In this document: positions 1 to 63,470 of the stretch, one piece after another | Layout of the letters: each line of letters begins with the position of its first letter | Numbering within the stretch: position 1 is the first letter of the stretch | DNA from: Myxococcaceae bacterium | GTDB taxonomy: Bacteria; Myxococcota; Myxococcia; Myxococcales; Myxococcaceae | Direction: 5' to 3' | Length of the DNA: 63,470 bases | Assembly (NCBI GenBank): GCA_017881265.1 | Contig: JADGRA010000039.1 | Location: 1-63,470, forward strand | Notes under the pieces: model-generated | What the model saw: the letters and a program-made list of their open reading frames with translations, nothing else | The model's database searches: none | Told to the model about the DNA's origin: nothing | Translations under genes and position numbers: made by a program

Positions 1-1466
1 GCGACGCCCTTGCCGCGGATGATGGTAAGAGGCACCTTCGTCCCGTCCGCCGAGGTGGCCTCCTCGCGGAGGACTTCCACGTCACTCAAATCGACCGGGA
101 AATGCACCGCCAGCGGGGTGGGCTGGACTGCCTTCTGTCCAGCGTCGTAGCGAAACCAAGCGGAGGGCCGGGTGTACTGCACGCTGAGGAAATAGACGTC
201 CTCCCCACTGGCGCCCCGGGTGAGGGCGCCCACCCTGGACACCGGCGGGGTGGGCAGCATGCCGAGGGGCTTCCCGGTGGTGTCGAAGATGCGCACCTCG
301 GAGGGGCCCCCCACCAGCGCAGCGACGTAGAGGTGGTGGCGGGTGGCGACGAATTCACTCACCGCCCCTTGGCCCTCGGGGGCCACCAGCGTTGCCTTGT
401 CGAGGGAGGTGACGCCCGGGGAAAGCCGAAGGATTTTCCCCCGCTCGGCATCCTTGAGGGACAATAGGTACAGCGCCCCCTCGGGCCCGAATTGCCCCTC
501 GCGGATTCGGTCCGCGTAGACGGCCAGTGGCTTCCAGGTGCCGCCCGTGCGGAGGAAGTGCATGACGTCCCCGCCGTCGCCATTCTTCACCGAGGCGAGC
601 AGCAGCCGGCCGTCCGGGGACATCTGCAGCGTCGTCTCGGCGATGCGGGGAAAATCCCGCCCGACTTCATAGGTGTCCCTGTCCCCCGGCGTGCCCAGCC
701 GGTGGAACCAGACCTGCTGGAAGAAGCCCAGGTCGGCCGCGGGCCGCTCCGTCCCGCGCGGGTAGCGCGTGTAGAAGAAGCCGCGGCCGTCCGCGGCCCA
801 GGCCACATCCCCGCCGGCCGTGCCGCCATTCACCCGAGGGACGACGTCCAGCGTCAACTCCTTGCCTGCGTCCACCTGGTAGACGTGCACGTCGCCCGCC
901 TCGCTGCCCTTGCGCGACAGGGACACGGCCAGAAGGCGCCCGTCCTTGGATGGGCGGAAGAAGTCGATGGCCGTCCGGCCGGACGGGTCGAGGACGTTGG
1001 GGTCGAGGAGGATGCGCTCGTTCCCCGGGTGGTCCGGACTCTGCAGCAGGACGAGGAGCGGCTGATTCTTTGTTTTGTCGGACTTAAGGGCAAACCAGCG
1101 CCCGCCGCGTTCCTCGAGGGCGTAGTAGGCAGGCGAGGCGCCGCGAACCAGCGCCGCGACGCGCGCCGCGATGTCTGCATGGTGGGGCAGCGCGTCCAGC
1201 GTGCTGCGCGTGACAGCCGTCTGGGCGCGGGCCCATTCCTGGACGGAGGGGTCGGCAGTGGCCTCGAGCCAGCGGTAGCTGTCGGAAATGGGGACGCCCT
1301 GGACAACGTCCGTCACCGGCTTCTGGGGCGTAGCAGGGGGGCGGGCGGGCGCGCCCGGCGCCGGCTGTGCCTCCACGTCCATGACGACGACAAGAGCGCA
1401 GGCGGCAAGCAGCAAGGACACGCGTTTGGCTCGCGCCGAGCGGCGCGGCTGAACGTCTCTGGACAT
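1..1466 (-). CDS. Prolyl oligopeptidase family S9 serine peptidase (3' end outside window)
   Basis: The gene starts at the ATG at 1466 and runs off the left edge, so only about 488 N-terminal codons are present. A basic N-terminus followed by a hydrophobic stretch (about residues 16-30) suggests export or membrane anchoring. Residues 50-110 match the start of the Peptidase_S9_N region (a PVTDVVQG segment, then SYRWLE and PSVQEWARAQ), and the rest reads as beta-propeller blades. The catalytic Ser-Asp-His domain would lie beyond the edge and is not seen. The family cleaves short peptides, usually after proline. The gene is divergent from the Rieske-P450 gene, with about 155 nt between them. I am confident of the family, not of the substrate. 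Confidence 0.85.
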   Translation of the reverse strand, partial: MSRDVQPRRSARAKRVSLLLAACALVVVMDVEAQPAPGAPARPPATPQKPVTDVVQGVPISDSYRWLEATADPSVQEWARAQTAVTRSTLDALPHHADIAARVAALVRGASPAYYALEERGGRWFALKSDKTKNQPLLVLLQSPDHPGNERILLDPNVLDPSGRTAIDFFRPSKDGRLLAVSLSRKGSEAGDVHVYQVDAGKELTLDVVPRVNGGTAGGDVAWAADGRGFFYTRYPRGTERPAADLGFFQQVWFHRLGTPGDRDTYEVGRDFPRIAETTLQMSPDGRLLLASVKNGDGGDVMHFLRTGGTWKPLAVYADRIREGQFGPEGALYLLSLKDAERGKILRLSPGVTSLDKATLVAPEGQGAVSEFVATRHHLYVAALVGGPSEVRIFDTTGKPLGMLPTPPVSRVGALTRGASGEDVYFLSVQYTRPSAWFRYDAGQKAVQPTPLAVHFPVDLSDVEVLREEATSADGTKVPLTIIRGKGV

Positions 1467-1621
1467 GGACCCCCCTTGGTTGGGCACCGGCTACTGCATC
1501 CCGGGGCCGGCTTCAACCCCCGGGCGTCTTGCGAAACGTGGGGCCCGCGACATCGTCACGCCTCGCCCCTGGCGTGTCCGTGGCGCCGTACGGTACGGAT
1601 GCGTCCGGAGTCGGGAGGCAC

Positions 1622-3424
1622 ATGCGACAGCCAGTGCAGGGCCCAGCGGCCGCGCCCGCCTGGCGGCGGGTTTGCGGAGCCGACCAGGTGCGGGAAGAGC
1701 GCCCGTGCGGCGGAGCGGTCAACGGCCGGGACGTGGTGGTCGTCCAAAGCCCCGAGGGGCTGCGCGCCTACGACGGGCGCTGCCCACACGAGGGCACTCT
1801 GCTTTCAGAGGGCGAGATTGAGGGCAACGAACTCATCTGCCGGGCGCACGGCTGGCGCTTTAACCGGGCGACTGGCGCGCGCGTCGGGGGCGCGGGTGGG
1901 CTGCAGGGCCTCCCCTGTCGGGTGCACGACGGCAGCGTGGAGGTCGACGTCGGTGCGCCCCCGGCCGCCCTTCCGGTGCAAGCGCCGACCCGGACGCTGG
2001 CGGACTTGCCCGGGCCCACGCGGTGGCCGCTGCTCGGAAATGCCGGAGCGCTGAACAATGAACATGCACACCTCGTCTTCGAGGCCTGGGCAAGACGCTA
2101 CGGCCCGCTCTACCGGTTTCACCTCGGCCCCAGGCCGGTGGTGGTGGTCTCCGACGCCCGCCTCAACGAAACCATCCTCCGCGCCCGGCCCGGGTCGTTT
2201 CGGCGCCTGTCCGTCGCCGCGCGCGCCATTGAGGAGGTCGGAGCCGCGGGGGTCTTCAGCGCCGAGGGCGAGAGCTGGCGTCGGCAGCGGCGCCTGGCCA
2301 TGGAGGCGCTCGGCAACCACCACCTCAGGAGCTTCTACCCAACCTTGAAACGCGTCACCGGGCGGCTGCTGCAGCGCTGGGAGCGCGCCGCCGAGGCCGG
2401 CGAAGAGAGGGCCATCGAAGACGACCTGATGCGCTTCACGGTGGACGTCACCACCAGCCTGGCCTTCGGCACGGACATGAATACGCTGGAGAACGACGAG
2501 GTCATCCAGCGCCACCTGGCGCTCGTGTTCCCGGCGGTGTCGAAGCGCATTTTCGCGCCCTTCCCTTACTGGCGTTACGTCCGCCTCCCCGCCGACCGGC
2601 GCCTGGACCGAGCCCTGGTGGAAATAAAGCGCACCCTGGACGGGCTCATCGCCAAGGCGCGTTCGCATCTCGAGCAGCTGCCGGAGGAGGACCGCCGGCC
2701 GGCCAACATGCTCGAGGCGATGTTGCTTGCCCGCGAGGAGGATGGGTCGCGTTACTCGGACGACGTCATCTCCGGAAACGTTATGACGATGCTCCTGGCC
2801 GGCGAGGACACCACCGCCCATTCGGTGGGGTGGCTGGTGCACGAACTCTGCGAGCGACCAGACATTCAGGCCCGCCTCCGCGAGGAGCTAGACCGCTCGC
2901 TCGGCAGGGAGGCCACGCCACTGGACGTGGAGACGGCCAACCACCTTCCGTACCTGGACGCCGTGAACCAGGAGGTGATGCGTCTGCGCCCGGTGGCGCC
3001 GCTCCAAGGGTTTGAGACCAACGAGGAAGTGGTCCTCGACGGTCTGGTACTGCCCGCAAACACCCAGTTGATGGTGCTGAGCCGATTGCCCTGCCTGCAG
3101 GAGGCAAACTTCGCCCAGCCCGAGACCTTTCAGCCCGAGCGCTGGCTGCGAGACGCTTCTGCCCGCCCAGCGCAGGGCGCCCACGTCGCGAGCGTCGCAG
3201 TCCCCTTTGGCTCGGGCCCGCGCCTCTGTCCGGGGCGCTCGCTCGCCCTGCTCGAGATTCGGGTGCTGGTGGCAACCCTCTTCAAGAATTTCGAGATTGA
3301 GCGTGTGGGCGAGCCGGGCGCAGTCACCGAGGCCTTCGCCTTCACCCTCTTCCCGAGGAACCTTCGCGTACGCCTGTCCCGGCGCAACTCCACCAATTCC
3401 GTGCCCAGTCGTCCGGCAGCGTAG
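1622..3424 (+). CDS. Rieske [2Fe-2S] ferredoxin domain fused to cytochrome P450
   Basis: A 600-residue protein joins two redox modules. Residues 1-115 form a Rieske domain with cluster ligands C54-x-H56 and C73-x2-H76. After a short linker, a P450 starts near residue 128 with the Pro-rich LPGP hinge. It has the I-helix AGEDTT (393-398), the K-helix ExxR (E451-R454) and the haem loop FGSGPRLCPG with Cys536. The ATG at 1622 is chosen because GGGAGG lies just upstream and the Rieske domain begins right after it; an in-frame ORF reaches back to 1529 without a plausible ribosome site. No FAD or NAD(P)H reductase domain is attached, so electrons must come from another protein to the Rieske centre and then to haem. 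Expected role: monooxygenation of an unknown substrate. Neighbours give no pathway. Confidence 0.9.
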   Translation: MRQPVQGPAAAPAWRRVCGADQVREERPCGGAVNGRDVVVVQSPEGLRAYDGRCPHEGTLLSEGEIEGNELICRAHGWRFNRATGARVGGAGGLQGLPCRVHDGSVEVDVGAPPAALPVQAPTRTLADLPGPTRWPLLGNAGALNNEHAHLVFEAWARRYGPLYRFHLGPRPVVVVSDARLNETILRARPGSFRRLSVAARAIEEVGAAGVFSAEGESWRRQRRLAMEALGNHHLRSFYPTLKRVTGRLLQRWERAAEAGEERAIEDDLMRFTVDVTTSLAFGTDMNTLENDEVIQRHLALVFPAVSKRIFAPFPYWRYVRLPADRRLDRALVEIKRTLDGLIAKARSHLEQLPEEDRRPANMLEAMLLAREEDGSRYSDDVISGNVMTMLLAGEDTTAHSVGWLVHELCERPDIQARLREELDRSLGREATPLDVETANHLPYLDAVNQEVMRLRPVAPLQGFETNEEVVLDGLVLPANTQLMVLSRLPCLQEANFAQPETFQPERWLRDASARPAQGAHVASVAVPFGSGPRLCPGRSLALLEIRVLVATLFKNFEIERVGEPGAVTEAFAFTLFPRNLRVRLSRRNSTNSVPSRPAA

Positions 3425-3460
3425 TCCGGGCGGCCCAGCTGGCGTGCACCCGGGGCTGCG

Positions 3461-4051
3461 TCAGCGGCGTCCGGCGTCCTTCGAGGCCACACCCTCCGGC
3501 CCGCGCGGCAGCAGCAAGTCCTCGAGGAAGAAGGCCGACAGTTCGGCACGGCCGGCAACGCCGGCCTTTCGGTAGACGGCCAGGGACTGCTGACGGACTG
3601 TCCGCTCGCTCGTCTCGCGGACGGCGGCAATTTCCCGAAGTGAAAGCCCCTTCAACAGAAGCAGGGCCACTTCCGCCTCGGCCTCACTGAGTTTCCACGC
3701 GGAGAATTGGGTGCTGATGGCGCGCCCCAGGCCGGCCAGCAACGCCTCCGTCCCGCGGCGCCATTCCTCCGCCGCCGCGCTGACCTCCGCCACCCTCTGG
3801 CGCAGCCCCTGGGCGCTCTTCCGCTCGGCCTTTAAGCGGGCCCACAAGTTCACCACCCCCAGGGCGGCCAACAGCAGGACGACGCCCTCTGCCCCCAGGT
3901 GCAGCGCGGCGGAGCCGCCTTGCCAGTCGTCCACCAGGTCGAAGCCCATGAGGAGCGCGATGGCCAGAAACAGGACCGCCGAGCCCCAAACCCCTGCGTC
4001 ATTTGACGGAGGCCGAATCGGCGGCCCCGGGGTGGCGTCGGCCTGCGTCAT
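3461..4051 (-). CDS. Membrane-anchored LuxR-type HTH transcriptional regulator
   Basis: A 196-residue protein with two hydrophobic segments near the N-terminus (about residues 23-43 and 50-68), a charged, probably coiled-coil stretch (about 70-110) and a C-terminal LuxR/GerE helix-turn-helix (about 115-175). The HTH is recognisable from the LSEAEAEVALLLLKGLSLREIA pattern followed by TSERTVRQQ. There is no receiver or autoinducer domain. The layout suggests a one-component regulator held at the inner membrane. It converges on the Rieske-P450 gene and is divergent from the DUF2231 gene (68 nt apart), which may be its target. Targets and signal are unknown. Confidence 0.8.
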   Translation of the reverse strand: MTQADATPGPPIRPPSNDAGVWGSAVLFLAIALLMGFDLVDDWQGGSAALHLGAEGVVLLLAALGVVNLWARLKAERKSAQGLRQRVAEVSAAAEEWRRGTEALLAGLGRAISTQFSAWKLSEAEAEVALLLLKGLSLREIAAVRETSERTVRQQSLAVYRKAGVAGRAELSAFFLEDLLLPRGPEGVASKDAGRR

Positions 4052-4119
4052 CTGACGGATGCAAGCGAAGGGCGGCGAGCGGCATTCACCTTCGCGTCAC
4101 CCTTGAAGGAGAACTGCAT

Positions 4120-4674
4120 ATGTCTGCTTTGCCACTGCACGCCGCCGTCGTCCACCTTCCCCTGGCCCTGGCCGCCGTCGTTCCACTCGTCCTTCTTGGC
4201 CTGCTGTGGACCATCCGCTCCGGTCGCCTGCCTCCCCGCGCCTGGGCGCTGGGCGTGCTGCTGCAGGGCCTGCTTGTGGTGGGGGCGCTGGCCGCCGTCA
4301 CCACCGGAAATGCTGAGGAGGAGCGCGTCGAAGGCAGTCGCGCGGAGTCCGCCGTCGAAGCCCACGCGCAGACGGCCCAGGCCTTTGCCATCGCCTCCGC
4401 CGTGGTGCTGGCGGGCGCGCTGGGTGCCCTGGCCCTGCGCCGCAGCCGCCCGGGCTTCACCGCGGCCGGCGCCGGGACGGTGCTGCTGGGCGTCCTGGCC
4501 CTGGGACTGGCCGTCCGTGCCGGCCACCAGGGCGGGCTTCTCGTCCACGGCGGCCAGGCCGCCCTGCCCTCTGCCTCGGCCGAGGGCAGCGTGAAGGCCG
4601 AAGGCCCGACGGTGCCGCCGGGTGAACTCGGCGCCAATGGGGAGGCAAGCGAAGAGGAAGATGACGACGACTGA
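4120..4674 (+). CDS. DUF2231-type membrane protein
   Basis: A 184-residue protein with four hydrophobic segments. It opens with LHAAVVHLPLALA, the His-containing first helix typical of DUF2231 proteins. The C-terminus is an acidic tail (EEEDDDD) that probably faces the cytoplasm. The ATG at 4120 is chosen over the longer in-frame ORF because GAAGGAGA lies 8 nt upstream and the family's first helix follows at once. The family is poorly characterised; a conserved His in helix 1 has led to suggestions of haem or metal binding, which I cannot test here. It is divergent from the LuxR-type gene. Confidence 0.75.
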   Translation: MSALPLHAAVVHLPLALAAVVPLVLLGLLWTIRSGRLPPRAWALGVLLQGLLVVGALAAVTTGNAEEERVEGSRAESAVEAHAQTAQAFAIASAVVLAGALGALALRRSRPGFTAAGAGTVLLGVLALGLAVRAGHQGGLLVHGGQAALPSASAEGSVKAEGPTVPPGELGANGEASEEEDDDD

Positions 4675-4855
4675 CGGCCGCACCGTCCGCGCCGCGACGC
4701 CGCCGTTCGCCGTGCCAGCCTCCCGGTTGCGGACCCCGCAAACTCTGCGGGCCCCAGCACCGTTGTTCGCTGCGGAGGCCGCATGGCTGGCCCCGGCGCC
4801 CGGAAGGCCGCACCCTTGCGAGGCTGGCCCGCGGATTGCGACGGCGCCCTGCCGT

Positions 4856-5329
4856 ATGCACGCCGAGAACTCCCTTGGACGTTCCACCCCACCTGGCGAG
4901 TCCACCCACTGCCATGCGTCGGGCCTGCTTCACGGACACAGCGCCACGCTGCGCCGCGTCCTGGGCGCGCTGCTGGCCTTCGGGGCGCTGTGCGCCTTCG
5001 ACGGCGGCTTCTACGGATTGACAGGCGCCAAGGGCGTCCCGCGGCAATGGCTGGAGGGCAGCCCCTTCCGGGACTACGTCATCCCCAGCCTCATCCTGGT
5101 GGGCGTCGTCGGCGGGGCCCTGCTGCTCGCCGCCGTCGCCGTCTTCGCGCGCTGGCCGCGCGCCCGGCTGCTGGCGGTGACGGCCGCTGCCGTCCTTCTC
5201 GTCTTTCTCGCGGTGCAGCTGTCCATTCTCGGCTACGTCTCCTGGATGCAGCCGGCGACGGCTGCCTACGCTGGCTTGCTGTTGACGCTGGGGCTGCTGC
5301 TGCCGGGGCCCACTCGCCAGCGCCAGTAA
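4856..5329 (+). CDS. Small polytopic membrane protein, function unknown
   Basis: About 157 residues. The ORF is open further upstream, but composition becomes membrane-protein-like only after a HGHSATLRRVLGALLAF segment. Four hydrophobic segments follow (about residues 35-55, 80-103, 110-130 and 135-152 from the chosen ATG). No good ribosome-binding site precedes the ATG at 4856, so the true start could lie elsewhere in the next 30 codons. I do not recognise a family. It lies in the same direction as the DUF2231 gene, with 181 nt between them. Confidence 0.55.
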   Translation: MHAENSLGRSTPPGESTHCHASGLLHGHSATLRRVLGALLAFGALCAFDGGFYGLTGAKGVPRQWLEGSPFRDYVIPSLILVGVVGGALLLAAVAVFARWPRARLLAVTAAAVLLVFLAVQLSILGYVSWMQPATAAYAGLLLTLGLLLPGPTRQRQ

Positions 5330-5349
5330 AAGGCTGCTGACGCGCCCCG

Positions 5350-5380
5350 GGGGCCCGGCCGGGAAAAGGGGCCCCGCTTT
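5350..5380 (+). terminator. Possible weak rho-independent terminator
   Basis: GGGGCCC (5350-5356) pairs with GGGCCCC (5369-5375) around a 12-nt loop, followed by GCTTTCTT. It sits after the membrane protein ending at 5329 and before the RDD gene. The T tract is poor, and in DNA this GC-rich such pairings arise by chance. Confidence 0.35.
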
Positions 5381-5418
5381 CTTGCGTCGGTCCCACATTC
5401 CGCCTTTCATGCCTTGCC

Positions 5419-7560
5419 GTGTCGAAGTGTCTGAAGTGCGGGGCGGAGCTTCCCCCGACGGGTGACTGCCCAGCCTGCGCCGCCGAGGCCAAAGCCCCTC
5501 TGCGCCCACCGGCCCTGCTGTCGCGGGAGTTGCCGCTGGACCGCCGCGCCGGCACCCGGGCCCAGGGTAGCTTTGAGTTGGACCCTCCCCCGCTGAAGAC
5601 GCCTGCGCCGGCACCGCCGCCTGCGGGCTTCACCCGTCCCGCGGCCACCCCGGCCCCCGGCACCCTTTCCCCCGCCCACCCGGGGGCGGCGCGCCACTTC
5701 ACCCTGCCCGGCACGCCAGCGACGCCGCCGCGGGCACCGGCCGCCGTGCCGCCGCAGACGCCACCGTCGCCGCCGTGGAAGCCCAGCCCGCTGGAACGAA
5801 TCCTCGCCAACGAAGCGCTGCCGCAAGCCCCGGCTTCCGTCTCGCCCGGCGTCCAGCGCACGGCCAGCACCTGGCCCTTCGCCTCTTCCTCCCTGCAGCC
5901 GCCCAGCGCGGCGCCAACACGCCCGGCGGCGCCGACGGGCGGCCTGCCGCCTTCGCTGCGGACACCGGCCCAGACGCCCGCGGCCGTCCCGCAGGGCCTT
6001 CCCCCGCACGCCCCGCTGGCCACTCCTCCTCTGGCCGGCCCTTCGGGCCAGGGCCACCCGGCGCCGCTTTTCCCTGGCACGCCGGGCCTGCGTCCGGGCG
6101 GCTTGGGCGCATTGCCTCCGGCGCCCGCGCCCATGGCCGGCACGCCTGCGCGCAGCCCGACGCCCCCCGGCGGCACGCCCGCGGAGACGCGGCGCTCGCG
6201 GGAAGTGCAGTTGGGGCTGCCGCCACCTGACGAGGAAGGCCCCACGCCGCGCGCGCCGCTTCTGCCCGAAGTGCCCGCACCGGCGGAGGCGTTGCACACC
6301 CGGCCCAGCGGACTGTCGCCGTCGGCGTGGGAACGCACGGACCCCCAATACACGCGCCCGCCGCCCGGGCCAGCCGCGCCGCAGCCGGCGCGCCCCCCTG
6401 TCGCCCCGCCGCCCAGCGCACCGGCCACTGCCACTGCTTCCGGCCTTCCTGGTGCAGCCTCCACCCGGCCCGTGCCCAGCACGGCCGCCGCAGGCCTGGC
6501 CACGCCCGGCGCGCCGCCTGCCGCGGCGGGCCTTCCGCCATCCCTGGCCAGCCCGGCCCCGTCCGCGCCTGCCCCACGTCCCCCACCGCCGCAGCCGGCC
6601 GGGCCGGCTGCGCCCATGCACCTGGCGGCCCCGCCCGCCACTGCCCCCAGGGAAACGCGCCCGCCGGGCCCGGCCAGCACGGCCTTCCCCAGCATGGGCT
6701 TGCCGCGCGCCCCGGGCAGCCCCACCCCGTCCGCCACGCCCGCCGTGACGGCGCGTCCCATCCCGCCGGCTGCCGCCGCGCGCGCAAGTGTCTCCTTTGA
6801 AGAATGGCCACCGCCCGAGGTGACGCCACCGCCCAAGCCCGCACCGGCGGCCGTCTCCGCGACAGCACCCATGGCCGGCCCCGTCGCAGCGGCCCCAGCC
6901 AGCGTGGCCAGCGTCGCACCGTCCGTCACCGCGCCCGCGGCCAGCGTGCTGAAGGGGTTGCCACCGGCCCTGGCGCGCCCCACCCCTTCCGGGATGCCGC
7001 CGCCCATTGCTACGCCCCCTGCCGACGTCGCCCCGGCGCCTGACGCCGCTGCGGCGCCCGTGGTTAAAGCGCCCCCGGCTGTCCGCGAGGTGCGCGCCCG
7101 GCCGGCCGCGCTGTGGCGCCGCGCCGGAGCGCTTCTTCTGGACGCCTGCATCGTCGGCGGCGTCCTGGCCCTCTTCCTCTGGCTGGCCGTGGCGCTGGTG
7201 CCGCCGGGCGGCGTCCGCGGGGCACCGTTGCCCGGGCTGGACGGCGCGGTGGCGCGCCTGCGCACGGTGCAGGACGCCCTTCCGCCGGCGCTGCTGCTGG
7301 GCGTCCTGCTCGCCGTCGTCTACTCGGCCGTCTTCGCCTTCCTGTGGGGGGGACGCACGGTGGGCCGGTGGCTGTTCGGCATCCAGCTGGTGGACAGGCG
7401 CGGAGTCGCCCCGGCGCCTGGGCGGGCGGTGGCCCGTGCGTTGCTGGCGGTGGTGTCCTTCGGCCTGTGCCTGGCCGGCTTCTGGCTCGCCCTGTTTGAC
7501 AGGCGTGGGCAGACGCTGCACGACAAGCTGACGCGCACCTTCGTCGTGCGCCCGGGCTGA
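5419..7560 (+). CDS. Zinc-ribbon and RDD-domain membrane protein with long Pro/Ala-rich linker
   Basis: A 713-residue protein in three parts. The N-terminus holds a zinc ribbon, C4-x2-C7 and C17-x2-C20. Residues of roughly 30-550 are low-complexity Pro/Ala/Gly with few charged residues and almost certainly disordered. The C-terminal ~150 residues are an RDD domain with an RPAALWRRAGALLLDA start, hydrophobic segments and the GGRTVGRWLFGIQLV region, followed by FDRRGQTLHDKLTRTFVV. The start is a GTG, since no in-frame ATG precedes the zinc ribbon. RDD domains are membrane modules that are poorly understood; some are Na+/H+ antiporters. The gene is 24 nt upstream of the MshEN/HEAT gene, so the two are probably co-transcribed. 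Confidence 0.82.
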   Translation: MSKCLKCGAELPPTGDCPACAAEAKAPLRPPALLSRELPLDRRAGTRAQGSFELDPPPLKTPAPAPPPAGFTRPAATPAPGTLSPAHPGAARHFTLPGTPATPPRAPAAVPPQTPPSPPWKPSPLERILANEALPQAPASVSPGVQRTASTWPFASSSLQPPSAAPTRPAAPTGGLPPSLRTPAQTPAAVPQGLPPHAPLATPPLAGPSGQGHPAPLFPGTPGLRPGGLGALPPAPAPMAGTPARSPTPPGGTPAETRRSREVQLGLPPPDEEGPTPRAPLLPEVPAPAEALHTRPSGLSPSAWERTDPQYTRPPPGPAAPQPARPPVAPPPSAPATATASGLPGAASTRPVPSTAAAGLATPGAPPAAAGLPPSLASPAPSAPAPRPPPPQPAGPAAPMHLAAPPATAPRETRPPGPASTAFPSMGLPRAPGSPTPSATPAVTARPIPPAAAARASVSFEEWPPPEVTPPPKPAPAAVSATAPMAGPVAAAPASVASVAPSVTAPAASVLKGLPPALARPTPSGMPPPIATPPADVAPAPDAAAAPVVKAPPAVREVRARPAALWRRAGALLLDACIVGGVLALFLWLAVALVPPGGVRGAPLPGLDGAVARLRTVQDALPPALLLGVLLAVVYSAVFAFLWGGRTVGRWLFGIQLVDRRGVAPAPGRAVARALLAVVSFGLCLAGFWLALFDRRGQTLHDKLTRTFVVRPG

Positions 7561-7584
7561 GGGGCAAGGGAGGCGCTGGCCTCA

Positions 7585-9870
7585 ATGACGGCGCGCCTCG
7601 AGGATGTCCTGCTCGCCCGGGGGCTGTTGTCCCCGGAGCGCGTCGTGGAGGCGCTGCGGGACCACGCCCTGGGCGGCGGACAGCTGGACACCGTCATTCT
7701 GGAGTTGGGCGGCCTGTCGGAACGGGAATTGTTGTCCGCGCTGGCCGACGCGGCGGGCGTGCAGGCCCTTCACTTGGGCGACTATGAACCAAACGTCGCC
7801 GTCGCCGCGGAGCTGCCCGCGGACATTGCCGAGCGGCTGGACGTCGTCCCCCTCTCCACCGAGGGGCAGACGCTGCACGTCGCCTCGGCCTACCCCGTGC
7901 CGGAACTCGAATTGCACGCGCTGGCGGAGATGCGGCACCGGAAGATTGTCCCCTGGGTGGCCATCTCCGCACGCGTGCGGGACTGGCTGTTGGTGCTGTA
8001 CGGGCTGCCGCTGCCGGCACGCGAAGCGGCGGTGCTGGCCGCGCTGGAACCCCACCGGCCGCTGCCCCTGCCGTTGCCCGCGCCAGAAGCAGACTCCGCG
8101 GACTCCCTCGACGAGGGACTGACGCTGGAGGAACTCCTCGCCAAGGACATGCTGGCGCGGGAAGCCTCCTCCCGGGCCGAGACGACGCCCGTGCGCCCGG
8201 CGCCACCGGTACCCGCGCCCGAGAAGGCGGCCCACCAGGGCCCGGCCTCGCGCGGCCGGGCGAAGACGGAGCAGGCCTTCCCCATGCTGGGGACGGCCGC
8301 ATTTCCGCTGGCCCCGCCGGGGCCGGCTGCGCCCTCCCCCGGCGAGGCGGCGGTGCAGTGGACGCTGGAGGAGGCGCGCAGCGCGCTGCGCGCGGTAACC
8401 AGCGAGCGGGAGGGCATCAAGGACGTCGCCCTGCGCTACGGGCGGCAGACGTTTGACTACCTGGCGGCCTTCGCCGTGGTGCACGGGCAGGCGGTGGGCT
8501 GGGATGCGCGGGGGGAGGGGGCGGACAAGGCGCGGCTACAGCAGCTGTCGGTGCCGCTGGACGTCCCCAGCCTTTTCCGCACCGTCGCCCTGGCCCACGC
8601 GGCCTACGCCGGGCCCGTCCCCAAGGACGCCAAGACGCGGGACGTCCTGCTTCAGCTGCGGCGGGCGCCGCGCACCGTCTTCCTCCACCCGGTGGAAGTG
8701 AAGGGACGGCTGGTGGCGCTGGTGTACGGGGACAGGGCCGGCAAGCCCGTTAGCCAGCGGCGCCTGGCGGAGTTTCGTCTCTTCTGCCAGGAATTGTCCG
8801 GCGCCTTTGCGGAACTCCTCGTCCTGCGACGGCAACTCGGCCGGGCCGCCGGCGCCGCCGAAGTGCCGCCGCCAGTGGCCTTGCCAGAGACACCGCCCGC
8901 CCGCCAGGGCCCGCCGGGGGGCCTGGACTGGGCGCCCGGGGTGCGCGCCGCCGCGGACAGCCTGGGCCGCGCCACCACCCGGCCCGGGCCCGGACAGCCC
9001 GAAGGGGCCCGTCCCCCGCCCGACTTCCAGCCGCTGCTGGCCGGGCTTCTGGGCAGCGAACCCGTGCAGCGCGCACGGGCCATGGCGGAGCTGGCCCGCA
9101 CGCCGGAGCCGTCGGCCCGCGTACTGGCGGAGGCCTTCCCTGGGCCCACCGCGTGGAGCCGGCTTCCGGTGGAGGAGTTACCGGTGGCCGATGAGCTCGG
9201 CCCCATCCCCGCGGCCCTGGTGCGGCTGGGCCGTCCGGGCGCGAGCGCGCTCGCGCCGCTGTTGGACGCGCCCTCGGCCGACACGCGCTACTTCGCGCTG
9301 CTGACGGCCGGCAACCTTCCCTTTCCGGAACTAGTCCCGGGTGTGCTGCGGGGGGTTTTCGACTTGGTGCCGGAACTGTCGTCGGCGGCGCGTATGGCCG
9401 CCCGGGCGCTGCGCCGGCTGCCGCGCTTCGAGGCGGCCATGCCCAGCTTGCGCCAGGAACTGGCGGCCCGAGACCCCATGCGCCGCATCCTCGCCGCGCG
9501 CGCCCTGGGCGCGCTGCGGGACAGGCTGTCGGTGGAAGGCCTCATCGGCCTCACCGGCAGCGACGACGTGCTATGCGCCACCGCCGCCGCCGAGGCCCTC
9601 TTCGAGATTACCCGCGCCTCATTCGGTCTCACCAAGCGGGCCTGGGTGGCCTGGTGGGCGGAAAACCGGCGCAGAAGCCGCAGCCAGTGGCTGCTGGCGG
9701 CGCTGCGCCACAAGGACGTGGCGGTCCGGCGCCCGGCGGCCGAGGAGCTGACCTCGGCCCTTGGCGAGACGCTGGGCTACTCCGCCGACGGCCCGGAGAA
9801 GACGCGCGAGCTGGCGGTGCAGCGCTGGGAACTTGCACTGCAGGACCCGCGCCTTCGGGCCCTCAACTGA
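7585..9870 (+). CDS. MshEN (GspE N-terminal-like) domain protein with C-terminal HEAT-like repeats
   Basis: A 761-residue soluble protein. Residues 1-140 resemble the MshEN/T2SSE N-terminal domain (LEDVLLARGLLSPERVVEAL, then a second copy around ELLSALADAAGVQAL and LPADIAERLDVVPL). This domain binds cyclic di-GMP in some type IV pilus and secretion ATPases; whether this copy has the c-di-GMP residues is not established. Pro-rich linkers separate it from a GAF-like middle region (about 250-420) and helical repeats with HEAT-like spacing (about 490-750). There is no ATPase domain, so it is not an assembly ATPase. AAGGGAGG precedes the ATG. It follows the RDD gene closely and converges on the exported-protein gene. 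Confidence 0.72.
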   Translation: MTARLEDVLLARGLLSPERVVEALRDHALGGGQLDTVILELGGLSERELLSALADAAGVQALHLGDYEPNVAVAAELPADIAERLDVVPLSTEGQTLHVASAYPVPELELHALAEMRHRKIVPWVAISARVRDWLLVLYGLPLPAREAAVLAALEPHRPLPLPLPAPEADSADSLDEGLTLEELLAKDMLAREASSRAETTPVRPAPPVPAPEKAAHQGPASRGRAKTEQAFPMLGTAAFPLAPPGPAAPSPGEAAVQWTLEEARSALRAVTSEREGIKDVALRYGRQTFDYLAAFAVVHGQAVGWDARGEGADKARLQQLSVPLDVPSLFRTVALAHAAYAGPVPKDAKTRDVLLQLRRAPRTVFLHPVEVKGRLVALVYGDRAGKPVSQRRLAEFRLFCQELSGAFAELLVLRRQLGRAAGAAEVPPPVALPETPPARQGPPGGLDWAPGVRAAADSLGRATTRPGPGQPEGARPPPDFQPLLAGLLGSEPVQRARAMAELARTPEPSARVLAEAFPGPTAWSRLPVEELPVADELGPIPAALVRLGRPGASALAPLLDAPSADTRYFALLTAGNLPFPELVPGVLRGVFDLVPELSSAARMAARALRRLPRFEAAMPSLRQELAARDPMRRILAARALGALRDRLSVEGLIGLTGSDDVLCATAAAEALFEITRASFGLTKRAWVAWWAENRRRSRSQWLLAALRHKDVAVRRPAAEELTSALGETLGYSADGPEKTRELAVQRWELALQDPRLRALN

Positions 9871-9892
9871 AGAAGGCGCCCCTGGGCCGCCG

Positions 9893-10525
9893 TCAAAACC
9901 GTCCCGCCAGCGCACCGCCTCCTCCGTTGGGGGAGAAGAAAAACGTCGGGACGACGGTGGGCCCCGGCGGCGGAGGCTCCGCGGCCGCACGGGCTGAAAA
10001 TTCATAGCCCATCACCGCGCCCACCACCGGCAGCAACAGGGCCAGCGCATACGTCCCCTTGGCCGCGGAGGAATTGGAGAGGCTGGTGGCGGTCAGGTAC
10101 ACCCCGCCGCCCACCGCCAGGCCCGCCATGCTGGACAGCCAGCTGACGAGGAAGCTGCCGTCTTCGCCAATGGTGTAGCCGGTCAGCGTCACCGCCAGGG
10201 GCGCGCCCACCGCCACGCCCAAGGGCGCGCCGAAGAGGGAGGTGAAGTGCTGCGTCTGGGTGGAGTTGTTGCTGGTCCCGAGAAGACCGCTGAAGGCCCA
10301 CTCACTGAAGAAGCCCACCGCGGCGCCGCCCACCAGCCCCGCCCCGGCTTCCAGGCCGAGGCGCAGCGGCGCACTCATCGGCGCTGGCGCCGGCACCGCC
10401 ACGGCGGGCGGCGTCCCGGCCGCCAGCACGTCCTTGTCCTGCAAGGCTGCCTGCACCTGCGCCAGCGCCGGCGTGCCCAGCAGCAGCACGGCCAGGCCCA
10501 GGGCCCGTCGCAATCGTGTGCGCAA
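9893..10525 (-). CDS. Exported or membrane hypothetical protein
   Basis: About 210 residues. It begins with a clear signal peptide (MRTRLRR, a hydrophobic core, then TPALAQ). The body is rich in Gly and Ala, with several hydrophobic stretches and a Thr/Ser/Asn-rich patch, and ends in a Pro-rich segment and GGGG. I read the start as TTG at 10525, with GAAGAGG 8 nt upstream; the longer ORF upstream has no membrane-protein-like composition. I do not recognise the family; an outer-membrane or lipid-exposed protein is possible. It converges on the MshEN gene and is divergent from pccB. Confidence 0.6.
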
Positions 10526-10778
10526 CAGCAAACCCTCTTCACCAGCGTGTTGCCCGGGGGCCCCGGCCCTGCGCCCGCAAGCGGTTTGGACACCTGCCGC
10601 CCGTGCCCTGCAACCCCTACGCTGGGCGGCGCCTGTCCCTGGGCTGGGAGTCTGGCACAAGGCCAGCGCGGACGGGGAGCGCGCACATTCTCCCCAGGGC
10701 GGGGGGGCCCCCGGGCGCTTCTCTCCGGGCCTTTCCCGCGGGGGGTCTGCTAAGCACCGCCCAGCAGAAGAGAGGCCC

Positions 10779-12341
<1,563 letters not shown>

Positions 12342-12378
12342 CGGGGGTCAGAAAAAGAGAGGCAGGAAGGGCCGGCCG

Positions 12379-12975
12379 ATGGGAGAGCTCGCGGAACAGA
12401 TTCAGGAGGCGGCCGAGCACGGCCATGGCCACCCGGGCAGCCTCAACAGCCTTGTGGGTGTGGCGGTGGCCATCACCGCCACCGTCATGGCGCTCACCAG
12501 CATTGCCGGCGGCGAAGGCGTGCAGGAGATGAATCTCACCGCCAGCGAGGTCAACAACATGTGGGCCTACTTCCAGGCCAAAAGCACCAAGCAGCACCTG
12601 GCGGAAAACTCCCTGGCCTTGCTGGAGGCCCAGGGGGAGCTCGCGCCCCAGGCGGCGCCGGTGTTGAAGCCCCGGCTGGACCGCTACCGGGCGGAAATCC
12701 AGCGGTACGACAAGGAGAAGACGGCCATCCAGGAGAAGGCGGAAGCGCTGGAGGCGCGCCGCAACCACCTGCAGGGGCGGGCGGCGCGGTTTGGCGTTGC
12801 CGAGGCGGCCTTCTCCCTCGCCCTGGCCCTCTTCGGCTTGACGGCCCTCACCCAGCGGCGGTGGCTGTTGGGCCTGGGCCTCGTCTTCGGGCTGGCAGGC
12901 CTCTTGGCTGCGGGCTCGGCCGTCCTCTCCGTGGGCCTCTCGCACGCGCCGGCCAGCGAGAAGGCGGACAGCTGA
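12379..12975 (+). CDS. DUF4337-type membrane protein
   Basis: A 198-residue protein. A hydrophobic segment (about 25-45) is followed by a long helical region (about 55-140) containing NNMWAYFQAKSTKQ, which is typical of DUF4337. Two further hydrophobic segments lie near the C-terminus (about 140-185). Function is unknown for the family. It starts 37 nt after pccB on the same strand and may be co-transcribed, though no functional link is evident. Confidence 0.78.
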   Translation: MGELAEQIQEAAEHGHGHPGSLNSLVGVAVAITATVMALTSIAGGEGVQEMNLTASEVNNMWAYFQAKSTKQHLAENSLALLEAQGELAPQAAPVLKPRLDRYRAEIQRYDKEKTAIQEKAEALEARRNHLQGRAARFGVAEAAFSLALALFGLTALTQRRWLLGLGLVFGLAGLLAAGSAVLSVGLSHAPASEKADS

Positions 12976-13094
12976 AACGCCGCTTGGGCAGGGCTTGGGC
13001 ACTGGGCGCTTTTGCTCCCCGCCCGACGCGCTGACGTCCCGGAAGCCCACCTTTCGCAAGGACGCGGTGAAGCCCCGCGTGCGAAGGCCAGCCC

Positions 13095-13532
13095 TTAGGG
13101 GTGCAGGAGGGGGTTCCGCGTCGCGAGCGAGGGAAACCGGCTGTAGTCCCTGTCGGCAGTCCACAACTCGTCGACGTCGTGCGCCAAGCAGAGCGCGGCA
13201 ACCTTCGCGTCGTGGACCGCTGGGCCCCGGAGACGGCTTTGCAGGAGCACAGCCTTCGTGATGGAGAACTGGCCCTCCATTTCGCCGAGCAGGACCGCGT
13301 GCGGGGAGGCCAGCCACGCCTCGAGTTGGTCCAAAGCCACCGCCATCGGCGTCGGCTCGACAAAGATGCGCGGATGCGTCACCACCGCCAGAAACTCGTA
13401 GACGCAAGGCCAAGGAATGGCCCACGGAACCGAGTCCGACGCGAGCCGAGAGAGACAGGCCAACGCATCGGTGTGGAACGGGGGTTCCGTCCGGTGTGCA
13501 TAGACGAGAATGTTGGTGTCAACGGCGATCAA
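13095..13532 (-). CDS. vapC: PIN-domain ribonuclease toxin (VapC type)
   Basis: A 145-residue PIN-domain protein. It begins MIAVDTNILVYA, giving the first acidic residue Asp5. Further expected acidic ligands are Glu46 in the VYEFLAV helix, Asp108 in VHDAKVA and Asp127/Asp129 near the TADRDY segment. Together they would bind the Mg2+/Mn2+ used for RNA cleavage. The start ATG overlaps the stop of the upstream antitoxin by 4 nt (ATGA), so the two are translationally coupled. It is in the family of VapC toxins that inhibit translation, but the exact RNA target is unknown. Confidence 0.9.
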   Translation of the reverse strand: MIAVDTNILVYAHRTEPPFHTDALACLSRLASDSVPWAIPWPCVYEFLAVVTHPRIFVEPTPMAVALDQLEAWLASPHAVLLGEMEGQFSITKAVLLQSRLRGPAVHDAKVAALCLAHDVDELWTADRDYSRFPSLATRNPLLHP

Positions 13533-13774
13533 CCGCCATGGCCCTCGTAAATCGCCGCGCGAATGCTCTCCCAGCTTGCGTTGGCAAACTCCGGAGTGAA
13601 GCCCGAACCTCCGAAAGTCACATTCCGAAGCTTGAATGGCTTCTTTTCCGACTCGTCGCTCAGCACGCGGCGCAAGCCCTCCTCAATCAGTCGCCGCAGG
13701 GGCATCCCGCGTCGCTTCGCAGCCCGCTTGGCCTGGGCGAACAGCCCATCCGCAATCTCCACAGTCGTCTTCAT
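13529..13774 (-). CDS. vapB: Antitoxin (VapB type, ribbon-helix-helix-like)
   Basis: An 81-residue protein beginning MKTTVEIADGLFAQAKRAA, the classic short beta strand plus helix of a ribbon-helix-helix DNA-binding antitoxin (DUF2191-like). The C-terminal half would wrap the toxin. I prefer the ATG at 13774 because GGTGA lies about 7 nt upstream; an in-frame ATG at 13786 is an alternative. It lies upstream of and overlaps vapC by 4 nt. An inverted repeat covers the start region, in keeping with autoregulation. Confidence 0.85.
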   Translation of the reverse strand: MKTTVEIADGLFAQAKRAAKRRGMPLRRLIEEGLRRVLSDESEKKPFKLRNVTFGGSGFTPEFANASWESIRAAIYEGHGG

Positions 13775-13811
13775 ATGGGTCACCATATTATGAAGCCCAT
13801 ATACCCGTCAA
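13773..13811 (-). promoter_or_regulatory. Probable vapBC promoter and autoregulatory operator
   Basis: ATATGGG (13773-13779) and CCCATAT (13796-13802) form a perfect 7-bp inverted repeat around the antitoxin start. On the minus strand TTGACG (13811-13806) could be a -35 box, with TAATAT about 15 nt downstream as a -10. This stretch is much more AT-rich than its surroundings. Binding by VapB is inferred from how such systems usually work. Confidence 0.5.
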
Positions 13812-13843
13812 TAGGGGTCGCGGGAGGCCTTTGCGGGGGTCCC

Positions 13844-14521
13844 TCATCCTACGCTGGAAAGGAAACTGAGAAGCACAAAGACGCAACCCGGCAAGACGAC
13901 GTTGTCCGTGGCCCGCGGGGAAACGGCTTCGGCCAGCGCCGCCACGCCGCCGGCCAGCACCGCGACACCCGGGCCCAGCGGGACGGAAAACCAGCGCATG
14001 GCCAGCCACACCCCCACGGCGGAGAAGACGGCGACGCCGACGGCACCTTCCAGACTCTTCCGCTTGCCGGCCGCCACGTGGAAATGGTGGCGGCCGAAGG
14101 CCAGCCCCAGCGCGCCGCCCAGCCCGTCCCCCAGCGCAAGCGCCAGCAGCGCCGCGGCGGCCGGGAAGGGACGACTGAGGAGGCCGACGGGCGTCAGCAC
14201 GGCCACCGACGCCGTGTAGAGGACGAGGCCACTCCAGCGGTCCTCCTCCGAGGAGACGGCGTCCAGGGCCCGCGACGCCCACGGCCGCCGCCGCGCCAGC
14301 GGCGGCAACGCCGTTATTGCCACCAGCGCCGCGACGGGAATGGCGATGGGCCACAGGACGCCGTGCCAGAAGGGCCAGCCCAGGGGCCAGACGCCGGCGC
14401 CCACGTGCAGGACGTCCCGCACGTGCGTCCTTGCAAGGCCCAGACGGCCCAGGCCGGCGGCGATGGCAAGGCCGCCGGCGAGGACGGCTACCCACAGCAC
14501 GGCGAGGCTGACGTCCCCCAT
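13844..14521 (-). CDS. Integral membrane CTP-dependent lipid kinase/cytidylyltransferase-like protein (dolichol/phytol kinase family)
   Basis: About 225 residues with six or seven hydrophobic segments. The C-terminal half has the family signature: GDGLGGALGLAFGR, then KRKSLEGAVG, then a LAEAVSPRATDNVVLPG block. This resembles dolichol kinase, phytol kinase (VTE5) and phosphatidate cytidylyltransferase-like proteins, which transfer phosphate from CTP to polyprenols or related lipids. The start is the ATG at 14521. The gene lies about 40 nt after the M16 peptidase pair on the same strand and may be the last gene of that unit. The lipid substrate cannot be told. Confidence 0.75.
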   Translation of the reverse strand: MGDVSLAVLWVAVLAGGLAIAAGLGRLGLARTHVRDVLHVGAGVWPLGWPFWHGVLWPIAIPVAALVAITALPPLARRRPWASRALDAVSSEEDRWSGLVLYTASVAVLTPVGLLSRPFPAAAALLALALGDGLGGALGLAFGRHHFHVAAGKRKSLEGAVGVAVFSAVGVWLAMRWFSVPLGPGVAVLAGGVAALAEAVSPRATDNVVLPGCVFVLLSFLSSVG

Positions 14522-14561
14522 GGCAAGGCCGCACGCTACGCGAGACGTCGCCCCGTTGCCG

Positions 14562-15908
14562 TCAGCGCAGGACGGAGAGGTCCACCACGGACGGGCCCAC
14601 CACCGCCACCTGGTAGTTGCGGAGGTAGGCGCGGACGAAGGCCTGGACGTCCTGGGGGCTGGTGGCCCGGCTGGCTTCCGGAAGCCTGCGGGCCAGCCGG
14701 AAGTCCCCGCCCAGAAGCTCCGCCTCCACCAGCCGGTGCGCCGCCCCATCCGTAGTTTCCTCGCCCAAGAAGAAGTCCACCAGGAAGGCTGCCTGGTAGC
14801 TGGCCAACTCCGCCTCGCTGAGGGGCGTCTCGGCCAGCTCCCGCACCACGCCCTGCATGACGCCCAACGCGGCGCCCGCGTCCACCGCACTGACGTACAG
14901 CGCGCCGAAGGACTGGACGCGGTTGGTGAGGAGGCGCACGTCCGGGGCGTAGCTGAGGTTGCGGCGGCTGCGGACCTCCAGAAACTCCCGCGAGGAGAGG
15001 ATGGAGGCGGCCAGCCGCGCCGAGGCGAAGTCCGCCGAGCGCCAGCTGGGCCCGGCGAAGTTGGCCTGCAGGTATGTGGTGGGAAGGGCCCGGGCCTGGG
15101 CAAGCAGGCGGGACTCCGCAAAGCGCACCGGCCCGGGGACAGCCGGCACCACGCCGCCGGCCGGCAGGGCGGCCAGTAACGTTGCCGCTCGGGCAAACAC
15201 GGCCTCGGGTTCTACGTCGCCCACCACCACCAGGAGCAGCCGCCCTTGTGTCCGCAGGCTGGCCAGGTGGCGGCGCACGTCTTCGGCCGTCAGGGCCGCG
15301 ACGCTGCTTTCCGTCCCCTGCGGGCGGTTGGCGTAGGGCGTCCCTGCAAAGAGAAGCTTCTGGGACAGGGCCTGCAGCGCGTCGTCCGGGCTTTCCTCCT
15401 CGCGCTTCAACTCCTGCAGCAGCCGCTCCCGCTGCAGCGCCACCTCGCCCTCCGGCAGCGCCGGGTGGAGGAAGACGTCCAGTAGAAGCGAGAGGGTGTC
15501 CTCGAAGTCCGCGCGCAGGCACTTGGCCAGAAGACTTGCGTAGTCCGGGCCGGCGCTGGCCTCCAGCGTGCTGCCCAGCTGGGAGAGGCGCCGGGAAAAG
15601 GCTTCCTTGGGCAGCGACTGGGTGCCCCCGGTGGCGGCGGTGCGCAGCCCCAGCAGTTCCACCCCTTGCGTCCGGGCGTCCACATTCTGCACGCCCCCGC
15701 GGATGGCCAGCGTCGTCGCCACCAATTCCGCACCGGGCAAGCGGCGCACCAGCACCTGGACACCGCCCACCCGGGCCGCCGTCACGTCCCCGTCCGTCAC
15801 GCGCGAGGACGTCAGGGGGGCGGGCGCAACCGGCGCCTCGGGCCGCCCCGGCGCGGTGGCGCACGCGGCGAGGGCCAGCAGCAGTGGCGCGACGAAAAGG
15901 CGTCTCAG
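14562..15908 (-). CDS. M16-family peptidase-like lipoprotein, apparently inactive
   Basis: About 448 residues. It opens with a lipoprotein signal sequence (LRRLFVAPLLLALAAC, lipobox LAAC), then an M16 peptidase fold. The zinc motif HxxEH is absent: the aligned region reads GVELLGLRTAATGG, with no His pair. The C-terminal M16 domain (SSREFLEVRSRRNLSYAP) is kept. M16 enzymes often work as an active/inactive pair, and this gene directly follows an active-looking copy. No ATG, GTG or TTG is in frame near the signal sequence; the best start is a CTG at 15908 that overlaps the upstream TGA (CTGA). It was likely translated by coupling. Confidence 0.8.
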   Translation of the reverse strand: MRRLFVAPLLLALAACATAPGRPEAPVAPAPLTSSRVTDGDVTAARVGGVQVLVRRLPGAELVATTLAIRGGVQNVDARTQGVELLGLRTAATGGTQSLPKEAFSRRLSQLGSTLEASAGPDYASLLAKCLRADFEDTLSLLLDVFLHPALPEGEVALQRERLLQELKREEESPDDALQALSQKLLFAGTPYANRPQGTESSVAALTAEDVRRHLASLRTQGRLLLVVVGDVEPEAVFARAATLLAALPAGGVVPAVPGPVRFAESRLLAQARALPTTYLQANFAGPSWRSADFASARLAASILSSREFLEVRSRRNLSYAPDVRLLTNRVQSFGALYVSAVDAGAALGVMQGVVRELAETPLSEAELASYQAAFLVDFFLGEETTDGAAHRLVEAELLGGDFRLARRLPEASRATSPQDVQAFVRAYLRNYQVAVVGPSVVDLSVLR

Positions 15909-17311
15909 GGCGCCACCGCCGCCTTCGCCGGCGTCGCCACCGCCTCGGCCCGCACCGGGACGGCCAGACGTTCCAACGCTGCGCGGGACAGGCCGAGCGC
16001 CACCATGGACTTGGAGAGCAACACGCCGAGGATGTAGGGCTGGCCCAGCACGTAGGTGCGCATGTAGCGCGCGATGTCGCCTTGCGTGACGGCGCGCGTC
16101 TTTTCCAGGTAGCCGCGGTAGTAGTCCAGGCCGGCCGTCGTCCACCAGAAGGACAGGATGTGGGCGAGCTCACTCGGCTGTTCAATCTCGAGCGCGCGCT
16201 GGACGTGAAGCGCGTGCTGCGCGTCTTTGAGTTCCTCCGGGCTGAGGTAGTCCACGGAGGCCATGGCGGCGACTTCGTCGCGAATGGCCTGCATGCAGGC
16301 CAGGGCTTTTTCCGGGGTGGCCTCGAACTGCAGCTGGATGGGGCCGGTGTTGCGCTGGCTGAACCAGGAGAAGCTGGCCCCCAGGCACAGCCCGGACTCC
16401 ACCAGTGTGCGCTGGAAGCGGCTGGTGGGCTGCAGAAGGGCGACGGTTTGCAGGTCCGCGGCGTACGTCAGTTCCACGTCGTCACCCACCGTGGAGGGCC
16501 CTTGCCAGGCGAATTCCCCGGTGACGGTGGCCACCGGTTGCTCCACCAGCACCAGCCGCGTCCTCGGCAGGGGCGGGTGGTGCACCAGCGGGTGGGCCAA
16601 GAAGGGACTCTGCGCCGACGGCGTCCAGCTGTCGTACAGCCTGGCCGCGGCGGCGAAGACGGCCTCCGCCTTCACCCCGCCCGTCACCACCAGCACGGCG
16701 TTGTTGGGGACGTAGTAGCGCTCGCGCAGGGTGCGCAGCTGCTCCACGGTGGCAGACAGCACCGTCTTGCGGCTGCCCAGCGCGTCCTTGCGACTGGGGT
16801 ACTTCCACCACAGGGCGCGGTCGATGGCGTGGGAGAGGTGGTACATCGGGTCCGACTCGTCGCGGTCCATCTCCTGCGTCACCGCGACGCGCTCCCGGGC
16901 GAGCTCCCCCTCCTCGAAGCGCGGCGTCACGACGGCGTCGCGCAGAAATTCCAGGGCCTCCACCAGGTGGTCCGCCGTGGTGGTGAGGAAGGCATTTACG
17001 TGCTCGGTGTCGGTGGTGGCGTTGGAGGCCATCCCCATGCCGCGCACCCGTGCGTTGAAGGCGTCCGCGTCCGGCAGCGCCGCGTTGGGCTTGAAGAAGA
17101 GATGTTCCAACAGGTGACTTAAGCCGTTGGACTCCGGGCCCTCCGTCATGGCCCCGCTGCGCACCGCCACCTCCACCGTCACAAGCGGCGAGCTGGGCAC
17201 CTCCACCACCACCACTTCCAGCCCGTTGGACAGCGTGCGCGAAAGGATGGGCGCAGAAGCGTGGCCCCACAGCGGCCAGAGGACGACGGGGAGGAGGAAA
17301 AAGCGGCGCAT
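15905..17311 (-). CDS. M16-family zinc metallopeptidase, active form
   Basis: A 468-residue protein with a signal peptide (MRRFFLLPVVLWPLWGHAS). The inverted zinc motif HLLEH is at residues 66-70 (His66 and His70 bind zinc, Glu69 is catalytic), and further downstream an acidic stretch with VTQEMDRDE supplies the third ligand region. M16 peptidases of the PqqL/pitrilysin type degrade peptides in the envelope. Its partner, encoded directly downstream, lacks the motif, so a heterodimer is likely. The start is the ATG at 17311; a longer in-frame ORF reaches 17368 but the signal peptide begins here. Confidence 0.9.
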   Translation of the reverse strand: MRRFFLLPVVLWPLWGHASAPILSRTLSNGLEVVVVEVPSSPLVTVEVAVRSGAMTEGPESNGLSHLLEHLFFKPNAALPDADAFNARVRGMGMASNATTDTEHVNAFLTTTADHLVEALEFLRDAVVTPRFEEGELARERVAVTQEMDRDESDPMYHLSHAIDRALWWKYPSRKDALGSRKTVLSATVEQLRTLRERYYVPNNAVLVVTGGVKAEAVFAAAARLYDSWTPSAQSPFLAHPLVHHPPLPRTRLVLVEQPVATVTGEFAWQGPSTVGDDVELTYAADLQTVALLQPTSRFQRTLVESGLCLGASFSWFSQRNTGPIQLQFEATPEKALACMQAIRDEVAAMASVDYLSPEELKDAQHALHVQRALEIEQPSELAHILSFWWTTAGLDYYRGYLEKTRAVTQGDIARYMRTYVLGQPYILGVLLSKSMVALGLSRAALERLAVPVRAEAVATPAKAAVAP

Positions 17312-17406
17312 GGCGAAGGGCAGGGACGGTGGGCAGCGTCGTTTTTGTAGAAGGGGAGACGTGTACAACCCGCAAGTCCCCGGCAGGTATGGCCTTCACC
17401 AAAGGT

Positions 17407-17421
17407 TAACGCTTCGCGTTA
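17407..17421. repeat. Short perfect inverted repeat between divergent genes
   Basis: TAACGC-TTC-GCGTTA lies between the M16 gene (start 17311) and the small ORF at 17498. CGTTAGG recurs at 17461-17466. It may be an operator or a hairpin. Chance is possible. Confidence 0.3.
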
Positions 17422-17497
17422 GGCGCGCTCCGTCCGGCAGGAAATGGAATGCCACCCCATCCGTTAGGAGGGGGTACCGACAGCGAGGGACAGTGCC

Positions 17498-17872
17498 ATG
17501 GGGAAGGCCAAGCTGGGTGTCCTTTTGGGCGGGGCATATGCCTTCGGCCTGGCCATTCTCGTCGTCGTCGGGCTGGCGCTACCGTGTGGCACCTTTTCCT
17601 GGGTGCGTCCGGCGGTGGCGCGGGTCCCCCAGCACGTGGGGCGCGCCGTCCAGGTAGTGCGGGTGGCCGTGCACGCCGGCGCCCTGGGCGTGAAGCACCT
17701 GCCTTCTGTGCTGGGCCCGCAGGGCGCCACCATGCACAAGAAGGCCGTGCGCTACTGCGTGCGCGAGTTGGGCGTCGGCAGCTTGCTTCGCAAGTGCGTC
17801 GTGGCCGAGGACGCCGAGGACGCGGCGGGCACCATCCTGGTGCGCACCTTCTTCACCACCGACGAGGGGTAG
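17498..17872 (+). CDS. Hypothetical protein with N-terminal membrane segment
   Basis: A 124-residue protein with one hydrophobic segment near the N-terminus (about residues 8-30) that could be a signal anchor. The rest is mixed, with three Cys (CGTF, YCVRE, KCVVA) and an acidic tail. GAGG lies about 8 nt upstream of the ATG. I do not recognise a family. It is divergent from the M16 pair, and 232 nt without a clear feature follow it. Confidence 0.5.
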   Translation: MGKAKLGVLLGGAYAFGLAILVVVGLALPCGTFSWVRPAVARVPQHVGRAVQVVRVAVHAGALGVKHLPSVLGPQGATMHKKAVRYCVRELGVGSLLRKCVVAEDAEDAAGTILVRTFFTTDEG

Positions 17873-18104
17873 CCCCTCCACACAGGGGGCCGGGCCTCCC
17901 GGGCGTTGCCCCGCGCGTCCTCGTCCTAGCGCCGGTGGGCTGTCACGCTGGACGCTGCGCCGCGCCCTCCTCTTGCTGCGCACATGGGGCGGCTTCTCCT
18001 TCACGCAGCACCCGCAGGGGGCAATGAGGACACCCCCGGGCGCGTAAGGCCGGGCGGGGCGAAGGGTGCCTGCGGGGGGGCATTTTGTGGAAAGACTGCC
18101 CGTG

Positions 18105-19097
18105 ATGCATCCAGACCACCTCCCCCCGCCCACCACCACCCAGCGCGTGAAGCGCGTGCTGGGCTTCCCCCTGTTGCGTCTTGTCTGGACGCTTGTCCTT
18201 TTCTTCGGAGCGAGTTGGGGGCTGGCCCACCTCGCCCCGTCATTGGCCCGCCTCGGCAACGAGACGCTGGGCGGCGCCTTCCGCAACGCCCTTCTGTCGT
18301 TGGCCGTGCTGTGGGCCACCCTCCGCCTGTTTGAGGGAAAGCAGCTGGACGCGATGGGCCTTCCGCTTCGCGGCGCTCCCTCCGCCTTCGCCCAGGGCTA
18401 CCTGGTGGGCGCGGCGCTGCTGACGGCCGTGACGGGCGTCCTGTGGGTGGCCGGCAGCTACCACGTGACGGGCTTCGGGGCGGGCGCGACGGCGCCCGCC
18501 ATCGGCCACGCCGCCCTCCTCTTCTTGCTGGTGGGCGTCACCGAGGAAGTCATGACGCGCGGAATTCTCTTCCGCCTTCTGGAACAGGGAGTCGGCACCT
18601 GGGCGGCGCTGGGGCTAAGTGCCGTCCTCTTCGGCCTGGGCCACCGGGGCAACCCCGGGGCCACCACGCAGTCCAGCCTGGCCATCGCCCTGGAAGCCGG
18701 CGTGCTGCTGGCGGCGGCCTACGTCGCCACGCGCTCGCTGTGGCTGCCCATCGGCCTGCACGCAGCGTGGGACTTTTTCGAGGGGCCGGTGTACGGCGCC
18801 CACGTCTCCGGAATTGCATTGCCCTCCATCCTGGAGGCCAGCTTCCCGGGGCCGGTGTGGTTGACGGGCGGGGACTTCGGCCCGGAGGCGGGAGTCCCGG
18901 CGGTGGTGCTGGGCACGGCCCTCGGCGCTGCCTTCCTCGTCCTGGCCTGGCGCCGCGGCCACGTCTTCACGCCGCGCTGGCTGCTCCGGCTTCTGCGCCG
19001 CGAGGGGACGCCTGCCGTGCCCACGCCCATCCCGCCGCCCGGGGCGGTGGCCGACGCGGCACTCCAGGCCTTCCCGGCGGCGCCCACGCAGCGCTGA
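18105..19097 (+). CDS. CPBP-family intramembrane metalloprotease
   Basis: About 330 residues with eight or so hydrophobic segments. It carries the three CPBP (ABI/Rce1-like) motifs: TEEVMTRG (the EExxxR box), FGLGH, and HAAWDF near the end of the domain. The two Glu, the His residues and the Asp/Asn supply the metal site within the membrane. The C-terminus is a Pro-rich tail. It starts at ATG 18105, just after a GGAAAG-like site. It lies 70 nt upstream of the biotin carboxylase gene on the same strand, without an evident functional link. Substrate unknown. Confidence 0.85.
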   Translation: MHPDHLPPPTTTQRVKRVLGFPLLRLVWTLVLFFGASWGLAHLAPSLARLGNETLGGAFRNALLSLAVLWATLRLFEGKQLDAMGLPLRGAPSAFAQGYLVGAALLTAVTGVLWVAGSYHVTGFGAGATAPAIGHAALLFLLVGVTEEVMTRGILFRLLEQGVGTWAALGLSAVLFGLGHRGNPGATTQSSLAIALEAGVLLAAAYVATRSLWLPIGLHAAWDFFEGPVYGAHVSGIALPSILEASFPGPVWLTGGDFGPEAGVPAVVLGTALGAAFLVLAWRRGHVFTPRWLLRLLRREGTPAVPTPIPPPGAVADAALQAFPAAPTQR

Positions 19098-19167
19098 AGG
19101 GCATTTGCGCCGCCCCCTCCCGGCGGAGGGTGCTAAGCCTGGGGGCCAACGCAGGCACCCCAAGGGC

Positions 19168-20667
19168 ATGTTCAAGAAGCTTCTCATCGCCAACCGCGGG
19201 GAAATTGCCGTTCGCGTCATTCGCACCTGCCGCGAGCTCGGCATCTCCCCGGTGGCCGTCTACTCCGAGGCGGACCGCTCGGCGCTGCACGTGCGCATGG
19301 CCGATGAGGCGCACTGCATTGGCCCGGCGCCCTCGCGCGAGAGCTACCTCAACCAGGAGCGGCTGCTGCAGGCGGCGCGCGACTCCCACGCCGAGGCCAT
19401 TCACCCGGGCTACGGCTTCCTCAGCGAGAATGCCTCCTTCGTGCGCGCGGTGGAGGCCGCCGGCCTCGTCTTCGTCGGCCCGCCCGCCAGTGCCATGGAC
19501 GCCATGGGGGAAAAGACGCGGGCACGCGCCAACATGGAGAAGGCCAAGGTGCCGGTGGTGCCCGGAAGCACCGCTCCCTTTGCGGACGCCGACGCCGCGC
19601 TGGCCTTCGCCCACACCGTGGGCTTCCCCATCATGCTGAAGGCCGTCGCCGGCGGCGGCGGCAAGGGCATGCGCCGGGTGGACACCGCCGCCGAATTACC
19701 CTCCGCCTTTCGCGCCGCCCAGAGCGAAGCGCAGTCGGCCTTCGGCAACGGCAGCGTCTACCTGGAAAAGCTGCTGGAGCAGCCGCGGCACATTGAGATT
19801 CAGCTGTTTGCCGACGCCCACGGCGGGTGCGTCCACCTGAATGAGCGGGAGTGCTCGGCGCAGCGGCGGCACCAGAAAGTCATCGAGGAGACGCCCTCCC
19901 CCGTCCTCAGCGCCTCCATGCGCGCCGCCATGGGCGAGGTGGCGGTGCGGGCCGCGCGCGCGGTGGGGTACGTCGGCGCCGGGACGGTGGAATTCCTCGT
20001 CGACAAGCACCGCAACTTCTACTTCCTGGAGATGAATACCCGGCTGCAGGTGGAGCACCCGGTGACGGAGTGGGTGACGGGCCTGGACCTGGTCGCCTGG
20101 CAGCTGCGGGTGGCGGCCGGGGAGAAGCTGGGCTTCGCCACGGAGGCGCCCCGGGGCCACGCCCTGGAAGTGCGAGTCTACGCCGAGGACCCGGCCCAGA
20201 ATTTCCTCCCCTCCCCCGGGCGCATTACCTACCTGCGCTCGCCCAGCGGGCCGTGCGTGCGCGACGACTCGGGCGTCTACGCCGGCTACACCGTGCCCAC
20301 CACCTATGACCCGCTCATCTCCAAGCTCAGCGTCTGGGCGCCCACCCGCGCCGAGTCCATCGCCCGCATGCGGCGCGCCCTGTCCGAGTACGTGGTGAAG
20401 GGGATTACGACCAACCTCCGCTACCTGCGGGCCATTGTGGAACACCCGGAGTTCGTCGCCGGCGACTACGACACCTCCTTCCTTCCCCGTGCCCACGCAG
20501 CCCTCACCCGGCCGCCGGGCGGCGCAGTGGCCGAGGCCGCGCTGCTCGCCTCCGTGGTGCACGCCCGGGCGCGCGACGTGCGCCGGCGAAGCGCCCTGCT
20601 GCCGGCCCAGGGCCAGAAGGCCTCCCTCTCCCCCTGGCGGCTGCAGGGCCGCCGGCCCCGGCGCTGA
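19168..20667 (+). CDS. Biotin carboxylase subunit of acyl-CoA (propionyl/acetyl-CoA) carboxylase
   Basis: A 499-residue biotin carboxylase. It starts with FKKLLIANRGEIAVRVIR and contains the ATP-grasp GGGGKGMR loop, the EMNTRLQVEHPVTE block that carries the catalytic and carboxylation-site residues, and a C-terminal domain ending in a basic tail. It carboxylates the biotin on the carrier protein using ATP and bicarbonate. Unlike fused alpha subunits of actinobacterial or mammalian PCC, no biotin-carrier domain follows; that is a separate gene 16 nt downstream. It is part of the unit 19168-22868 with the carrier and the mutase. A TGCTAAGCC motif lies 36 nt upstream. Confidence 0.93.
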   Translation: MFKKLLIANRGEIAVRVIRTCRELGISPVAVYSEADRSALHVRMADEAHCIGPAPSRESYLNQERLLQAARDSHAEAIHPGYGFLSENASFVRAVEAAGLVFVGPPASAMDAMGEKTRARANMEKAKVPVVPGSTAPFADADAALAFAHTVGFPIMLKAVAGGGGKGMRRVDTAAELPSAFRAAQSEAQSAFGNGSVYLEKLLEQPRHIEIQLFADAHGGCVHLNERECSAQRRHQKVIEETPSPVLSASMRAAMGEVAVRAARAVGYVGAGTVEFLVDKHRNFYFLEMNTRLQVEHPVTEWVTGLDLVAWQLRVAAGEKLGFATEAPRGHALEVRVYAEDPAQNFLPSPGRITYLRSPSGPCVRDDSGVYAGYTVPTTYDPLISKLSVWAPTRAESIARMRRALSEYVVKGITTNLRYLRAIVEHPEFVAGDYDTSFLPRAHAALTRPPGGAVAEAALLASVVHARARDVRRRSALLPAQGQKASLSPWRLQGRRPRR

Positions 20668-20683
20668 CAGCCCCCCTAAGCCC

Positions 20684-21202
20684 ATGCCTAGCGTCCGCTA
20701 CCAAGCCCAGCTGCACGGCCACACGGAACAGCTGGTGGTGGACGTCGAGGACTTGGGCGACGGCCGGCTGGTGCTGACGGTGGGGGACACCCGGCACGAG
20801 GTGGACGCGGTGGCCCTGGACCACGGCGCCGTCTCGCTGCTTCTGGACGGCCAGGTGTACGACGTGGAATTCGACGACGTCGGCGAGGAAGTCCAGGTGC
20901 TGGTGCGGGGCGACGCCTTCCGCGTGGACGTGGCGGATGAGCGGGCGCTGCGACTGCGGGCCGGGGCAGCCGCCTTCCAGGTGGAGGGCAAAGTCACCGT
21001 CACCGCGCCCATGCCGGGCAAGGTGGTGCGCCTTCTGGTGAAACCGGGCGAGGTGGTGGTGGAGGGCCAGGGGCTGGTGGTGGTGGAGGCGATGAAGATG
21101 GAGAACGAGCTGAAGAGTCCAAAAGCCGGCACCGTCACCGAGGTGTTTGCCCGCGAGGGCGGGACGGTGGAGGCCAATGCCAAGCTGTTGACGGTGGAGT
21201 GA
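20684..21202 (+). CDS. Biotin carboxyl carrier protein
   Basis: A 172-residue protein. The C-terminal ~70 residues are a biotinyl domain with EAMKM and biotinylated Lys138, preceded by [16 protein letters not shown]. The N-terminal ~95 residues are beta-rich and may be the domain that contacts the carboxyltransferase. It carries carboxybiotin from the biotin carboxylase encoded just upstream (16 nt gap) to the PccB encoded at 10779. The mutase gene follows after 10 nt. So the carboxylase is a three-polypeptide type. Confidence 0.92.
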
Positions 21203-21212
21203 CAGACAAGCC

Positions 21213-22868
21213 ATGGGGACAGCCGACAGGCAGCGCTGGCTGCGCGAGGTGTGGGCCAAGGCGGTGGCCAAGTCGCCGGAACGCAAAGCCTCCTTCACCA
21301 CCTCCAGCGGCGTGGACATCCCGCCCGTCCTCGGCCCGGACGGCCCGCTGCCGTCCGCCTACGCCGACAAGCTGGGCTTTCCCGGGGAGTACCCCTTCAC
21401 CCGCGGCGTGCAGCCCACCATGTACCGGGGGCGGCCGTGGACGATGCGGCAGTACGCCGGCTTCGGCAGCGCCGAGGACGCCAACGCCCGCTACCACTAC
21501 CTGCTGGCGTCCGGGCAGACCGGCCTCAGCGTGGCCTTCGACTTGCCGACGCAGATGGGCCGAGACGCGGACCACCCCCGCGCCCGCGGCGAGGTGGGAA
21601 AAGTCGGCGTCAGCATCAGTTCCTTGAAGGACATGCAGGTGCTGCTGCGTGGGCTGCCGCTGCAGGACGTCTCCACCTCCATGACCATCAACGCCACCGC
21701 GCCCATCCTTTTGGCGCTGTACGTGGCGGTGGGCGAGGCACAGGGCGTGCGGCCGGAGGCACTCTCCGGCACGGTGCAGAACGACGTGCTGAAGGAATAC
21801 ATCGCCCGCGGCACGTACATCTACCCGCCAGGGCCCAGCTTGCGCCTGGTGACGGACGTCTTCGCCTACTGCGCGAAGCACGTGCCGCGCTGGAACCCCA
21901 TCTCCATCTCCGGCTACCACATCCGCGAGGCCGGCTCGACGGCGGCCCAGGAGATTGGCTTCACCCTGGGCAACGGCATCGCCTACCTGGAAGCGGCGCG
22001 CGCGGCCGGCCTGGAGGTGGACGCCATCGCCCCGCGGCTGTCCTTCTTCTTCAACGTCCACAACAACTTCCTGGAGGAAGTCGCGAAGTTTCGCGCCGCC
22101 CGTCGGCTATGGGCCCGGCTGGTGAAGGAGCGCTTCGCAGCCAAGGACAGCCGCTCGCTGGCCCTGCGCTTTCACGCCCAGACGGCCGGCTCTACCCTCA
22201 CCGCACAGCAGCCCGACAACAACGTGGTGCGGGTGGCGCTGCAGACGCTGGCCGCGGTGTTCGGCGGCACCCAGTCGCTGCACACCAACGGCCGCGACGA
22301 GGCCCTGGCCCTGCCGTCGGAAGAGGCGGCGCGCCTGGCGCTGCGCACCCAGCAAATTGTCGCCCACGAATCCGGGGTGACGGACTTCATCGACCCGCTG
22401 GGCGGCAGCTACGCGGTGGAGTACCTGACGGACGAGTTGGAGGCGGCGGCGGAAGCCATTCTTGCCAAGGTGGACGCCCTGGGCGGCATGGTGCGGGCCA
22501 TCGCCGAGGGCTACCCCCAGCAGGAGATTCAGGACGCCTCCTACCAGGCGCAGCGCGCCCTGGAGGAAAAGCGTTCGGTGGTGGTGGGGGTGAACGCCTT
22601 CACCCAGGAAGAGCCGCCGCCCAGGAACCTTCTGCGCGTGAATGAGGAAGTGGAAGCCGCCCAGGCCACGGCGCTGAAAGCGCTGCGGACGGGCCGCTCC
22701 TCGGCCGCGGTGACGAAGTCCCTGGACGTGCTGCGGCGCGCTGCCGCGGGCAAGGACAACCTCGTCCCCCTCATCCTCGAGGCGGTGAAGGCGCTGGCAA
22801 CGCTGGGAGAAGTTTCCGACGCGCTGCGCGAGGTGTTTGGCGAGCACAAGGAACACGTGGTGCTTTAA
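21213..22868 (+). CDS. Methylmalonyl-CoA mutase-type acyl-CoA mutase, large (substrate-binding) subunit
   Basis: A 551-residue TIM-barrel subunit like the split large subunits of archaeal methylmalonyl-CoA mutase and IcmA/HcmA. Segments [31 protein letters not shown] and SGYHIREAG are diagnostic. Tyr71 in TMY and Arg199 (KEYIAR) match the Tyr89 and Arg207 of methylmalonyl-CoA mutase; isobutyryl-CoA mutase has Phe and Gln there. So methylmalonyl-CoA is the likely substrate, forming succinyl-CoA. There is no C-terminal cobalamin-binding domain, and no gene for the small B12-binding subunit lies in the window. It is in a unit with biotin carboxylase and carrier protein, which make its substrate. 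Confidence 0.9.
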
Positions 22869-22882
22869 GCAAGACGCTTCGG

Positions 22883-22906
22883 GGCCCCCTTTCTTCTTTC
22901 GGGGCC
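22883..22906 (+). terminator. Weak hairpin after mutase gene
   Basis: GGCCCC (22883-22888) pairs with GGGGCC (22901-22906) across a pyrimidine-rich loop (CTTTCTTCTTTC). No T tract follows, so termination is doubtful. Confidence 0.25.
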
Positions 22907-22921
22907 AGTTGGAGTTGCCCC

Positions 22922-23974
22922 ATGTTTCTCCCCTCCCGCCTCCCCCTCATCCAGGCGCCGATGGCCGGCGCCCAGGGACCGGCACTCGCCGCCGCCGTTT
23001 GCCGTGCGGGCGGCCTCGGCTCGCTGCCGGCCGCCCTGCTGACGCCCGCCCTGCTGCGCGAGCACGTGGCCGCCGTCCGCGCCGCCACGGACGCCCCCTT
23101 CAACGTCAACTTCTTCTGCCACGTCCAGCCGCGCCGGGACGAGGCGGTCCAGGCCCGCTGGGCCCAGGCGCTTTCGCCCTACGCCGCCGAAGCTGGCCTG
23201 GGTGGGACACCGGCACCGCGTGGCCCCGCCCGCACCCCCTTCGACGCCGCTCTGTGCGAGGTCCTGGAAGAGACGAGGCCCGCCGTCGTCAGCTTCCACT
23301 TCGGACTGCCGCCGGACGACTTGCTGGAACGGGTACAGCGCACCGGCGCGCTCGTCCTCTCCTCGGCGACCACCGTGGCGGAGGCGCGGTGGCTGCAGGC
23401 CCGAGGCGTGGACGCCATCATCGCCCAGGGCGCGGAGGCCGGGGGACACCGTGGGCTGTTCCTCTCCCCCGACGTCGGCGCGCAGCCCGGCCTGTTTGCC
23501 CTGTTGCCGCAAGTGGTGGACGCCGTGCACCTCCCCGTCGTCGCGGCGGGCGCCATCGCCGACGGGCGCGGCATCGCCGCGGCCTTCGCGCTGGGCGCCT
23601 CCGCCGTCCAGGTGGGCACGGCCTATTTGCTGACGCCGGAGGCGACGACGTCGGACGTCCACCGCGCGGCGTTGCGGAAGGCCACCGACGACGGGACGCG
23701 CCTCACCAACCTCTTCACCGGGCGCCCGGCGCGCAGCCTCGTCAACCGCGCCATTCGGGAGATGGGCCCCTTCAGCGAATGGGCGCCGCCCTTTCCGCTG
23801 GCGGCCGAGGCGGTGGCGCCTTTGCGTGCGGCCTTCGAGAAACTCGGCCGCGGCGACTTCTCCTCCCTGTGGGCGGGGGAGGCGGCCGCGCTATTGCGCG
23901 AGGAGGCGGCGGAGCCTCTCACCCGCTGGCTGTGGGAGGAGGCGCGGCGGGTGGTGGACGGGCTGAAGCTGTAG
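22922..23974 (+). CDS. Nitronate monooxygenase (2-nitropropane dioxygenase-like) FMN enzyme
   Basis: A 350-residue TIM-barrel flavoprotein. The N-terminus LPLIQAPMAG is the family signature. Further FMN-site segments are FNVNFF, GVDAIIAQGAEAGGH and the AAGAIADGRGI and LGASAVQVGT loops. The family oxidises alkyl nitronates, and some members act as enoyl reductases. An AGTTGGAG-like site lies before the ATG. It follows the mutase gene after 53 nt on the same strand. The physiological substrate is unknown. Confidence 0.88.
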   Translation: MFLPSRLPLIQAPMAGAQGPALAAAVCRAGGLGSLPAALLTPALLREHVAAVRAATDAPFNVNFFCHVQPRRDEAVQARWAQALSPYAAEAGLGGTPAPRGPARTPFDAALCEVLEETRPAVVSFHFGLPPDDLLERVQRTGALVLSSATTVAEARWLQARGVDAIIAQGAEAGGHRGLFLSPDVGAQPGLFALLPQVVDAVHLPVVAAGAIADGRGIAAAFALGASAVQVGTAYLLTPEATTSDVHRAALRKATDDGTRLTNLFTGRPARSLVNRAIREMGPFSEWAPPFPLAAEAVAPLRAAFEKLGRGDFSSLWAGEAAALLREEAAEPLTRWLWEEARRVVDGLKL

Positions 23975-23978
23975 CCAG

Positions 23979-24665
23979 TCAGCGGCCGGCCGGGGCGCCT
24001 TGGGGCAGGGGCGCCAAGGTGCGGGAACGGTCGAGCCACACCGCCAGCGCGGCCAGGGCGAGGTAGCTACCCAGCGCCTGCACCGCGAAGGCAGCTGGGC
24101 TGGGCGGCGGCGGCAGAAACGGCGTGGCGCAGGTGAGGGCCAGGAGAAACGCCGAGGCGCCCAGAGCCAGCCAGCGTCCGCTGGGCGTGCGGGGGCGGGA
24201 CGTGGAGAGGTACAGGGCGAGGCCCGCGCCCAGGCACGCCAGCTCGAGCGCGAGGGCCACGAAGCGGTAGTTCCACAGGGAGAGGCCCAGCTTGAAGGTG
24301 GACTCGGCGGCCAGCGGCAAGTCCGGCGTGTGCACCGGCACGTCCAAGACGAAGTGCGAAAACACGGCCAGACCGGCCAGCGCCGCCGCGGCAGCCGGCG
24401 CCCGCCACAGCAACAGGACGGCCAGCGCGGCCGCCCCGGCCCACAAAAGCGCCCCCAGCAGGCTGTGGGTGTAGGGCATGAAGTACAAGTCGTAGGGGTT
24501 GTACGCGGTGAAGCCCGGGACGATGCGCAGCTTCTCGACGCCGAGGAGGATGAAAACGCAGAACAAGACGTCCAACAGCTGCGCCGCGAGGAAGAGGCCC
24601 CCGAGCGAGAGGGAGGGACGCAGCCGCTTCACCGCCAGGGAAACTCCGTAGTGCCCGATGAACAC
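23979..24665 (-). CDS. Membrane-bound YdjM/DUF457-like metal-dependent hydrolase homologue
   Basis: About 228 residues with six or more hydrophobic segments. It has HYGVSLAVK near the start, a THSLLGAL helix and a SHFVLDVPVHTPD block. These His/Asp motifs are those of DUF457-type inner-membrane proteins. The start is a GTG at 24665 with GGGGGAGG 7 nt upstream. It converges on the NMO gene with only 4 nt between stops and is divergent from the multicopper oxidase gene. Function in the cell is unknown. Confidence 0.72.
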   Translation of the reverse strand: MFIGHYGVSLAVKRLRPSLSLGGLFLAAQLLDVLFCVFILLGVEKLRIVPGFTAYNPYDLYFMPYTHSLLGALLWAGAAALAVLLLWRAPAAAAALAGLAVFSHFVLDVPVHTPDLPLAAESTFKLGLSLWNYRFVALALELACLGAGLALYLSTSRPRTPSGRWLALGASAFLLALTCATPFLPPPPSPAAFAVQALGSYLALAALAVWLDRSRTLAPLPQGAPAGR

Positions 24666-24822
24666 GTCTCGCCTCCCCCGGGGAAATTCCCCCGTTTGTC
24701 CCGCTGTCCCTGCCCCGTCGCGGGATGCTGCACCAGTTTGGCTCCGACCCGCCACGCGGGGCCCCCAGCGTCGGTGGCATGCGGCCCTCTGGTGATAGCG
24801 TCCGGGGCGGCTAGTGCGCGTC

Positions 24823-26223
24823 ATGGGTGGACCCGGACGAATGGCGTGGGCGGTGGCCCTGGCCTGTTGGGCCAGTCCGGCCGACGTGTGCAGCGCCGAC
24901 GGCGAGCCGACGCTGCCGCAGCCGACAGTCCTTCGCAGCAGCCACGGGCAGCTGGTGGTGGAACTCACGGCGGCCCCCGGCAGCCACCTCCTCCACGGTC
25001 GGCGCTGGCAGGGCATGCTGTACAACGGCAGCTACCTGCCGGAGGTGTGGCGCGTGCGGCCCGGCGACGTGCTGGAGGTCCGCCTCCACAACCAGCTTCA
25101 GGAGATTACCAACCTCCACTTCCATGGCCTCGCCGTGTCGCCGCTCGGCAACGGCGACAACATCTTCGTCCACGTGCTGCCCGGACAGTCCTTCACCTAC
25201 CGGGTGGAGATTCCGGCCGGCCAGCACCCCGGCCTCTTCTGGTACCACCCGCATGCCCATGGGCGAAGCAGCCCGCAGATTATCGCCGGCCTCTCCGGTG
25301 GACTCATCGTGGAAGGCGCCGAGCGCTTCTACCCCTTCCTCGAGTCGCTGCAGGAGCGCCTGCTGCTCTTCAAGCACATCCCGGACCCCACGCCCGACTG
25401 GAAGGAACTGGTGACCGTCAACGGCGCCGTCGTCCCCACGCTGGAGATTGCACCGGGGGAGGCGCAGTACTGGCGGATGGGCAACATCGGCGCGGACCTG
25501 TTTCTCCGGGTGCGCGTTCAGGGGATGCCCTTCTTCGTCATCGCCACCGACGGCAACTACCTCGGGCGACCCCGACGGATGGAGGAAGTCGTCCTCGGCC
25601 CCGGGCAACGCGTGGAGGCCGTCGTGGTGGGTGGGGCTCCGGGGGCCCATGCCTTCACCAGTGTCCCCTTCACCTTGGAGGAAGGGCGACCGCCGCTTCC
25701 GGAGCGGCCGCTGGGTGTGGTGCTGTCACGCGGGCTGCTGGCGGACGTGGCCAGCGCGGAGCAGCAGGTGGAGGCTCAGCGGTGCAACGTGGCCCGCTCC
25801 ATCGACGCGCTCCGGCAGAGCCCGGTGACGCAGCGAAGGACGTTCGTCTTCTCGCGCACGGCGGACCGGCAGAAATTCTTCATCAACGGGCAGCAGTTCG
25901 ATGAACAGCGCACCGACGTCACCGTCCGCTTGGGCGCGGTGGAGGAGTGGACGCTGCGCAACGAGGACAACCAGCTGCACAACTTTCACATCCATCAGAC
26001 AGACTTCCTCGTCACCGAGGTGAACGGGAACCCCGCCCTCTTGGACAGCCTGCGGGACACCTTCACGCTGCCGGCGGCCCAGCAGGGAAAGCCCAGCGTG
26101 GTGAAGGTGCTCATCCCCTTCACCGACCCCACGCTTGTGGGGCGCTTCGTCTTCCACTGCCATGTGGTGAAGCACGAGGACAAGGGCATGATGCAAACCG
26201 TGCAGGTCGTCCGTGCGCCGTAG
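24823..26223 (+). CDS. Multicopper oxidase
   Basis: About 466 residues with a signal peptide ending near VCSADG. Copper motifs are all present in order: NLHFHGLA, FWYHPHAHG, HNFHIHQTDF and HCHVVKHEDKGMM, so both the trinuclear cluster (eight His) and the type 1 site (Cys, His, Met) look intact. Such enzymes oxidise Cu(I), phenols or metals with reduction of O2 to water in the periplasm. Possible starts are GTG 24814, ATG 24823 and ATG 24841; I choose 24823 because it gives a basic residue ahead of the signal core. No Met-rich copper-sensing insert is visible. Substrate is unknown; copper detoxification is one option. Confidence 0.9.
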   Translation: MGGPGRMAWAVALACWASPADVCSADGEPTLPQPTVLRSSHGQLVVELTAAPGSHLLHGRRWQGMLYNGSYLPEVWRVRPGDVLEVRLHNQLQEITNLHFHGLAVSPLGNGDNIFVHVLPGQSFTYRVEIPAGQHPGLFWYHPHAHGRSSPQIIAGLSGGLIVEGAERFYPFLESLQERLLLFKHIPDPTPDWKELVTVNGAVVPTLEIAPGEAQYWRMGNIGADLFLRVRVQGMPFFVIATDGNYLGRPRRMEEVVLGPGQRVEAVVVGGAPGAHAFTSVPFTLEEGRPPLPERPLGVVLSRGLLADVASAEQQVEAQRCNVARSIDALRQSPVTQRRTFVFSRTADRQKFFINGQQFDEQRTDVTVRLGAVEEWTLRNEDNQLHNFHIHQTDFLVTEVNGNPALLDSLRDTFTLPAAQQGKPSVVKVLIPFTDPTLVGRFVFHCHVVKHEDKGMMQTVQVVRAP

Positions 26224-26297
26224 TCCACCGTGGCGAAGGCCTGCAGGCGCTGGACACTCACTTCAGCCACGGCGCATGGCATGCTCGGCCCTTCCCC

Positions 26298-27386
26298 ATG
26301 CGTGTCCCCCCGCCCGACTTCGACGCCGCCCCTCTGCGTTCGGCCCCCAACGCCCGCTTTGAACCGGCGCCGGCCGACGGCGTCCTGCCGGAGGGCTTTT
26401 ACTCCACCACCAACCTGCCCACCTGGGTGAAGTCCGACGGACACTGGCACATGCCGCACCAGCCGCGCATGGACGCGGCCCTGGTGAAGGCCCCGGACGG
26501 CACCGTCTGGGCACGCGAGATGCGCAGGGTGCGCCTGGGGGACGCGGTGGCGGTGGGCCTGCAGGAGGACGGCCGGGAGGGCATTCTGGTGAAGGAAGGC
26601 CTGTTCGACCCGGCCGGCGACGGCGCCTTCAAATTCATGAGCAGCGACGTCAGCCGGGAGAAGCCCACCGACTACGAGAAGATTGCGGGGCTGTTGGTGG
26701 AGGAGAAGGCCAAGGGCGGCCACGTCCTGTGGGTGACGGGGCCAGCCCTGGTGCACGCCCGGGCCCGGGAGGACTTGGCCTGGTTTGTCGCGCACGGCTA
26801 CGTCGGCGCCCTGCTGGCGGGCAACGCCGTCGCCGTGCATGACATTGAGGCCAGCCTCTTCGGCACCACCCTGGGGATGACGGGGGCGGGCGAGACGGTG
26901 CCGCTGGGGCACGGCGCCCACCTGCGCGCCATCAACCGCATTCGCGCCGCCGGCGGCATTGCCCCGGCCGTACGGCAGGGCATTCTCCGGGACGGCGTCA
27001 TGCACGCTTGTGTCGTGCACCAAACACCCTTCGTCCTGTGCGGCAGCATCCGCGACGACGGGCCGCTGCCGGAGGTGGTTCCGGACGTGCTGGACGCGCA
27101 GGACGCCATGCGGCCGCATGCCGCCCGGGCCACGGCGGCCGTCTTCATCGCCACGGCCCTGCATGCCATTGCGGTGGGCAACATGCTTCCCAGCTTCGTC
27201 GTGGACCCGGACGGCTGGCTGCGCCCCCTGCCCGTCGTCTGCGTGGACGCCTCGGAATTCGTGGTGAGCAAGCTGCGCGACCGCGGCACCCACCAGGCCT
27301 TCGGCGTGGTGACGAATGCCCAGGACTTCCTCCGGCTGCTGCGGCTGGCGGTCCAGGCCACCCCGGCCGCGGCGACAGGCCTGTAA
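26298..27386 (+). CDS. TIGR00300-family protein (LOR/SDH, ornithine cyclodeaminase-like), lacking the N-terminal domain
   Basis: A 362-residue protein. Conserved blocks include DGVLPEGFYSTTNLPTWV, FKFMSSDVSREKP, GNAVAVHDIEASLFGTTLG, LRAINRIR, GSIRDDGPLPEV and HAIAVGNMLPSFV. I match these from memory to TIGR00300; an archaeal member is an ornithine cyclodeaminase, and cyanobacterial AgrE/ArgZ carry it as a C-terminal domain. Family members usually start with about 80 residues containing a GHLIDS-type motif; this gene begins directly at the second part, so the N-terminal domain is missing or encoded elsewhere. The start is ATG 26298. It follows the multicopper oxidase gene after 74 nt, with no clear link. 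Activity is unproven. Confidence 0.78.
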   Translation: MRVPPPDFDAAPLRSAPNARFEPAPADGVLPEGFYSTTNLPTWVKSDGHWHMPHQPRMDAALVKAPDGTVWAREMRRVRLGDAVAVGLQEDGREGILVKEGLFDPAGDGAFKFMSSDVSREKPTDYEKIAGLLVEEKAKGGHVLWVTGPALVHARAREDLAWFVAHGYVGALLAGNAVAVHDIEASLFGTTLGMTGAGETVPLGHGAHLRAINRIRAAGGIAPAVRQGILRDGVMHACVVHQTPFVLCGSIRDDGPLPEVVPDVLDAQDAMRPHAARATAAVFIATALHAIAVGNMLPSFVVDPDGWLRPLPVVCVDASEFVVSKLRDRGTHQAFGVVTNAQDFLRLLRLAVQATPAAATGL

Positions 27387-27505
27387 AGGCTAGAAAGCCG
27401 CCGCAGCCGCCCGCGGCCATGGGCGGGCCGGGCCCGCCCCCTGCCCCCCCTTTGGGGGACGCAGTGGCGCTGGCCCGACGCGCGGCTGGGGTATACCTCT
27501 GTGCC

Positions 27506-29899
27506 GTGCCGCAAATTTTCGTCCGCGACGCTGCTGGGACGGTGCGGGGGCCGCTGGAGCCGTCCAGCGTGGAGCTCCTCATTGAGGCCGGTGCCCTCAA
27601 GGGTGCGCTCCTCGTCTCCGCCGACGGCGTCCTCTACCGCTCGCCGGCGCGCTACCCGACGCTGAAGGACTACTTCCCGCGCGAGATGTGGGGCGACGAC
27701 GGGGAGCCCCTGGAGGCCGGCAACGCCGTCCCGGTACTGGCCACAGCGGCGTCGCGGGCCGTGCGCCCGCCGGCGCCCGCGGCACCGGCCCCTGCGACGG
27801 CGAAGCCACCGGCCATGGCGGCAGCCCCGCCGCCCTCCAGTGCCCCACCGCCGGTGGCCCCGGCCGTGGCGGCCAAGCCCCCCGCGGTGCCAGCGGTGCC
27901 GCCTGGCACGGACGGCGGGGGAATGCCGCGGGTGACGGCGGCCGTCCCGGTGCCGGTGCGCGTCCCCACCGGGGCCACGCCCGTCCTGCCCATGAACGCC
28001 GTCCCCTCCATCGCGCCCATGCCCCAGGCCGCACCGCGGAAGACGCCCACCGGCAGCTTCAACATGGCCCCGCCGGCGGCCCGTCCCACGCCCTCGGCCC
28101 CCATGCCCGTCGTCTCGGCGCCCGCCGCCGAGGACCGCTTCGGCACGCCCGCCCTGGGCACCCCCCGCCCGGCTGCCACGCCCACGCCCGCCGCCGGCAT
28201 GCCGGTGCCGCCGCGCACCACCACTCCGCGCCCCCCGCCGCCGGCGCCAGCGCCCGGTGCGTCCTTCATGGTGGCCTCCGGCGACTTGGGGGAAATCTCC
28301 GCCATCCGCCTGTACGCCCAAGGCGCCGAAACCAACATCACCGGCCTCTTCAATTTCGAGTTGCCGGACCGCCTCATCCTCCTGCACTTTCGCAAAGGGA
28401 ACCCCGAGCGGATTGACTCCTCGCACCCCGAGGACGGCGTCGACGTCTTCCTCACCAAGGCCGGGGTGGTGACGGCCGAGCAGCTGAAGGTGGCCGAGAA
28501 GGAAAAGGGGCGCTTCGGCGGCGAGGTGCTGGCAACGCTGTTTGCGCTCGGCCTGGTCAACCCGGCCGTCGTCTTCCCGGCCCTCAGCCAGCGCGCCGCG
28601 GCGCTGCTGCTGCGCGTCTTTGTCGCCCCCCAGGGCACCTTCCGCTACCAGCCGGTGGAACTCCCGCCCAGCAAGGCGCTGCCGCTGGGCAACCGCTGGG
28701 GCTTTCTGGCCGAGGTGCTGCGGCGCTTCCCGCTGGCCGAGCTCAAGCGCAGGATGATGGACGTCCGGCTCCGCCCCCTCGTCCGCCGCGGGGACGGCGG
28801 CGCACTGCCGGACTTGCGCTTCTCCGCCCAGGAGATGCGGGCCCTCGCCACCTTTGACGGGACGCGCTCGCTGGCCCTTCTGGCGCAGAGTCACCCGACC
28901 GAGATGGAAGCCATCCTCCGGGTCGCGCTGCTGCTCCGCGAGCTCGACGCCCTCAGCTTCCCCGACGTGGAACTCAAAGGCGGGGCAGCCCCTACCGGCG
29001 AACACAGCGTCGTCCCGCCGCCCGACGCCGCGGCCCGCCCGGCGGCCCCGGCGGCTCCCCCTGCGGCGGCTGCGCCCCCGCGGCCGCCACCCATGGCCCC
29101 GACGCCGTCACCGGCCAGTGCGCCCCGCGCGGTGGCCCCGCCCAGCGTGACACCGGCGCCAGCCAGCGCGCCGCGCGCCTTCCTCGCCACGCCCACCCCG
29201 GTGCCCGGCACCACGGTGGACTTCGAGGCGGAGGTGCGGCTTCTGAAGACGCGGCTGGAGAAGGGAAAGTCCCTCAACCACTTCCAAATCCTGGGCCTCA
29301 GCGACAAAGCCGACACCACAGCCGTGAAGGCCTCCTACTTCAAGCTGGCCAAGCTGTACCACCCGGACACGCTGGCTCCGGATGCGCCGGCGGAGCTGGC
29401 GGATTTGCGCGCGCAGGCCTTCGCCATGGTGGGGGAAGCCTCCCGGGTGCTGGGAGATGAACAGTCGCGCGCCGACTACTTGGAGTCCCTGAAGGCGGGG
29501 GGCGGCAACCAGGTGGACGTCCGGCAGGTGCTGGCGGCGGAGGACACCTTCCACAAGGGAGTTTCGTTCATCAAAGCCCGCCGCTTCGTGGAAGGCGTCA
29601 AGGCCCTCGACGACGCCATCACCCTCAACCCGCGCGAGGGGGAGTTCTACGCCTGGCGCGGCTACGCCCGCTACTTCACCAGCGTGGACAAGAAGGCCTC
29701 CCTGGTGGACGCCATGCGGGACCTGCACAACGCGCTCAAGCTGAACGAAAGGTGCGCCCCGGCGCACTACCTCATCGGCCAGCTGCACAAACTGACTGGC
29801 GACAACGCGCTGGCCCTGAAGCACTTCAAGAAATGCGTCATCCTGGACTCCGCCCACGTGGACGCCCAGCGGGAAATCCGCCTCCTCGTCGGCCGCTGA
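27506..29899 (+). CDS. GYF-like, DUF4388, J-domain and TPR protein with Pro/Ala linkers
   Basis: A 797-residue protein. Residues 1-60 look like a GYF_2/DUF4339 domain (IFVRDAAGTVRGPLEPSSVELL). A Pro/Ala-rich linker follows. Residues of about 255-480 are a DUF4388 (PATAN-like) region (GDLGEISAIRLYAQGAET, FELPDRLILLHFRKGNPE). A second linker leads to a J domain (NHFQILGLSDKAD, then the KLYHPDT loop) near 590-660, and TPR-like helices close the protein (about 680-797). The J domain has HPD, so it may stimulate an Hsp70. The start is a GTG at 27506. Such proteins are common in myxobacteria and link to gliding or signalling in some cases. The downstream yhbY starts 17 nt later. Confidence 0.8.
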   Translation: MPQIFVRDAAGTVRGPLEPSSVELLIEAGALKGALLVSADGVLYRSPARYPTLKDYFPREMWGDDGEPLEAGNAVPVLATAASRAVRPPAPAAPAPATAKPPAMAAAPPPSSAPPPVAPAVAAKPPAVPAVPPGTDGGGMPRVTAAVPVPVRVPTGATPVLPMNAVPSIAPMPQAAPRKTPTGSFNMAPPAARPTPSAPMPVVSAPAAEDRFGTPALGTPRPAATPTPAAGMPVPPRTTTPRPPPPAPAPGASFMVASGDLGEISAIRLYAQGAETNITGLFNFELPDRLILLHFRKGNPERIDSSHPEDGVDVFLTKAGVVTAEQLKVAEKEKGRFGGEVLATLFALGLVNPAVVFPALSQRAAALLLRVFVAPQGTFRYQPVELPPSKALPLGNRWGFLAEVLRRFPLAELKRRMMDVRLRPLVRRGDGGALPDLRFSAQEMRALATFDGTRSLALLAQSHPTEMEAILRVALLLRELDALSFPDVELKGGAAPTGEHSVVPPPDAAARPAAPAAPPAAAAPPRPPPMAPTPSPASAPRAVAPPSVTPAPASAPRAFLATPTPVPGTTVDFEAEVRLLKTRLEKGKSLNHFQILGLSDKADTTAVKASYFKLAKLYHPDTLAPDAPAELADLRAQAFAMVGEASRVLGDEQSRADYLESLKAGGGNQVDVRQVLAAEDTFHKGVSFIKARRFVEGVKALDDAITLNPREGEFYAWRGYARYFTSVDKKASLVDAMRDLHNALKLNERCAPAHYLIGQLHKLTGDNALALKHFKKCVILDSAHVDAQREIRLLVGR

Positions 29900-29916
29900 C
29901 GCCCGCCACAGGCCAC

Positions 29917-30213
29917 ATGCCCAACACACTCACCGGAAAGCAGCGCCGCACCCTCCGGGCCCTCGGCCACCACCTGCAGGCCGTGGTGCTGGTGGGCCAT
30001 GCCGGCGTCACCGACGCCGTGCTGGCAGCGGTGGAACAGGCCCTGCACGACCATGAACTGGTGAAGGTGCGCATCTCGGAGAATGCCGAGGAGCCCCGGG
30101 CCATCATCGCGGAAAACCTGGCCTCCTCCACCGGGGCGGAGCTGGCCCAGTTGCTCGGCCGCACCGTGCTGCTTTACCGGGCACGGCCGGAGAAGCCGAA
30201 GATTCTTCTCTAG
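29917..30213 (+). CDS. yhbY: YhbY-type CRM-domain RNA-binding protein
   Basis: A 98-residue single CRM domain. LTGKQRRTLRALGHHLQAVVLVGHAGVT and the later VKVRISENAEEPRAI are typical; the usual glycine-rich GxxG loop appears as VGHAG. YhbY associates with pre-50S ribosomal particles in Escherichia coli. The ATG at 29917 lies 17 nt after the DUF4388 gene. The 3' end overlaps the convergent plsC gene by 4 nt. Confidence 0.9.
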   Translation: MPNTLTGKQRRTLRALGHHLQAVVLVGHAGVTDAVLAAVEQALHDHELVKVRISENAEEPRAIIAENLASSTGAELAQLLGRTVLLYRARPEKPKILL

Positions 30214-30947
30214 GCCCGCCCGCCGCGCTGAAGCTCCGCCCGCACCGCGTCGGCCAGCGCCTGGGCATCCGCGTCGGGCGCGGGCACGCGCGGCGGAAGC
30301 ACCGTCAGCCGCACGTCGGCGCGCACGGCCAGCCACGGGCCGTCGCCTGCCACCAGCGCGTGCGTGCCTTCCAAGAGAATGGGCACCACCGGCACCTGTT
30401 CCTCAATGGCCAGCAGGAAGGCCCCGCTCTTGAAGGCAAGCAGCTGCTCGCCTTCGGAGTAGGTGCCCTCCGGGAAGAAGAAGACGGCCATGCCGCGCCG
30501 CAGCCAGGCCCGGGACAATTCCAGCATGGCCAAGGTGGAGCGAGGCCGGCCGCGGTGCAGGGGAATGTGGCGGATGAGGTGCATCATCCACCCGAGCAGC
30601 GGCACCCGGAACAGCTCCACCTTGCTGACGAATTTGTAGGGGTGGAAGAGGCCCATGGCCACGACAATGTCCGCCAGCGACTGGTGGTTGGCCACCAGCA
30701 CCGCTGGGCCCTTGGGCAGCCGTTCGCGTCCGTGGATTTGCACGCGCCAGGCGGGGTTGAGGCGCAGGTAGGCAAACGTCCAACGGCAGACGAAGGCGTG
30801 CAGAAGGCGCCGGTCGGTGTCGAAGGGAAACGTCAGAAGCAGCAGTAGAAGGCCCAGGACGACGCACACCGGCGCCGTCACCAGCAGCACCAGCGCGAGG
30901 AGAAGCGTCACCGCGACGCTGGCGAGGCTGGGCTTCGGACTCGGCAT
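30210..30947 (-). CDS. plsC: 1-acylglycerol-3-phosphate acyltransferase (PlsC family)
   Basis: A 245-residue protein. An N-terminal hydrophobic segment (about 8-40) anchors it. The acyltransferase motifs are NHQSLAD (HX4D, about 90-96), the substrate-binding region after it, and FFPEGTYSEGE (about 157). It acylates lysophosphatidate with acyl-ACP or acyl-CoA to phosphatidate at the inner membrane. The gene ends overlapping yhbY by 4 nt on the opposite strand. The upstream region has a GGGGGG tract and no clear partner. A second PlsC-like protein is encoded in the carotenoid operon, so this copy is the better candidate for general lipid synthesis. Confidence 0.88.
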   Translation of the reverse strand: MPSPKPSLASVAVTLLLALVLLVTAPVCVVLGLLLLLLTFPFDTDRRLLHAFVCRWTFAYLRLNPAWRVQIHGRERLPKGPAVLVANHQSLADIVVAMGLFHPYKFVSKVELFRVPLLGWMMHLIRHIPLHRGRPRSTLAMLELSRAWLRRGMAVFFFPEGTYSEGEQLLAFKSGAFLLAIEEQVPVVPILLEGTHALVAGDGPWLAVRADVRLTVLPPRVPAPDADAQALADAVRAELQRGGRA

Positions 30948-31012
30948 GGGGGGGGACTAGCGCTGCCGTCGAGGGGCCGGGGCCGTGCCGGCGGTGTCAT
31001 CCTCGCCCGGGG

Positions 31013-34000
31013 TCACGGCCGCTTGCCCGACGGCGATGGCTTGGTCGCATCTCTCACCGGCCCCAGGTAGCGGTCGTACCAGTCGAGCGTCTCCCGCACC
31101 AGCTGGTCGCGGGGGACGAAGTGCCCGGACTCGTAGATGACCTGCCGCTTCTGGGCCGGGGGTGTCCCGAAGCGCTCGAACATCGCCCGCTGGGAGCCCT
31201 CCAGCGGGAAGTAAGGGTCAAAGCGCCCGTTCAGCATGAGGACCGGGATGGTGACGCGACTGACGAAGTTGAACGCGTCTACCTCGGGGAGCGGGCGCGT
31301 GAAGAGGAGTCCAGCCACGTGAAGCACTGCGGCCTTGAGGCGTGGCTCGACGGCAGGAATCAGCCCCCCGAGGGCGCCGCCCCAGCTGAAGCCGAAATAG
31401 CCTAGCTTCTGCGCGTCGATGTCGGGACGCGTCTCCAGGTAGTCGATGCTCCGGCTCAGGTCCTGGGTCCACTGGATGACCGAGTCGCGGTAGGCCACCG
31501 TTGGCTGTGGGTCATCGGTGAGGATGTCCCGGTTGCGCTCGCCCTGCCGCTCGAGCGTCCCGCGGTACACCGGGAACATCAGCGCACGGCCGCTGCGCAG
31601 CAGGAATTCCCAGTAGGGGAACTCCTCGTCGATGGAGTGTTCGAAGAGCGCGTTCGAGCCGGGGAAGTAGACGATGGTCTGGTACGGCGGAGCCCCCACC
31701 TTGGGAAGGAAGAGGTAGGCGATGACGCGGGCCTGACCGTACGCCGCGTCGAACGTCACCTTCTCCCGCACCCAATCGTTGGTGCTTTCCGTCCCTTCGA
31801 CGACGGCGTGCAGCGGCAGCTTGTCGTAGGCGTACATGCGTCGGTAGAGCTTGAATTCTGCGTCCGGGGCCGGGGTCTCCTTCGCGTAGTCCCGGAATGG
31901 CTGGTCGACCGGCTCCTTGGCCTTGCCCAGGTTGGGATTGGTACCGAGGTAGGTGACCAGCCGCAGGCCGTTGGTCTGCGAGCGGTCCCACGGGGATTGG
32001 ACCACCCGGTCGGAGAAGGCGTAGGCCGGGTCATTCCATCCCCCGCCGAGGATGAACCGGCCCTGGACTCCGCCCGTCGCCTGATTCAGGCACCACTCGC
32101 GCACGTTGCCAGCCATGTCGAATGTCCCGAAGAGGCCGACGCCCGGGTACTGCCCGACGCGCGCCGGGCCCTTGTCGGCGAAGTTACTCGCCGGGACAAT
32201 CCAGCGTGCGGAGAAGACGCCCGCGGCCCGGCGCCAGTGAAACAGCGTCGGGAGCTCCCGTCCCTCGAACGCGGCGAAGGCCGCCGCCTCGAACCAGCTG
32301 ACGCCACTCACCGGAAAGTCGTCCTGGCCCTTCGGAAAGCCGCTCAACTCCCAGGTGCTGGGCCCCGGCCGGCCGGTGCGGTCGACGAAGAAGGCCTTCG
32401 CCTCCTCGAAGCTGAGCTGGCGCCCGTCCTTGAGGAAAGGCTCTCGCCAGAATTCCGGCCGGGCATAGCCGCCGGCCGCCACGAAGGCCTGGTACCGGCG
32501 GTTGGTCACCTCGTACCGGTCGAGGAGGTAGTCGTCGAGCGCGAGCTCGTGGGTGTCCCCACCCGGGCCGTAGTTCCCGCCCGGGACGTGCACCCGGTCC
32601 TCGGCAAGACTGCCGACCTTGTCCAGCGGAATGACGACGGTCCCGAGAGTCCCGGTGCCCATCCCGCCTTCGTAGGGACGGTAACCCTCCAGCGCGAAGC
32701 GGAAGCGAAAGAGGATGTTTTTCGGAAGCCACGTGGTGAGCGGCGTCACGCCGAGGTCGTGCCAGGGCGCGTTGGCGGCGGCATAGTCCCGAAACTGGAC
32801 GCGCGCGCCGGGGGGCGCGGTCCGGATGGTCACCTGCGAGGCGAAGGTCCGCCAGGCCGCGACCAGCTCCGGGTTGCCCGGGAGCGCGGCGTTGGCCTTC
32901 ATCGCCAGAAGCTGCGCCGCCAGGGGGTTGTCCGAGTCCACCAGCCGGTGCAGCTCCGGGATGACTTCGGCGCGCAGCCACTTCTCGCCGTGGCGAAGGC
33001 CAAACCATCCGCCGACATACGCCGCCACGGCGAGGGCCACCGCGGCAGCCACCAGCGCGGCGAGCGTGACCGCGAGGACGTGGCGGCGCCGCACCATGAC
33101 GGCCGGGTTGTCGACGTACTTCGCCACGTCGCCGGCCGCTGCAAACCGGCGGGCCGGCTCCCGCTCCAGGCACCGGAGGACGGCCGCGTTCCATCGCTCG
33201 GGCAGCTCCGGTACCGCCGTCTTGGGGGCCGCCGGCCTCTCCTTGACGCGTTTGAAGGCCGTCTCGAGCGGGGTCGCCCCAGCGAAGGCCATCTTGCCGG
33301 TCAGCATTTCGTACAGCACCAGCCCCAGCGCGTAGATGTCCGCGGGCGGGCCGACTTCACCTCCCGTCACCTGCTCGGGCGCCATGGACTCGGGCGTTCC
33401 CAACAGGCCCGCGCCGGTGACGTTCTCGGACGAGCTCGCGTCCGGGTGCAGCGCGCGGGCAATGCCGAAGTCCGTCACCACCGCGCGCATCTCCGTGGAC
33501 GCGCGGCCCTGCGCCTCCCCGGACACCAACATGACGTTGCTCGCCTTGAAGTCCCGGTGCACCACCCCGGCGGCATGTGCCGCATCGAGCGCCGCCGCCA
33601 TCTGGCGCAGCACCGGAAGCACCGCGGCCGGCGACATCCGCCCCTTGCGCCGGAGACGCTGGTGCAGCGTCTCGCCGTCGAGGAACTCCATGGTGAGAAA
33701 GTGCAGCGGCTCTCCCGACGGGCCTTGCGTCGAGTACAAGTCGTAGATGCGGCAGACGTTGGGGTGGCTGGCCTTGCGGGCGAGGATGACTTCGCGCCGG
33801 AACCGCTCCAGAGCCGCCGGGTTGTCGGCGAAGTGCGGAAGGATGGTCTTCAGTGCGACGTGGGTGCGCAGCACCTCGTCCTTCGCCTCGTACACCTCGC
33901 CCATGCCGCCGGCGGCGATGAAGCGGACAATGGTGAAGCGGCCGGCCACCGAGTCACCGGGCTGAAGACGCGGGGCGCCCCCAGGACTACCCGCCGGCGT

Positions 34001-34114
34001 GGAGCCTGGTGTGAATTCGGCCGTCTCCTGGGATGCACGCCCAGGTGGGCTGGCCGCCGTGGCGGGGAACTCCGCCGGAATGTCCGGGGACGGCTTTGGT
34101 GGGTCCTGACTCAC
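31013..34114 (-). CDS. Ser/Thr protein kinase fused to FGE/SUMF1 domain and alpha/beta hydrolase
   Basis: A 1033-residue protein of three enzymatic modules. Residues 58-335 are a Hanks-type kinase: glycine loop AAGGMG (67-72), Lys89, HRDFKASN (catalytic Asp188), DFG (215-217) and TPESMAPEQ. A membrane segment lies at 345-370. After a PEGA-like beta stretch (about 427-500), residues 506-722 form a formylglycine-generating-enzyme-like (SUMF1) domain ending in DMAGNVREWC. Residues 755-1025 are an alpha/beta hydrolase with nucleophile Ser910 in GFSWGG and likely Asp966 and His998. The kinase faces the cytoplasm and the rest the periplasm, if the segment spans once. The start is a GTG at 34114. 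FGE-like domains in such proteins often lack sulfatase-activating Cys pairs; I did not confirm any here. Substrates unknown. Confidence 0.9.
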   Translation of the reverse strand: MSQDPPKPSPDIPAEFPATAASPPGRASQETAEFTPGSTPAGSPGGAPRLQPGDSVAGRFTIVRFIAAGGMGEVYEAKDEVLRTHVALKTILPHFADNPAALERFRREVILARKASHPNVCRIYDLYSTQGPSGEPLHFLTMEFLDGETLHQRLRRKGRMSPAAVLPVLRQMAAALDAAHAAGVVHRDFKASNVMLVSGEAQGRASTEMRAVVTDFGIARALHPDASSSENVTGAGLLGTPESMAPEQVTGGEVGPPADIYALGLVLYEMLTGKMAFAGATPLETAFKRVKERPAAPKTAVPELPERWNAAVLRCLEREPARRFAAAGDVAKYVDNPAVMVRRRHVLAVTLAALVAAAVALAVAAYVGGWFGLRHGEKWLRAEVIPELHRLVDSDNPLAAQLLAMKANAALPGNPELVAAWRTFASQVTIRTAPPGARVQFRDYAAANAPWHDLGVTPLTTWLPKNILFRFRFALEGYRPYEGGMGTGTLGTVVIPLDKVGSLAEDRVHVPGGNYGPGGDTHELALDDYLLDRYEVTNRRYQAFVAAGGYARPEFWREPFLKDGRQLSFEEAKAFFVDRTGRPGPSTWELSGFPKGQDDFPVSGVSWFEAAAFAAFEGRELPTLFHWRRAAGVFSARWIVPASNFADKGPARVGQYPGVGLFGTFDMAGNVREWCLNQATGGVQGRFILGGGWNDPAYAFSDRVVQSPWDRSQTNGLRLVTYLGTNPNLGKAKEPVDQPFRDYAKETPAPDAEFKLYRRMYAYDKLPLHAVVEGTESTNDWVREKVTFDAAYGQARVIAYLFLPKVGAPPYQTIVYFPGSNALFEHSIDEEFPYWEFLLRSGRALMFPVYRGTLERQGERNRDILTDDPQPTVAYRDSVIQWTQDLSRSIDYLETRPDIDAQKLGYFGFSWGGALGGLIPAVEPRLKAAVLHVAGLLFTRPLPEVDAFNFVSRVTIPVLMLNGRFDPYFPLEGSQRAMFERFGTPPAQKRQVIYESGHFVPRDQLVRETLDWYDRYLGPVRDATKPSPSGKRP

Positions 34115-34204
34115 GTGCCCCCAAGGGTTTGCACTGCAGCATCCCCGCGCACGCCGGCACGGTGCAACATTGGACTCGCTGCCGCGGGAACCGCTGGGAA
34201 GCCT

Positions 34205-35983
34205 TCAGGGCACGATGGGGAGAACCAGCGCCGAGGGGTGGGACTTGTCGTGGTACACGGCGTTGGTCGCCTTGACCATCTGCGTCCCCCGCGCCTGGTC
34301 CCCGCCCGTATTCAGGTTCCGGTCGAATCGCGGGAAGTTGCTGCTGGACACCTCCAGCCGCAGCCGGTGTCCGGGCAGGAAGACGTTGCTCGTCGCCCAG
34401 AGGTCCAAGGCGATGCGGTACACCTCGCCGGGATTGGCCAGCTCCGCTTTTTCTTGGGAGTTGCGGTAGCGCAAGCGGAGGATGCCCTCCGTCAGGTTCT
34501 GGGCAAATCCGTTCGGCCAGACGTCGACCAGCTTGCCCGTGAAGTCCGTGTCCGTCGCCGAGGTGCTGACGTACAGCTCGAGCGAGATGGGGCCCGTCAC
34601 CTCCGTACTCTGGGCAAAGGCCGGCGAGGTGTACACCAGCACGTCCGCGCGCGCCTCGGCGGGGCGCTGGTCCTGCGGGCCGATGCCCGTTGGCAGGGGT
34701 TTGCAGCAGAGGGGGCCGCCGATGGTTGGCACGGCGTCGTTCGGGTCATAGACGAATCGGTCGGCCTTCTCGTCCCCGGGCGCCGCCGTGGCCAGCGTGC
34801 CTCCTCCTTGGAGCCCGTTCGCCGGCCCAGCTGAGTGCAGGTAATAGCGCGTCGCCTTCGCGCGCTGGAGCGGCCAGTCCTCTTCGTCACGCCACTCGTT
34901 CTTGCCCATGACGAAGAGCCTGACTGGCTTCTCGCGCTCGACGCCGTTGGCGATGCCCTTGAGGAGCCAGTCGTACCAGCGCAGGACCGCTTCGTTGACG
35001 TCGATGGGCAGCTTGCCGCCGAAGTCGACGGCGCCCACCTTCGACTCGGCCGGGCTGCCGGCGTGGCCCGAAACGTAGACCAGAAGCCGTTGGCCTCCAC
35101 GCGCGGCGGGCGTGCCTGCCTTGGCCTTGAGGCGCACGTAGTTCTTGAGGGTGCCGCCTAGGAAGATGTCGTACCAGGCGCCGAGGCCGAACACCGGGAC
35201 CTGAATCTGGTCGTAGTGGTCCTCGATGGACCACTGCTTCCAGTAGTCGTCATAGTCCGGGTGCATCAGCCAATCCGTGTAGTAGGGCGCCAGCCCCGCC
35301 ACCGACGAGGCATCGAGCACCGGGTACGAAGCGAGCGGCAGCGCTTGGGTCCAGCGCACCGCGTCGCTACCCGACTCCACGCGGCGGTTCAGGGTGTCCT
35401 CAGCCAGGGCCGTCGTCCAGGACTGGTTGAACCACTGCTCGAACGCGCCGCCCTGGTAGGTCCAGCCGTCGTGGTAGTTGGACGCCGTGTAGTTGGGGCT
35501 GATGCCGGCCAGGTGGGGCGGCCTGGCAATCGCCGCCAGGTACTGGGTTGCGCCGATGTAGGAGCCGCCGAACATGCCGACCTTGCCATTCGACCAAGGG
35601 AGCGCGGCCGCCCACTCCACCGTGTCGTAGCCGTCCTGCGATTCGTACTTGAAGGGGTACCACTCGCCCTCCGAGGCGTACCGGCCCCGGACGTCCTGCG
35701 CGACGCAGACGTAGCCCCGCGCCGCGGCCTTCAGGCAGCTGGCGACGTTTCTCTTGTCATAGGGCAAGCGAGCCAACAGCACCGGGAACTTTCCCTCGGC
35801 CTTCGGGCGGTAGACGTCGGCGCGCAAGACGACGCCGTCGCGCATCTTCGCGGGCACATTTCGCTCGATGCTCACTTCGAAGGGTTCCCCCGCCCCGGCT
35901 CCACCTGGCGCCAGCACCGTCCAGGCAAGAAGGCAGAAGCCCGGCAGCGCCCCGGCCCACCTGGCATGAAATCCCCTCGTCAT
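34205..35983 (-). CDS. CocE/NonD-family hydrolase (X-Pro dipeptidyl-peptidase-like), secreted
   Basis: A 592-residue protein with a signal peptide (about 1-32, ending AGAGEP). The N-terminal alpha/beta hydrolase holds Ser141 in the GGSYIGATQ nucleophile elbow, with RLPYDKRN and VAQDVRGRY ahead of it. The C-terminal third is a jelly-roll domain (VTGPISLELYVST and later LRLEVSSSNFPRFDRN). The family includes cocaine esterase, glutaryl-7-ACA acylase and X-prolyl dipeptidyl peptidases, so the substrate is open. The start ATG has AGGAGC 6 nt upstream. It lies just upstream of the kinase-FGE-hydrolase gene on the same strand (90 nt), another hydrolase, so the two may be co-transcribed. Confidence 0.9.
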   Translation of the reverse strand: MTRGFHARWAGALPGFCLLAWTVLAPGGAGAGEPFEVSIERNVPAKMRDGVVLRADVYRPKAEGKFPVLLARLPYDKRNVASCLKAAARGYVCVAQDVRGRYASEGEWYPFKYESQDGYDTVEWAAALPWSNGKVGMFGGSYIGATQYLAAIARPPHLAGISPNYTASNYHDGWTYQGGAFEQWFNQSWTTALAEDTLNRRVESGSDAVRWTQALPLASYPVLDASSVAGLAPYYTDWLMHPDYDDYWKQWSIEDHYDQIQVPVFGLGAWYDIFLGGTLKNYVRLKAKAGTPAARGGQRLLVYVSGHAGSPAESKVGAVDFGGKLPIDVNEAVLRWYDWLLKGIANGVEREKPVRLFVMGKNEWRDEEDWPLQRAKATRYYLHSAGPANGLQGGGTLATAAPGDEKADRFVYDPNDAVPTIGGPLCCKPLPTGIGPQDQRPAEARADVLVYTSPAFAQSTEVTGPISLELYVSTSATDTDFTGKLVDVWPNGFAQNLTEGILRLRYRNSQEKAELANPGEVYRIALDLWATSNVFLPGHRLRLEVSSSNFPRFDRNLNTGGDQARGTQMVKATNAVYHDKSHPSALVLPIVP

Positions 35984-36046
35984 CGAACGCTCCTGTCACG
36001 GATGGCCTGCATCAGCGCCGGTGACGTTGCTGCGCGAACGTGGGGA

Positions 36047-36832
36047 TTACCGGCCGCCGAGGCCCGCGGCGTGGGCCACCGCGTAGTTGACTTCCAGCCC
36101 ACCGTCGACGACCAGCGTCTGGCCATTCACGTACGCCGCGTCGTCGGTGCACAGCCAGGCAATGGGCCCAGCAATCTCCTCCGGGGAGGCGACGTGACCG
36201 GCCGGCACTTGCGCTCGCGCGGAGGCCTCCACCGTGGGCCAGGCGTCCCCGGCGTAGAAGCGCGCGCTGTCGGTGTTGATGTAGCCCGGGTTGACGCCAT
36301 TCACCCGGATGCCGTCAGAGGCCAGCTCCACCGCCAGGTACTTCACCAGCACCTCCATCGCCCCCTTCATCGCCCCCAGCATCCCGTGAAAGGGCAAGGG
36401 CATGCGGCTGTCCATGCCGGAGACGGCCACCATGCTGGCCTTGCGCCCGGCCATCAGCGGCTGGGCCGCTTGCGCCGCGAGGAGGAAACTCTTCACCGTC
36501 ACGGCGAACGTCTTGTCCATCTGATGGGCCTTCGTCCCCATCAGGGGGAGGAAGGCGGTGGAGGCGGCGTTGGCCACCAGCGCATCCAGGCCGCCAAATT
36601 CCTCGCGCACCCGGGCAAACAGGGGCGGAAAGCTACTTTCCGGTTCCAGCTGGTCCGCCCGCAGGCACAAGCAACGCCGGCCGAGGGCCGCTACTTCCTC
36701 CGCCAGCGAGACGGCCATGGCCTCCTCGCGCCGCCAGGTGGCCACCACGTCCCAGCCAAGGCGCGCGAAGCGCAGCGCCACCGCCCGGCCCACCCCGCGC
36801 GTCGCCCCCGTCACCAGTGCCACCTTCGCCAT
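36047..36832 (-). CDS. Short-chain dehydrogenase/reductase homologue, lacking the catalytic tyrosine
   Basis: A 261-residue SDR fold with TGATRGVG (dinucleotide-binding loop, residues 8-15), NAA around residue 89 and Ser138. It resembles FabL-type enoyl-ACP reductases in the second half ([20 protein letters not shown] and the GQTLVVDGG end). In FabL the active site is Tyr-x6-Lys; here Lys156 is kept but the position seven residues before it is His149, and the classical YxxxK tyrosine position is Leu. So normal SDR catalysis is doubtful. The start is ATG 36832. It is downstream of carA (64 nt), same strand, and may be an extra member of the carotenoid transcription unit. Confidence 0.82.
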
Positions 36833-36896
36833 GGGGACGACGGTGTAGCAAACCACCAGCCGCCTCGCACCCCAGGGGGAGGGCGGCCGACGGGCG

Positions 36897-37748
36897 TCAG
36901 CGCGCGCCGGCCGACGACGCCAGGCGCACCACGGCGGCCACCTCGGCCGCCGTCTCGCCGAAGTGCGCCCCGGCCAACGCCACGCGGTGGGGGTGCTCGC
37001 GGGCCATCGGGCCACCCACCACCACCGGGGCGGAACAGCCCGCCACCACGGCACGGACGAAGGCCTCCATGTCCTCCGGCGGCCGCGGGGTGACGAAGGA
37101 AAGCGCCACCACGTCCACCTCGGAGGTGCGCGCCGCCTCCGTCACCGCCTCCACCGGCGTGTCCGCGCCCAGCACCGCCAGCCGCCAGCCGGCCGCTTTG
37201 AGATGGACGCCCAGGCCCAACACGCCCCCCTCGTGTTACTCCCCGCTGGGGCAGGCCAGCACCACCCGGGGGCCGGTGCCCGCCCCGGGCGCCTGGGTCA
37301 GGGCGCGCAGCCGCTGGCGCACCAGGGCCGAGGCCAGGTGTTCCCGCGCGACGTCCAGGCGGTCGGCCATCTGGCGCAAAAGCGGCAGGAGGAAGGTGTC
37401 GCACAACGCCACCGGCGTCATGACGCGCTGGGCTTCCGTCAGCACGGTGTCGGCGCCTTCGGTGTCCAGCACCGCCACGGCGGACCAGAAGCGCTCGCGC
37501 AGGTGTTCCGTCACGCTGACGGGCCACACCGGCACGGTGCGCACCTGCTCAATCGCCTCGCTGGCGCTGAAGCCCTCCTCAATCAGCTGCGCCACCCGGC
37601 GGATGGCCTCCACCTCGTCCCGCGAGTACGTGCGGTAGTTGTTTTCCCCGCGCGCAGGGCTGGGGAAGCCGTAGCGCCGTTCCCAGGCGCGCAGGGTGGC
37701 CTCGCGGATGCCGGTGAGGCGGGCAATGGTGCGGATGCGCAGCTTCAT
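36897..37748 (-). pseudogene. carA: CarA-type MerR-family repressor of carotenoid genes, interrupted by an in-frame TAA
   Basis: The reading frame starts at ATG 37748 and would give about 283 residues (usual for CarA/CarH). Residues 1-75 are a MerR-type HTH (KLRIRTIARLTGIREATLRAWERRYGFP), followed by the helical bundle with REH (136-137). A TAA codon at 37238-37236 stops it after Glu170 in PSGE; the frame continues HEGGVLGLGVHLKAAGWRL and a full B12-binding Rossmann domain to a TGA at 36897. In CarH the ligating motif is E-x-H, and here the stop replaces x. The Trp of the Wx9EH motif, expected at 126, is Gln, so this looks CarA-like (B12-independent) more than CarH-like. Whether the N-terminal product still represses is unknown. 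A sequencing error is possible. The upstream acyltransferase overlaps it by 4 nt. Confidence 0.85.
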
Positions 37749-38434
37749 GCCGTGCCCCCGCCGGGAAGGCCCCGCACCGCGTCCCAGCGCTCGGCCACCC
37801 CGGGCGCACCGGCAAGCAGCTGCTGCAGCCCATCCAGCCGCGTCCGTCGCGAAAGCGACGCCACCTGCGCCTCGAGCTGCCCGGCGAAGGTGGACAAGGG
37901 CCCGGGCGGGTGCACCGGCCCTAGTTCCAAAAGGACGTCCGGCCTCTCATGTTCAAAGAAGGCGTAGCGAATGCCCAGGGCGCAGCAGGGGGCCTGGGCC
38001 ATGCGGGCCAGCACCTCGACGCCGCGCAACAGGCGCAGCGGCCTCTCCCCGAAGGGGCGGATTTCCCCTTCCGGAAAGACGAACACCGCCGCGCGCGGCC
38101 GGCGCAGAAGAGACGCCGCGTAGCGCAGGGAAGCGAGGCTGCTTCTTGCCTCGCCGGGCCGGACGCCGAAGGCGCCAATGCGGCCGAGGAAGCGGTAGCG
38201 CTCGAGATTCTTTTCTTCCATCAGCGCGTAGGCGTCCCAGCCCGCGGCCCGGCCGAGGGCGTGGACGACGAAGCCGTCCCACCAGCTGGTGTGGTTGGCG
38301 TAGACGAGGAGGCCGCGGTCCGCCTTGGGCAGCGTGCCGGACAGCCACACCCCGCGGAAGGCGTGGCGAATTTTTCGCCGCAGGTAGGCCTCCACCACGA
38401 AGGTGCCGAGGCCGCCCTTGTTGGCCTTCCTCAC
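37745..38434 (-). CDS. Acyltransferase (lysophospholipid acyltransferase-like) of the carotenoid operon
   Basis: About 229 residues. The acyltransferase motif is NHTSWWDG (HX4D), and a VFPEGEIRPFG block matches the second motif. No N-terminal membrane anchor is obvious. The start is a GTG at 38434 in a GTGA overlap with crtYd. The next gene, carA, starts in an ATGA overlap. Its place inside the operon suggests acylation of a carotenoid glycoside. Monocyclic carotenoid glycoside fatty-acid esters are known from myxobacteria. That role is inference. Confidence 0.8.
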   Translation of the reverse strand: MRKANKGGLGTFVVEAYLRRKIRHAFRGVWLSGTLPKADRGLLVYANHTSWWDGFVVHALGRAAGWDAYALMEEKNLERYRFLGRIGAFGVRPGEARSSLASLRYAASLLRRPRAAVFVFPEGEIRPFGERPLRLLRGVEVLARMAQAPCCALGIRYAFFEHERPDVLLELGPVHPPGPLSTFAGQLEAQVASLSRRTRLDGLQQLLAGAPGVAERWDAVRGLPGGGTA

Positions 38435-38787
38435 GTCGACTCTCCCCGGACCGGGGCGCGCCAGGCCCAGCCCTTGCTGAAAAGCGCCAGGCCGAAGGCC
38501 ACCAGCAAGTTCGTGAGGAGGAAGAAGAGGGCCTCTTCCAGAGGGACGTGCCACAGGTACACGCCGAGGTGGCTGCCCTCGCCGAAAGCCCACACCCCCT
38601 GGGAGACGGCCAATTCATCCCCCAGTACCAGCCACGCCGTCACCCAAAGGGCCGGCGGTAGCACGGTGCGCACCAGCGCCGGAAAGCGCCGGCCCCAGGC
38701 CCGCGCCAGAAGTCCCAGCTGCAGCGCGAGGACAGGCAGGCCCCAGCCGAGAAGGTGCAGCAGGTACGCCCAGCGTCCCGCACTCAT
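38431..38787 (-). CDS. crtYd: Lycopene cyclase subunit CrtYd (heterodimeric type)
   Basis: A 118-residue membrane protein with three hydrophobic segments. It contains the GVYLWHVPLEEALFFLLTN motif characteristic of one half of CrtYc/CrtYd cyclases. With CrtYc it forms a beta-ring from the lycopene psi-end. Myxococcus CrtYc/CrtYd is a monocyclase, giving gamma-carotene. It overlaps crtYc and the acyltransferase by 4 nt each. Confidence 0.88.
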   Translation of the reverse strand: MSAGRWAYLLHLLGWGLPVLALQLGLLARAWGRRFPALVRTVLPPALWVTAWLVLGDELAVSQGVWAFGEGSHLGVYLWHVPLEEALFFLLTNLLVAFGLALFSKGWAWRAPVRGEST

Positions 38788-39107
38788 GCCGCCCTCCCAC
38801 CGTACTCCGGAAGGCGCCCCAGGCGCCGGCGCACCCACAGTCCCGTCAGCAGCGTCTGCAGCCCGAAGAAGAGGTACTCCTCCAGAGGCAGACCTGCCAG
38901 CCGCAGCCCCCACGTTTTTCCGGGCGGGAAGTCCCACAGCCCGTGCCGCACCGCCCAGCTGTCCCACGGGGTGGTGGCCGCGTACACCACCAGCAAAAGC
39001 AGCAGCAGCGGTCCCCACGGGCGGCGCCGGACGTCCCTTCGCCAGGCCCAGGCGAGAAGGGCGAGGGGCAGCACCAGAAAGAAGAGGAGGAAGTGGCCGT
39101 ACGTCAC
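38784..39107 (-). CDS. crtYc: Lycopene cyclase subunit CrtYc (heterodimeric type)
   Basis: About 107 residues with three hydrophobic segments and the GLPLEEYLFFGLQTLLTG motif. It starts at GTG 39107 in a GTGA overlap with the glycosyltransferase stop, and its stop overlaps crtYd. It partners with CrtYd in lycopene ring closure. Another in-frame ORF extends upstream, but that part belongs to the glycosyltransferase. Confidence 0.87.
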   Translation of the reverse strand: MTYGHFLLFFLVLPLALLAWAWRRDVRRRPWGPLLLLLLVVYAATTPWDSWAVRHGLWDFPPGKTWGLRLAGLPLEEYLFFGLQTLLTGLWVRRRLGRLPEYGGRAA

Positions 39108-40201
39108 GGTTCCTCCAGGGGCAACAGGGCCGGTTCCAGGCGTCCGCCCGGAAGTAGCCAGAAGCACCGGCCGCGCCAGGCGACGTCGCGCACGGCCAGG
39201 GCATGGACGAAGGACACCAGCAAGAGGGCCTCACCCAGCGGCCACTCGCGCGCGGCCTGCGCGCGCTGGCCCGGCCGCGCCAGGCGCACGGCCAGCGCGG
39301 TGCGGGCCGCCCACAACAGGGACACCAGGCCCCAAAGCCAGGGCGAGCCGGCCAGCAGCGCCACGGGCAGGAGGACGGGCGTCGGGCACAGCAGCAAGGG
39401 GACGGTGGGCAACAGCGCCGGGCGGTGGGCGCGCAGCACCCGCATCCACCGGCTGAAGCGCCGCACCACCGCGCCGCTGCCCAAGGGCCCCCCGAGCGGC
39501 ATGGGCGCCGGCGCGCAGGCCAGCACCACCCGGCTGCCCATGGCGTGAAGCCGCAGGGCCAGTTCCAAGTCCTCGCCCAGGTAGTGGCCGAGGCCCGGCA
39601 GCAGCGCCTGGGCCTCGCGCCCCAGCCCCAGCGCCTTTCCGCACAGTGCCGGGGCGCCCAGACTCATGAGGTGGAGCGGGACGAAGGCCTGGTGCGTCCA
39701 GGCCAGCAGCGCCTGCGCCGCCCGGGCGGCCAGGCCCACCGCACCGGTGGGTTCCGGCGCTGCGGTGCACAGGGGCGCGCCGTCCGCCAACGGCAGCGCC
39801 AGCGCGGTGACGAGGGCCGCGTCCACGGCGACGTCCGCGTCCACTGCCAGCACCACTTCCTCCGCGCGGGGCAGCGTCGCCAGCGCGTAACGCAAGTGGC
39901 CCACCTTGCGGTTGGGTTCCACGGGGTCCGAGTACAGCCAGTCCATGTGCGCGGGCAGCCGCGGCCGGTAGGGGGACAGCACCACGTGGCGCAGGGCCCC
40001 GCCGTACGGCACCGGCAACGCTAGGTTTTGCAGCTCGCGCTCGGTGGGTTCATCCAACGGGCGCAGCAACAGGACGGCCGGCAAGGCACCGGGGGCGGCC
40101 GGGGCCGGGCGGCGACGGGGCAGAAGCCGCGCCAGCGTGACGGCGCTGAAGAGGACGGCCACGGTGGCCCAGGCCAGCGCGAAAACAAGGGCCGCATTCA
40201 T
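39104..40201 (-). CDS. Family GT21-like glycosyltransferase of the carotenoid operon
   Basis: A 365-residue membrane glycosyltransferase. An N-terminal membrane helix (about 1-26) is followed by the GT domain with DAD at 121-123, a catalytic acid in YLGEDLEL (about 208-214) and RFSRW at 248-252, the (Q/R)xxRW motif of ceramide glucosyltransferase and HpnI relatives. C-terminal hydrophobic segments follow. Located between crtC and crtYc with 4-nt overlaps at both ends, it is the best candidate for glycosylating the 1'-hydroxyl made by CrtC. This is inference; the sugar is unknown. Starts at ATG 40201. Confidence 0.82.
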   Translation of the reverse strand: MNAALVFALAWATVAVLFSAVTLARLLPRRRPAPAAPGALPAVLLLRPLDEPTERELQNLALPVPYGGALRHVVLSPYRPRLPAHMDWLYSDPVEPNRKVGHLRYALATLPRAEEVVLAVDADVAVDAALVTALALPLADGAPLCTAAPEPTGAVGLAARAAQALLAWTHQAFVPLHLMSLGAPALCGKALGLGREAQALLPGLGHYLGEDLELALRLHAMGSRVVLACAPAPMPLGGPLGSGAVVRRFSRWMRVLRAHRPALLPTVPLLLCPTPVLLPVALLAGSPWLWGLVSLLWAARTALAVRLARPGQRAQAAREWPLGEALLLVSFVHALAVRDVAWRGRCFWLLPGGRLEPALLPLEEP

Positions 40202-41118
40202 GCGGCACGCTCCACCCGCGTCCGGAAGTGCGCCATCCACCGGACGAGGGGCGAGCGGAAGCGGCGAAAGTCCGCCACTTCCCCCAGCGCCTGCGCCGTC
40301 CCGGAAGACGCCTCCAGCCGCGCGTAAAAGGGCGAGGATTCCAGAAGCCGCGGGGCGGCCAGGCGCAGCGGCCCGGCCTGCAAGGCGGACGGCACCGCAA
40401 GGCCCCAGCCGGTGCGCACGAAGGGGGACGGCGGCTGTTGCCGCCGGATGAGAGTGGCGCCCGCGGACGTGGCGGACACCCACAGGGCCTGGCCGGCGGG
40501 AAGCTGGTAGTGGACGTGGGTGGCGTCGGGGGCGTGCACGCGCGCCCACGTCCATCCGGGCAAGTCCGTCCCCAGGGGCACCTCGCCTGCGTTGCTGTCG
40601 TGGTAGCCGACGCCTTCCAGCACCTCCCCCAACAGCGGCAGGCGAAAGGTGGCCCGGGCCCGCGGGACCAGCGGCGTCCAACGGTGGGAAAGGCCCTCCA
40701 CCAGCGTCTGGGGCGGAAGCCCGGGGACTTCCGGCCGCAGGGTGAGAGCGGCCTTGGTGAGGGGGCCGAAGGGGGCGCACCGCTCACGGACGAAGAAGTC
40801 CACCGTGCCGTCCGGGTGGTAGTGAAGGCGGGAGTTGCCGATGCGCAGGCTGCGCCCGTCGGCCTGGGCGCCGGCGTATTCGCTCAGCACCCACTGCTGC
40901 CGCACCCCGCGGCGGTAGAGGGCGAAGTTGACGGCGCAGTGCTGCAGGGGCGCGGCGCCGTGGGCGGCGCGCGCCGCGTAGCGCGCGGAGAAGAGACTCC
41001 CCAGCATGAGGATGAAGACGGCCGTGGTGTCCCCGGCGACGACGTCCGCGTAGTACCAGCGGTAGGCCCCGGGCGCCTCCGGCACGGACAGCAAAGCTGG
41101 AGCAGCGTCGGCCGTCAT
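40198..41118 (-). CDS. crtC: Carotenoid 1,2-hydratase (CrtC)
   Basis: A 306-residue protein matching hydroxyneurosporene synthase. Recognised blocks are YYADVVAGDTTAVFILMLGS near the start, the FALYRRGVRQ strand and YHDSNAG near the middle. It adds water across the 1,2 double bond of an acyclic end, giving a 1-hydroxy group. That group is a likely site for glycosylation by the enzyme encoded just downstream. ATGA overlaps occur at both ends. No CrtD is in the window. Confidence 0.88.
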   Translation of the reverse strand: MTADAAPALLSVPEAPGAYRWYYADVVAGDTTAVFILMLGSLFSARYAARAAHGAAPLQHCAVNFALYRRGVRQQWVLSEYAGAQADGRSLRIGNSRLHYHPDGTVDFFVRERCAPFGPLTKAALTLRPEVPGLPPQTLVEGLSHRWTPLVPRARATFRLPLLGEVLEGVGYHDSNAGEVPLGTDLPGWTWARVHAPDATHVHYQLPAGQALWVSATSAGATLIRRQQPPSPFVRTGWGLAVPSALQAGPLRLAAPRLLESSPFYARLEASSGTAQALGEVADFRRFRSPLVRWMAHFRTRVERAA

Positions 41119-42062
41119 GTCGACGTCTCGCTGGGAAGCAGCGGCACGGCGGGCTCCGCCGCCGGCGCGGGCAGCAGCGTCTGGGGACGGAAGAGGGCCC
41201 GGATGGCCAGCCGCAGCTTCGCGGAAAACGGCACGTGGGCCCGGGCGGAGAAGACGTCGTAGCCCTGCGCCTCGATGGCGCAGAGGATGCCCCCGTAGAG
41301 GGCGCCCATCAGCTTCACCATGCGGCGCGTGCCGAAGCCCTGCAGGAAGGGGATGCCGCGCGCGGCGCGGGCGTAGAAGGCGCGGGCGCGCGCAATCTGG
41401 CAGCGCAGGAAGGCGCGCATGCGGTCATCCACCTGCGCGCGCTGCAGGTCCTCCTCGCCGAGGCCGAAGGCGGACAACTCGTCCGCCGGCAGGTAGACAC
41501 GGCCGCGGGCCAGGTCCTCCTTCACGTCCCGGAGGATGTTGGTGAGCTGCATGGCGCGGCCCAGGTCCGCCGCCGCCGTGAGGGCCCGCTCGTCCGAGTA
41601 GCCCAGCACCGGGCACAGCATGAGGCCCACCGTGCCCGCCACGCAGTAGCAGTAGCGGTCGAGCTCGGCGAAGCGCGGGTAGGCCTTCAGCCGTAAGTCC
41701 ATCTCCATCCCGGACAAAAGGTCCAGAAACGGCGCGCGCGGAATGGCAAAGCGCCGGATGGCATCCTTCAGCGCGGCCAATTCTGCCGGGTGCCAGGGGT
41801 AGTCCTGCCCGCCCGTGTCCTCGGCGGGACTTGCGTCGAAGAGGTGGGCCACCAGCGCCCGGGCGCGGGCCAGCCGCTCGGCTACGGCGTCCGTCGGCCC
41901 CACGTCCACCACGTCATCCAGCCGGCGGCAGAAGGCGTACAGGGCGAAGGCCGCCCGGCGCCGTGCCCCGAAGAGAAGCAGGGAGGCGACGTAGAAGCTG
42001 CGGGCGTGCACGCGCGTCAGGCCCTGCGCGCGCCGGTACCCTTCTTTCACCAGGGCCGTCAC
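41115..42062 (-). CDS. crtB: Phytoene synthase
   Basis: A 315-residue squalene/phytoene synthase. Asp-rich motif 1 is RRLDDVVD and the second motif is QLTNILRDVKEDL; YCYCVAGTVGLM lies between them. It condenses two geranylgeranyl-PP to phytoene at the membrane. GTGA overlap with crtI upstream and ATGA overlap with crtC downstream show tight translational coupling. Confidence 0.93.
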   Translation of the reverse strand: MTALVKEGYRRAQGLTRVHARSFYVASLLLFGARRRAAFALYAFCRRLDDVVDVGPTDAVAERLARARALVAHLFDASPAEDTGGQDYPWHPAELAALKDAIRRFAIPRAPFLDLLSGMEMDLRLKAYPRFAELDRYCYCVAGTVGLMLCPVLGYSDERALTAAADLGRAMQLTNILRDVKEDLARGRVYLPADELSAFGLGEEDLQRAQVDDRMRAFLRCQIARARAFYARAARGIPFLQGFGTRRMVKLMGALYGGILCAIEAQGYDVFSARAHVPFSAKLRLAIRALFRPQTLLPAPAAEPAVPLLPSETST

Positions 42063-43591
42063 GCGGCGACTCCCAGGGGCGCCTCGGCCGGCTGCCGCAG
42101 CACCGCGCCAAGCTGAAGGGCGTGCGCGCGCATGCGCTGGACGGCCAATTCGGCGGACACCATGACGGTGGGCAGCCCCGTCCCGGGGGCGGTGGAGGCG
42201 CCGACGAAGAATAGGTTTTTCAGGTGGGCGTCCTGGTGGCGCGGGCGGAAGGGGCCCACCTGGCCCAGGTGCATGCTGAGGCCGAAGGCGCTGCCCTTTT
42301 CCAGGCCGTACGACGTCTCCCAGTCGTCCGGGGTGAAGCTGCGCTCCACCTCAATCCGCTGCTCGAGGGGGAAGCCTTCCTGGGCCAGGCGGGCAAACAC
42401 CTTGGCCCGCAGCCTGGGGCCCTCCACCGCCCAGTCCAGCCCCGGGTGGCGGTGCGGCACCGGCACCAGCACGTAGACGCTGTCCTTGCCCGGCGGCGCC
42501 AGCGAGGCGTCAGTGCGGTTGGGCACCGCAACGTAGAAGCTCGGGTCCTCCGGCACGCGGTGGTGCTGGAATATGTCGTCGAAGGACTGCCGGTAGCCGC
42601 GGCCGAGGAAGACGCTGTGGTGGCCGAGGCCGACGGCGGGCCGCTGCAGCCCCAGGTACAAAAGGTAGCCGCTGGAGGTGTAGTGCAGCCGCGCGGGCCG
42701 CCGCAGCCGGGTGTGGGCACTGTCCAGCAGCGTCCGGTAGGCAAAGGGCAAGTCCACGTTGCACAGCACAAGGTCCGCGGACACGCGCGTGCCATCCGAC
42801 AGCTCCACGCCCTCCACCGCCCCCGGGCAACTGAGGATGCGGCGCACTTCGGCGCGGTAGTGCAGCCGGGCGCCCTGGGTACGGGCCAGCTTCTCCAGGC
42901 CGAGCGGTAGCACGTACAGGCCGCCCTTGGCGAAGTACACCCCGACGCCCATCTCGCTGAAGGGCAGCAGCCCGTACACCGCCGGAGCCCGGTAGGGGGA
43001 CATGCCGAGGTACATTGCCTGGAAGGTGACGGCCGCCTGCAGCCGCTCGTCCTTCAGGAAGCTTCGCGCCACCTGGGCCAGGCTTTGGTGGGCCCGTAGC
43101 CGCAGCATGTGCCAGAGGTTGGCCGGGGTGAGGAAGTCGGCCGGCCCGTCGAAGTTGCGCAGCACGAAGCGCTCCAGCCCCACCCGGTACTGCTGGCCGG
43201 ACAGGGCGAGGAAGCGCAGGAAGCCCGGGGCGCTGCCCGGGACGAGGGCTTCCAGTTCGGCCGACAGCGCCGCCAGGTCAGACTGCAGGGTGAGGCCGGT
43301 GCCGTCCGGGAAGTGCAGGCGGTAGTTGGGGTGCAGGCGGCTGAGGCTGAGGTAGTCCTCCAGCTTCTCGCCCACCGCCTGGAAGGTGCGGGCCAGCACC
43401 TCGGGCATGAGGAGGATGGTGGGGCCGGTGTCGAAGGTGAAGCCGCCCAGGCGCAGCTGGCCGCAGCGGCCACCCGGGCCGGCGTGTTTTTCAAAGACGT
43501 CCACCTCGAAGCCGGCGTGCGCCAGGCGCGCCGCCGCGGCCAGGCCGCCGACGCCCGCTCCCACCACCGCCACTCTCAGTCGCCGTGCCAC
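42059..43591 (-). CDS. crtI: Phytoene desaturase (CrtI type)
   Basis: A 510-residue FAD enzyme. Residues 6-35 form the dinucleotide-binding VVGAGVGGLAAAARLAHAG fold, and the family C-terminal block GASTAPGTGLPTVMVSAELA is intact. It turns phytoene into neurosporene or lycopene. Myxococcus xanthus has two desaturases (CrtIa and CrtIb) in its cluster; only this one is present here. The start is GTG 43591, 44 nt after crtE. It overlaps crtB by 4 nt. Confidence 0.92.
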   Translation of the reverse strand: MARRLRVAVVGAGVGGLAAAARLAHAGFEVDVFEKHAGPGGRCGQLRLGGFTFDTGPTILLMPEVLARTFQAVGEKLEDYLSLSRLHPNYRLHFPDGTGLTLQSDLAALSAELEALVPGSAPGFLRFLALSGQQYRVGLERFVLRNFDGPADFLTPANLWHMLRLRAHQSLAQVARSFLKDERLQAAVTFQAMYLGMSPYRAPAVYGLLPFSEMGVGVYFAKGGLYVLPLGLEKLARTQGARLHYRAEVRRILSCPGAVEGVELSDGTRVSADLVLCNVDLPFAYRTLLDSAHTRLRRPARLHYTSSGYLLYLGLQRPAVGLGHHSVFLGRGYRQSFDDIFQHHRVPEDPSFYVAVPNRTDASLAPPGKDSVYVLVPVPHRHPGLDWAVEGPRLRAKVFARLAQEGFPLEQRIEVERSFTPDDWETSYGLEKGSAFGLSMHLGQVGPFRPRHQDAHLKNLFFVGASTAPGTGLPTVMVSAELAVQRMRAHALQLGAVLRQPAEAPLGVAA

Positions 43592-43635
43592 GTGCCGTCT
43601 TCCCCCTTCAGGGAGGCCCCTTTCTAGCGCCTTCG

Positions 43636-44697
43636 CTACGCTGAGCGCCGGGCCAGTAGGACCAGCAACTCGTCCAGGACGTCCGCCACGCCGCCGCCCG
43701 GGGGCAGGGCGGCCACCGCCGCGCGGGCGGCGCGGGTGGCCCGGTCCACCAGCCGTTCCGTGGCGGCCAACCCCCCGTAGGAGGCCACCAGGCTGCGCGC
43801 CCGGGCCAGCGCCACCGGATTCGCGCTGCGCAGATTCCACAACGACTGCAGCTCCGCCCGCACCGAGTCCGGGGCGCGCAGGTGCGCCGCCACCACCGGG
43901 AAGGTGCGCTTGCCTTCGACGAAGTCCCCATCGGCGCACTTGCCGCAGGCATGGGTGTCGCCGAAAAGGCCCAGCAAGTCGTCCCGCAGCTGGTAGGCCA
44001 GGCCCATGTGCCGGCCCACGCGCTCCAGGGCCTGAAGCAGCCCCGGCTGGGCCCCGGCCAGCATGGCCCCGCACACCAGCGGGGCGACGAAGCCGTAGCG
44101 TGCCGTCTTCAACCGGGCCACGCGCAGCGCCTGGGTGAGGGTGACGTCGGCCAGCGGGGTGCGCCCTAAGTCAATGTCCAGGTACTGGCCGGCGGCTGTC
44201 TGCCGGCAGATGGACAGGTAGTACTGCACCGCGCGGCGGGCCGCCGGAAGGCCGCTCTCCAGCATGGCCTCCACGCTTCGGGCAAACAGGTGGTCTCCCA
44301 CCACCACCGCCAGGTCCGCGCCCAGCTTGCCGGCGCCCAACAGGCGGTGCAGCGCGGGGCCACCCCGGCGCAGCTCCGCCCCGTCGGCCACGTCGTCGTG
44401 GATGAGGAGGAAGGTGTGCAGCAACTCGAAGCCGGCGGCGAAGTGCCACAGGCGCTCCGGCACGGCCGAGCTGCCCTTGGCGATGGCGTGCCCCAGCGCC
44501 AACAGCGCCGGACGCATCCGCTTGGCGGGGCGAAGCGTATAGGCTTGCGCGTGCGCCATGGCCTGTGTCCACCGCACGTCCAGCCCCTCCTCGTCCGGAA
44601 GCTGGAAGAGACGGCGCAGCTCGGCCTCCACACGCACCTGCACGTGGGACAGCCAGAGGGGGGCCAGGGAGGTGGGGGTGGCGAGGGAGAGGGCCAT
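43636..44697 (-). CDS. crtE: Geranylgeranyl diphosphate synthase
   Basis: A 353-residue trans-prenyl synthase. The first Asp-rich motif is IHDDVADG and the second is LRDDLLGLFGD; GKRTFP and the RPALLALGHA helix also fit. It makes C20 diphosphate for CrtB. First gene of the carotenoid operon. I take ATG 44697, since the longer ORF crosses the operator region; another in-frame ATG at 44799 would overlap the divergent gene. Confidence 0.92.
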   Translation of the reverse strand: MALSLATPTSLAPLWLSHVQVRVEAELRRLFQLPDEEGLDVRWTQAMAHAQAYTLRPAKRMRPALLALGHAIAKGSSAVPERLWHFAAGFELLHTFLLIHDDVADGAELRRGGPALHRLLGAGKLGADLAVVVGDHLFARSVEAMLESGLPAARRAVQYYLSICRQTAAGQYLDIDLGRTPLADVTLTQALRVARLKTARYGFVAPLVCGAMLAGAQPGLLQALERVGRHMGLAYQLRDDLLGLFGDTHACGKCADGDFVEGKRTFPVVAAHLRAPDSVRAELQSLWNLRSANPVALARARSLVASYGGLAATERLVDRATRAARAAVAALPPGGGVADVLDELLVLLARRSA

Positions 44698-44757
44698 GCG
44701 GTTGGCTCCGGCAACTCTTGGAGGAGACGGGCTTGCAGTAATCTTCTGTCGAGGGTA

Positions 44758-44785
44758 CGTCAAGGCCTTGTATACTGTTTGTAGA
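44758..44785. promoter_or_regulatory. Three 11-bp-spaced TnTACA-like repeats between crtE and the divergent gene (probable CarA/CarH operator)
   Basis: Read on the minus strand, TCTACA (44785-44780), TATACA (44774-44769) and the weaker TTGACG (44763-44758) begin at exact 11-bp steps. This agrees with the TnTACA direct repeats at 11 bp bound by CarH in Thermus and with the CarA/CarH operators of Myxococcus. The third repeat is also a -35-like box for crtE. On the plus strand, TATACT at 44771-44776 is a good -10 for the gene at 44798. So one regulator may control both directions. Binding is not tested. Confidence 0.65.
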
Positions 44786-44797
44786 TAGGAGTTTTGC

Positions 44798-45331
44798 ATG
44801 GGTTCCCTCCTCCCGCTGGCGTGGCTGCTGGCCGGTGCTGTCCCTGCCCAGGCCGCGCCTGCCGTCGACGCCACGCTGGCCGACTCACGCGACGCGCCGG
44901 TGCGCCTGTCCAGCTTTCGCGGCAAACCCCTCGTCCTCTTCTACGAGGACCGGGACTCCTGCGAGCAGAACGCCAGGCTGAAGCGGGCGCTGCACCAGCG
45001 GGCCGAGGCGGCCCAGCTGAGCCAGGCCGCGCACGTGCTGGGCGTGGCCAACGTCGCCTCCTATGACTTCTGGCCGGCGCGGGGCTTCGTGCTGGCCGCC
45101 ATCCGCGACGTCGAGGAGCGGGAGCGCATCCCGGTGCTGGTGGACTGGAAGCGCACGATGGGTGCGGCGCCCTGGCGGCTTCCGGAGGGCGCCTCCTCGG
45201 TGGTGCTACTGGACGCCGAAGGCCACCTCGTCCACGGCTGGACGGGCGCGGTGGAGGGGCAGGACATGGAGCAATTCTTCGAACTGCTGGGCGAGTTGGT
45301 GCGGCGCGCCTCGGAGTCCGCCGCCCTGTAG
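44798..45331 (+). CDS. Thioredoxin-fold periplasmic protein without CxxC
   Basis: A 177-residue protein with a signal peptide (SLLPLAWLLAGAVPAQA) and a redoxin-like fold: LSSFRGKPLVLFYEDRDSC, then a VANVASYDFWP strand. The usual CxxC is replaced by a single Cys (residue about 50) in the DSCEQN loop, so disulfide exchange is unlikely. A good AGGAG site lies 6 nt upstream of the ATG, and the -10 region shares the CarA-like repeats. Thus it may be controlled together with the carotenoid operon. I do not recognise a characterised family; YtfJ-like is possible. Confidence 0.7.
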   Translation: MGSLLPLAWLLAGAVPAQAAPAVDATLADSRDAPVRLSSFRGKPLVLFYEDRDSCEQNARLKRALHQRAEAAQLSQAAHVLGVANVASYDFWPARGFVLAAIRDVEERERIPVLVDWKRTMGAAPWRLPEGASSVVLLDAEGHLVHGWTGAVEGQDMEQFFELLGELVRRASESAAL

Positions 45332-45420
45332 CGGCCGGGGGGGCCAAGGGCAATCCCTCCGCCGCTTGGACGTACGGCATACTGCGCCAGCACCGGGGCA
45401 CAAGGAGGCTGGCCAAGCAC

Positions 45421-45822
45421 ATGGGACTCGGACTTGTCTTGGGGTTGTGGCTGGTACTGGTGGGCGCCCTCGGCGCCTCGTCCCTGGTGGCGCGCCGGGA
45501 AGAAGGCCGCAAGGCCCTCGCCGCGTTGGAGCCGTACCAGGGATGGATTGGCGTCGCGTCGGTGGTCTGGGGCACTTGGAAAGTCGTCCTCCTCCTTCTG
45601 GGCGTGCGCTTCCACCCCTGGCTCATCAACCTGGCGGTGGCCGGACTCCTCGTCTGCCTCGGGCTGCTCCTCGGCGTGGGGATTATTCAGGGCTTCCTGA
45701 AGGACCAGGGCGGCCGGGAAAACTTTGACAAGCTGGTGCAGAAGGTGACGCCCTACCGGCAAACCCTCGGCGTGGTGGCCATGGTGCTGGGCGGCTTCAT
45801 CGTCCTCAGCGGCCTCTTCTAG
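45421..45822 (+). CDS. Small membrane protein, function unknown
   Basis: A 133-residue protein with three hydrophobic segments (about 1-20, 50-88 in two halves, and 113-131) and a short soluble stretch that includes GRENFDKLVQKVTPYRQ. AAGGAGG lies upstream. No family recognised. A good terminator-like hairpin follows it at once. Confidence 0.55.
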   Translation: MGLGLVLGLWLVLVGALGASSLVARREEGRKALAALEPYQGWIGVASVVWGTWKVVLLLLGVRFHPWLINLAVAGLLVCLGLLLGVGIIQGFLKDQGGRENFDKLVQKVTPYRQTLGVVAMVLGGFIVLSGLF

Positions 45823-45825
45823 GGG

Positions 45826-45845
45826 GCGCCCCCCGGGGCGCTTTT
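45826..45845 (+). terminator. Probable rho-independent terminator
   Basis: GCGCCC (45826-45831) and GGGCGC (45836-45841) pair around a 4-nt loop, with TTTT after it. It lies 4 nt after the stop of the small membrane protein gene. Confidence 0.6.
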
Positions 45846-45960
45846 CGGAAAGCCCCGCCGAAGGGTGTGGCCGACTCTCCCTTGCGCCGGCGGCCGCTGG
45901 CTGACACACACTCTCAGGCCGCCCTTGCTGACGTCTTCCGGCGGCGCCGCCTTCGCAAGC

Positions 45961-47133
45961 ATGCCGTACCCCTTCCGCATCCTCCTCTTCGTGGTGGTGG
46001 TGACGGCCGTCCTCGGCGGCGGCCATCTCTACCTGTACCGCCGCCTCTTCCGGGACACCGGGGCCTCGCCGCGCGTGCGCCGGGCCGGCGCCCTGGTGCT
46101 GGCCGTCCTCGGGCTGTCGCTGCTGTTCGCCCGGGTGCTGGCCACCCGCCTGCACTCGCAGGGCGGAAACCTGCTGGCCCTGTTCGCCTGGTGCTGGCTC
46201 GGGTTCGCGCTGTACCTCGGCCCGACGCTGGCCGGCTACCGCCTCTTCGCCCACGTGGGCGAGTGGTGGCGGCGCCGCTGCGGCACGCCGGGCGTCTCGG
46301 CCGAGCGGCGCGCCTTCCTCGCCCGGGCGGCGGTGGGCGGCGCCGCGGCCGTCGCCGCCGGCGCCAGTAGCTACGGCCTGTGGCGCGCCTTCCAGCCCCC
46401 GCTTTTGCGCGAAGTGGCGGTGCGCCTGCCGGGGTTACCCAAAAGCCTGGACGGCTTCCACATTGTCCAGATGAGCGACCTGCACATTGGTGACGTCCTC
46501 GGGCGCCGCTTCCTGGAGGAGTTGGTGCGGCGGTGCAACGCGCTGCGGCCGGACCTGGTGGCCGTCACCGGGGACTTGGTGGACGGCACGGTGCAGCACC
46601 TGGGGCCGGCGGTGTCCGCGCTGCGGGGCCTCACCTCGCGCGCGGGCACCTTCTTCGTCACGGGCAACCACGAGTACTACTCCGGGGACGTGGCCTGGGC
46701 CCGCGCCCTCACCGACATGGGCGTCCAGGTGCTGCGCAACCGCCACGTCACGCTGGGGGACGCGGGCGGACGGCTGGACGTGGTGGGGGTGGATGACTAC
46801 GGGCAGAAGAACGTGCCGGGCCGGCAGGGCTATGACTTGGACAAGGCCCTCGCCGGGCGGGACCCCGACCGGCCCGCGGTGCTGCTGGCGCACCAGCCGC
46901 GCGGGGTGGAGGAAGCCCTCGGCGGGGGCCTCGGGCTGCAGCTGTCCGGCCACACCCACGGTGGGCAGTTGTTTCCCATCACCCTCCTCGTCGACGCCAC
47001 CTGGCGCTACTCGGCAGGCCTGTACCCGGTGGGCGCAGGCCACGTGTACGTCAGCCGCGGCACGGGTTTCTGGGGGCCGCCCATGCGCATCGGCAGCCCA
47101 CCGGAAATTACCTCCATCACGCTGCTTTCCTGA
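45961..47133 (+). CDS. Membrane-anchored metallophosphoesterase (YkuE-like)
   Basis: A 390-residue protein. Four hydrophobic segments (about 5-25, 40-60, 70-95 and 118-135) precede the calcineurin-like domain. Metal motifs are DLHIGD, GDLVDG, GNHEYYSG, LAHQPRG and SGHTHGGQ, which give the full set of dinuclear-metal ligands. Relatives cleave phosphoesters such as UDP-diacylglucosamine or phospholipids; the substrate is unknown. The ATG at 45961 is chosen, although a GTG at 45865 is in frame. Confidence 0.85.
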   Translation: MPYPFRILLFVVVVTAVLGGGHLYLYRRLFRDTGASPRVRRAGALVLAVLGLSLLFARVLATRLHSQGGNLLALFAWCWLGFALYLGPTLAGYRLFAHVGEWWRRRCGTPGVSAERRAFLARAAVGGAAAVAAGASSYGLWRAFQPPLLREVAVRLPGLPKSLDGFHIVQMSDLHIGDVLGRRFLEELVRRCNALRPDLVAVTGDLVDGTVQHLGPAVSALRGLTSRAGTFFVTGNHEYYSGDVAWARALTDMGVQVLRNRHVTLGDAGGRLDVVGVDDYGQKNVPGRQGYDLDKALAGRDPDRPAVLLAHQPRGVEEALGGGLGLQLSGHTHGGQLFPITLLVDATWRYSAGLYPVGAGHVYVSRGTGFWGPPMRIGSPPEITSITLLS

Positions 47134-47142
47134 CGGCGCGCG

Positions 47143-49152
47143 CTAGCGCGACGCCTGGGGCGCAGGCTTCGCTTCCACCACCTTCACCACCGCGGTGGAG
47201 CCGGGAACCTTGTCGCCGGGGAGAGGCTCGGCCCGCCCACCCAGGTACTTCTGCAGGAAGAGTTCGGCGCGGGCGTTGAAGTCGATGCGGTTCTCCGGGC
47301 GGGCGAAGCCATGCCCTTCATCCGGGTAGAGGACGTACGTCACCGGCAGTCCCTTCTTCTCCATGGCGGCGACAATCTGCTCGGACTCAGCCACCTTGAC
47401 CCGCGGGTCATTGGCTCCCTGGCCGATGAGGAGGGGGATGCGGATTTTGTCCACCGAGAAGAGTGGCGAGACGGCGTGCAGGTACTCGGCGTCCTTCGGG
47501 TCGTCGGGGTTGCCCAGCCGCACGTTGAAGACGGACTTCAGCGTCTTCCAGTAGGGGGGGATGGTGGCCAGCAGGGTGAGGAGGTTACTGGGGCCGACGA
47601 TGTCCACCGAGGCGCGGAAGACGTCCGGGGTGAAGGTGGCGCCGGCCAGGGCCGAGTAGCCGCCGTAGCTGCCGCCGAAGATGGCCAGCTGCTTCGGGTC
47701 GGCAATGCCCTTCTTCACCGCCCAGTCGACGGCGTCGATGAGGTCGGTGTGCATCTTCTTCCCCCACTGCTTGTCCCCGGCGTGGAGGAAGGCTTTGCCG
47801 AAGCCCTCGCTGCCCCGGTAGTTGACCTGCAGGACGGAGTAGCCGCGGTTGGCGAGCCACTGGGCGTAGGGGTTGTAGCCCCAGAAGTCGCGGGCCCAGG
47901 GGCCTCCGTGGACGAAGAGGACGAGCGGGCCCGGGGCCGAGGCATTCATCGGCCGGGTGAGGTAGCCCCGCAAAAGAAGGCCGTCGCGGGCCGGAAACTC
48001 CACCGCCGTCATCGGCACCAGCGGCGCGCTGTCCAGCTTCGGCTGGGCAGAGAACATGAATTGCGCCGTCTTGCTGCCGCGGTCCCAGTGGTAGTAGCGG
48101 ACGCCCCCCTGGTCGAGGGTGTAGCCGACCAGCCACGTCTTGTCGGCCCGGTCGCGGGATTCGACGCGGAAGGCGCCGGGGGAGGCCTTGGCCAGGGCGT
48201 CGAAGTCCGGCCGGACGCTTTCGTCCACCACCATCCAGAAGGGCATCCCCGGGTCGAAATTCACGGCCTGCACGACGTGCTTGGTGGGGTGAATGAAGAT
48301 GTTGCCGGCGTCCGAGGCGGGACTCTCGGCCACCACCTTCTCCGCGCCCGTCTTCAGCGAGCGCTGCACCACCCGCGCCGTGTCCCGCCCCAGCGAGCTG
48401 AGGAGGATGGCCTGCGCGCCGTCGGCGCTGAAGTCGTGCAGTTCCAGGTTTTCCGAGGCCGGGGCGGACAGCAGCACCCGCCAGGGCGCCTTGGCCGAGT
48501 CGCGCACCCGCAGCTCGGTACCGCCGTCGGGAAGCGTCGCCTGGGCGCCCTTGACGAAGAGGTCGTCGGTGGCCGTCCAGCCGGCGACGTCGCCGGGGTT
48601 GGTGGTGTCCAGTTCCAGGGCGCCCGTCTTCAAGTCCACCCGGTAGACGTCAAACAGCTGCCGGTTGCGCAGATTCATGGTGGCCAGGATGCGCGAGGGA
48701 AACTTGTGGCTGACAGCCTCTACGCCGGCGCGGATGCCCTGGTAGGGGGTGAGGTCGCGCACGCTCTTGGCGGCCAGGTCGACGGCGTAGACGTGGTAAT
48801 TCTCATCGCCGTCCGAATCCTGCAGGTACAACACCGTGAGAGAGTCCTCGGCCCAGTAGTACACGCGGATGCCCCGGCGCTTGTCGTCGGTGACTTGCGC
48901 GTCGTCGTCCTTGCTCACCGTCTTCACCCAGACTTGCAGAACGTTCTTCTTGTCCGGGGCGAGCCAGGCCAGCCGCTTGCCGTCGGGGGACAGCCTGGGG
49001 CTGACGCGCTCCGGGTTGCCGAAGAGGACGTCGCGGGGGATGAGCGCTGGCGCGGCAGACGGCGTGGCTGCGGGCGGCGTCTGGGCAGGCGCCGAGAGCG
49101 CGAAGGCAAGGGCCAGGAGGAGGGCCGAACGGCGAAGCACGGCAAGGTGCAT
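47143..49152 (-). CDS. S9 family prolyl oligopeptidase-like peptidase, secreted
   Basis: A 669-residue protein with a signal peptide (MHLAVLRRSALLLALAFALS). A beta-propeller (about 40-370) leads into the peptidase domain with nucleophile Ser495 in FGGSYGG, then an Asp in GANDPRVK and a His in DEGHGF. It resembles DPP/acylaminoacyl-peptidase-type S9 enzymes. It converges on the metallophosphoesterase gene with 9 nt between stops. Confidence 0.9.
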   Translation of the reverse strand: MHLAVLRRSALLLALAFALSAPAQTPPAATPSAAPALIPRDVLFGNPERVSPRLSPDGKRLAWLAPDKKNVLQVWVKTVSKDDDAQVTDDKRRGIRVYYWAEDSLTVLYLQDSDGDENYHVYAVDLAAKSVRDLTPYQGIRAGVEAVSHKFPSRILATMNLRNRQLFDVYRVDLKTGALELDTTNPGDVAGWTATDDLFVKGAQATLPDGGTELRVRDSAKAPWRVLLSAPASENLELHDFSADGAQAILLSSLGRDTARVVQRSLKTGAEKVVAESPASDAGNIFIHPTKHVVQAVNFDPGMPFWMVVDESVRPDFDALAKASPGAFRVESRDRADKTWLVGYTLDQGGVRYYHWDRGSKTAQFMFSAQPKLDSAPLVPMTAVEFPARDGLLLRGYLTRPMNASAPGPLVLFVHGGPWARDFWGYNPYAQWLANRGYSVLQVNYRGSEGFGKAFLHAGDKQWGKKMHTDLIDAVDWAVKKGIADPKQLAIFGGSYGGYSALAGATFTPDVFRASVDIVGPSNLLTLLATIPPYWKTLKSVFNVRLGNPDDPKDAEYLHAVSPLFSVDKIRIPLLIGQGANDPRVKVAESEQIVAAMEKKGLPVTYVLYPDEGHGFARPENRIDFNARAELFLQKYLGGRAEPLPGDKVPGSTAVVKVVEAKPAPQASR

Positions 49153-49255
49153 GGGACGGACTCCGGGGGGCGGCGGGGGGCGCGCGCACCCTACTCCCCG
49201 GGCGCCGCGCCCCTCAACGCCAGCCTTCTCCCCCAGCCAGCAGGCCCGTGGGGCC

Positions 49256-49930
49256 TCACTTGGCTGGCGAGCCGCCGAGCACCTCATGGAAGAAGGCCAG
49301 CGTCCGCTGCCAGGCGAGTTCCGCCGCCTCGGGTGCGTACACCTCCGGCCGCCTCTCATTGGCGAAGGCATGGTCCGCTGCATAGCGGTACAGCGTCGCC
49401 TGCACGCCCGCGGCGCGCAGCGTGCGTTCCAGCGCATCCACGCGCTCCGGGCTGACGGAATGGTCGCGGTTGGCGTAGTGGCCCAGCACCTTGGCCGAGA
49501 TGCGCGAGACGTCGGCCATGGCAGCGGAGGGGATGCCATAGAAGGCGACGGCCGCCTTCACCTCCGGGTTGTGGGCCGCGGTGGCCAGGGCGTGGGCGCC
49601 GCCCATGCAGTAGCCGAGGACGCCCAGGGCGCCCTGGCAGCGCGGCAGCAGGGCGTGGACGGCGGCGTGCAGCTGGGCGAGGACGGCTTGGGCATCCAGG
49701 GCCTGCATGCGGGCGGCGGCCTCGGCCGCGTCCTTCGCCACCGTGCCGCCATACAGGTCCACGCAGAAGGCCTGGAAGCCCTGCGGGGCAAGGCGCCGGG
49801 CAATGCCGCGCACCTGTTCATTCAGCCCCCACCACTCGTGGACGATGAGGACGGCAGGCGTTCCGGCCCCGGCCGAGTCCTCCAGAAAGCCGGGCAGGAC
49901 GTTGCCGTCGGCGGTGACGAGCTGGGACAT
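49256..49930 (-). CDS. Dienelactone hydrolase family protein
   Basis: A 224-residue alpha/beta hydrolase. The nucleophile is Cys in LGYCMGG, as in true dienelactone hydrolases. The Asp (RDHSV region) and His (ADHAFAN) complete the triad. EWWGLNEQVRGIARRLA is the usual oxyanion region. It opens dienelactone or a related ester; no aromatic degradation genes lie near. It starts at ATG 49930. Confidence 0.86.
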   Translation of the reverse strand: MSQLVTADGNVLPGFLEDSAGAGTPAVLIVHEWWGLNEQVRGIARRLAPQGFQAFCVDLYGGTVAKDAAEAAARMQALDAQAVLAQLHAAVHALLPRCQGALGVLGYCMGGAHALATAAHNPEVKAAVAFYGIPSAAMADVSRISAKVLGHYANRDHSVSPERVDALERTLRAAGVQATLYRYAADHAFANERRPEVYAPEAAELAWQRTLAFFHEVLGGSPAK

Positions 49931-50183
49931 GGGAGCGCTCCCTTCCAAACCCCTCGTTGCGGACCCACGTTGCAGCACCTGGTGGCAACAAATGCCAGCA
50001 GCCCGGGGTGCCCCTCCCCAGAAGGGGGACTGGCCCCGGAAAGCCCCCCCGGGCGGGCCCCAGAGGGCCGGCCGGGTGCCTCTGTCCCTTAAGTTACTGG
50101 TGCCAACATTGACTCTCGAAGTTAAGCACGACGCCCGCCGAGTCCCAGGGTTAAGCCTTGGGCCCTCAGGAGAGGACCCATCC

Positions 50184-51661
50184 ATGACTTACGCGCTCGT
50201 CGCTGTCGCGGTGCTGCTGGGCCAGGCCCCGGCCCCCGCCCCCGCCCCCGCCGCCCCCCCCAGAAGGAGGACCTGCCCCCGCCGAATTTCTCCTCGAAGG
50301 GGACGCCGGACCCGATGGTGCCGCCCAAGGACACCGGCCTGCCGCTGCTTAGGCTGGATGAGGCCGTCACCCAGGCGCGCACCCGGAACCTGGACCTCAA
50401 GGCGGCGGTGGCCCGCTATGAAGCCGCCAAGGAGATTATCTGGAAGACGTCCTCGGGCTACTTGCCTCAGCTGGCCGCGCAAGGCAGCTACCAGCGCAAC
50501 AACATCGGCGCCGCCTTCGCCGCACCGGAAGGCCTGTACATCCGCCAAGGCGTCCCGGAGACGAATTACTACGCCCCACCGCCGGCCAACCTGCCCGGCA
50601 CCGTGCCCAACCCGGCGCTCACCGTCGTGCCGACGTACTCTAAAATCATCGTCCAGGAGCAGAACCAGTGGAACGGGCAGATTGGGGGCAGCCAGACCAT
50701 CCTCAACCTCTCCCTCATCGCCTCCATCCGCTCCTCGACGCTGACGGCCCGCGCGGCGGAGTTCAACCTGGCCAACACCCAGCGGAACATCCTCTTCGGC
50801 GTGGCCCAGCAGTACTACAGCGCCGCCGCGCTCCGCCGCGCCGCCGAAGTCCAGGCCCAGCAGCTGGAGATTGAAACCTACCGGGAGAAGGACGCGCACG
50901 TGCGCTTCAGCGCCGGCTCGGTCAACAAGATTTTCTTGCTCAGCGCTCAAATCGGCAAGACGCAAGCCGAGCAGAACCTGCGCGCCTCGCGCTACGCCTA
51001 CGCCTCCTCCAAGGCCGCGCTGGCGGTGCTGCTCGAGCGCAGCCCGGACTTCGAGGTGGAACTTCCCCCGGACCCGGTGCTTCCCGCGGACCTGGAGAAA
51101 CTCGAAGACATCGCCCCAATGAAGCGCCCGGACGTCTTGACCCTCAAGACGCAGGCCGAGGCGGCCGGCGCCAACACCACCAGCGTCTGGCTCAGCTACC
51201 TGCCCACCGTGCGCTTCAGCGGCGCCTACCTCGTCACCAACGCCACCGGCTTCACCGGCCTGCAGAACAGCTGGTACTACAACGTCGCCCTCAACTGGAC
51301 GCTCTTCGACGGCGGGCTGCGCGAGGCCACCCTGCGCGAGGCCCAGGCCAATGAACGGGCGGCGGTAGCCAGCGCCGAGTCCCTGGAGCTGCAGTCCAAG
51401 GAGCAGGTGCGCGCCGCGCAGCTGGCCCTCGAATCCGCGCGCGCCAACCGGGAGAAGGCGGCGGAACAGGTGCGGCTGGCCCAGGAGAACCTGGCCCTCA
51501 TCAAGATTAATACCGAGGCCGGCGCGGCCACCTACCTCGAACAAGAGGACGCCATCAGTGCCCTCAACCAGGCCCAGCTGCTCCTCATCCAGGAGACGCT
51601 GAATGCCCAGCTGGGGGTGCTGGCGATGGAGAATGCGGCCGGCACCTACGACCCGCAGTAG
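50184..51661 (+). CDS. TolC-family outer membrane efflux protein with a frameshift in its signal region
   Basis: The 448-residue main ORF (from 50315) is a TolC-type protein: LRLDEAVTQARTRNLDLKAAV at its start and repeated long helical segments with AAEFNLANTQRNILFG and LRAAQLALESARANREK-type runs. The ATG at 50184 with AGGAGAGG upstream begins a signal peptide (MTYALVAVAVLLGQAPA). Reading from it goes out of frame in a C8 tract (50254-50261); a single added C would join both parts into one 492-residue protein with APPQKEDLPPPNFSS in between. Either the tract is miscounted, or expression is phase-variable, or the gene uses ATG 50315 without a signal. No transporter partner is adjacent. Confidence 0.8.
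50254..50261 (+). repeat. C8 homopolymer tract in the TolC gene
   Basis: Eight C after a run of GCCCCC units (about 50231-50253). It lies in the signal-peptide/linker region and shifts the frame of the TolC gene. Confidence 0.75.
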
Positions 51662-51673
51662 GGGCCGTCCCCG

Positions 51674-53278
51674 TCAGCCCCACGTCCAGTCGGCGAAGCG
51701 TTCGCGCAGCGCTGACTTGAGGAACTTCCCGGCCGAGGTGCGGGGAATGGCGTCGACGTAGACGAAGGCGTCGGGGAGCCAGAAGGCGGCGAAGTGGGGG
51801 GCGAGGAAGTCCCGCAGCTCCGCCGGGCCGACCCTGGCCCCCTCCCGCAGCACCACCGCCGCAAGCGGCCGCTCGCTCCACTTGGGGTGCGGCACGGACA
51901 CCACGGCCGCTTCCTTCACCGCCGGGTGCGCCATCAGGCGGTTCTCCAGGTCGACGCTGGAAATCCCCTCCCCGCCGGACTTGATGAGGTCCTTCAGCCG
52001 GTCGCACACCTTGATGGAGCCCGTGGCGTCGAGGGTGACGACGTCCCCGGTGCGGAACCAGCCGTCCTCTGTCCAGCGCTCTCTGGCCTCGTCGTTCTGG
52101 TAGTAGCCGGAGGCCACCCAGGGGCCGCGCACGTGCAGCTCTCCCGGCGTCCGGCCGTCCCAGGGCACCTCACCGGACTCGCTGACGGCGCGGATGTCCA
52201 CCCACGGGGTGGGCCGTCCCTGCCGGGCGCGCTGCGCGTAGGCCTCGTCCTCGGACAGCCGGGGCGCGTCGGGGCCCAGCTGGCTGACGGAACCGACGGG
52301 GGACATCTCCGTCATCCCCCAGGCGTGCACCACGGTGAGACCGTGCTTGTCGAAGGCGCGAATCATCGACTCCGGCGCGGCTGAGCCGCCCACCACCATG
52401 CGCAGGCCCGGGGCCAGCTTCCAGCGCCCGGGCTCTCTCTGCAGGGCGTCGAGGATGGCCATCCACACCGTGGGCACGCCGGCGGCGCAGGTGACGCTTT
52501 CGGCCTGCATGAGGTCCAGCAGCGAGACCGCGTCCAGGTGCGGCCCGGGGAACACCAGCTTGCACCCCATCATGGTGGCCGCGTGCGGCAGCCCCCAGGC
52601 GTTGGCGTGAAACATGGGCACCACCGGCAGCAACGTGTCGCGGTGGCTGAGGGCCAGGCTGTCCACCAGCGCCACCCCGAGGGCATGCAGGGCATTGCTG
52701 CGGTGGGTGTAGACGACGCCCTTCGGCTGCCCGGTGGTGCCGGACGTGTAACACATGCCGGCGGCGTCACCCTCGGAGAGGACGGGCGGCGTCCAGCGGC
52801 CCTCGGCCGTGGAAAGCAGCCCCTCGTATTCCCCGCCGCCCGAGGAGGGGACCACCACCGCCCTCTCAATGCGGGTGCGGTCGCGGAACTTCTCCCACAG
52901 CGGCAGCAGCACCTCGTCCACCACCAGCACCCTGTCAGAGGCGTGGGTCGCGATGTAGGCCAAGTCATCCGGGTGCAGGCGCAGGTTGAGGGTGTGCACC
53001 ACGCCGGCTGCCAGCGGGGCCCCCAGGTACAATTCCAAGTGGGCCGCGTGGTTCCACATCAGGGTGGCCACCCGGTCGCCGGGCCGCAGGCCCCAGCGCG
53101 CCAGCGCCTCGGCCAGCTTCCGCGCGCGCGCACACACCGCGCCGTAGGTTGTCCGGTGCAGGCTTCTGTCCGCCCGCCGGGACACCACCTCCACGCCCGG
53201 GAAGACTTTCTCCGCGCGCGCCACCAGGTGGTCCAGCGTGAGCGGGAACTGCATCATCGTGGAAAGGGAAGGGACCAT
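51674..53278 (-). CDS. Long-chain fatty-acid-CoA ligase-type AMP-binding enzyme
   Basis: About 534 residues. The AMP-binding motif is YTSGTTGQPKGV and the second half contains GWFRTGDVV and KDLIKSGGEGISSVDLEN; the catalytic Lys is in the RTSAGKFLKS C-terminus. It activates a carboxylic acid with ATP and CoA. I take the GTG/ATG-type start at 53278 (MVPSLSTMMQ), though ATGs at 53257 and 53254 are alternatives. It converges on the TolC gene with 12 nt between stops. The chain-length preference cannot be told. Confidence 0.88.
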   Translation of the reverse strand: MVPSLSTMMQFPLTLDHLVARAEKVFPGVEVVSRRADRSLHRTTYGAVCARARKLAEALARWGLRPGDRVATLMWNHAAHLELYLGAPLAAGVVHTLNLRLHPDDLAYIATHASDRVLVVDEVLLPLWEKFRDRTRIERAVVVPSSGGGEYEGLLSTAEGRWTPPVLSEGDAAGMCYTSGTTGQPKGVVYTHRSNALHALGVALVDSLALSHRDTLLPVVPMFHANAWGLPHAATMMGCKLVFPGPHLDAVSLLDLMQAESVTCAAGVPTVWMAILDALQREPGRWKLAPGLRMVVGGSAAPESMIRAFDKHGLTVVHAWGMTEMSPVGSVSQLGPDAPRLSEDEAYAQRARQGRPTPWVDIRAVSESGEVPWDGRTPGELHVRGPWVASGYYQNDEARERWTEDGWFRTGDVVTLDATGSIKVCDRLKDLIKSGGEGISSVDLENRLMAHPAVKEAAVVSVPHPKWSERPLAAVVLREGARVGPAELRDFLAPHFAAFWLPDAFVYVDAIPRTSAGKFLKSALRERFADWTWG

Positions 53279-53316
53279 TCGGGGGGGGGGCCGGACGTCG
53301 CGGCCCGGCGGGGGGG

Positions 53317-54177
53317 TTAGGGCGCTGCGGCGCCGAAGGTGTCGCAACTTTCCAATTTGCCCTCTTTCAGCCCCCGGCTGAACCACGTCACCCGCTGCTG
53401 GGACGTGCCGTGGGTGAAGCTTTCCGGGACGACGTAGCCGCGGGCGCGCTTCTGAATCGTGTCGTCGCCGATGGCGGCCGCCGCGCGCAGCCCGGCTTCC
53501 ATGTCCCCCGGCTGCAGCAACGGCCCGCGGCGGTTGGCCTGGTTGGCCCAAACCCCGGCGAAGCAGTCCGCCTGCAATTCCTGAAGCACCGACACCTGGT
53601 TGGACAGGGCGCGGTCGCCGCGCTGGCGCAGCGCGTCCGTCTTGTCGAAAATCCCCAATTGCTTCTGGACGTGGTGCCCCACCTCGTGCGCCACCACGTA
53701 GGCCTGCGCGAAGTCCCCCGGCGCGCCGAAGCGGCGCGTCAACTCGTCGAAGAAGGAGAGGTCCAGAAAGACGCGCTGGTCCAGCGGACAGTAGAAGGGC
53801 CCGGCGGCGCTCTCAGTGAAGCCGCATGCCGAGTCGATGCCCCCGCGGAAAAGCACAAGCTTCGGTGGCGGGTAGCGCACGCCGCGCGAGGCCAGCACCG
53901 GCGTCCAGGTGTCCTCCGTGCTGGCCAGTACCACCGAGACGAAGTCCTTCTGGCGCTCCTCCTGCGGGCTGCCCTTCACCGGGGCGGTGGAGGTGGGCGC
54001 GCTGGCCGGGGCGGTGCCCGTCTGGGTGAGCAGCGCCAGCAGCTGCGAGGGGTCGACGCCGAACAGCCAGCCCACCAGCAGCGCAATCAGCGTCACCCCG
54101 GTGCCCACCGCCACCGGACGGCCGATGCCGCGGCGGTCCTCCACGTTGTCGCTGCGCCGTCCTTCTTCCCAGTCCAT
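53317..54177 (-). CDS. YpfJ/KPN_02809-type neutral zinc metallopeptidase
   Basis: A 286-residue protein with an N-terminal cytoplasmic tail, a membrane segment (about 26-48) and a zincin domain. The zinc motif HEVGHH is at 164-169. Preceding GGIDSACGFTESAAGPFYCP supplies two conserved Cys. The ELQADCFAGVWAN block is typical of the family. Substrate unknown. ATG 54177 gives the normal MDWEEGRRSDNVEDRR-type start of the family. Confidence 0.88.
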   Translation of the reverse strand: MDWEEGRRSDNVEDRRGIGRPVAVGTGVTLIALLVGWLFGVDPSQLLALLTQTGTAPASAPTSTAPVKGSPQEERQKDFVSVVLASTEDTWTPVLASRGVRYPPPKLVLFRGGIDSACGFTESAAGPFYCPLDQRVFLDLSFFDELTRRFGAPGDFAQAYVVAHEVGHHVQKQLGIFDKTDALRQRGDRALSNQVSVLQELQADCFAGVWANQANRRGPLLQPGDMEAGLRAAAAIGDDTIQKRARGYVVPESFTHGTSQQRVTWFSRGLKEGKLESCDTFGAAAP

Positions 54178-54278
54178 ACGGCTGCCTCCTGGCAAGGCCC
54201 CCGACTGCCCGGTAAGGGCTCCCTGTTAGCACGGCCGCCCTGGCCGCTTCTCCCCCCCTTCGGCCCCTGGCGGGGGCG

Positions 54279-55538
54279 CTACAGCTTCTCGAGGAAGGAG
54301 ACGTCCCAGAAGTTGGCCGAGGACTCCACCGCCACCAGCGCCCTGGCGTGCTCGCTCAGCGCGTCGAAGTAGTCCAGGTACACCTGATTCACCGTCCGCT
54401 GCGAGTCCAAAACCTCCAGCAGCGTCGCGCTGCCGCGCTGGTAGCTGTAGAAGGTGGCCTCGGCCACCTTGTCCGCGTCCGACAGGACGCCGCCGGTAAA
54501 CAGCTCCACCCGGCGCACCGCCGCCCCGTAGCGGGCCAGCGCCTGACGCACCTCAATCTCCACCGCCAGCTCTCCCTGCCGCAGCTGCAGCGTGGCCTGG
54601 GTGGTGCCGGCGACCGCGGCGTCCACCTCTCCGTTGTAAATACGGGCAAAGGGCAGCGGGATGGAGAAGCCGAAGTTGAGGGCGCTGAAGGCCGGCTGGG
54701 TGAAGGCGCCGCTGCCGGTGGCCGAGTAGGCGTAGCCGAGATTGAGGGTCACGTCCTCCCAGCGGTTGGCGTGGGCCAGGTTCAGCTTCCCCCGCGCGCC
54801 GTCGAGCGCGTAGCGCTTGCTGGCGAGGTCCGGGCGGTCTGCCTTCGCGCGCGCCACCAGCACGTCCACGTCGAAGGTGCGGGTCGCAATCCTCAGCGTG
54901 CCGGCCGGGGTGATGGCGCCGGCCGAGTTTCCAATCCGCAGCCCGAGGGCCAGCCGCGCACTCTCGGCGTCCCCCTCGGCTGCCAGCACCTCGCTCACGA
55001 AGCGCTGCGCCTCCACCCGGGACTGGATGTAGGCAATCTGCCCGATGTCGCCGGCGCGCAGCCTTTCGGCGTTGACGGCCACCAGGCGGGCGAAGCCGGC
55101 CTGCGTCTGCTTCTTGCGTTCCAGCACCATCCGGCTGTGCAGCGCGTCGATGTAGTCGTTGCTGGCGTTGCTGCGCAGCGTCCGGAAGAAGTCGTCGAGG
55201 TCACTCTTCGACTGGGACAGCCCGGCCTTGGCCACCTCGACGCGCCCGCCGCGCTTGCCGCCAATCTCGATGGTTTGGGCCAGGCCCACGTCGTAGGTGG
55301 TGGGCGAGCCGACGTTGCTCAAGTCCAGGGAACCCACCCCCGCCGACAGCACCGGCTCCGGGAAGACGCGGGCCAGGGAGATTTGGGCCTCGGCGATGGG
55401 AACGTTGAGGCGCTGGGCGGCCAGTTCCAGGTTGGCCGACCCCACCTGGGCCAGATACTCCTCGAAACCGATTCCCGGGCCGCCCGGCGCGGGCGTCGCC
55501 CCCGAAAGCAGGCCCCCAAGCAGCAGGGCCGCCCTCAC
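54279..55538 (-). CDS. czcC: Outer membrane channel of HME-RND efflux system (CzcC-like)
   Basis: A 419-residue TolC-like protein with a signal peptide (RAALLLGGLLSGATPA). It has the alternating long-helix pattern of the family with ARVFPEPVLSAGVG, ERLRAGDIGQI and DALHSRMVLERK. It starts at GTG 55538, a GTGA overlap with the pump gene. The order fusion protein-pump-channel (59793 to 54279) is one operon. With CzcA and CzcB it would expel metal from the periplasm across the outer membrane. Confidence 0.87.
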   Translation of the reverse strand: MRAALLLGGLLSGATPAPGGPGIGFEEYLAQVGSANLELAAQRLNVPIAEAQISLARVFPEPVLSAGVGSLDLSNVGSPTTYDVGLAQTIEIGGKRGGRVEVAKAGLSQSKSDLDDFFRTLRSNASNDYIDALHSRMVLERKKQTQAGFARLVAVNAERLRAGDIGQIAYIQSRVEAQRFVSEVLAAEGDAESARLALGLRIGNSAGAITPAGTLRIATRTFDVDVLVARAKADRPDLASKRYALDGARGKLNLAHANRWEDVTLNLGYAYSATGSGAFTQPAFSALNFGFSIPLPFARIYNGEVDAAVAGTTQATLQLRQGELAVEIEVRQALARYGAAVRRVELFTGGVLSDADKVAEATFYSYQRGSATLLEVLDSQRTVNQVYLDYFDALSEHARALVAVESSANFWDVSFLEKL

Positions 55539-58500
55539 GCCCGACTCTCCACCGGCCTTGAGGCGGCGACCTCCGTCCGGGCGACGCTGTGCCGCCGCTG
55601 CACCCAGCGCTCGATGACTTCATACAGCACCGGCAGCACCAGCAAGGTGAGCGCGGTGGCCGACACCAGGCCCCCCACCACCACCGTCGCCAGCGGCCGC
55701 TGGACGTCGCTGCCAATGCCACGGGCCAGCGCTGCGGGGATGAGGCCCAGGGTGGCCACGGTGGCCGTCATCAACACCGGCCGGAAGCGCTCCTCGGCGC
55801 CACGGGCGACGGCCTCCATCAACTCCAGCCCGCTGTCGCGCAGGTGGTTGAGGTTGGACACCATAAGGACGCCGTTCTGCACCGAGATGCCGAAGAGCGC
55901 GATGAAGCCCACCGCGCTGGAGACATTCAGCGTCATGCCGCGTAGGTGCAGCGCCACCATGCCGCCCAGCACCGCCAGGGGCACGTTGATGAGGATGAGG
56001 GCGGCATGCCGCAGCGTCCCGAAGGCCCCGTAGAGGAGGAGAAAGATGAGTGCCAGCACCACCGGCATGATGAAGGCCAGCCGGGCCTGGGCCCGCTGCT
56101 GGTTTTCAAAGAGGCCGCCCCAGCTGATTTCGGTGGTGGCCTTGTCGTAGTCGACGTCCTTCTCAATCCGCTCGTGGGCCTCCTTCAGGAAGGAGGAGAG
56201 GTCGCGGCCCCGCAGATTCAGCTTGACGGTCAGATGGCGGCGGTTGGTCTCCCGGGTGATGGTGCTCTCGCCACTTCGGAGCGAGACGTCGGCCACCTGG
56301 CTGAGCGGGATGCGCGCCCCCCCGGGGGCGGTGAGGGTGAGGTCTCCAATCTCCTCGAGGTTACTGCGGACGCCGGGAATGAAGCGCACCGCGATGTCGT
56401 AGCGCTTCTCCCCGAGAAAAAGTTTCCCCACCGCGCGGCCGCCGATGCCGACTTCGATGAGGTCGGCAATGTCCGAGACGTTGATGCCGAAGCGGGCGGC
56501 CGCCTCGCGATTCACCTTGACTTGCAGCTGCGGAAGCGGCGGTTCCTGGTCGATGGCCACGTCCACCGCGCCGGGCGTCTTCTCCAGCGCCGCCACCACC
56601 TGCTCCGCGACACGCCGGGTGTCGGCGAAGTCCTTGCCGTACACCTTCACCACCAGCTCGCTGTGCGCGCCGGCAATCTTGTCGTTGACGCCGTCAATCA
56701 TCGGCTGGGAGAAGCCCACCGAGATGCCGGGGATGCGCGCGTAGCGCGCGCTCAGCTTTTCGATGAGGTCCCGCTTGGTTTCCCCGTTCTTCCAGGTGCT
56801 GTAGGGCGTCAGCCCGACGGCGGATTCGATGTGCGAGGGCGTCCAGGGGTCCGTCCCGTCGTCGTTTCGCCCGAGCTGGGTGACGACGAAGGAGACTTCC
56901 TTGAATTCGCGCGTCGCCTTGCGCAGCTCGCTCGCCATCTCGCTCGCCTTCTGCAGCGAGATGCCCGGCGGCAGCTGGGCTTGTAACCAGATGGAGCCCT
57001 CATCGAGCTCCGGGAGAAACTCCTTCCCGACGGTGATGGTGAGGACGATGGCCAGAAGCAGCGCCACCGCCGCCGGCACCAGCGCCAGCGCCGGACGGCC
57101 CAGCACGCTTCGGAGGTTCCTGTCATAGGCGGCCGTCACCCAGACCAGCGCCGGATTCCTCCAGAACTTCCGTGGCCGCTTGTAGGCCTGAAGCGCCAGG
57201 CCGGGCACCAGCGCCAGGGCCACCAGGATGGCGCCGGCCAGCGCGTAGCCCACCGTGTAGGCCATGGGGGAGAACAGCTTCTTCTCCACGCGCTGGAAGG
57301 CGAAGAGCGGGATGTAGGCAGTGATGATGATGATGGTGGCGAAGAACATCGGCCGCGCCACCTGCGTCGCCGCGGTGCGCGCCTCCTCCAGCTCCACCGG
57401 CTTGTCCGGATGGGCCTCGCGGCGGCGGAGGATGTTCTCCATCACCACGATGGCGCCGTCCACGATGATGCCGAAGTCGATGGCGCCCAGCGACAGCAAG
57501 TTCGCCGGGATGTTGGTGAGGTGCATCATGATGAAGGCGATGAGGAGGGAGAGCGGGATGGTGATGGCGACAATCAGCGCGCCCCGCACGCTGCCCAGAA
57601 ACAGCATCAGCACCAGTACCACCAGCGTCATGCCTTCCAAGAGGGTATGGGACACGGTGTTGAGGGTGGTCTTCACCAGGTCCGTGCGGTCGAGGTAGGG
57701 CACCACCTTCACGTCCGGCGGCAGCACGCCGCGGTTGAGGGCCTGCACCTTGGCGTGCAGCCCCTCCAGCACCCGGGAGGGGTTCTCCCCGCGCAGCAGA
57801 AGGACAATCCCGGAGACCCCGTCCGGGTTGTCGTCCTTGCCGAGGATGCCGTTGCGCTCGAGCGCGCCGAGGCGCAATTCCCCGAGGTTGCGCAGCAGCA
57901 CCGGCGTCCCGTTCTTCTGGTTGATGACGATGTTGCCGAGGTCATCCAAGCTACGGATGAGGCCGATGCCGCGCACCACGAAGGCCTCATCCCCCCGCCG
58001 CACCATGCTGCCGCCGGCGTTGGAGTTGTTGGACGAGACCGCGTCCATCACCTGCTTCAGGGACAGGTTGTACTGGGCCAGCTTGGACGGGTCGAGCAGC
58101 AGCTGGAACTGCGTCGTCTCCCCGCCGAAGTTGGTGACGTCGGCCACGCCGAAGACTTGCTTGAGGGTGGGAATCACCACCCACTCCTGCAACTCCTTCA
58201 GCTCGCGCTGGCTGCGACTTCCCGACTCGAGCGTGTAGCGGTAAATCTCGCCAATCGGCGAGGTGAGCGGGTCCAGCCCGGTGGTGGCGCTGGTGGGCAG
58301 GTTGACGCCGTTGATGCGCTCCTGAATGCGCTGCCGGGCGAAGTAGTCCTCCACCCCGTCCCGGAACACCAACGTAATCAGCGAGAGCCCGAAGGTGCTC
58401 TTGCTGCGCATGATTTGCAGACCCGGAATCCCATTCAGCTCGCGCTCGAGGGGAATGGTGACCTGTTCCTCCACCTCCTCAGCCGCATGCCCGGGGTAGG

Positions 58501-58654
58501 TGGTCACCACCTGGGCGGTGGTGTCGGAGATGTCCGGGTAGGCCTCAATCGACAGCTCGGTCCAGGAATAGACGCCGAAGGCGGCCACCAACAGAAACAG
58601 CGCCACCATCAACCAGCGCCGGTCCATGCAGAAGGAGACGAAGCGGTCAATCAC
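55535..58654 (-). CDS. czcA: HME-RND heavy-metal efflux pump (CzcA-type)
   Basis: A 1039-residue RND transporter. The TM4 signature is DFGIIVDGAIVVMEN (393-407: Asp393, Asp399 and Glu406), the DFG-DG-EN type seen in CzcA, not the AxG-DAA-EN type of the copper/silver pump CusA. Other blocks include EAYPDISDTTAQVVTTYPG and ELDEGSIW. So divalent Zn, Co, Cd or Ni is the more likely substrate. It starts at GTG 58654 and overlaps the fusion-protein gene (GTGA), and it ends overlapping the channel gene. The pump works as a trimer, driven by protons. Confidence 0.9.
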   Translation of the reverse strand: MIDRFVSFCMDRRWLMVALFLLVAAFGVYSWTELSIEAYPDISDTTAQVVTTYPGHAAEEVEEQVTIPLERELNGIPGLQIMRSKSTFGLSLITLVFRDGVEDYFARQRIQERINGVNLPTSATTGLDPLTSPIGEIYRYTLESGSRSQRELKELQEWVVIPTLKQVFGVADVTNFGGETTQFQLLLDPSKLAQYNLSLKQVMDAVSSNNSNAGGSMVRRGDEAFVVRGIGLIRSLDDLGNIVINQKNGTPVLLRNLGELRLGALERNGILGKDDNPDGVSGIVLLLRGENPSRVLEGLHAKVQALNRGVLPPDVKVVPYLDRTDLVKTTLNTVSHTLLEGMTLVVLVLMLFLGSVRGALIVAITIPLSLLIAFIMMHLTNIPANLLSLGAIDFGIIVDGAIVVMENILRRREAHPDKPVELEEARTAATQVARPMFFATIIIITAYIPLFAFQRVEKKLFSPMAYTVGYALAGAILVALALVPGLALQAYKRPRKFWRNPALVWVTAAYDRNLRSVLGRPALALVPAAVALLLAIVLTITVGKEFLPELDEGSIWLQAQLPPGISLQKASEMASELRKATREFKEVSFVVTQLGRNDDGTDPWTPSHIESAVGLTPYSTWKNGETKRDLIEKLSARYARIPGISVGFSQPMIDGVNDKIAGAHSELVVKVYGKDFADTRRVAEQVVAALEKTPGAVDVAIDQEPPLPQLQVKVNREAAARFGINVSDIADLIEVGIGGRAVGKLFLGEKRYDIAVRFIPGVRSNLEEIGDLTLTAPGGARIPLSQVADVSLRSGESTITRETNRRHLTVKLNLRGRDLSSFLKEAHERIEKDVDYDKATTEISWGGLFENQQRAQARLAFIMPVVLALIFLLLYGAFGTLRHAALILINVPLAVLGGMVALHLRGMTLNVSSAVGFIALFGISVQNGVLMVSNLNHLRDSGLELMEAVARGAEERFRPVLMTATVATLGLIPAALARGIGSDVQRPLATVVVGGLVSATALTLLVLPVLYEVIERWVQRRHSVARTEVAASRPVESRA

Positions 58655-59793
58655 TGCAGCACCACGGCCTCGGCCGTCACCACCCGCGTCCCCGCATCCA
58701 GCCCCTCGGTGATGACGGTGACGTCCCCCTGCTGCTGGCCCGTCGAGACGCGCCGCGCTTCGAAGACCCACGGCCCCACCTCGACAAAGGTGAAGCTCTC
58801 ATCCCCCCGCAGCACCAGCGCGGTGGTGGGCACCACCACCCGCGGGGTGGAGGTGCCGGCGAAGCGGACGGTGGCGAACATGCCCGGCTTGAAGCGCCCG
58901 TCCGGGTTGTCCATGGACACCCGCACCTTGACGGTGCGCGTGTCGAGGTCGAGCAGGTCCGCCACGGAGAACACCTTGCCGACGAAGTGCTCGTCCGGGT
59001 AGGCGGAGAAGACCGCGGTGGCCTGGTCCCCCACCTTCACCCTTCGCACGTCCTTCTCCTGGACGCTGGCGGTGAGCCACACCGTGGACAGGTCCGCCAC
59101 CGTCATCAGCACGGCGTTCGGGTCGTTCTTGAATTCGCCGCCGGTCACGGCCAAGTCCACCACGCGGCCGGAGATGGGAGAGCGCACCACCAGCGGCCCG
59201 GGCGGCCCAGCCACAGCCACCCCCAGCTGCTCCAGGCGCTTGCCGGCACGTTCCAACTCGCTCTGGGCGACGGTGCGGTCGGCCTCCGCCTGTTCCAGGT
59301 CGCGCTGCGCGCCAATCCCATGTTCATTGAGGTCCTTCTGCCGCGCGTAGGTTTTCTGGGCCTGCGCCAGGCCGCTCTTCGCCTTCACGTAGTCCGCCCG
59401 TGCCTGGCCGAGGTCCGGCGAGTTGAGCAGCAAGAGGGGCTGGCCCTTCTCCACGCGGTCGCCCAGGTGGACCAGCAGCTTTTCCACCCGGCCGGCCGTT
59501 GGCGGGGAGATGCGCGCCAGCCGTGCCGGGTCGCTCTCCACGGAGGCCGTCGCCAGCAGCTGGCTCTGGATGTTCTGCTCGGTGGCTGCTTCCACCTTGA
59601 TTCGGCTGCGGAGCGGGCTGCCTTCCGGCACCACCACCTTGGTGCCCTCCCGTTCATACATCTCCGGGGCCTGCGCAGCAGGCTTGCCCTTGCCGCATGC
59701 CGCCACCACCAGCAGCAGCCCGAGGCCGGCGGGCAGGTGACAGCGGCGCGTCAGCACGGCCACAGCCAAGTGGGGGGCGGCCGGGTGGGCCAT
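58651..59793 (-). CDS. czcB: HME-RND membrane fusion lipoprotein (CzcB-like)
   Basis: A 380-residue periplasmic adaptor. The N-terminus carries a lipobox (LLLVVAAC, near residue 33), followed by a barrel-sandwich region (ISPPTAGRVEKLLVHLGDRVEKGQPL), a coiled-coil hairpin (about 125-185) and beta-barrel strands to VTAEAVVLQ. It joins CzcA to CzcC. GTGCTAACC lies about 12-19 nt before the ATG at 59793, so the promoter is probably nearby. Confidence 0.9.
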   Translation of the reverse strand: MAHPAAPHLAVAVLTRRCHLPAGLGLLLVVAACGKGKPAAQAPEMYEREGTKVVVPEGSPLRSRIKVEAATEQNIQSQLLATASVESDPARLARISPPTAGRVEKLLVHLGDRVEKGQPLLLLNSPDLGQARADYVKAKSGLAQAQKTYARQKDLNEHGIGAQRDLEQAEADRTVAQSELERAGKRLEQLGVAVAGPPGPLVVRSPISGRVVDLAVTGGEFKNDPNAVLMTVADLSTVWLTASVQEKDVRRVKVGDQATAVFSAYPDEHFVGKVFSVADLLDLDTRTVKVRVSMDNPDGRFKPGMFATVRFAGTSTPRVVVPTTALVLRGDESFTFVEVGPWVFEARRVSTGQQQGDVTVITEGLDAGTRVVTAEAVVLQ

Positions 59794-59865
59794 GGGGGTG
59801 GCTGGTTAGCACCCCTCGGGCAAGCGCGGAAAGCGCGTCGCGCGCAACGTTCCTGTGGCACGGCG

Positions 59866-59898
59866 GCCCCCCGGGCGGGGAAGGCCCCCCCGGGGGGC
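59866..59898. repeat. Long GC inverted repeat downstream of the YheT gene
   Basis: GCCCCCCGGG (59866-59875) and CCCGGGGGGC (59889-59898) form a perfect 10-bp stem with a 13-nt loop between the YheT-type gene and czcB. There is no T tract; it could slow transcription or be a factor-dependent terminator. Confidence 0.4.
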
Positions 59899-59910
59899 AG
59901 CGGCGCTGCT

Positions 59911-60900
59911 TCAGCCGAGCTGGGCCTGAAGAAAGCGCACCGCCTGCCGTTCCGCCCAGAAGCGGGGCGCCCAGGCCTGGCCCGAGACGAAGCCGACGTG
60001 GCCTCCCAGGGCAGTGCGCAGCACCGTCAGTGCTGAGGGCTGGGCCGCTGCTGCGGGCAGGGAGGCGGTCGGAATCATCGGGTCATCCTCCGCATTCAAC
60101 AGCAGCGTGGGCCGGCGCACCTCGGCCAGCCGCGGGCCGCTGGAACAGCGCCGGTAGTAGTCGAGCGCGCCCTGGTAGCCGTTGCTGGGCCCGGTGAAGG
60201 CGTCGTCGAAGTCCTGCAGCCGCCGTGCGGACGCGATGCGCCGGGTGTCCAGGCCGTGGCCCGGGTGGGTGGCCAGCTTGGCCAGCGCCTTCTTCTTCAG
60301 GCTTTTCAGGAAGTGCCGCCGGTAAATGCCGCAGCCCCCCCACGGCCTGTCCAGGGCCAGGGCACAGGCCAGCAAGTCAAAGGGCGTACTGACGGCCGCC
60401 GCGGCGACGAAGGGCGCGGCCTCTCCCGTCTCGGCCAGCAGCTTCAACAGGGCGTTGCCGCCCAAGGAAAAGCCCACCGCCACCAGGGGCCCCCGGACGC
60501 GCGCCGCCACGTGTCCGGCCACGTGCAGCGGGTCCCCCGTCTCGCCAGAGCAGTAGCTGCGCAGCGTTCGGTTGGCTTCGCCGCTGCAGGAGCGGAAATT
60601 CATCGCCACCGCCCCCCAGCCAAGGCCCTTTGCCTCGTGCAGCGTCTGGCGGACGTAGCCCGAGGCGCTGCTGCCCTCCAGTCCGTGCAGCACAAGCAGG
60701 TGCGGCCGCTCCGCCGGGGCGTCCAGCCAGTCCAGGTCCAGAAAGTCCCCGTCGGGCGTGGCAATGCGCTCGCGCCGCAGCGGCAGCGCCGCGGGACGCC
60801 GCAGCACATAGGCCACCAGCGTCTGCGCTTGCGCGTGGGAAAGGCCGGGGGCCGGCGTGAAGGGTTCGGCTGAAAACGTCAGGCCTGCACCTTGTCGCAC
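59911..60900 (-). CDS. YheT-type alpha/beta hydrolase
   Basis: About 329 residues. The start region TFSAEPFTPAPGLSHAQAQTL is like YheT/EMB8 proteins; the nucleophile is Ser in VGFSLGGNALLK, with Asp in NAEDDPMIP and His near the end in GGHVGF. Substrate is unknown; esterase activity is likely. The start is unclear: GTG 60900, or a CTG at 60882 that overlaps the stop of the copper protein gene (CTGA). It is coupled to that gene on the same strand, though the functional link is unclear. Confidence 0.8.
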   Translation of the reverse strand: MRQGAGLTFSAEPFTPAPGLSHAQAQTLVAYVLRRPAALPLRRERIATPDGDFLDLDWLDAPAERPHLLVLHGLEGSSASGYVRQTLHEAKGLGWGAVAMNFRSCSGEANRTLRSYCSGETGDPLHVAGHVAARVRGPLVAVGFSLGGNALLKLLAETGEAAPFVAAAAVSTPFDLLACALALDRPWGGCGIYRRHFLKSLKKKALAKLATHPGHGLDTRRIASARRLQDFDDAFTGPSNGYQGALDYYRRCSSGPRLAEVRRPTLLLNAEDDPMIPTASLPAAAAQPSALTVLRTALGGHVGFVSGQAWAPRFWAERQAVRFLQAQLG

Positions 60901-61316
60901 TCCGCGGCGCACGCCGCGCAGCTGTCTGCGCACGCCTTGCAGATGGCGTGGTGCGCCTCGTGCTTGCGGCAGGCCTTCTCGCAGTCCCGGCACAGCTGCG
61001 CACACACCGCCGCCATGGCCTTCAGGCGTGGGCTGCCCTGGACGGCCAGCTGGGCCACCGCCTCCACCGCCGGCAGCATGGCGGCGATGGTGCTGGCGCA
61101 CTCGGCGAGGCTGGTGTCGCCCTTGCTGAGGAGGCTGAGGCAGTGCTGCTGGCAGGCCTGGCCCACCTTGATGCAGGCAAAGGCGGCGTCGACGAGGGCC
61201 TGGTGGCCCGACGCACTGGGCGCGGCCGGGGCCGCCGGGGCCGCCGCCCGGGCGCGCATGGCCATTCCCACCGCCGCGGCACCCACCGCCCCCAGCATGA
61301 CGTCTCGTCGCTGCAT
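60879..61316 (-). CDS. Tat-exported Cys-rich four-helix copper storage protein (Csp1-like)
   Basis: A 145-residue protein. The N-terminus MQRRDVMLGAVGAAAVGMAM looks like a Tat signal with twin Arg at 3-4. The rest is a helical bundle with 13 Cys in CxxxC or CxxC patterns (AACxx-type runs such as CAQLCRDCEKAC and CKACADSCAAC). Methylosinus Csp1 is a Tat-exported four-helix bundle with 13 Cys that stores many Cu(I) ions, so the number and export signal match. I infer Cu(I) binding; no measurement is possible. It lies upstream of the YheT-type gene and about 1 kb from the Czc operon. Confidence 0.82.
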   Translation of the reverse strand: MQRRDVMLGAVGAAAVGMAMRARAAAPAAPAAPSASGHQALVDAAFACIKVGQACQQHCLSLLSKGDTSLAECASTIAAMLPAVEAVAQLAVQGSPRLKAMAAVCAQLCRDCEKACRKHEAHHAICKACADSCAACAAECDKVQA

Positions 61317-61435
61317 GGCGTGCTCCTCTTCCCCTTCCAGCTTTCAGCCGGCAAGCGTCGGCCGGCCGCGTCTTGGCTGTCAATTTCCCTTTGGCACGAC
61401 GGCCCCGCCCGAAGCGTGCCTGCTGCAAGCAAAGG

Positions 61436-62047
61436 CTACCTGGCGCGGGACAGCCGGCGCGCGCGTCCCAGGCGGGGGGCACGCACGGGGGCGCGGCGCC
61501 GGCGCGGGGCGGCCTCGCCAATGGGGTCCGGGCACACCGAGCGTAGCCGGCAGGTGCCACACTCGGCGCCGCTCCACACCGCGGAGAAGAGGGCCCGCAG
61601 CCGGTCGATGACGTCGAAGTCCTCGGTGAGGAGGCCGACTTCGAAGTTGCGCGCGTCGGCATGCTTGGCCCCCAGCCCGGCCCCCGTCAGGTTGGCGCTG
61701 CCGAGGTACGCCCACGCCCCGTCCACCACCACGCATTTGAAGTGGACGCGCGGGCACACCTTCAGCTGTAGCCCACCCCGCACCAGCGACGGCAACTTGT
61801 CAAAGGCGCGTCGGAAGGGACGGCTGGGGAGCTCGGCGTGCAACAGCCGCAGCTCCACGCCCCGGGCCGCCAGCGTCCGGAACAGCCCCAGCACCGAGTC
61901 GAAGCGCCCGTCCTGCTCGACAAACATGGCCTTCACGTTGGCGGTGGCAATCCACGCCGACTCGCGCGCGTGGGCCAGCTTGTCGAGGATGACGCTGCGG
62001 TAGAGCGCCTCGCCGGTGACCAGCTCTGCTTGGATGGGACGCAGCAC
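61436..62047 (-). CDS. Phospholipase D-like domain protein, single HKD motif
   Basis: About 203 residues. It contains one HKD motif: HFKCVVVDGAWAYLGSANLTG (His-x-Lys-x4-Asp). Such single-motif proteins dimerise to form the active site, as in some nucleases. A C-terminal basic tail follows an ECGTC-x5-C cluster that may bind metal. The start is GTG 62047, with GGGGAG upstream, but an alternative further upstream cannot be excluded. Phosphodiesterase or nuclease; unknown substrate. Divergent from the B3/4 gene. Confidence 0.72.
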   Translation of the reverse strand: MLRPIQAELVTGEALYRSVILDKLAHARESAWIATANVKAMFVEQDGRFDSVLGLFRTLAARGVELRLLHAELPSRPFRRAFDKLPSLVRGGLQLKVCPRVHFKCVVVDGAWAYLGSANLTGAGLGAKHADARNFEVGLLTEDFDVIDRLRALFSAVWSGAECGTCRLRSVCPDPIGEAAPRRRRAPVRAPRLGRARRLSRAR

Positions 62048-62150
62048 CTTGGGGGACTCCCCGAAGGGGGTAGCACGGCCCGCTCGCCCCGTCGCGAAAC
62101 CTCCCGCCGCTGCTAGGCTACCTGTCCCCCGGCGGACACTGGAAAAGCGC

Positions 62151-62798
62151 GTGCCCTCGCTCACCGTCCACTCCCACCCGCTGCTCGCGCTGCGCGCTTT
62201 CCTCACCCAGTTTCCCGAGCCCTTGGGTACCCTCCAGGCAGCGGCGTACGGCGCGTTGTTGTCTGCCTCGGCGCAGGCGCCCTTCAGCCCGACGGAGGCC
62301 GTCCGCGCCGCCATCCGGGACCTCCTCCGCCACGGCGGCTTCAAGCCCACCGGGCGCAGCAAGCCGGCGTCGGAGTACCTGGTGCGCTCAGCGACGGCGG
62401 GGCAACTCAAGGCCATCAACCCCGCCGTGGACGTGGGCAACGTGGTGGCACTTCACTCCGGGCTGCCCGTCAGCGTGGTGGACGTGGCGCACCTGGTGCC
62501 GCCCCTCGTCGTCCGGCTGGCCCCGGCCGGCAGCCGCTACGTCTTCAACGCCTCAGGGCAGGAGATTGACGTGGAAAACCTGCTCTGCCTGGAGGACGGC
62601 GTCGGGCCCTGCGCCAACCCGGTGAAGGACGCGCAGCGGACGAAGACGGACGACGCGACGACGCAGACGCTGACGGTGGTGTGGGGCAGTACCGCGCTGG
62701 GAGAGTTGGTGGATGAGGCGGTGGGCTGGGCGTGGGAACTGCTCGGCCGCGTCGGCGCCACCTGCGAAGCCGTCACCCGCACGTCCCCGCCCGGCTGA
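62151..62798 (+). CDS. Stand-alone B3/4-domain protein (PheT-like tRNA-binding domain)
   Basis: A 215-residue protein matching the B3/B4 domain of phenylalanyl-tRNA synthetase beta: FKPTGRSKPASEYL, INPAVDVGNVVALHSGLPVSVVD and the DVENLLCLED blocks. In PheRS this domain edits misacylated tRNA. A stand-alone protein may be a trans-editing or tRNA-related factor; this is inference. GTG start at 62151. TGCTAGGCT lies 40 nt upstream. Confidence 0.78.
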   Translation: MPSLTVHSHPLLALRAFLTQFPEPLGTLQAAAYGALLSASAQAPFSPTEAVRAAIRDLLRHGGFKPTGRSKPASEYLVRSATAGQLKAINPAVDVGNVVALHSGLPVSVVDVAHLVPPLVVRLAPAGSRYVFNASGQEIDVENLLCLEDGVGPCANPVKDAQRTKTDDATTQTLTVVWGSTALGELVDEAVGWAWELLGRVGATCEAVTRTSPPG

Positions 62799-62810
62799 AG
62801 CGAAGCCGTG

Positions 62811-63149
62811 TCAGCCGTCCAGCGGCCCGTCCGCCGCGGGAGGACGCCGGGTGGCGAGCGCCACCGGCTCGGCGAAGGGGTCCGTCGTGGAGAAGCCCCA
62901 CTCGGCGTCGAAGCCGGCCCGGAAGCGGGCCAACGCGTCGGCCCGCGCGTGCCCCTCCAGCGCATAGGCGTTGGAGACGTGGCGGGCCAAGTCGGCGAGC
63001 ACAATTCCCCAGGCTGCCGGGTCGCGGTAGGCATCCGCTCGCACCGTCACGTGCAGGCGTCCCCGGGCACTCCAGAAGCGAAGCACTTCGCGGGCTTCGT
63101 CATCCGCGGCGACTCGGGGGGGGATGGACAGCTCGTTTTCGTGTGACAT
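62811..63149 (-). CDS. DUF5076-family protein
   Basis: A 112-residue protein. NELSIPPRVAADDEAREVLRFW, then DPAAWGIVLADLARHVSNA and an ARFRAGFDAEWGFS stretch are typical of DUF5076. No known function. It converges on the B3/4 gene and lies 48 nt downstream of a paralogue on the same strand, so they form a tandem pair. Confidence 0.72.
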   Translation of the reverse strand: MSHENELSIPPRVAADDEAREVLRFWSARGRLHVTVRADAYRDPAAWGIVLADLARHVSNAYALEGHARADALARFRAGFDAEWGFSTTDPFAEPVALATRRPPAADGPLDG

Positions 63150-63197
63150 CCGTCTTCTTTCCTTGCAGCGAAGTTTAAGTCTGTTGGCCGACGTGCC

Positions 63198-63470
63198 TCA
63201 ACGGCCTCCCCGCGGCGCACGGCGTCTCAGCGGCTTGCGGCGCGCCCGGGCCGTCGGCCGGCGCTCCGCCGCTGGCGGGGACAGGGCCACAGCAGCGCGG
63301 TCGGGCCCCAGGGAAGCCACCTCCCACTCGGCGTCCAGGCCCTCGCGGATGCGCTCCAGCGCCACCTGCACCGGCAGGCCCTTGCGGGAATAGCTGCGGG
63401 CGGCCGCCACGGCGACGTCCACCAGGGCAACACCCCAGGCGGCGGGGTCCATCCACAAGTCCTCGCGCAA
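63198..63470 (-). CDS. DUF5076-like paralogue, 5' end outside window
   Basis: The frame is open to the right edge, so the N-terminal third is missing. DPAAWGVALVDVAVAAARSY, then ALERIREGLDAEWEVAS align with the neighbouring protein (DPAAWGIVLADLARHVSNAY, then FRAGFDAEW). A basic C-terminal tail differs from its neighbour. Stop at 63198. Confidence 0.7.
   Translation of the reverse strand: MREDLWMDPAAWGVALVDVAVAAARSYSRKGLPVQVALERIREGLDAEWEVASLGPDRAAVALSPPAAERRPTARARRKPLRRRAPRGGR

Follow-up and report, generated by a model that had tools for sequence, protein, structure and literature searches.

Does a single CarA-type operator govern both the carotenoid gene crtE and its divergently transcribed neighbor, a gene for a thioredoxin-fold protein, in a Myxococcaceae bacterium, and if so, which repressor is left in this organism to occupy it? 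The question is posed by the intergenic region between the two genes in a window of 63,470 nt (the whole stretch of DNA analysed, contig JADGRA010000039.1 of assembly GCA_017881265.1; genome 4.4 Mb). The answer is an operator of an ordinary kind within a conserved divergent arrangement, together with a regulator that in this lineage is unusual and stripped down.

Direct repeats in the crtE-ytfJ intergenic region

On the minus strand the hexamers TCTACA (44785-44780), TATACA (44774-44769) and TTGACG (44763-44758) start at exact 11-bp steps, precisely where the original prediction, made from the sequence, had placed them. Their core had been given as TnTACA; the published repeat consensus of CarA/CarH operators, nnnnTnnACAn (PMC9304148), requires that it be read TnnACA, to which TTGACG is an imperfect copy with three of four matches. 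The prediction was right about these three copies and overlooked a fourth, full TnnACA in the same register, TCGACA (44752-44747, minus strand). One further register, CAAAAC (44796-44791, minus strand) at the start region of the divergent gene, is degenerate in the window. The operator as a whole reads CAAAAC-TCTACA-TATACA-TTGACG-TCGACA (repeats 1 to 5), a layout of dr1-DR2-DR3-dr4-DR5.

Three full matches and one three-quarter match across four consecutive registers give a score of 15 out of 16, the highest in the 63-kb window on both strands; the runners-up score 12 (neighboring registers of the same site) and then 11. When the 100 bp between the two genes were dinucleotide-shuffled 5000 times, no shuffle attained the three- or four-repeat score of the real sequence. 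In the genome-wide statistics, which are pattern searches, TnnACA-N5-TnnACA-N5-TnnAC occurs once in 4.4 Mb, at the crtE operator, and the reversed control of this three-repeat pattern does not occur in the same sequence. Across 60 relatives the pattern is found mostly at the equivalent crtE-ytfJ intergenic region, with the remaining matches scattered or located in genomes (e.g., G020) where the control matches too. An inverted-repeat operator was also considered and was rejected, the site having no relevant palindrome.

In Myxococcus xanthus the operator consists of five 11-bp repeats, DR1-dr2-DR3-DR4-dr5, with the -35 within the fourth (PMC9304148); the mapped PB promoter has a -35 of TTGACA and a -10 of TACCTC, and the CarA footprint extends from -70 to -19 (PMC8156234). 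The comparison with relatives that had been proposed as a check was carried out on 33 crtE-ytfJ intergenic regions (the window and 32 others, including M. xanthus), and all of them align on the operator register without gaps. The M. xanthus row of this alignment is TGTACA-ATCGCA-TAGACA-TTGACA-TGGACG. These repeats, in register with a footprinted operator, bear out the assignment of the site to the CarA/CarH type. A chance origin, in which the repeats are ordinary -35 and -10 hexamers, spaced 11 bp apart by accident and bound by no repressor, can point to the overlap of two of the four with putative promoter elements; the uniqueness of the pattern in the genome, the outcome of the shuffles and the conserved register make it very improbable.

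Full TnnACA matches occur at registers 1 to 5 in 22, 8, 31, 29 and 1 of the 33 loci, respectively. At repeat 4 the window operator lacks the match seen in most relatives; at repeat 5 it has one that they miss, the sole full one at that register. Its layout differs from those of all 32 other aligned operators, and does not occur among the layouts given in the text of PMC9304148. Such an apparent rearrangement of repeats agrees with the plasticity of CarA/CarH operators described there. One record (L096), titled 'Comamonas sp. KCTC 72670', holds a Myxococcus-type crt locus with the operator and is probably mislabelled.

The crtE promoter and the carotenoid operon

The operator lies before crtE of a carB-type operon, and repeat 4 (TTGACG) is aligned to the TTGACA that was mapped as the -35 of M. 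xanthus PB, in keeping with the role of crtE -35 that had been assigned to the third copy. As a -35 it falls short of the TTGACA found in relatives. The candidate -10 is TACTGC (44735-44740, minus strand; TACCTC in M. xanthus), at a 17-bp spacing. A scan for consensus sigma-70 promoters and terminators returned nothing in either direction.

All genes of the operon are on the minus strand. crtE (43636-44697; PF00348, E 1e-48; about 50-68% identical in relatives) encodes geranylgeranyl diphosphate synthase, and is followed by a crtI-type desaturase of the amine-oxidase family in the crtIa position (42059-43648; PF01593), the phytoene synthase gene crtB (41115-42062; PF00494), and crtC (40198-41118), assigned as carotenoid 1,2-hydratase on a match to NF045922 that is below the cut-off (E 7.6e-22). 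Beyond these are an orf6-like glycosyltransferase gene (39104-40780; PF13506) whose true start is probably downstream, a CrtYc/CrtYd-like lycopene cyclase region (38431-39234) recognized from a weak PF18916 match and its conserved position, an orf9-like acyltransferase gene (37745-38593; PF01553), and carA. This is the M. xanthus carB gene order (PMC8156234) minus crtD and carH. In most relatives crtD stands between crtB and crtC, but the region 40198-42062 has no crtD; two other contigs of the assembly, C43 and C33, carry further crtI-like genes. Elsewhere in the window, a large protein with Ser/Thr kinase and FGE-sulfatase domains and an alpha/beta-hydrolase-like end is encoded at 31013-34114 (minus strand).

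The divergent ytfJ-like gene

The gene on the other side of the operator (44798-45331, plus strand) is preceded by an AGGAG ribosome-binding site (44787-44791, plus strand) 6 nt before its ATG, and encodes a 177-aa product with a putative signal peptide, as read from the N-terminus. The YtfJ profile (PF09695) matches 15 of 17 family members at E <= 0.01; the window member scores 18.4 bits against a curated cut-off of 24. A predicted model (pLDDT 90) has a thioredoxin fold, and Foldseek ranks ResA first. Despite this ranking a thiol-redox, ResA-like enzyme was rejected: neither a conserved cysteine nor a CxxC active site is found across the YtfJ-like relatives, and the sole cysteine of the window protein is replaced by Thr, Ser or Val in them, so ResA-like thiol chemistry is not expected. 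This residue, Cys55, is near the active-site position of thioredoxin-like proteins. The gene product is best described as a putative secreted thioredoxin-fold protein.

Throughout the family this gene keeps company with carotenoid genes. It adjoins crtE divergently in 34 of 35 named loci, among them M. xanthus itself (L097), and in the remaining one (L111, MAG SJ496) it is found at 10001-10453 within the crt cluster, codirectional and after a car-type regulator gene. By coordinate comparison the pairing is present in every one of the 27 sampled genomes whose crtE neighborhood can be seen, one of which (G036) belongs to a different family; strong ytfJ-like matches elsewhere in these genomes are rare, with a single case, in G005. 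Word searches of the two core papers, PMC9304148 and PMC8156234, and of a wider literature library gave no mention of the pair, and the divergent arrangement is apparently conserved but undescribed.

Proposed shared control of both directions

That the operator is common to crtE and the divergent thioredoxin-fold gene had been predicted from the window, and the conservation of the arrangement across the family upholds it. Most relatives have the ytfJ start codon 13-15 bp away from repeat 1; in the window, 12 bp separate the ATG from repeat 2. With a start only about 12-15 bp from the repeats, a promoter would not fit outside the operator, and a bound repressor should therefore block both genes.

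A candidate -10 for ytfJ does lie inside the operator in most loci. Many Cystobacterineae have TATGTC or TATGTT with TTGCGT at 17 bp, and in seven deep-branching MAGs the candidates are of the kind TATAAT, TATAGA or TATAGC, preceded at 16-17 bp by a TTGCA-type -35. TGCAAC, conserved in most of the deep-branching MAGs and unfit for TnnACA, would make sense as a -35 for the divergent gene. These candidates are consensus matches from best-of-many searches and hence serve as leads; the stricter scan gives no promoter. In the window, TATACT (44771-44776, plus strand), which overlaps repeat 3 and had been named as the -10 of the divergent gene, gains from its position at the same operator coordinate as the candidates of the seven MAGs, and loses from the weak -35 of the window and the empty consensus scan.

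It is this weak -35 opposite TATACT, together with the lack of a consensus promoter toward ytfJ, that might favor control of crtE only by CarA, with an independent promoter for the adjoining gene; nor was any light regulation of the divergent gene reported in the papers found. Such independence seems unlikely when the distance between the ytfJ start and the repeats is too short for an outside promoter in most species, and when the pairing is kept in every visible case, with the gene inside the crt cluster in L111. From the sequence arrangement it would follow that one bound repressor should hold down both crtE and the ytfJ-like gene.

A probable shortened CarA

The only candidate repressor is encoded by the carA frame at the end of the operon (36897-37748, minus strand), which over its whole length is 55-62% identical to 25 CarA orthologs and only about 29-40% identical to the second, CarH-like copies of the same loci; its MerR-bundle half is 63-69% identical to the orthologs. 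The recognition helix motif RxWERRY is intact (LRAWERRYGF). In the Wx9EH motif the EH is kept and the Trp is missing (QMADRLDVAREH). Codon 171 is TAA (37238-37236), positioned inside the ExHxxG B12 motif where the orthologs have His, Met, Ile or Phe, and none of the 25 has an in-frame stop. The resulting ORF (37236-37748, minus strand) encodes 170 aa, comprising the MerR DNA-binding domain and the helical bundle, and does not include a complete C-terminal B12-binding/dimerisation domain. The B12-binding (Rossmann) half is left behind as a remainder at 36897-37235 (minus strand). In a published survey of 27 myxobacterial genomes carA always occurred in tandem with carH; here it stands alone, with an SDR gene in the usual place of carH. 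At two other loci (L047 and L048) a CarH-like gene and no CarA-like gene ends the crt operon, perhaps a second loss of CarA besides that in the Cystobacter group.

The TAA could be a sequencing or assembly error, in which case an intact, full-length CarA would repress crtE and its divergent neighbor as in M. xanthus. The frame does stay open for 112 codons past the TAA and closes with a TGA where the C-terminus usually is, the B12 motif keeps its ExHxxG, SxV and GG residues around and after the stop, and the gene is uninterrupted in 25 of 25 orthologs. Divergence after the stop weighs against an error. Mean identity in this part is 0.50, compared with 0.67-0.78 in other taxa, and the terminal branch is 0.89 after the TAA vs. 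0.32 before; 13 of 46 invariant residues are changed after it and 3 of 76 upstream (Fisher P = 2e-4), and post-TAA conservation is below that of every other taxon in 99.8% of bootstraps. The failure to find the remaining light input (CarH, CarS, CarF) points the same way, and an error is judged unlikely.

Conversely, the truncated carA might be a pseudogene and the operator a relic, its repeats unbound and crtE and ytfJ constitutive. The truncation itself, the missing CarH, CarS and CarF, the degenerate repeat 1 and TTGACG in place of TTGACA could all be read in this way. Decay is nevertheless absent from the DNA-binding domain (1 change in 46 invariant residues) and from the helical bundle (2 changes in 30), and the four registers retain their 15 of 16 matches, including a full repeat 5 that is unique among the aligned operators; a dead regulator on a dead site is improbable. 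Loss of the B12 half from a carA whose DNA-binding half appears still to be constrained fits these sequences better than either a sequencing error or a dead gene. The M. xanthus CarA dimerises via its B12-binding domain (PMC8156234), and for this reason the 170-aa CarA may bind weakly or not at all.

Light-input genes

CarH was not found; the whole assembly has a single MerR-B12 gene. Searches of the genome for CarS with a single sequence and with a four-row profile, and for CarF with PF10520, gave no match, while controls were found. The assembly is fragmented, with a completeness of 95.7%, and CarS or CarF could accordingly lie in a gap, just as the TAA could be an error; absence of the two from the organism is suggested by these searches. 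In a search for CarQRS, PF06532 gave a weak match, and only in the organism's own genome. At L065:1486-2807 of that genome, genes for a CarQ-like sigma factor and an NrsF-type anti-sigma precede a frame at the place expected for CarS. This frame is labelled DUF1223-like from its translation and not from a profile, and a fatty-acid-desaturase-like frame adjoins the sigma/anti-sigma pair. One relative (L049, genome G008) has CarA, CarH and CarF, and there, too, CarS was not found by sequence or profile.

It is on this point that the original prediction, in which one repressor would switch off both directions in the dark, does not hold up well: neither CarH, CarS nor CarF was found, and the sole CarA carries a stop in its B12 motif. 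The dark switch may no longer operate in this organism. With these genes not found and CarA without its B12 half, control should be B12-independent, and is perhaps no longer light-switched.

Proposed mechanism and its significance

The reading we consider likely is that of a shared CarA-type operator of the carotenoid operon, run by a shortened, B12-free CarA that would block crtE and ytfJ. The MerR-type DNA-binding domains of CarA would line up on one face of the DNA at the tandem TnnACA sites of repeats 2-5. Since repeat 4 holds the crtE -35, the aligned domains would block RNA polymerase at crtE, and as the same sites cover the only fitting promoter position for the ytfJ-like gene, one repressor would hold both directions. 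The repressor is most likely the 170-aa CarA, its Rossmann half lost. We infer the binding, the divergent promoter, the repression of both genes and the activity of the shortened CarA from the comparisons described above.

A broader proposal is more tentative and is offered as possible: that a family-wide light/carotenoid operator drives, as a fixed divergent pair, crtE and the gene of a cysteine-less, secreted thioredoxin-fold protein, a member of the photo-oxidative response that has gone unrecognised, and that the circuit has here been stripped to a CarA without its B12 domain, on a rearranged operator and with no photoreceptor or antirepressor. The ytfJ-like gene is a candidate addition to a bacterial light response that is among the best studied, and M. 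xanthus has the same pair. In the window organism the B12-binding half of CarA seems to have been shed and the DNA-binding half and the operator kept, so that the shortened protein is a natural test of which parts of CarA repression needs.

Comparison with known systems

The closest counterpart is the PB (Pcrt) operator of M. xanthus and other Cystobacterineae (PMC9304148, PMC8156234), which shares with the window the register of its 11-bp TnnACA repeats ahead of crtE, the -35 within repeat 4, and carA at the end of the same operon. The window differs in its dr1-DR2-DR3-dr4-DR5 layout with a full repeat 5, in its TTGACG -35, and in having a truncated carA and no carH. The divergent gene resembles the YtfJ/HI0045 family (PF09695, TIGR01626) in its thioredoxin-like fold and in the weak profile matches of 15 of 17 members, whereas the window member falls below the curated cut-off and its subfamily is crt-linked. 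In the CarH operators of Sorangium cellulosum (crtI-carH and crtE-crtD; PMC9304148) one operator likewise overlaps two divergent promoters; both partners there are carotenoid or regulator genes and the repressor is CarH, in contrast to the ytfJ-like partner and CarA alone in the window. Finally, Cystobacter, with its dimeric CarH (PMC9304148), provides a parallel for a single-repressor circuit on the same operator, reached from the opposite side: Cystobacter has kept CarH and lost CarA, while in the window organism CarH is gone and a shortened CarA remains.
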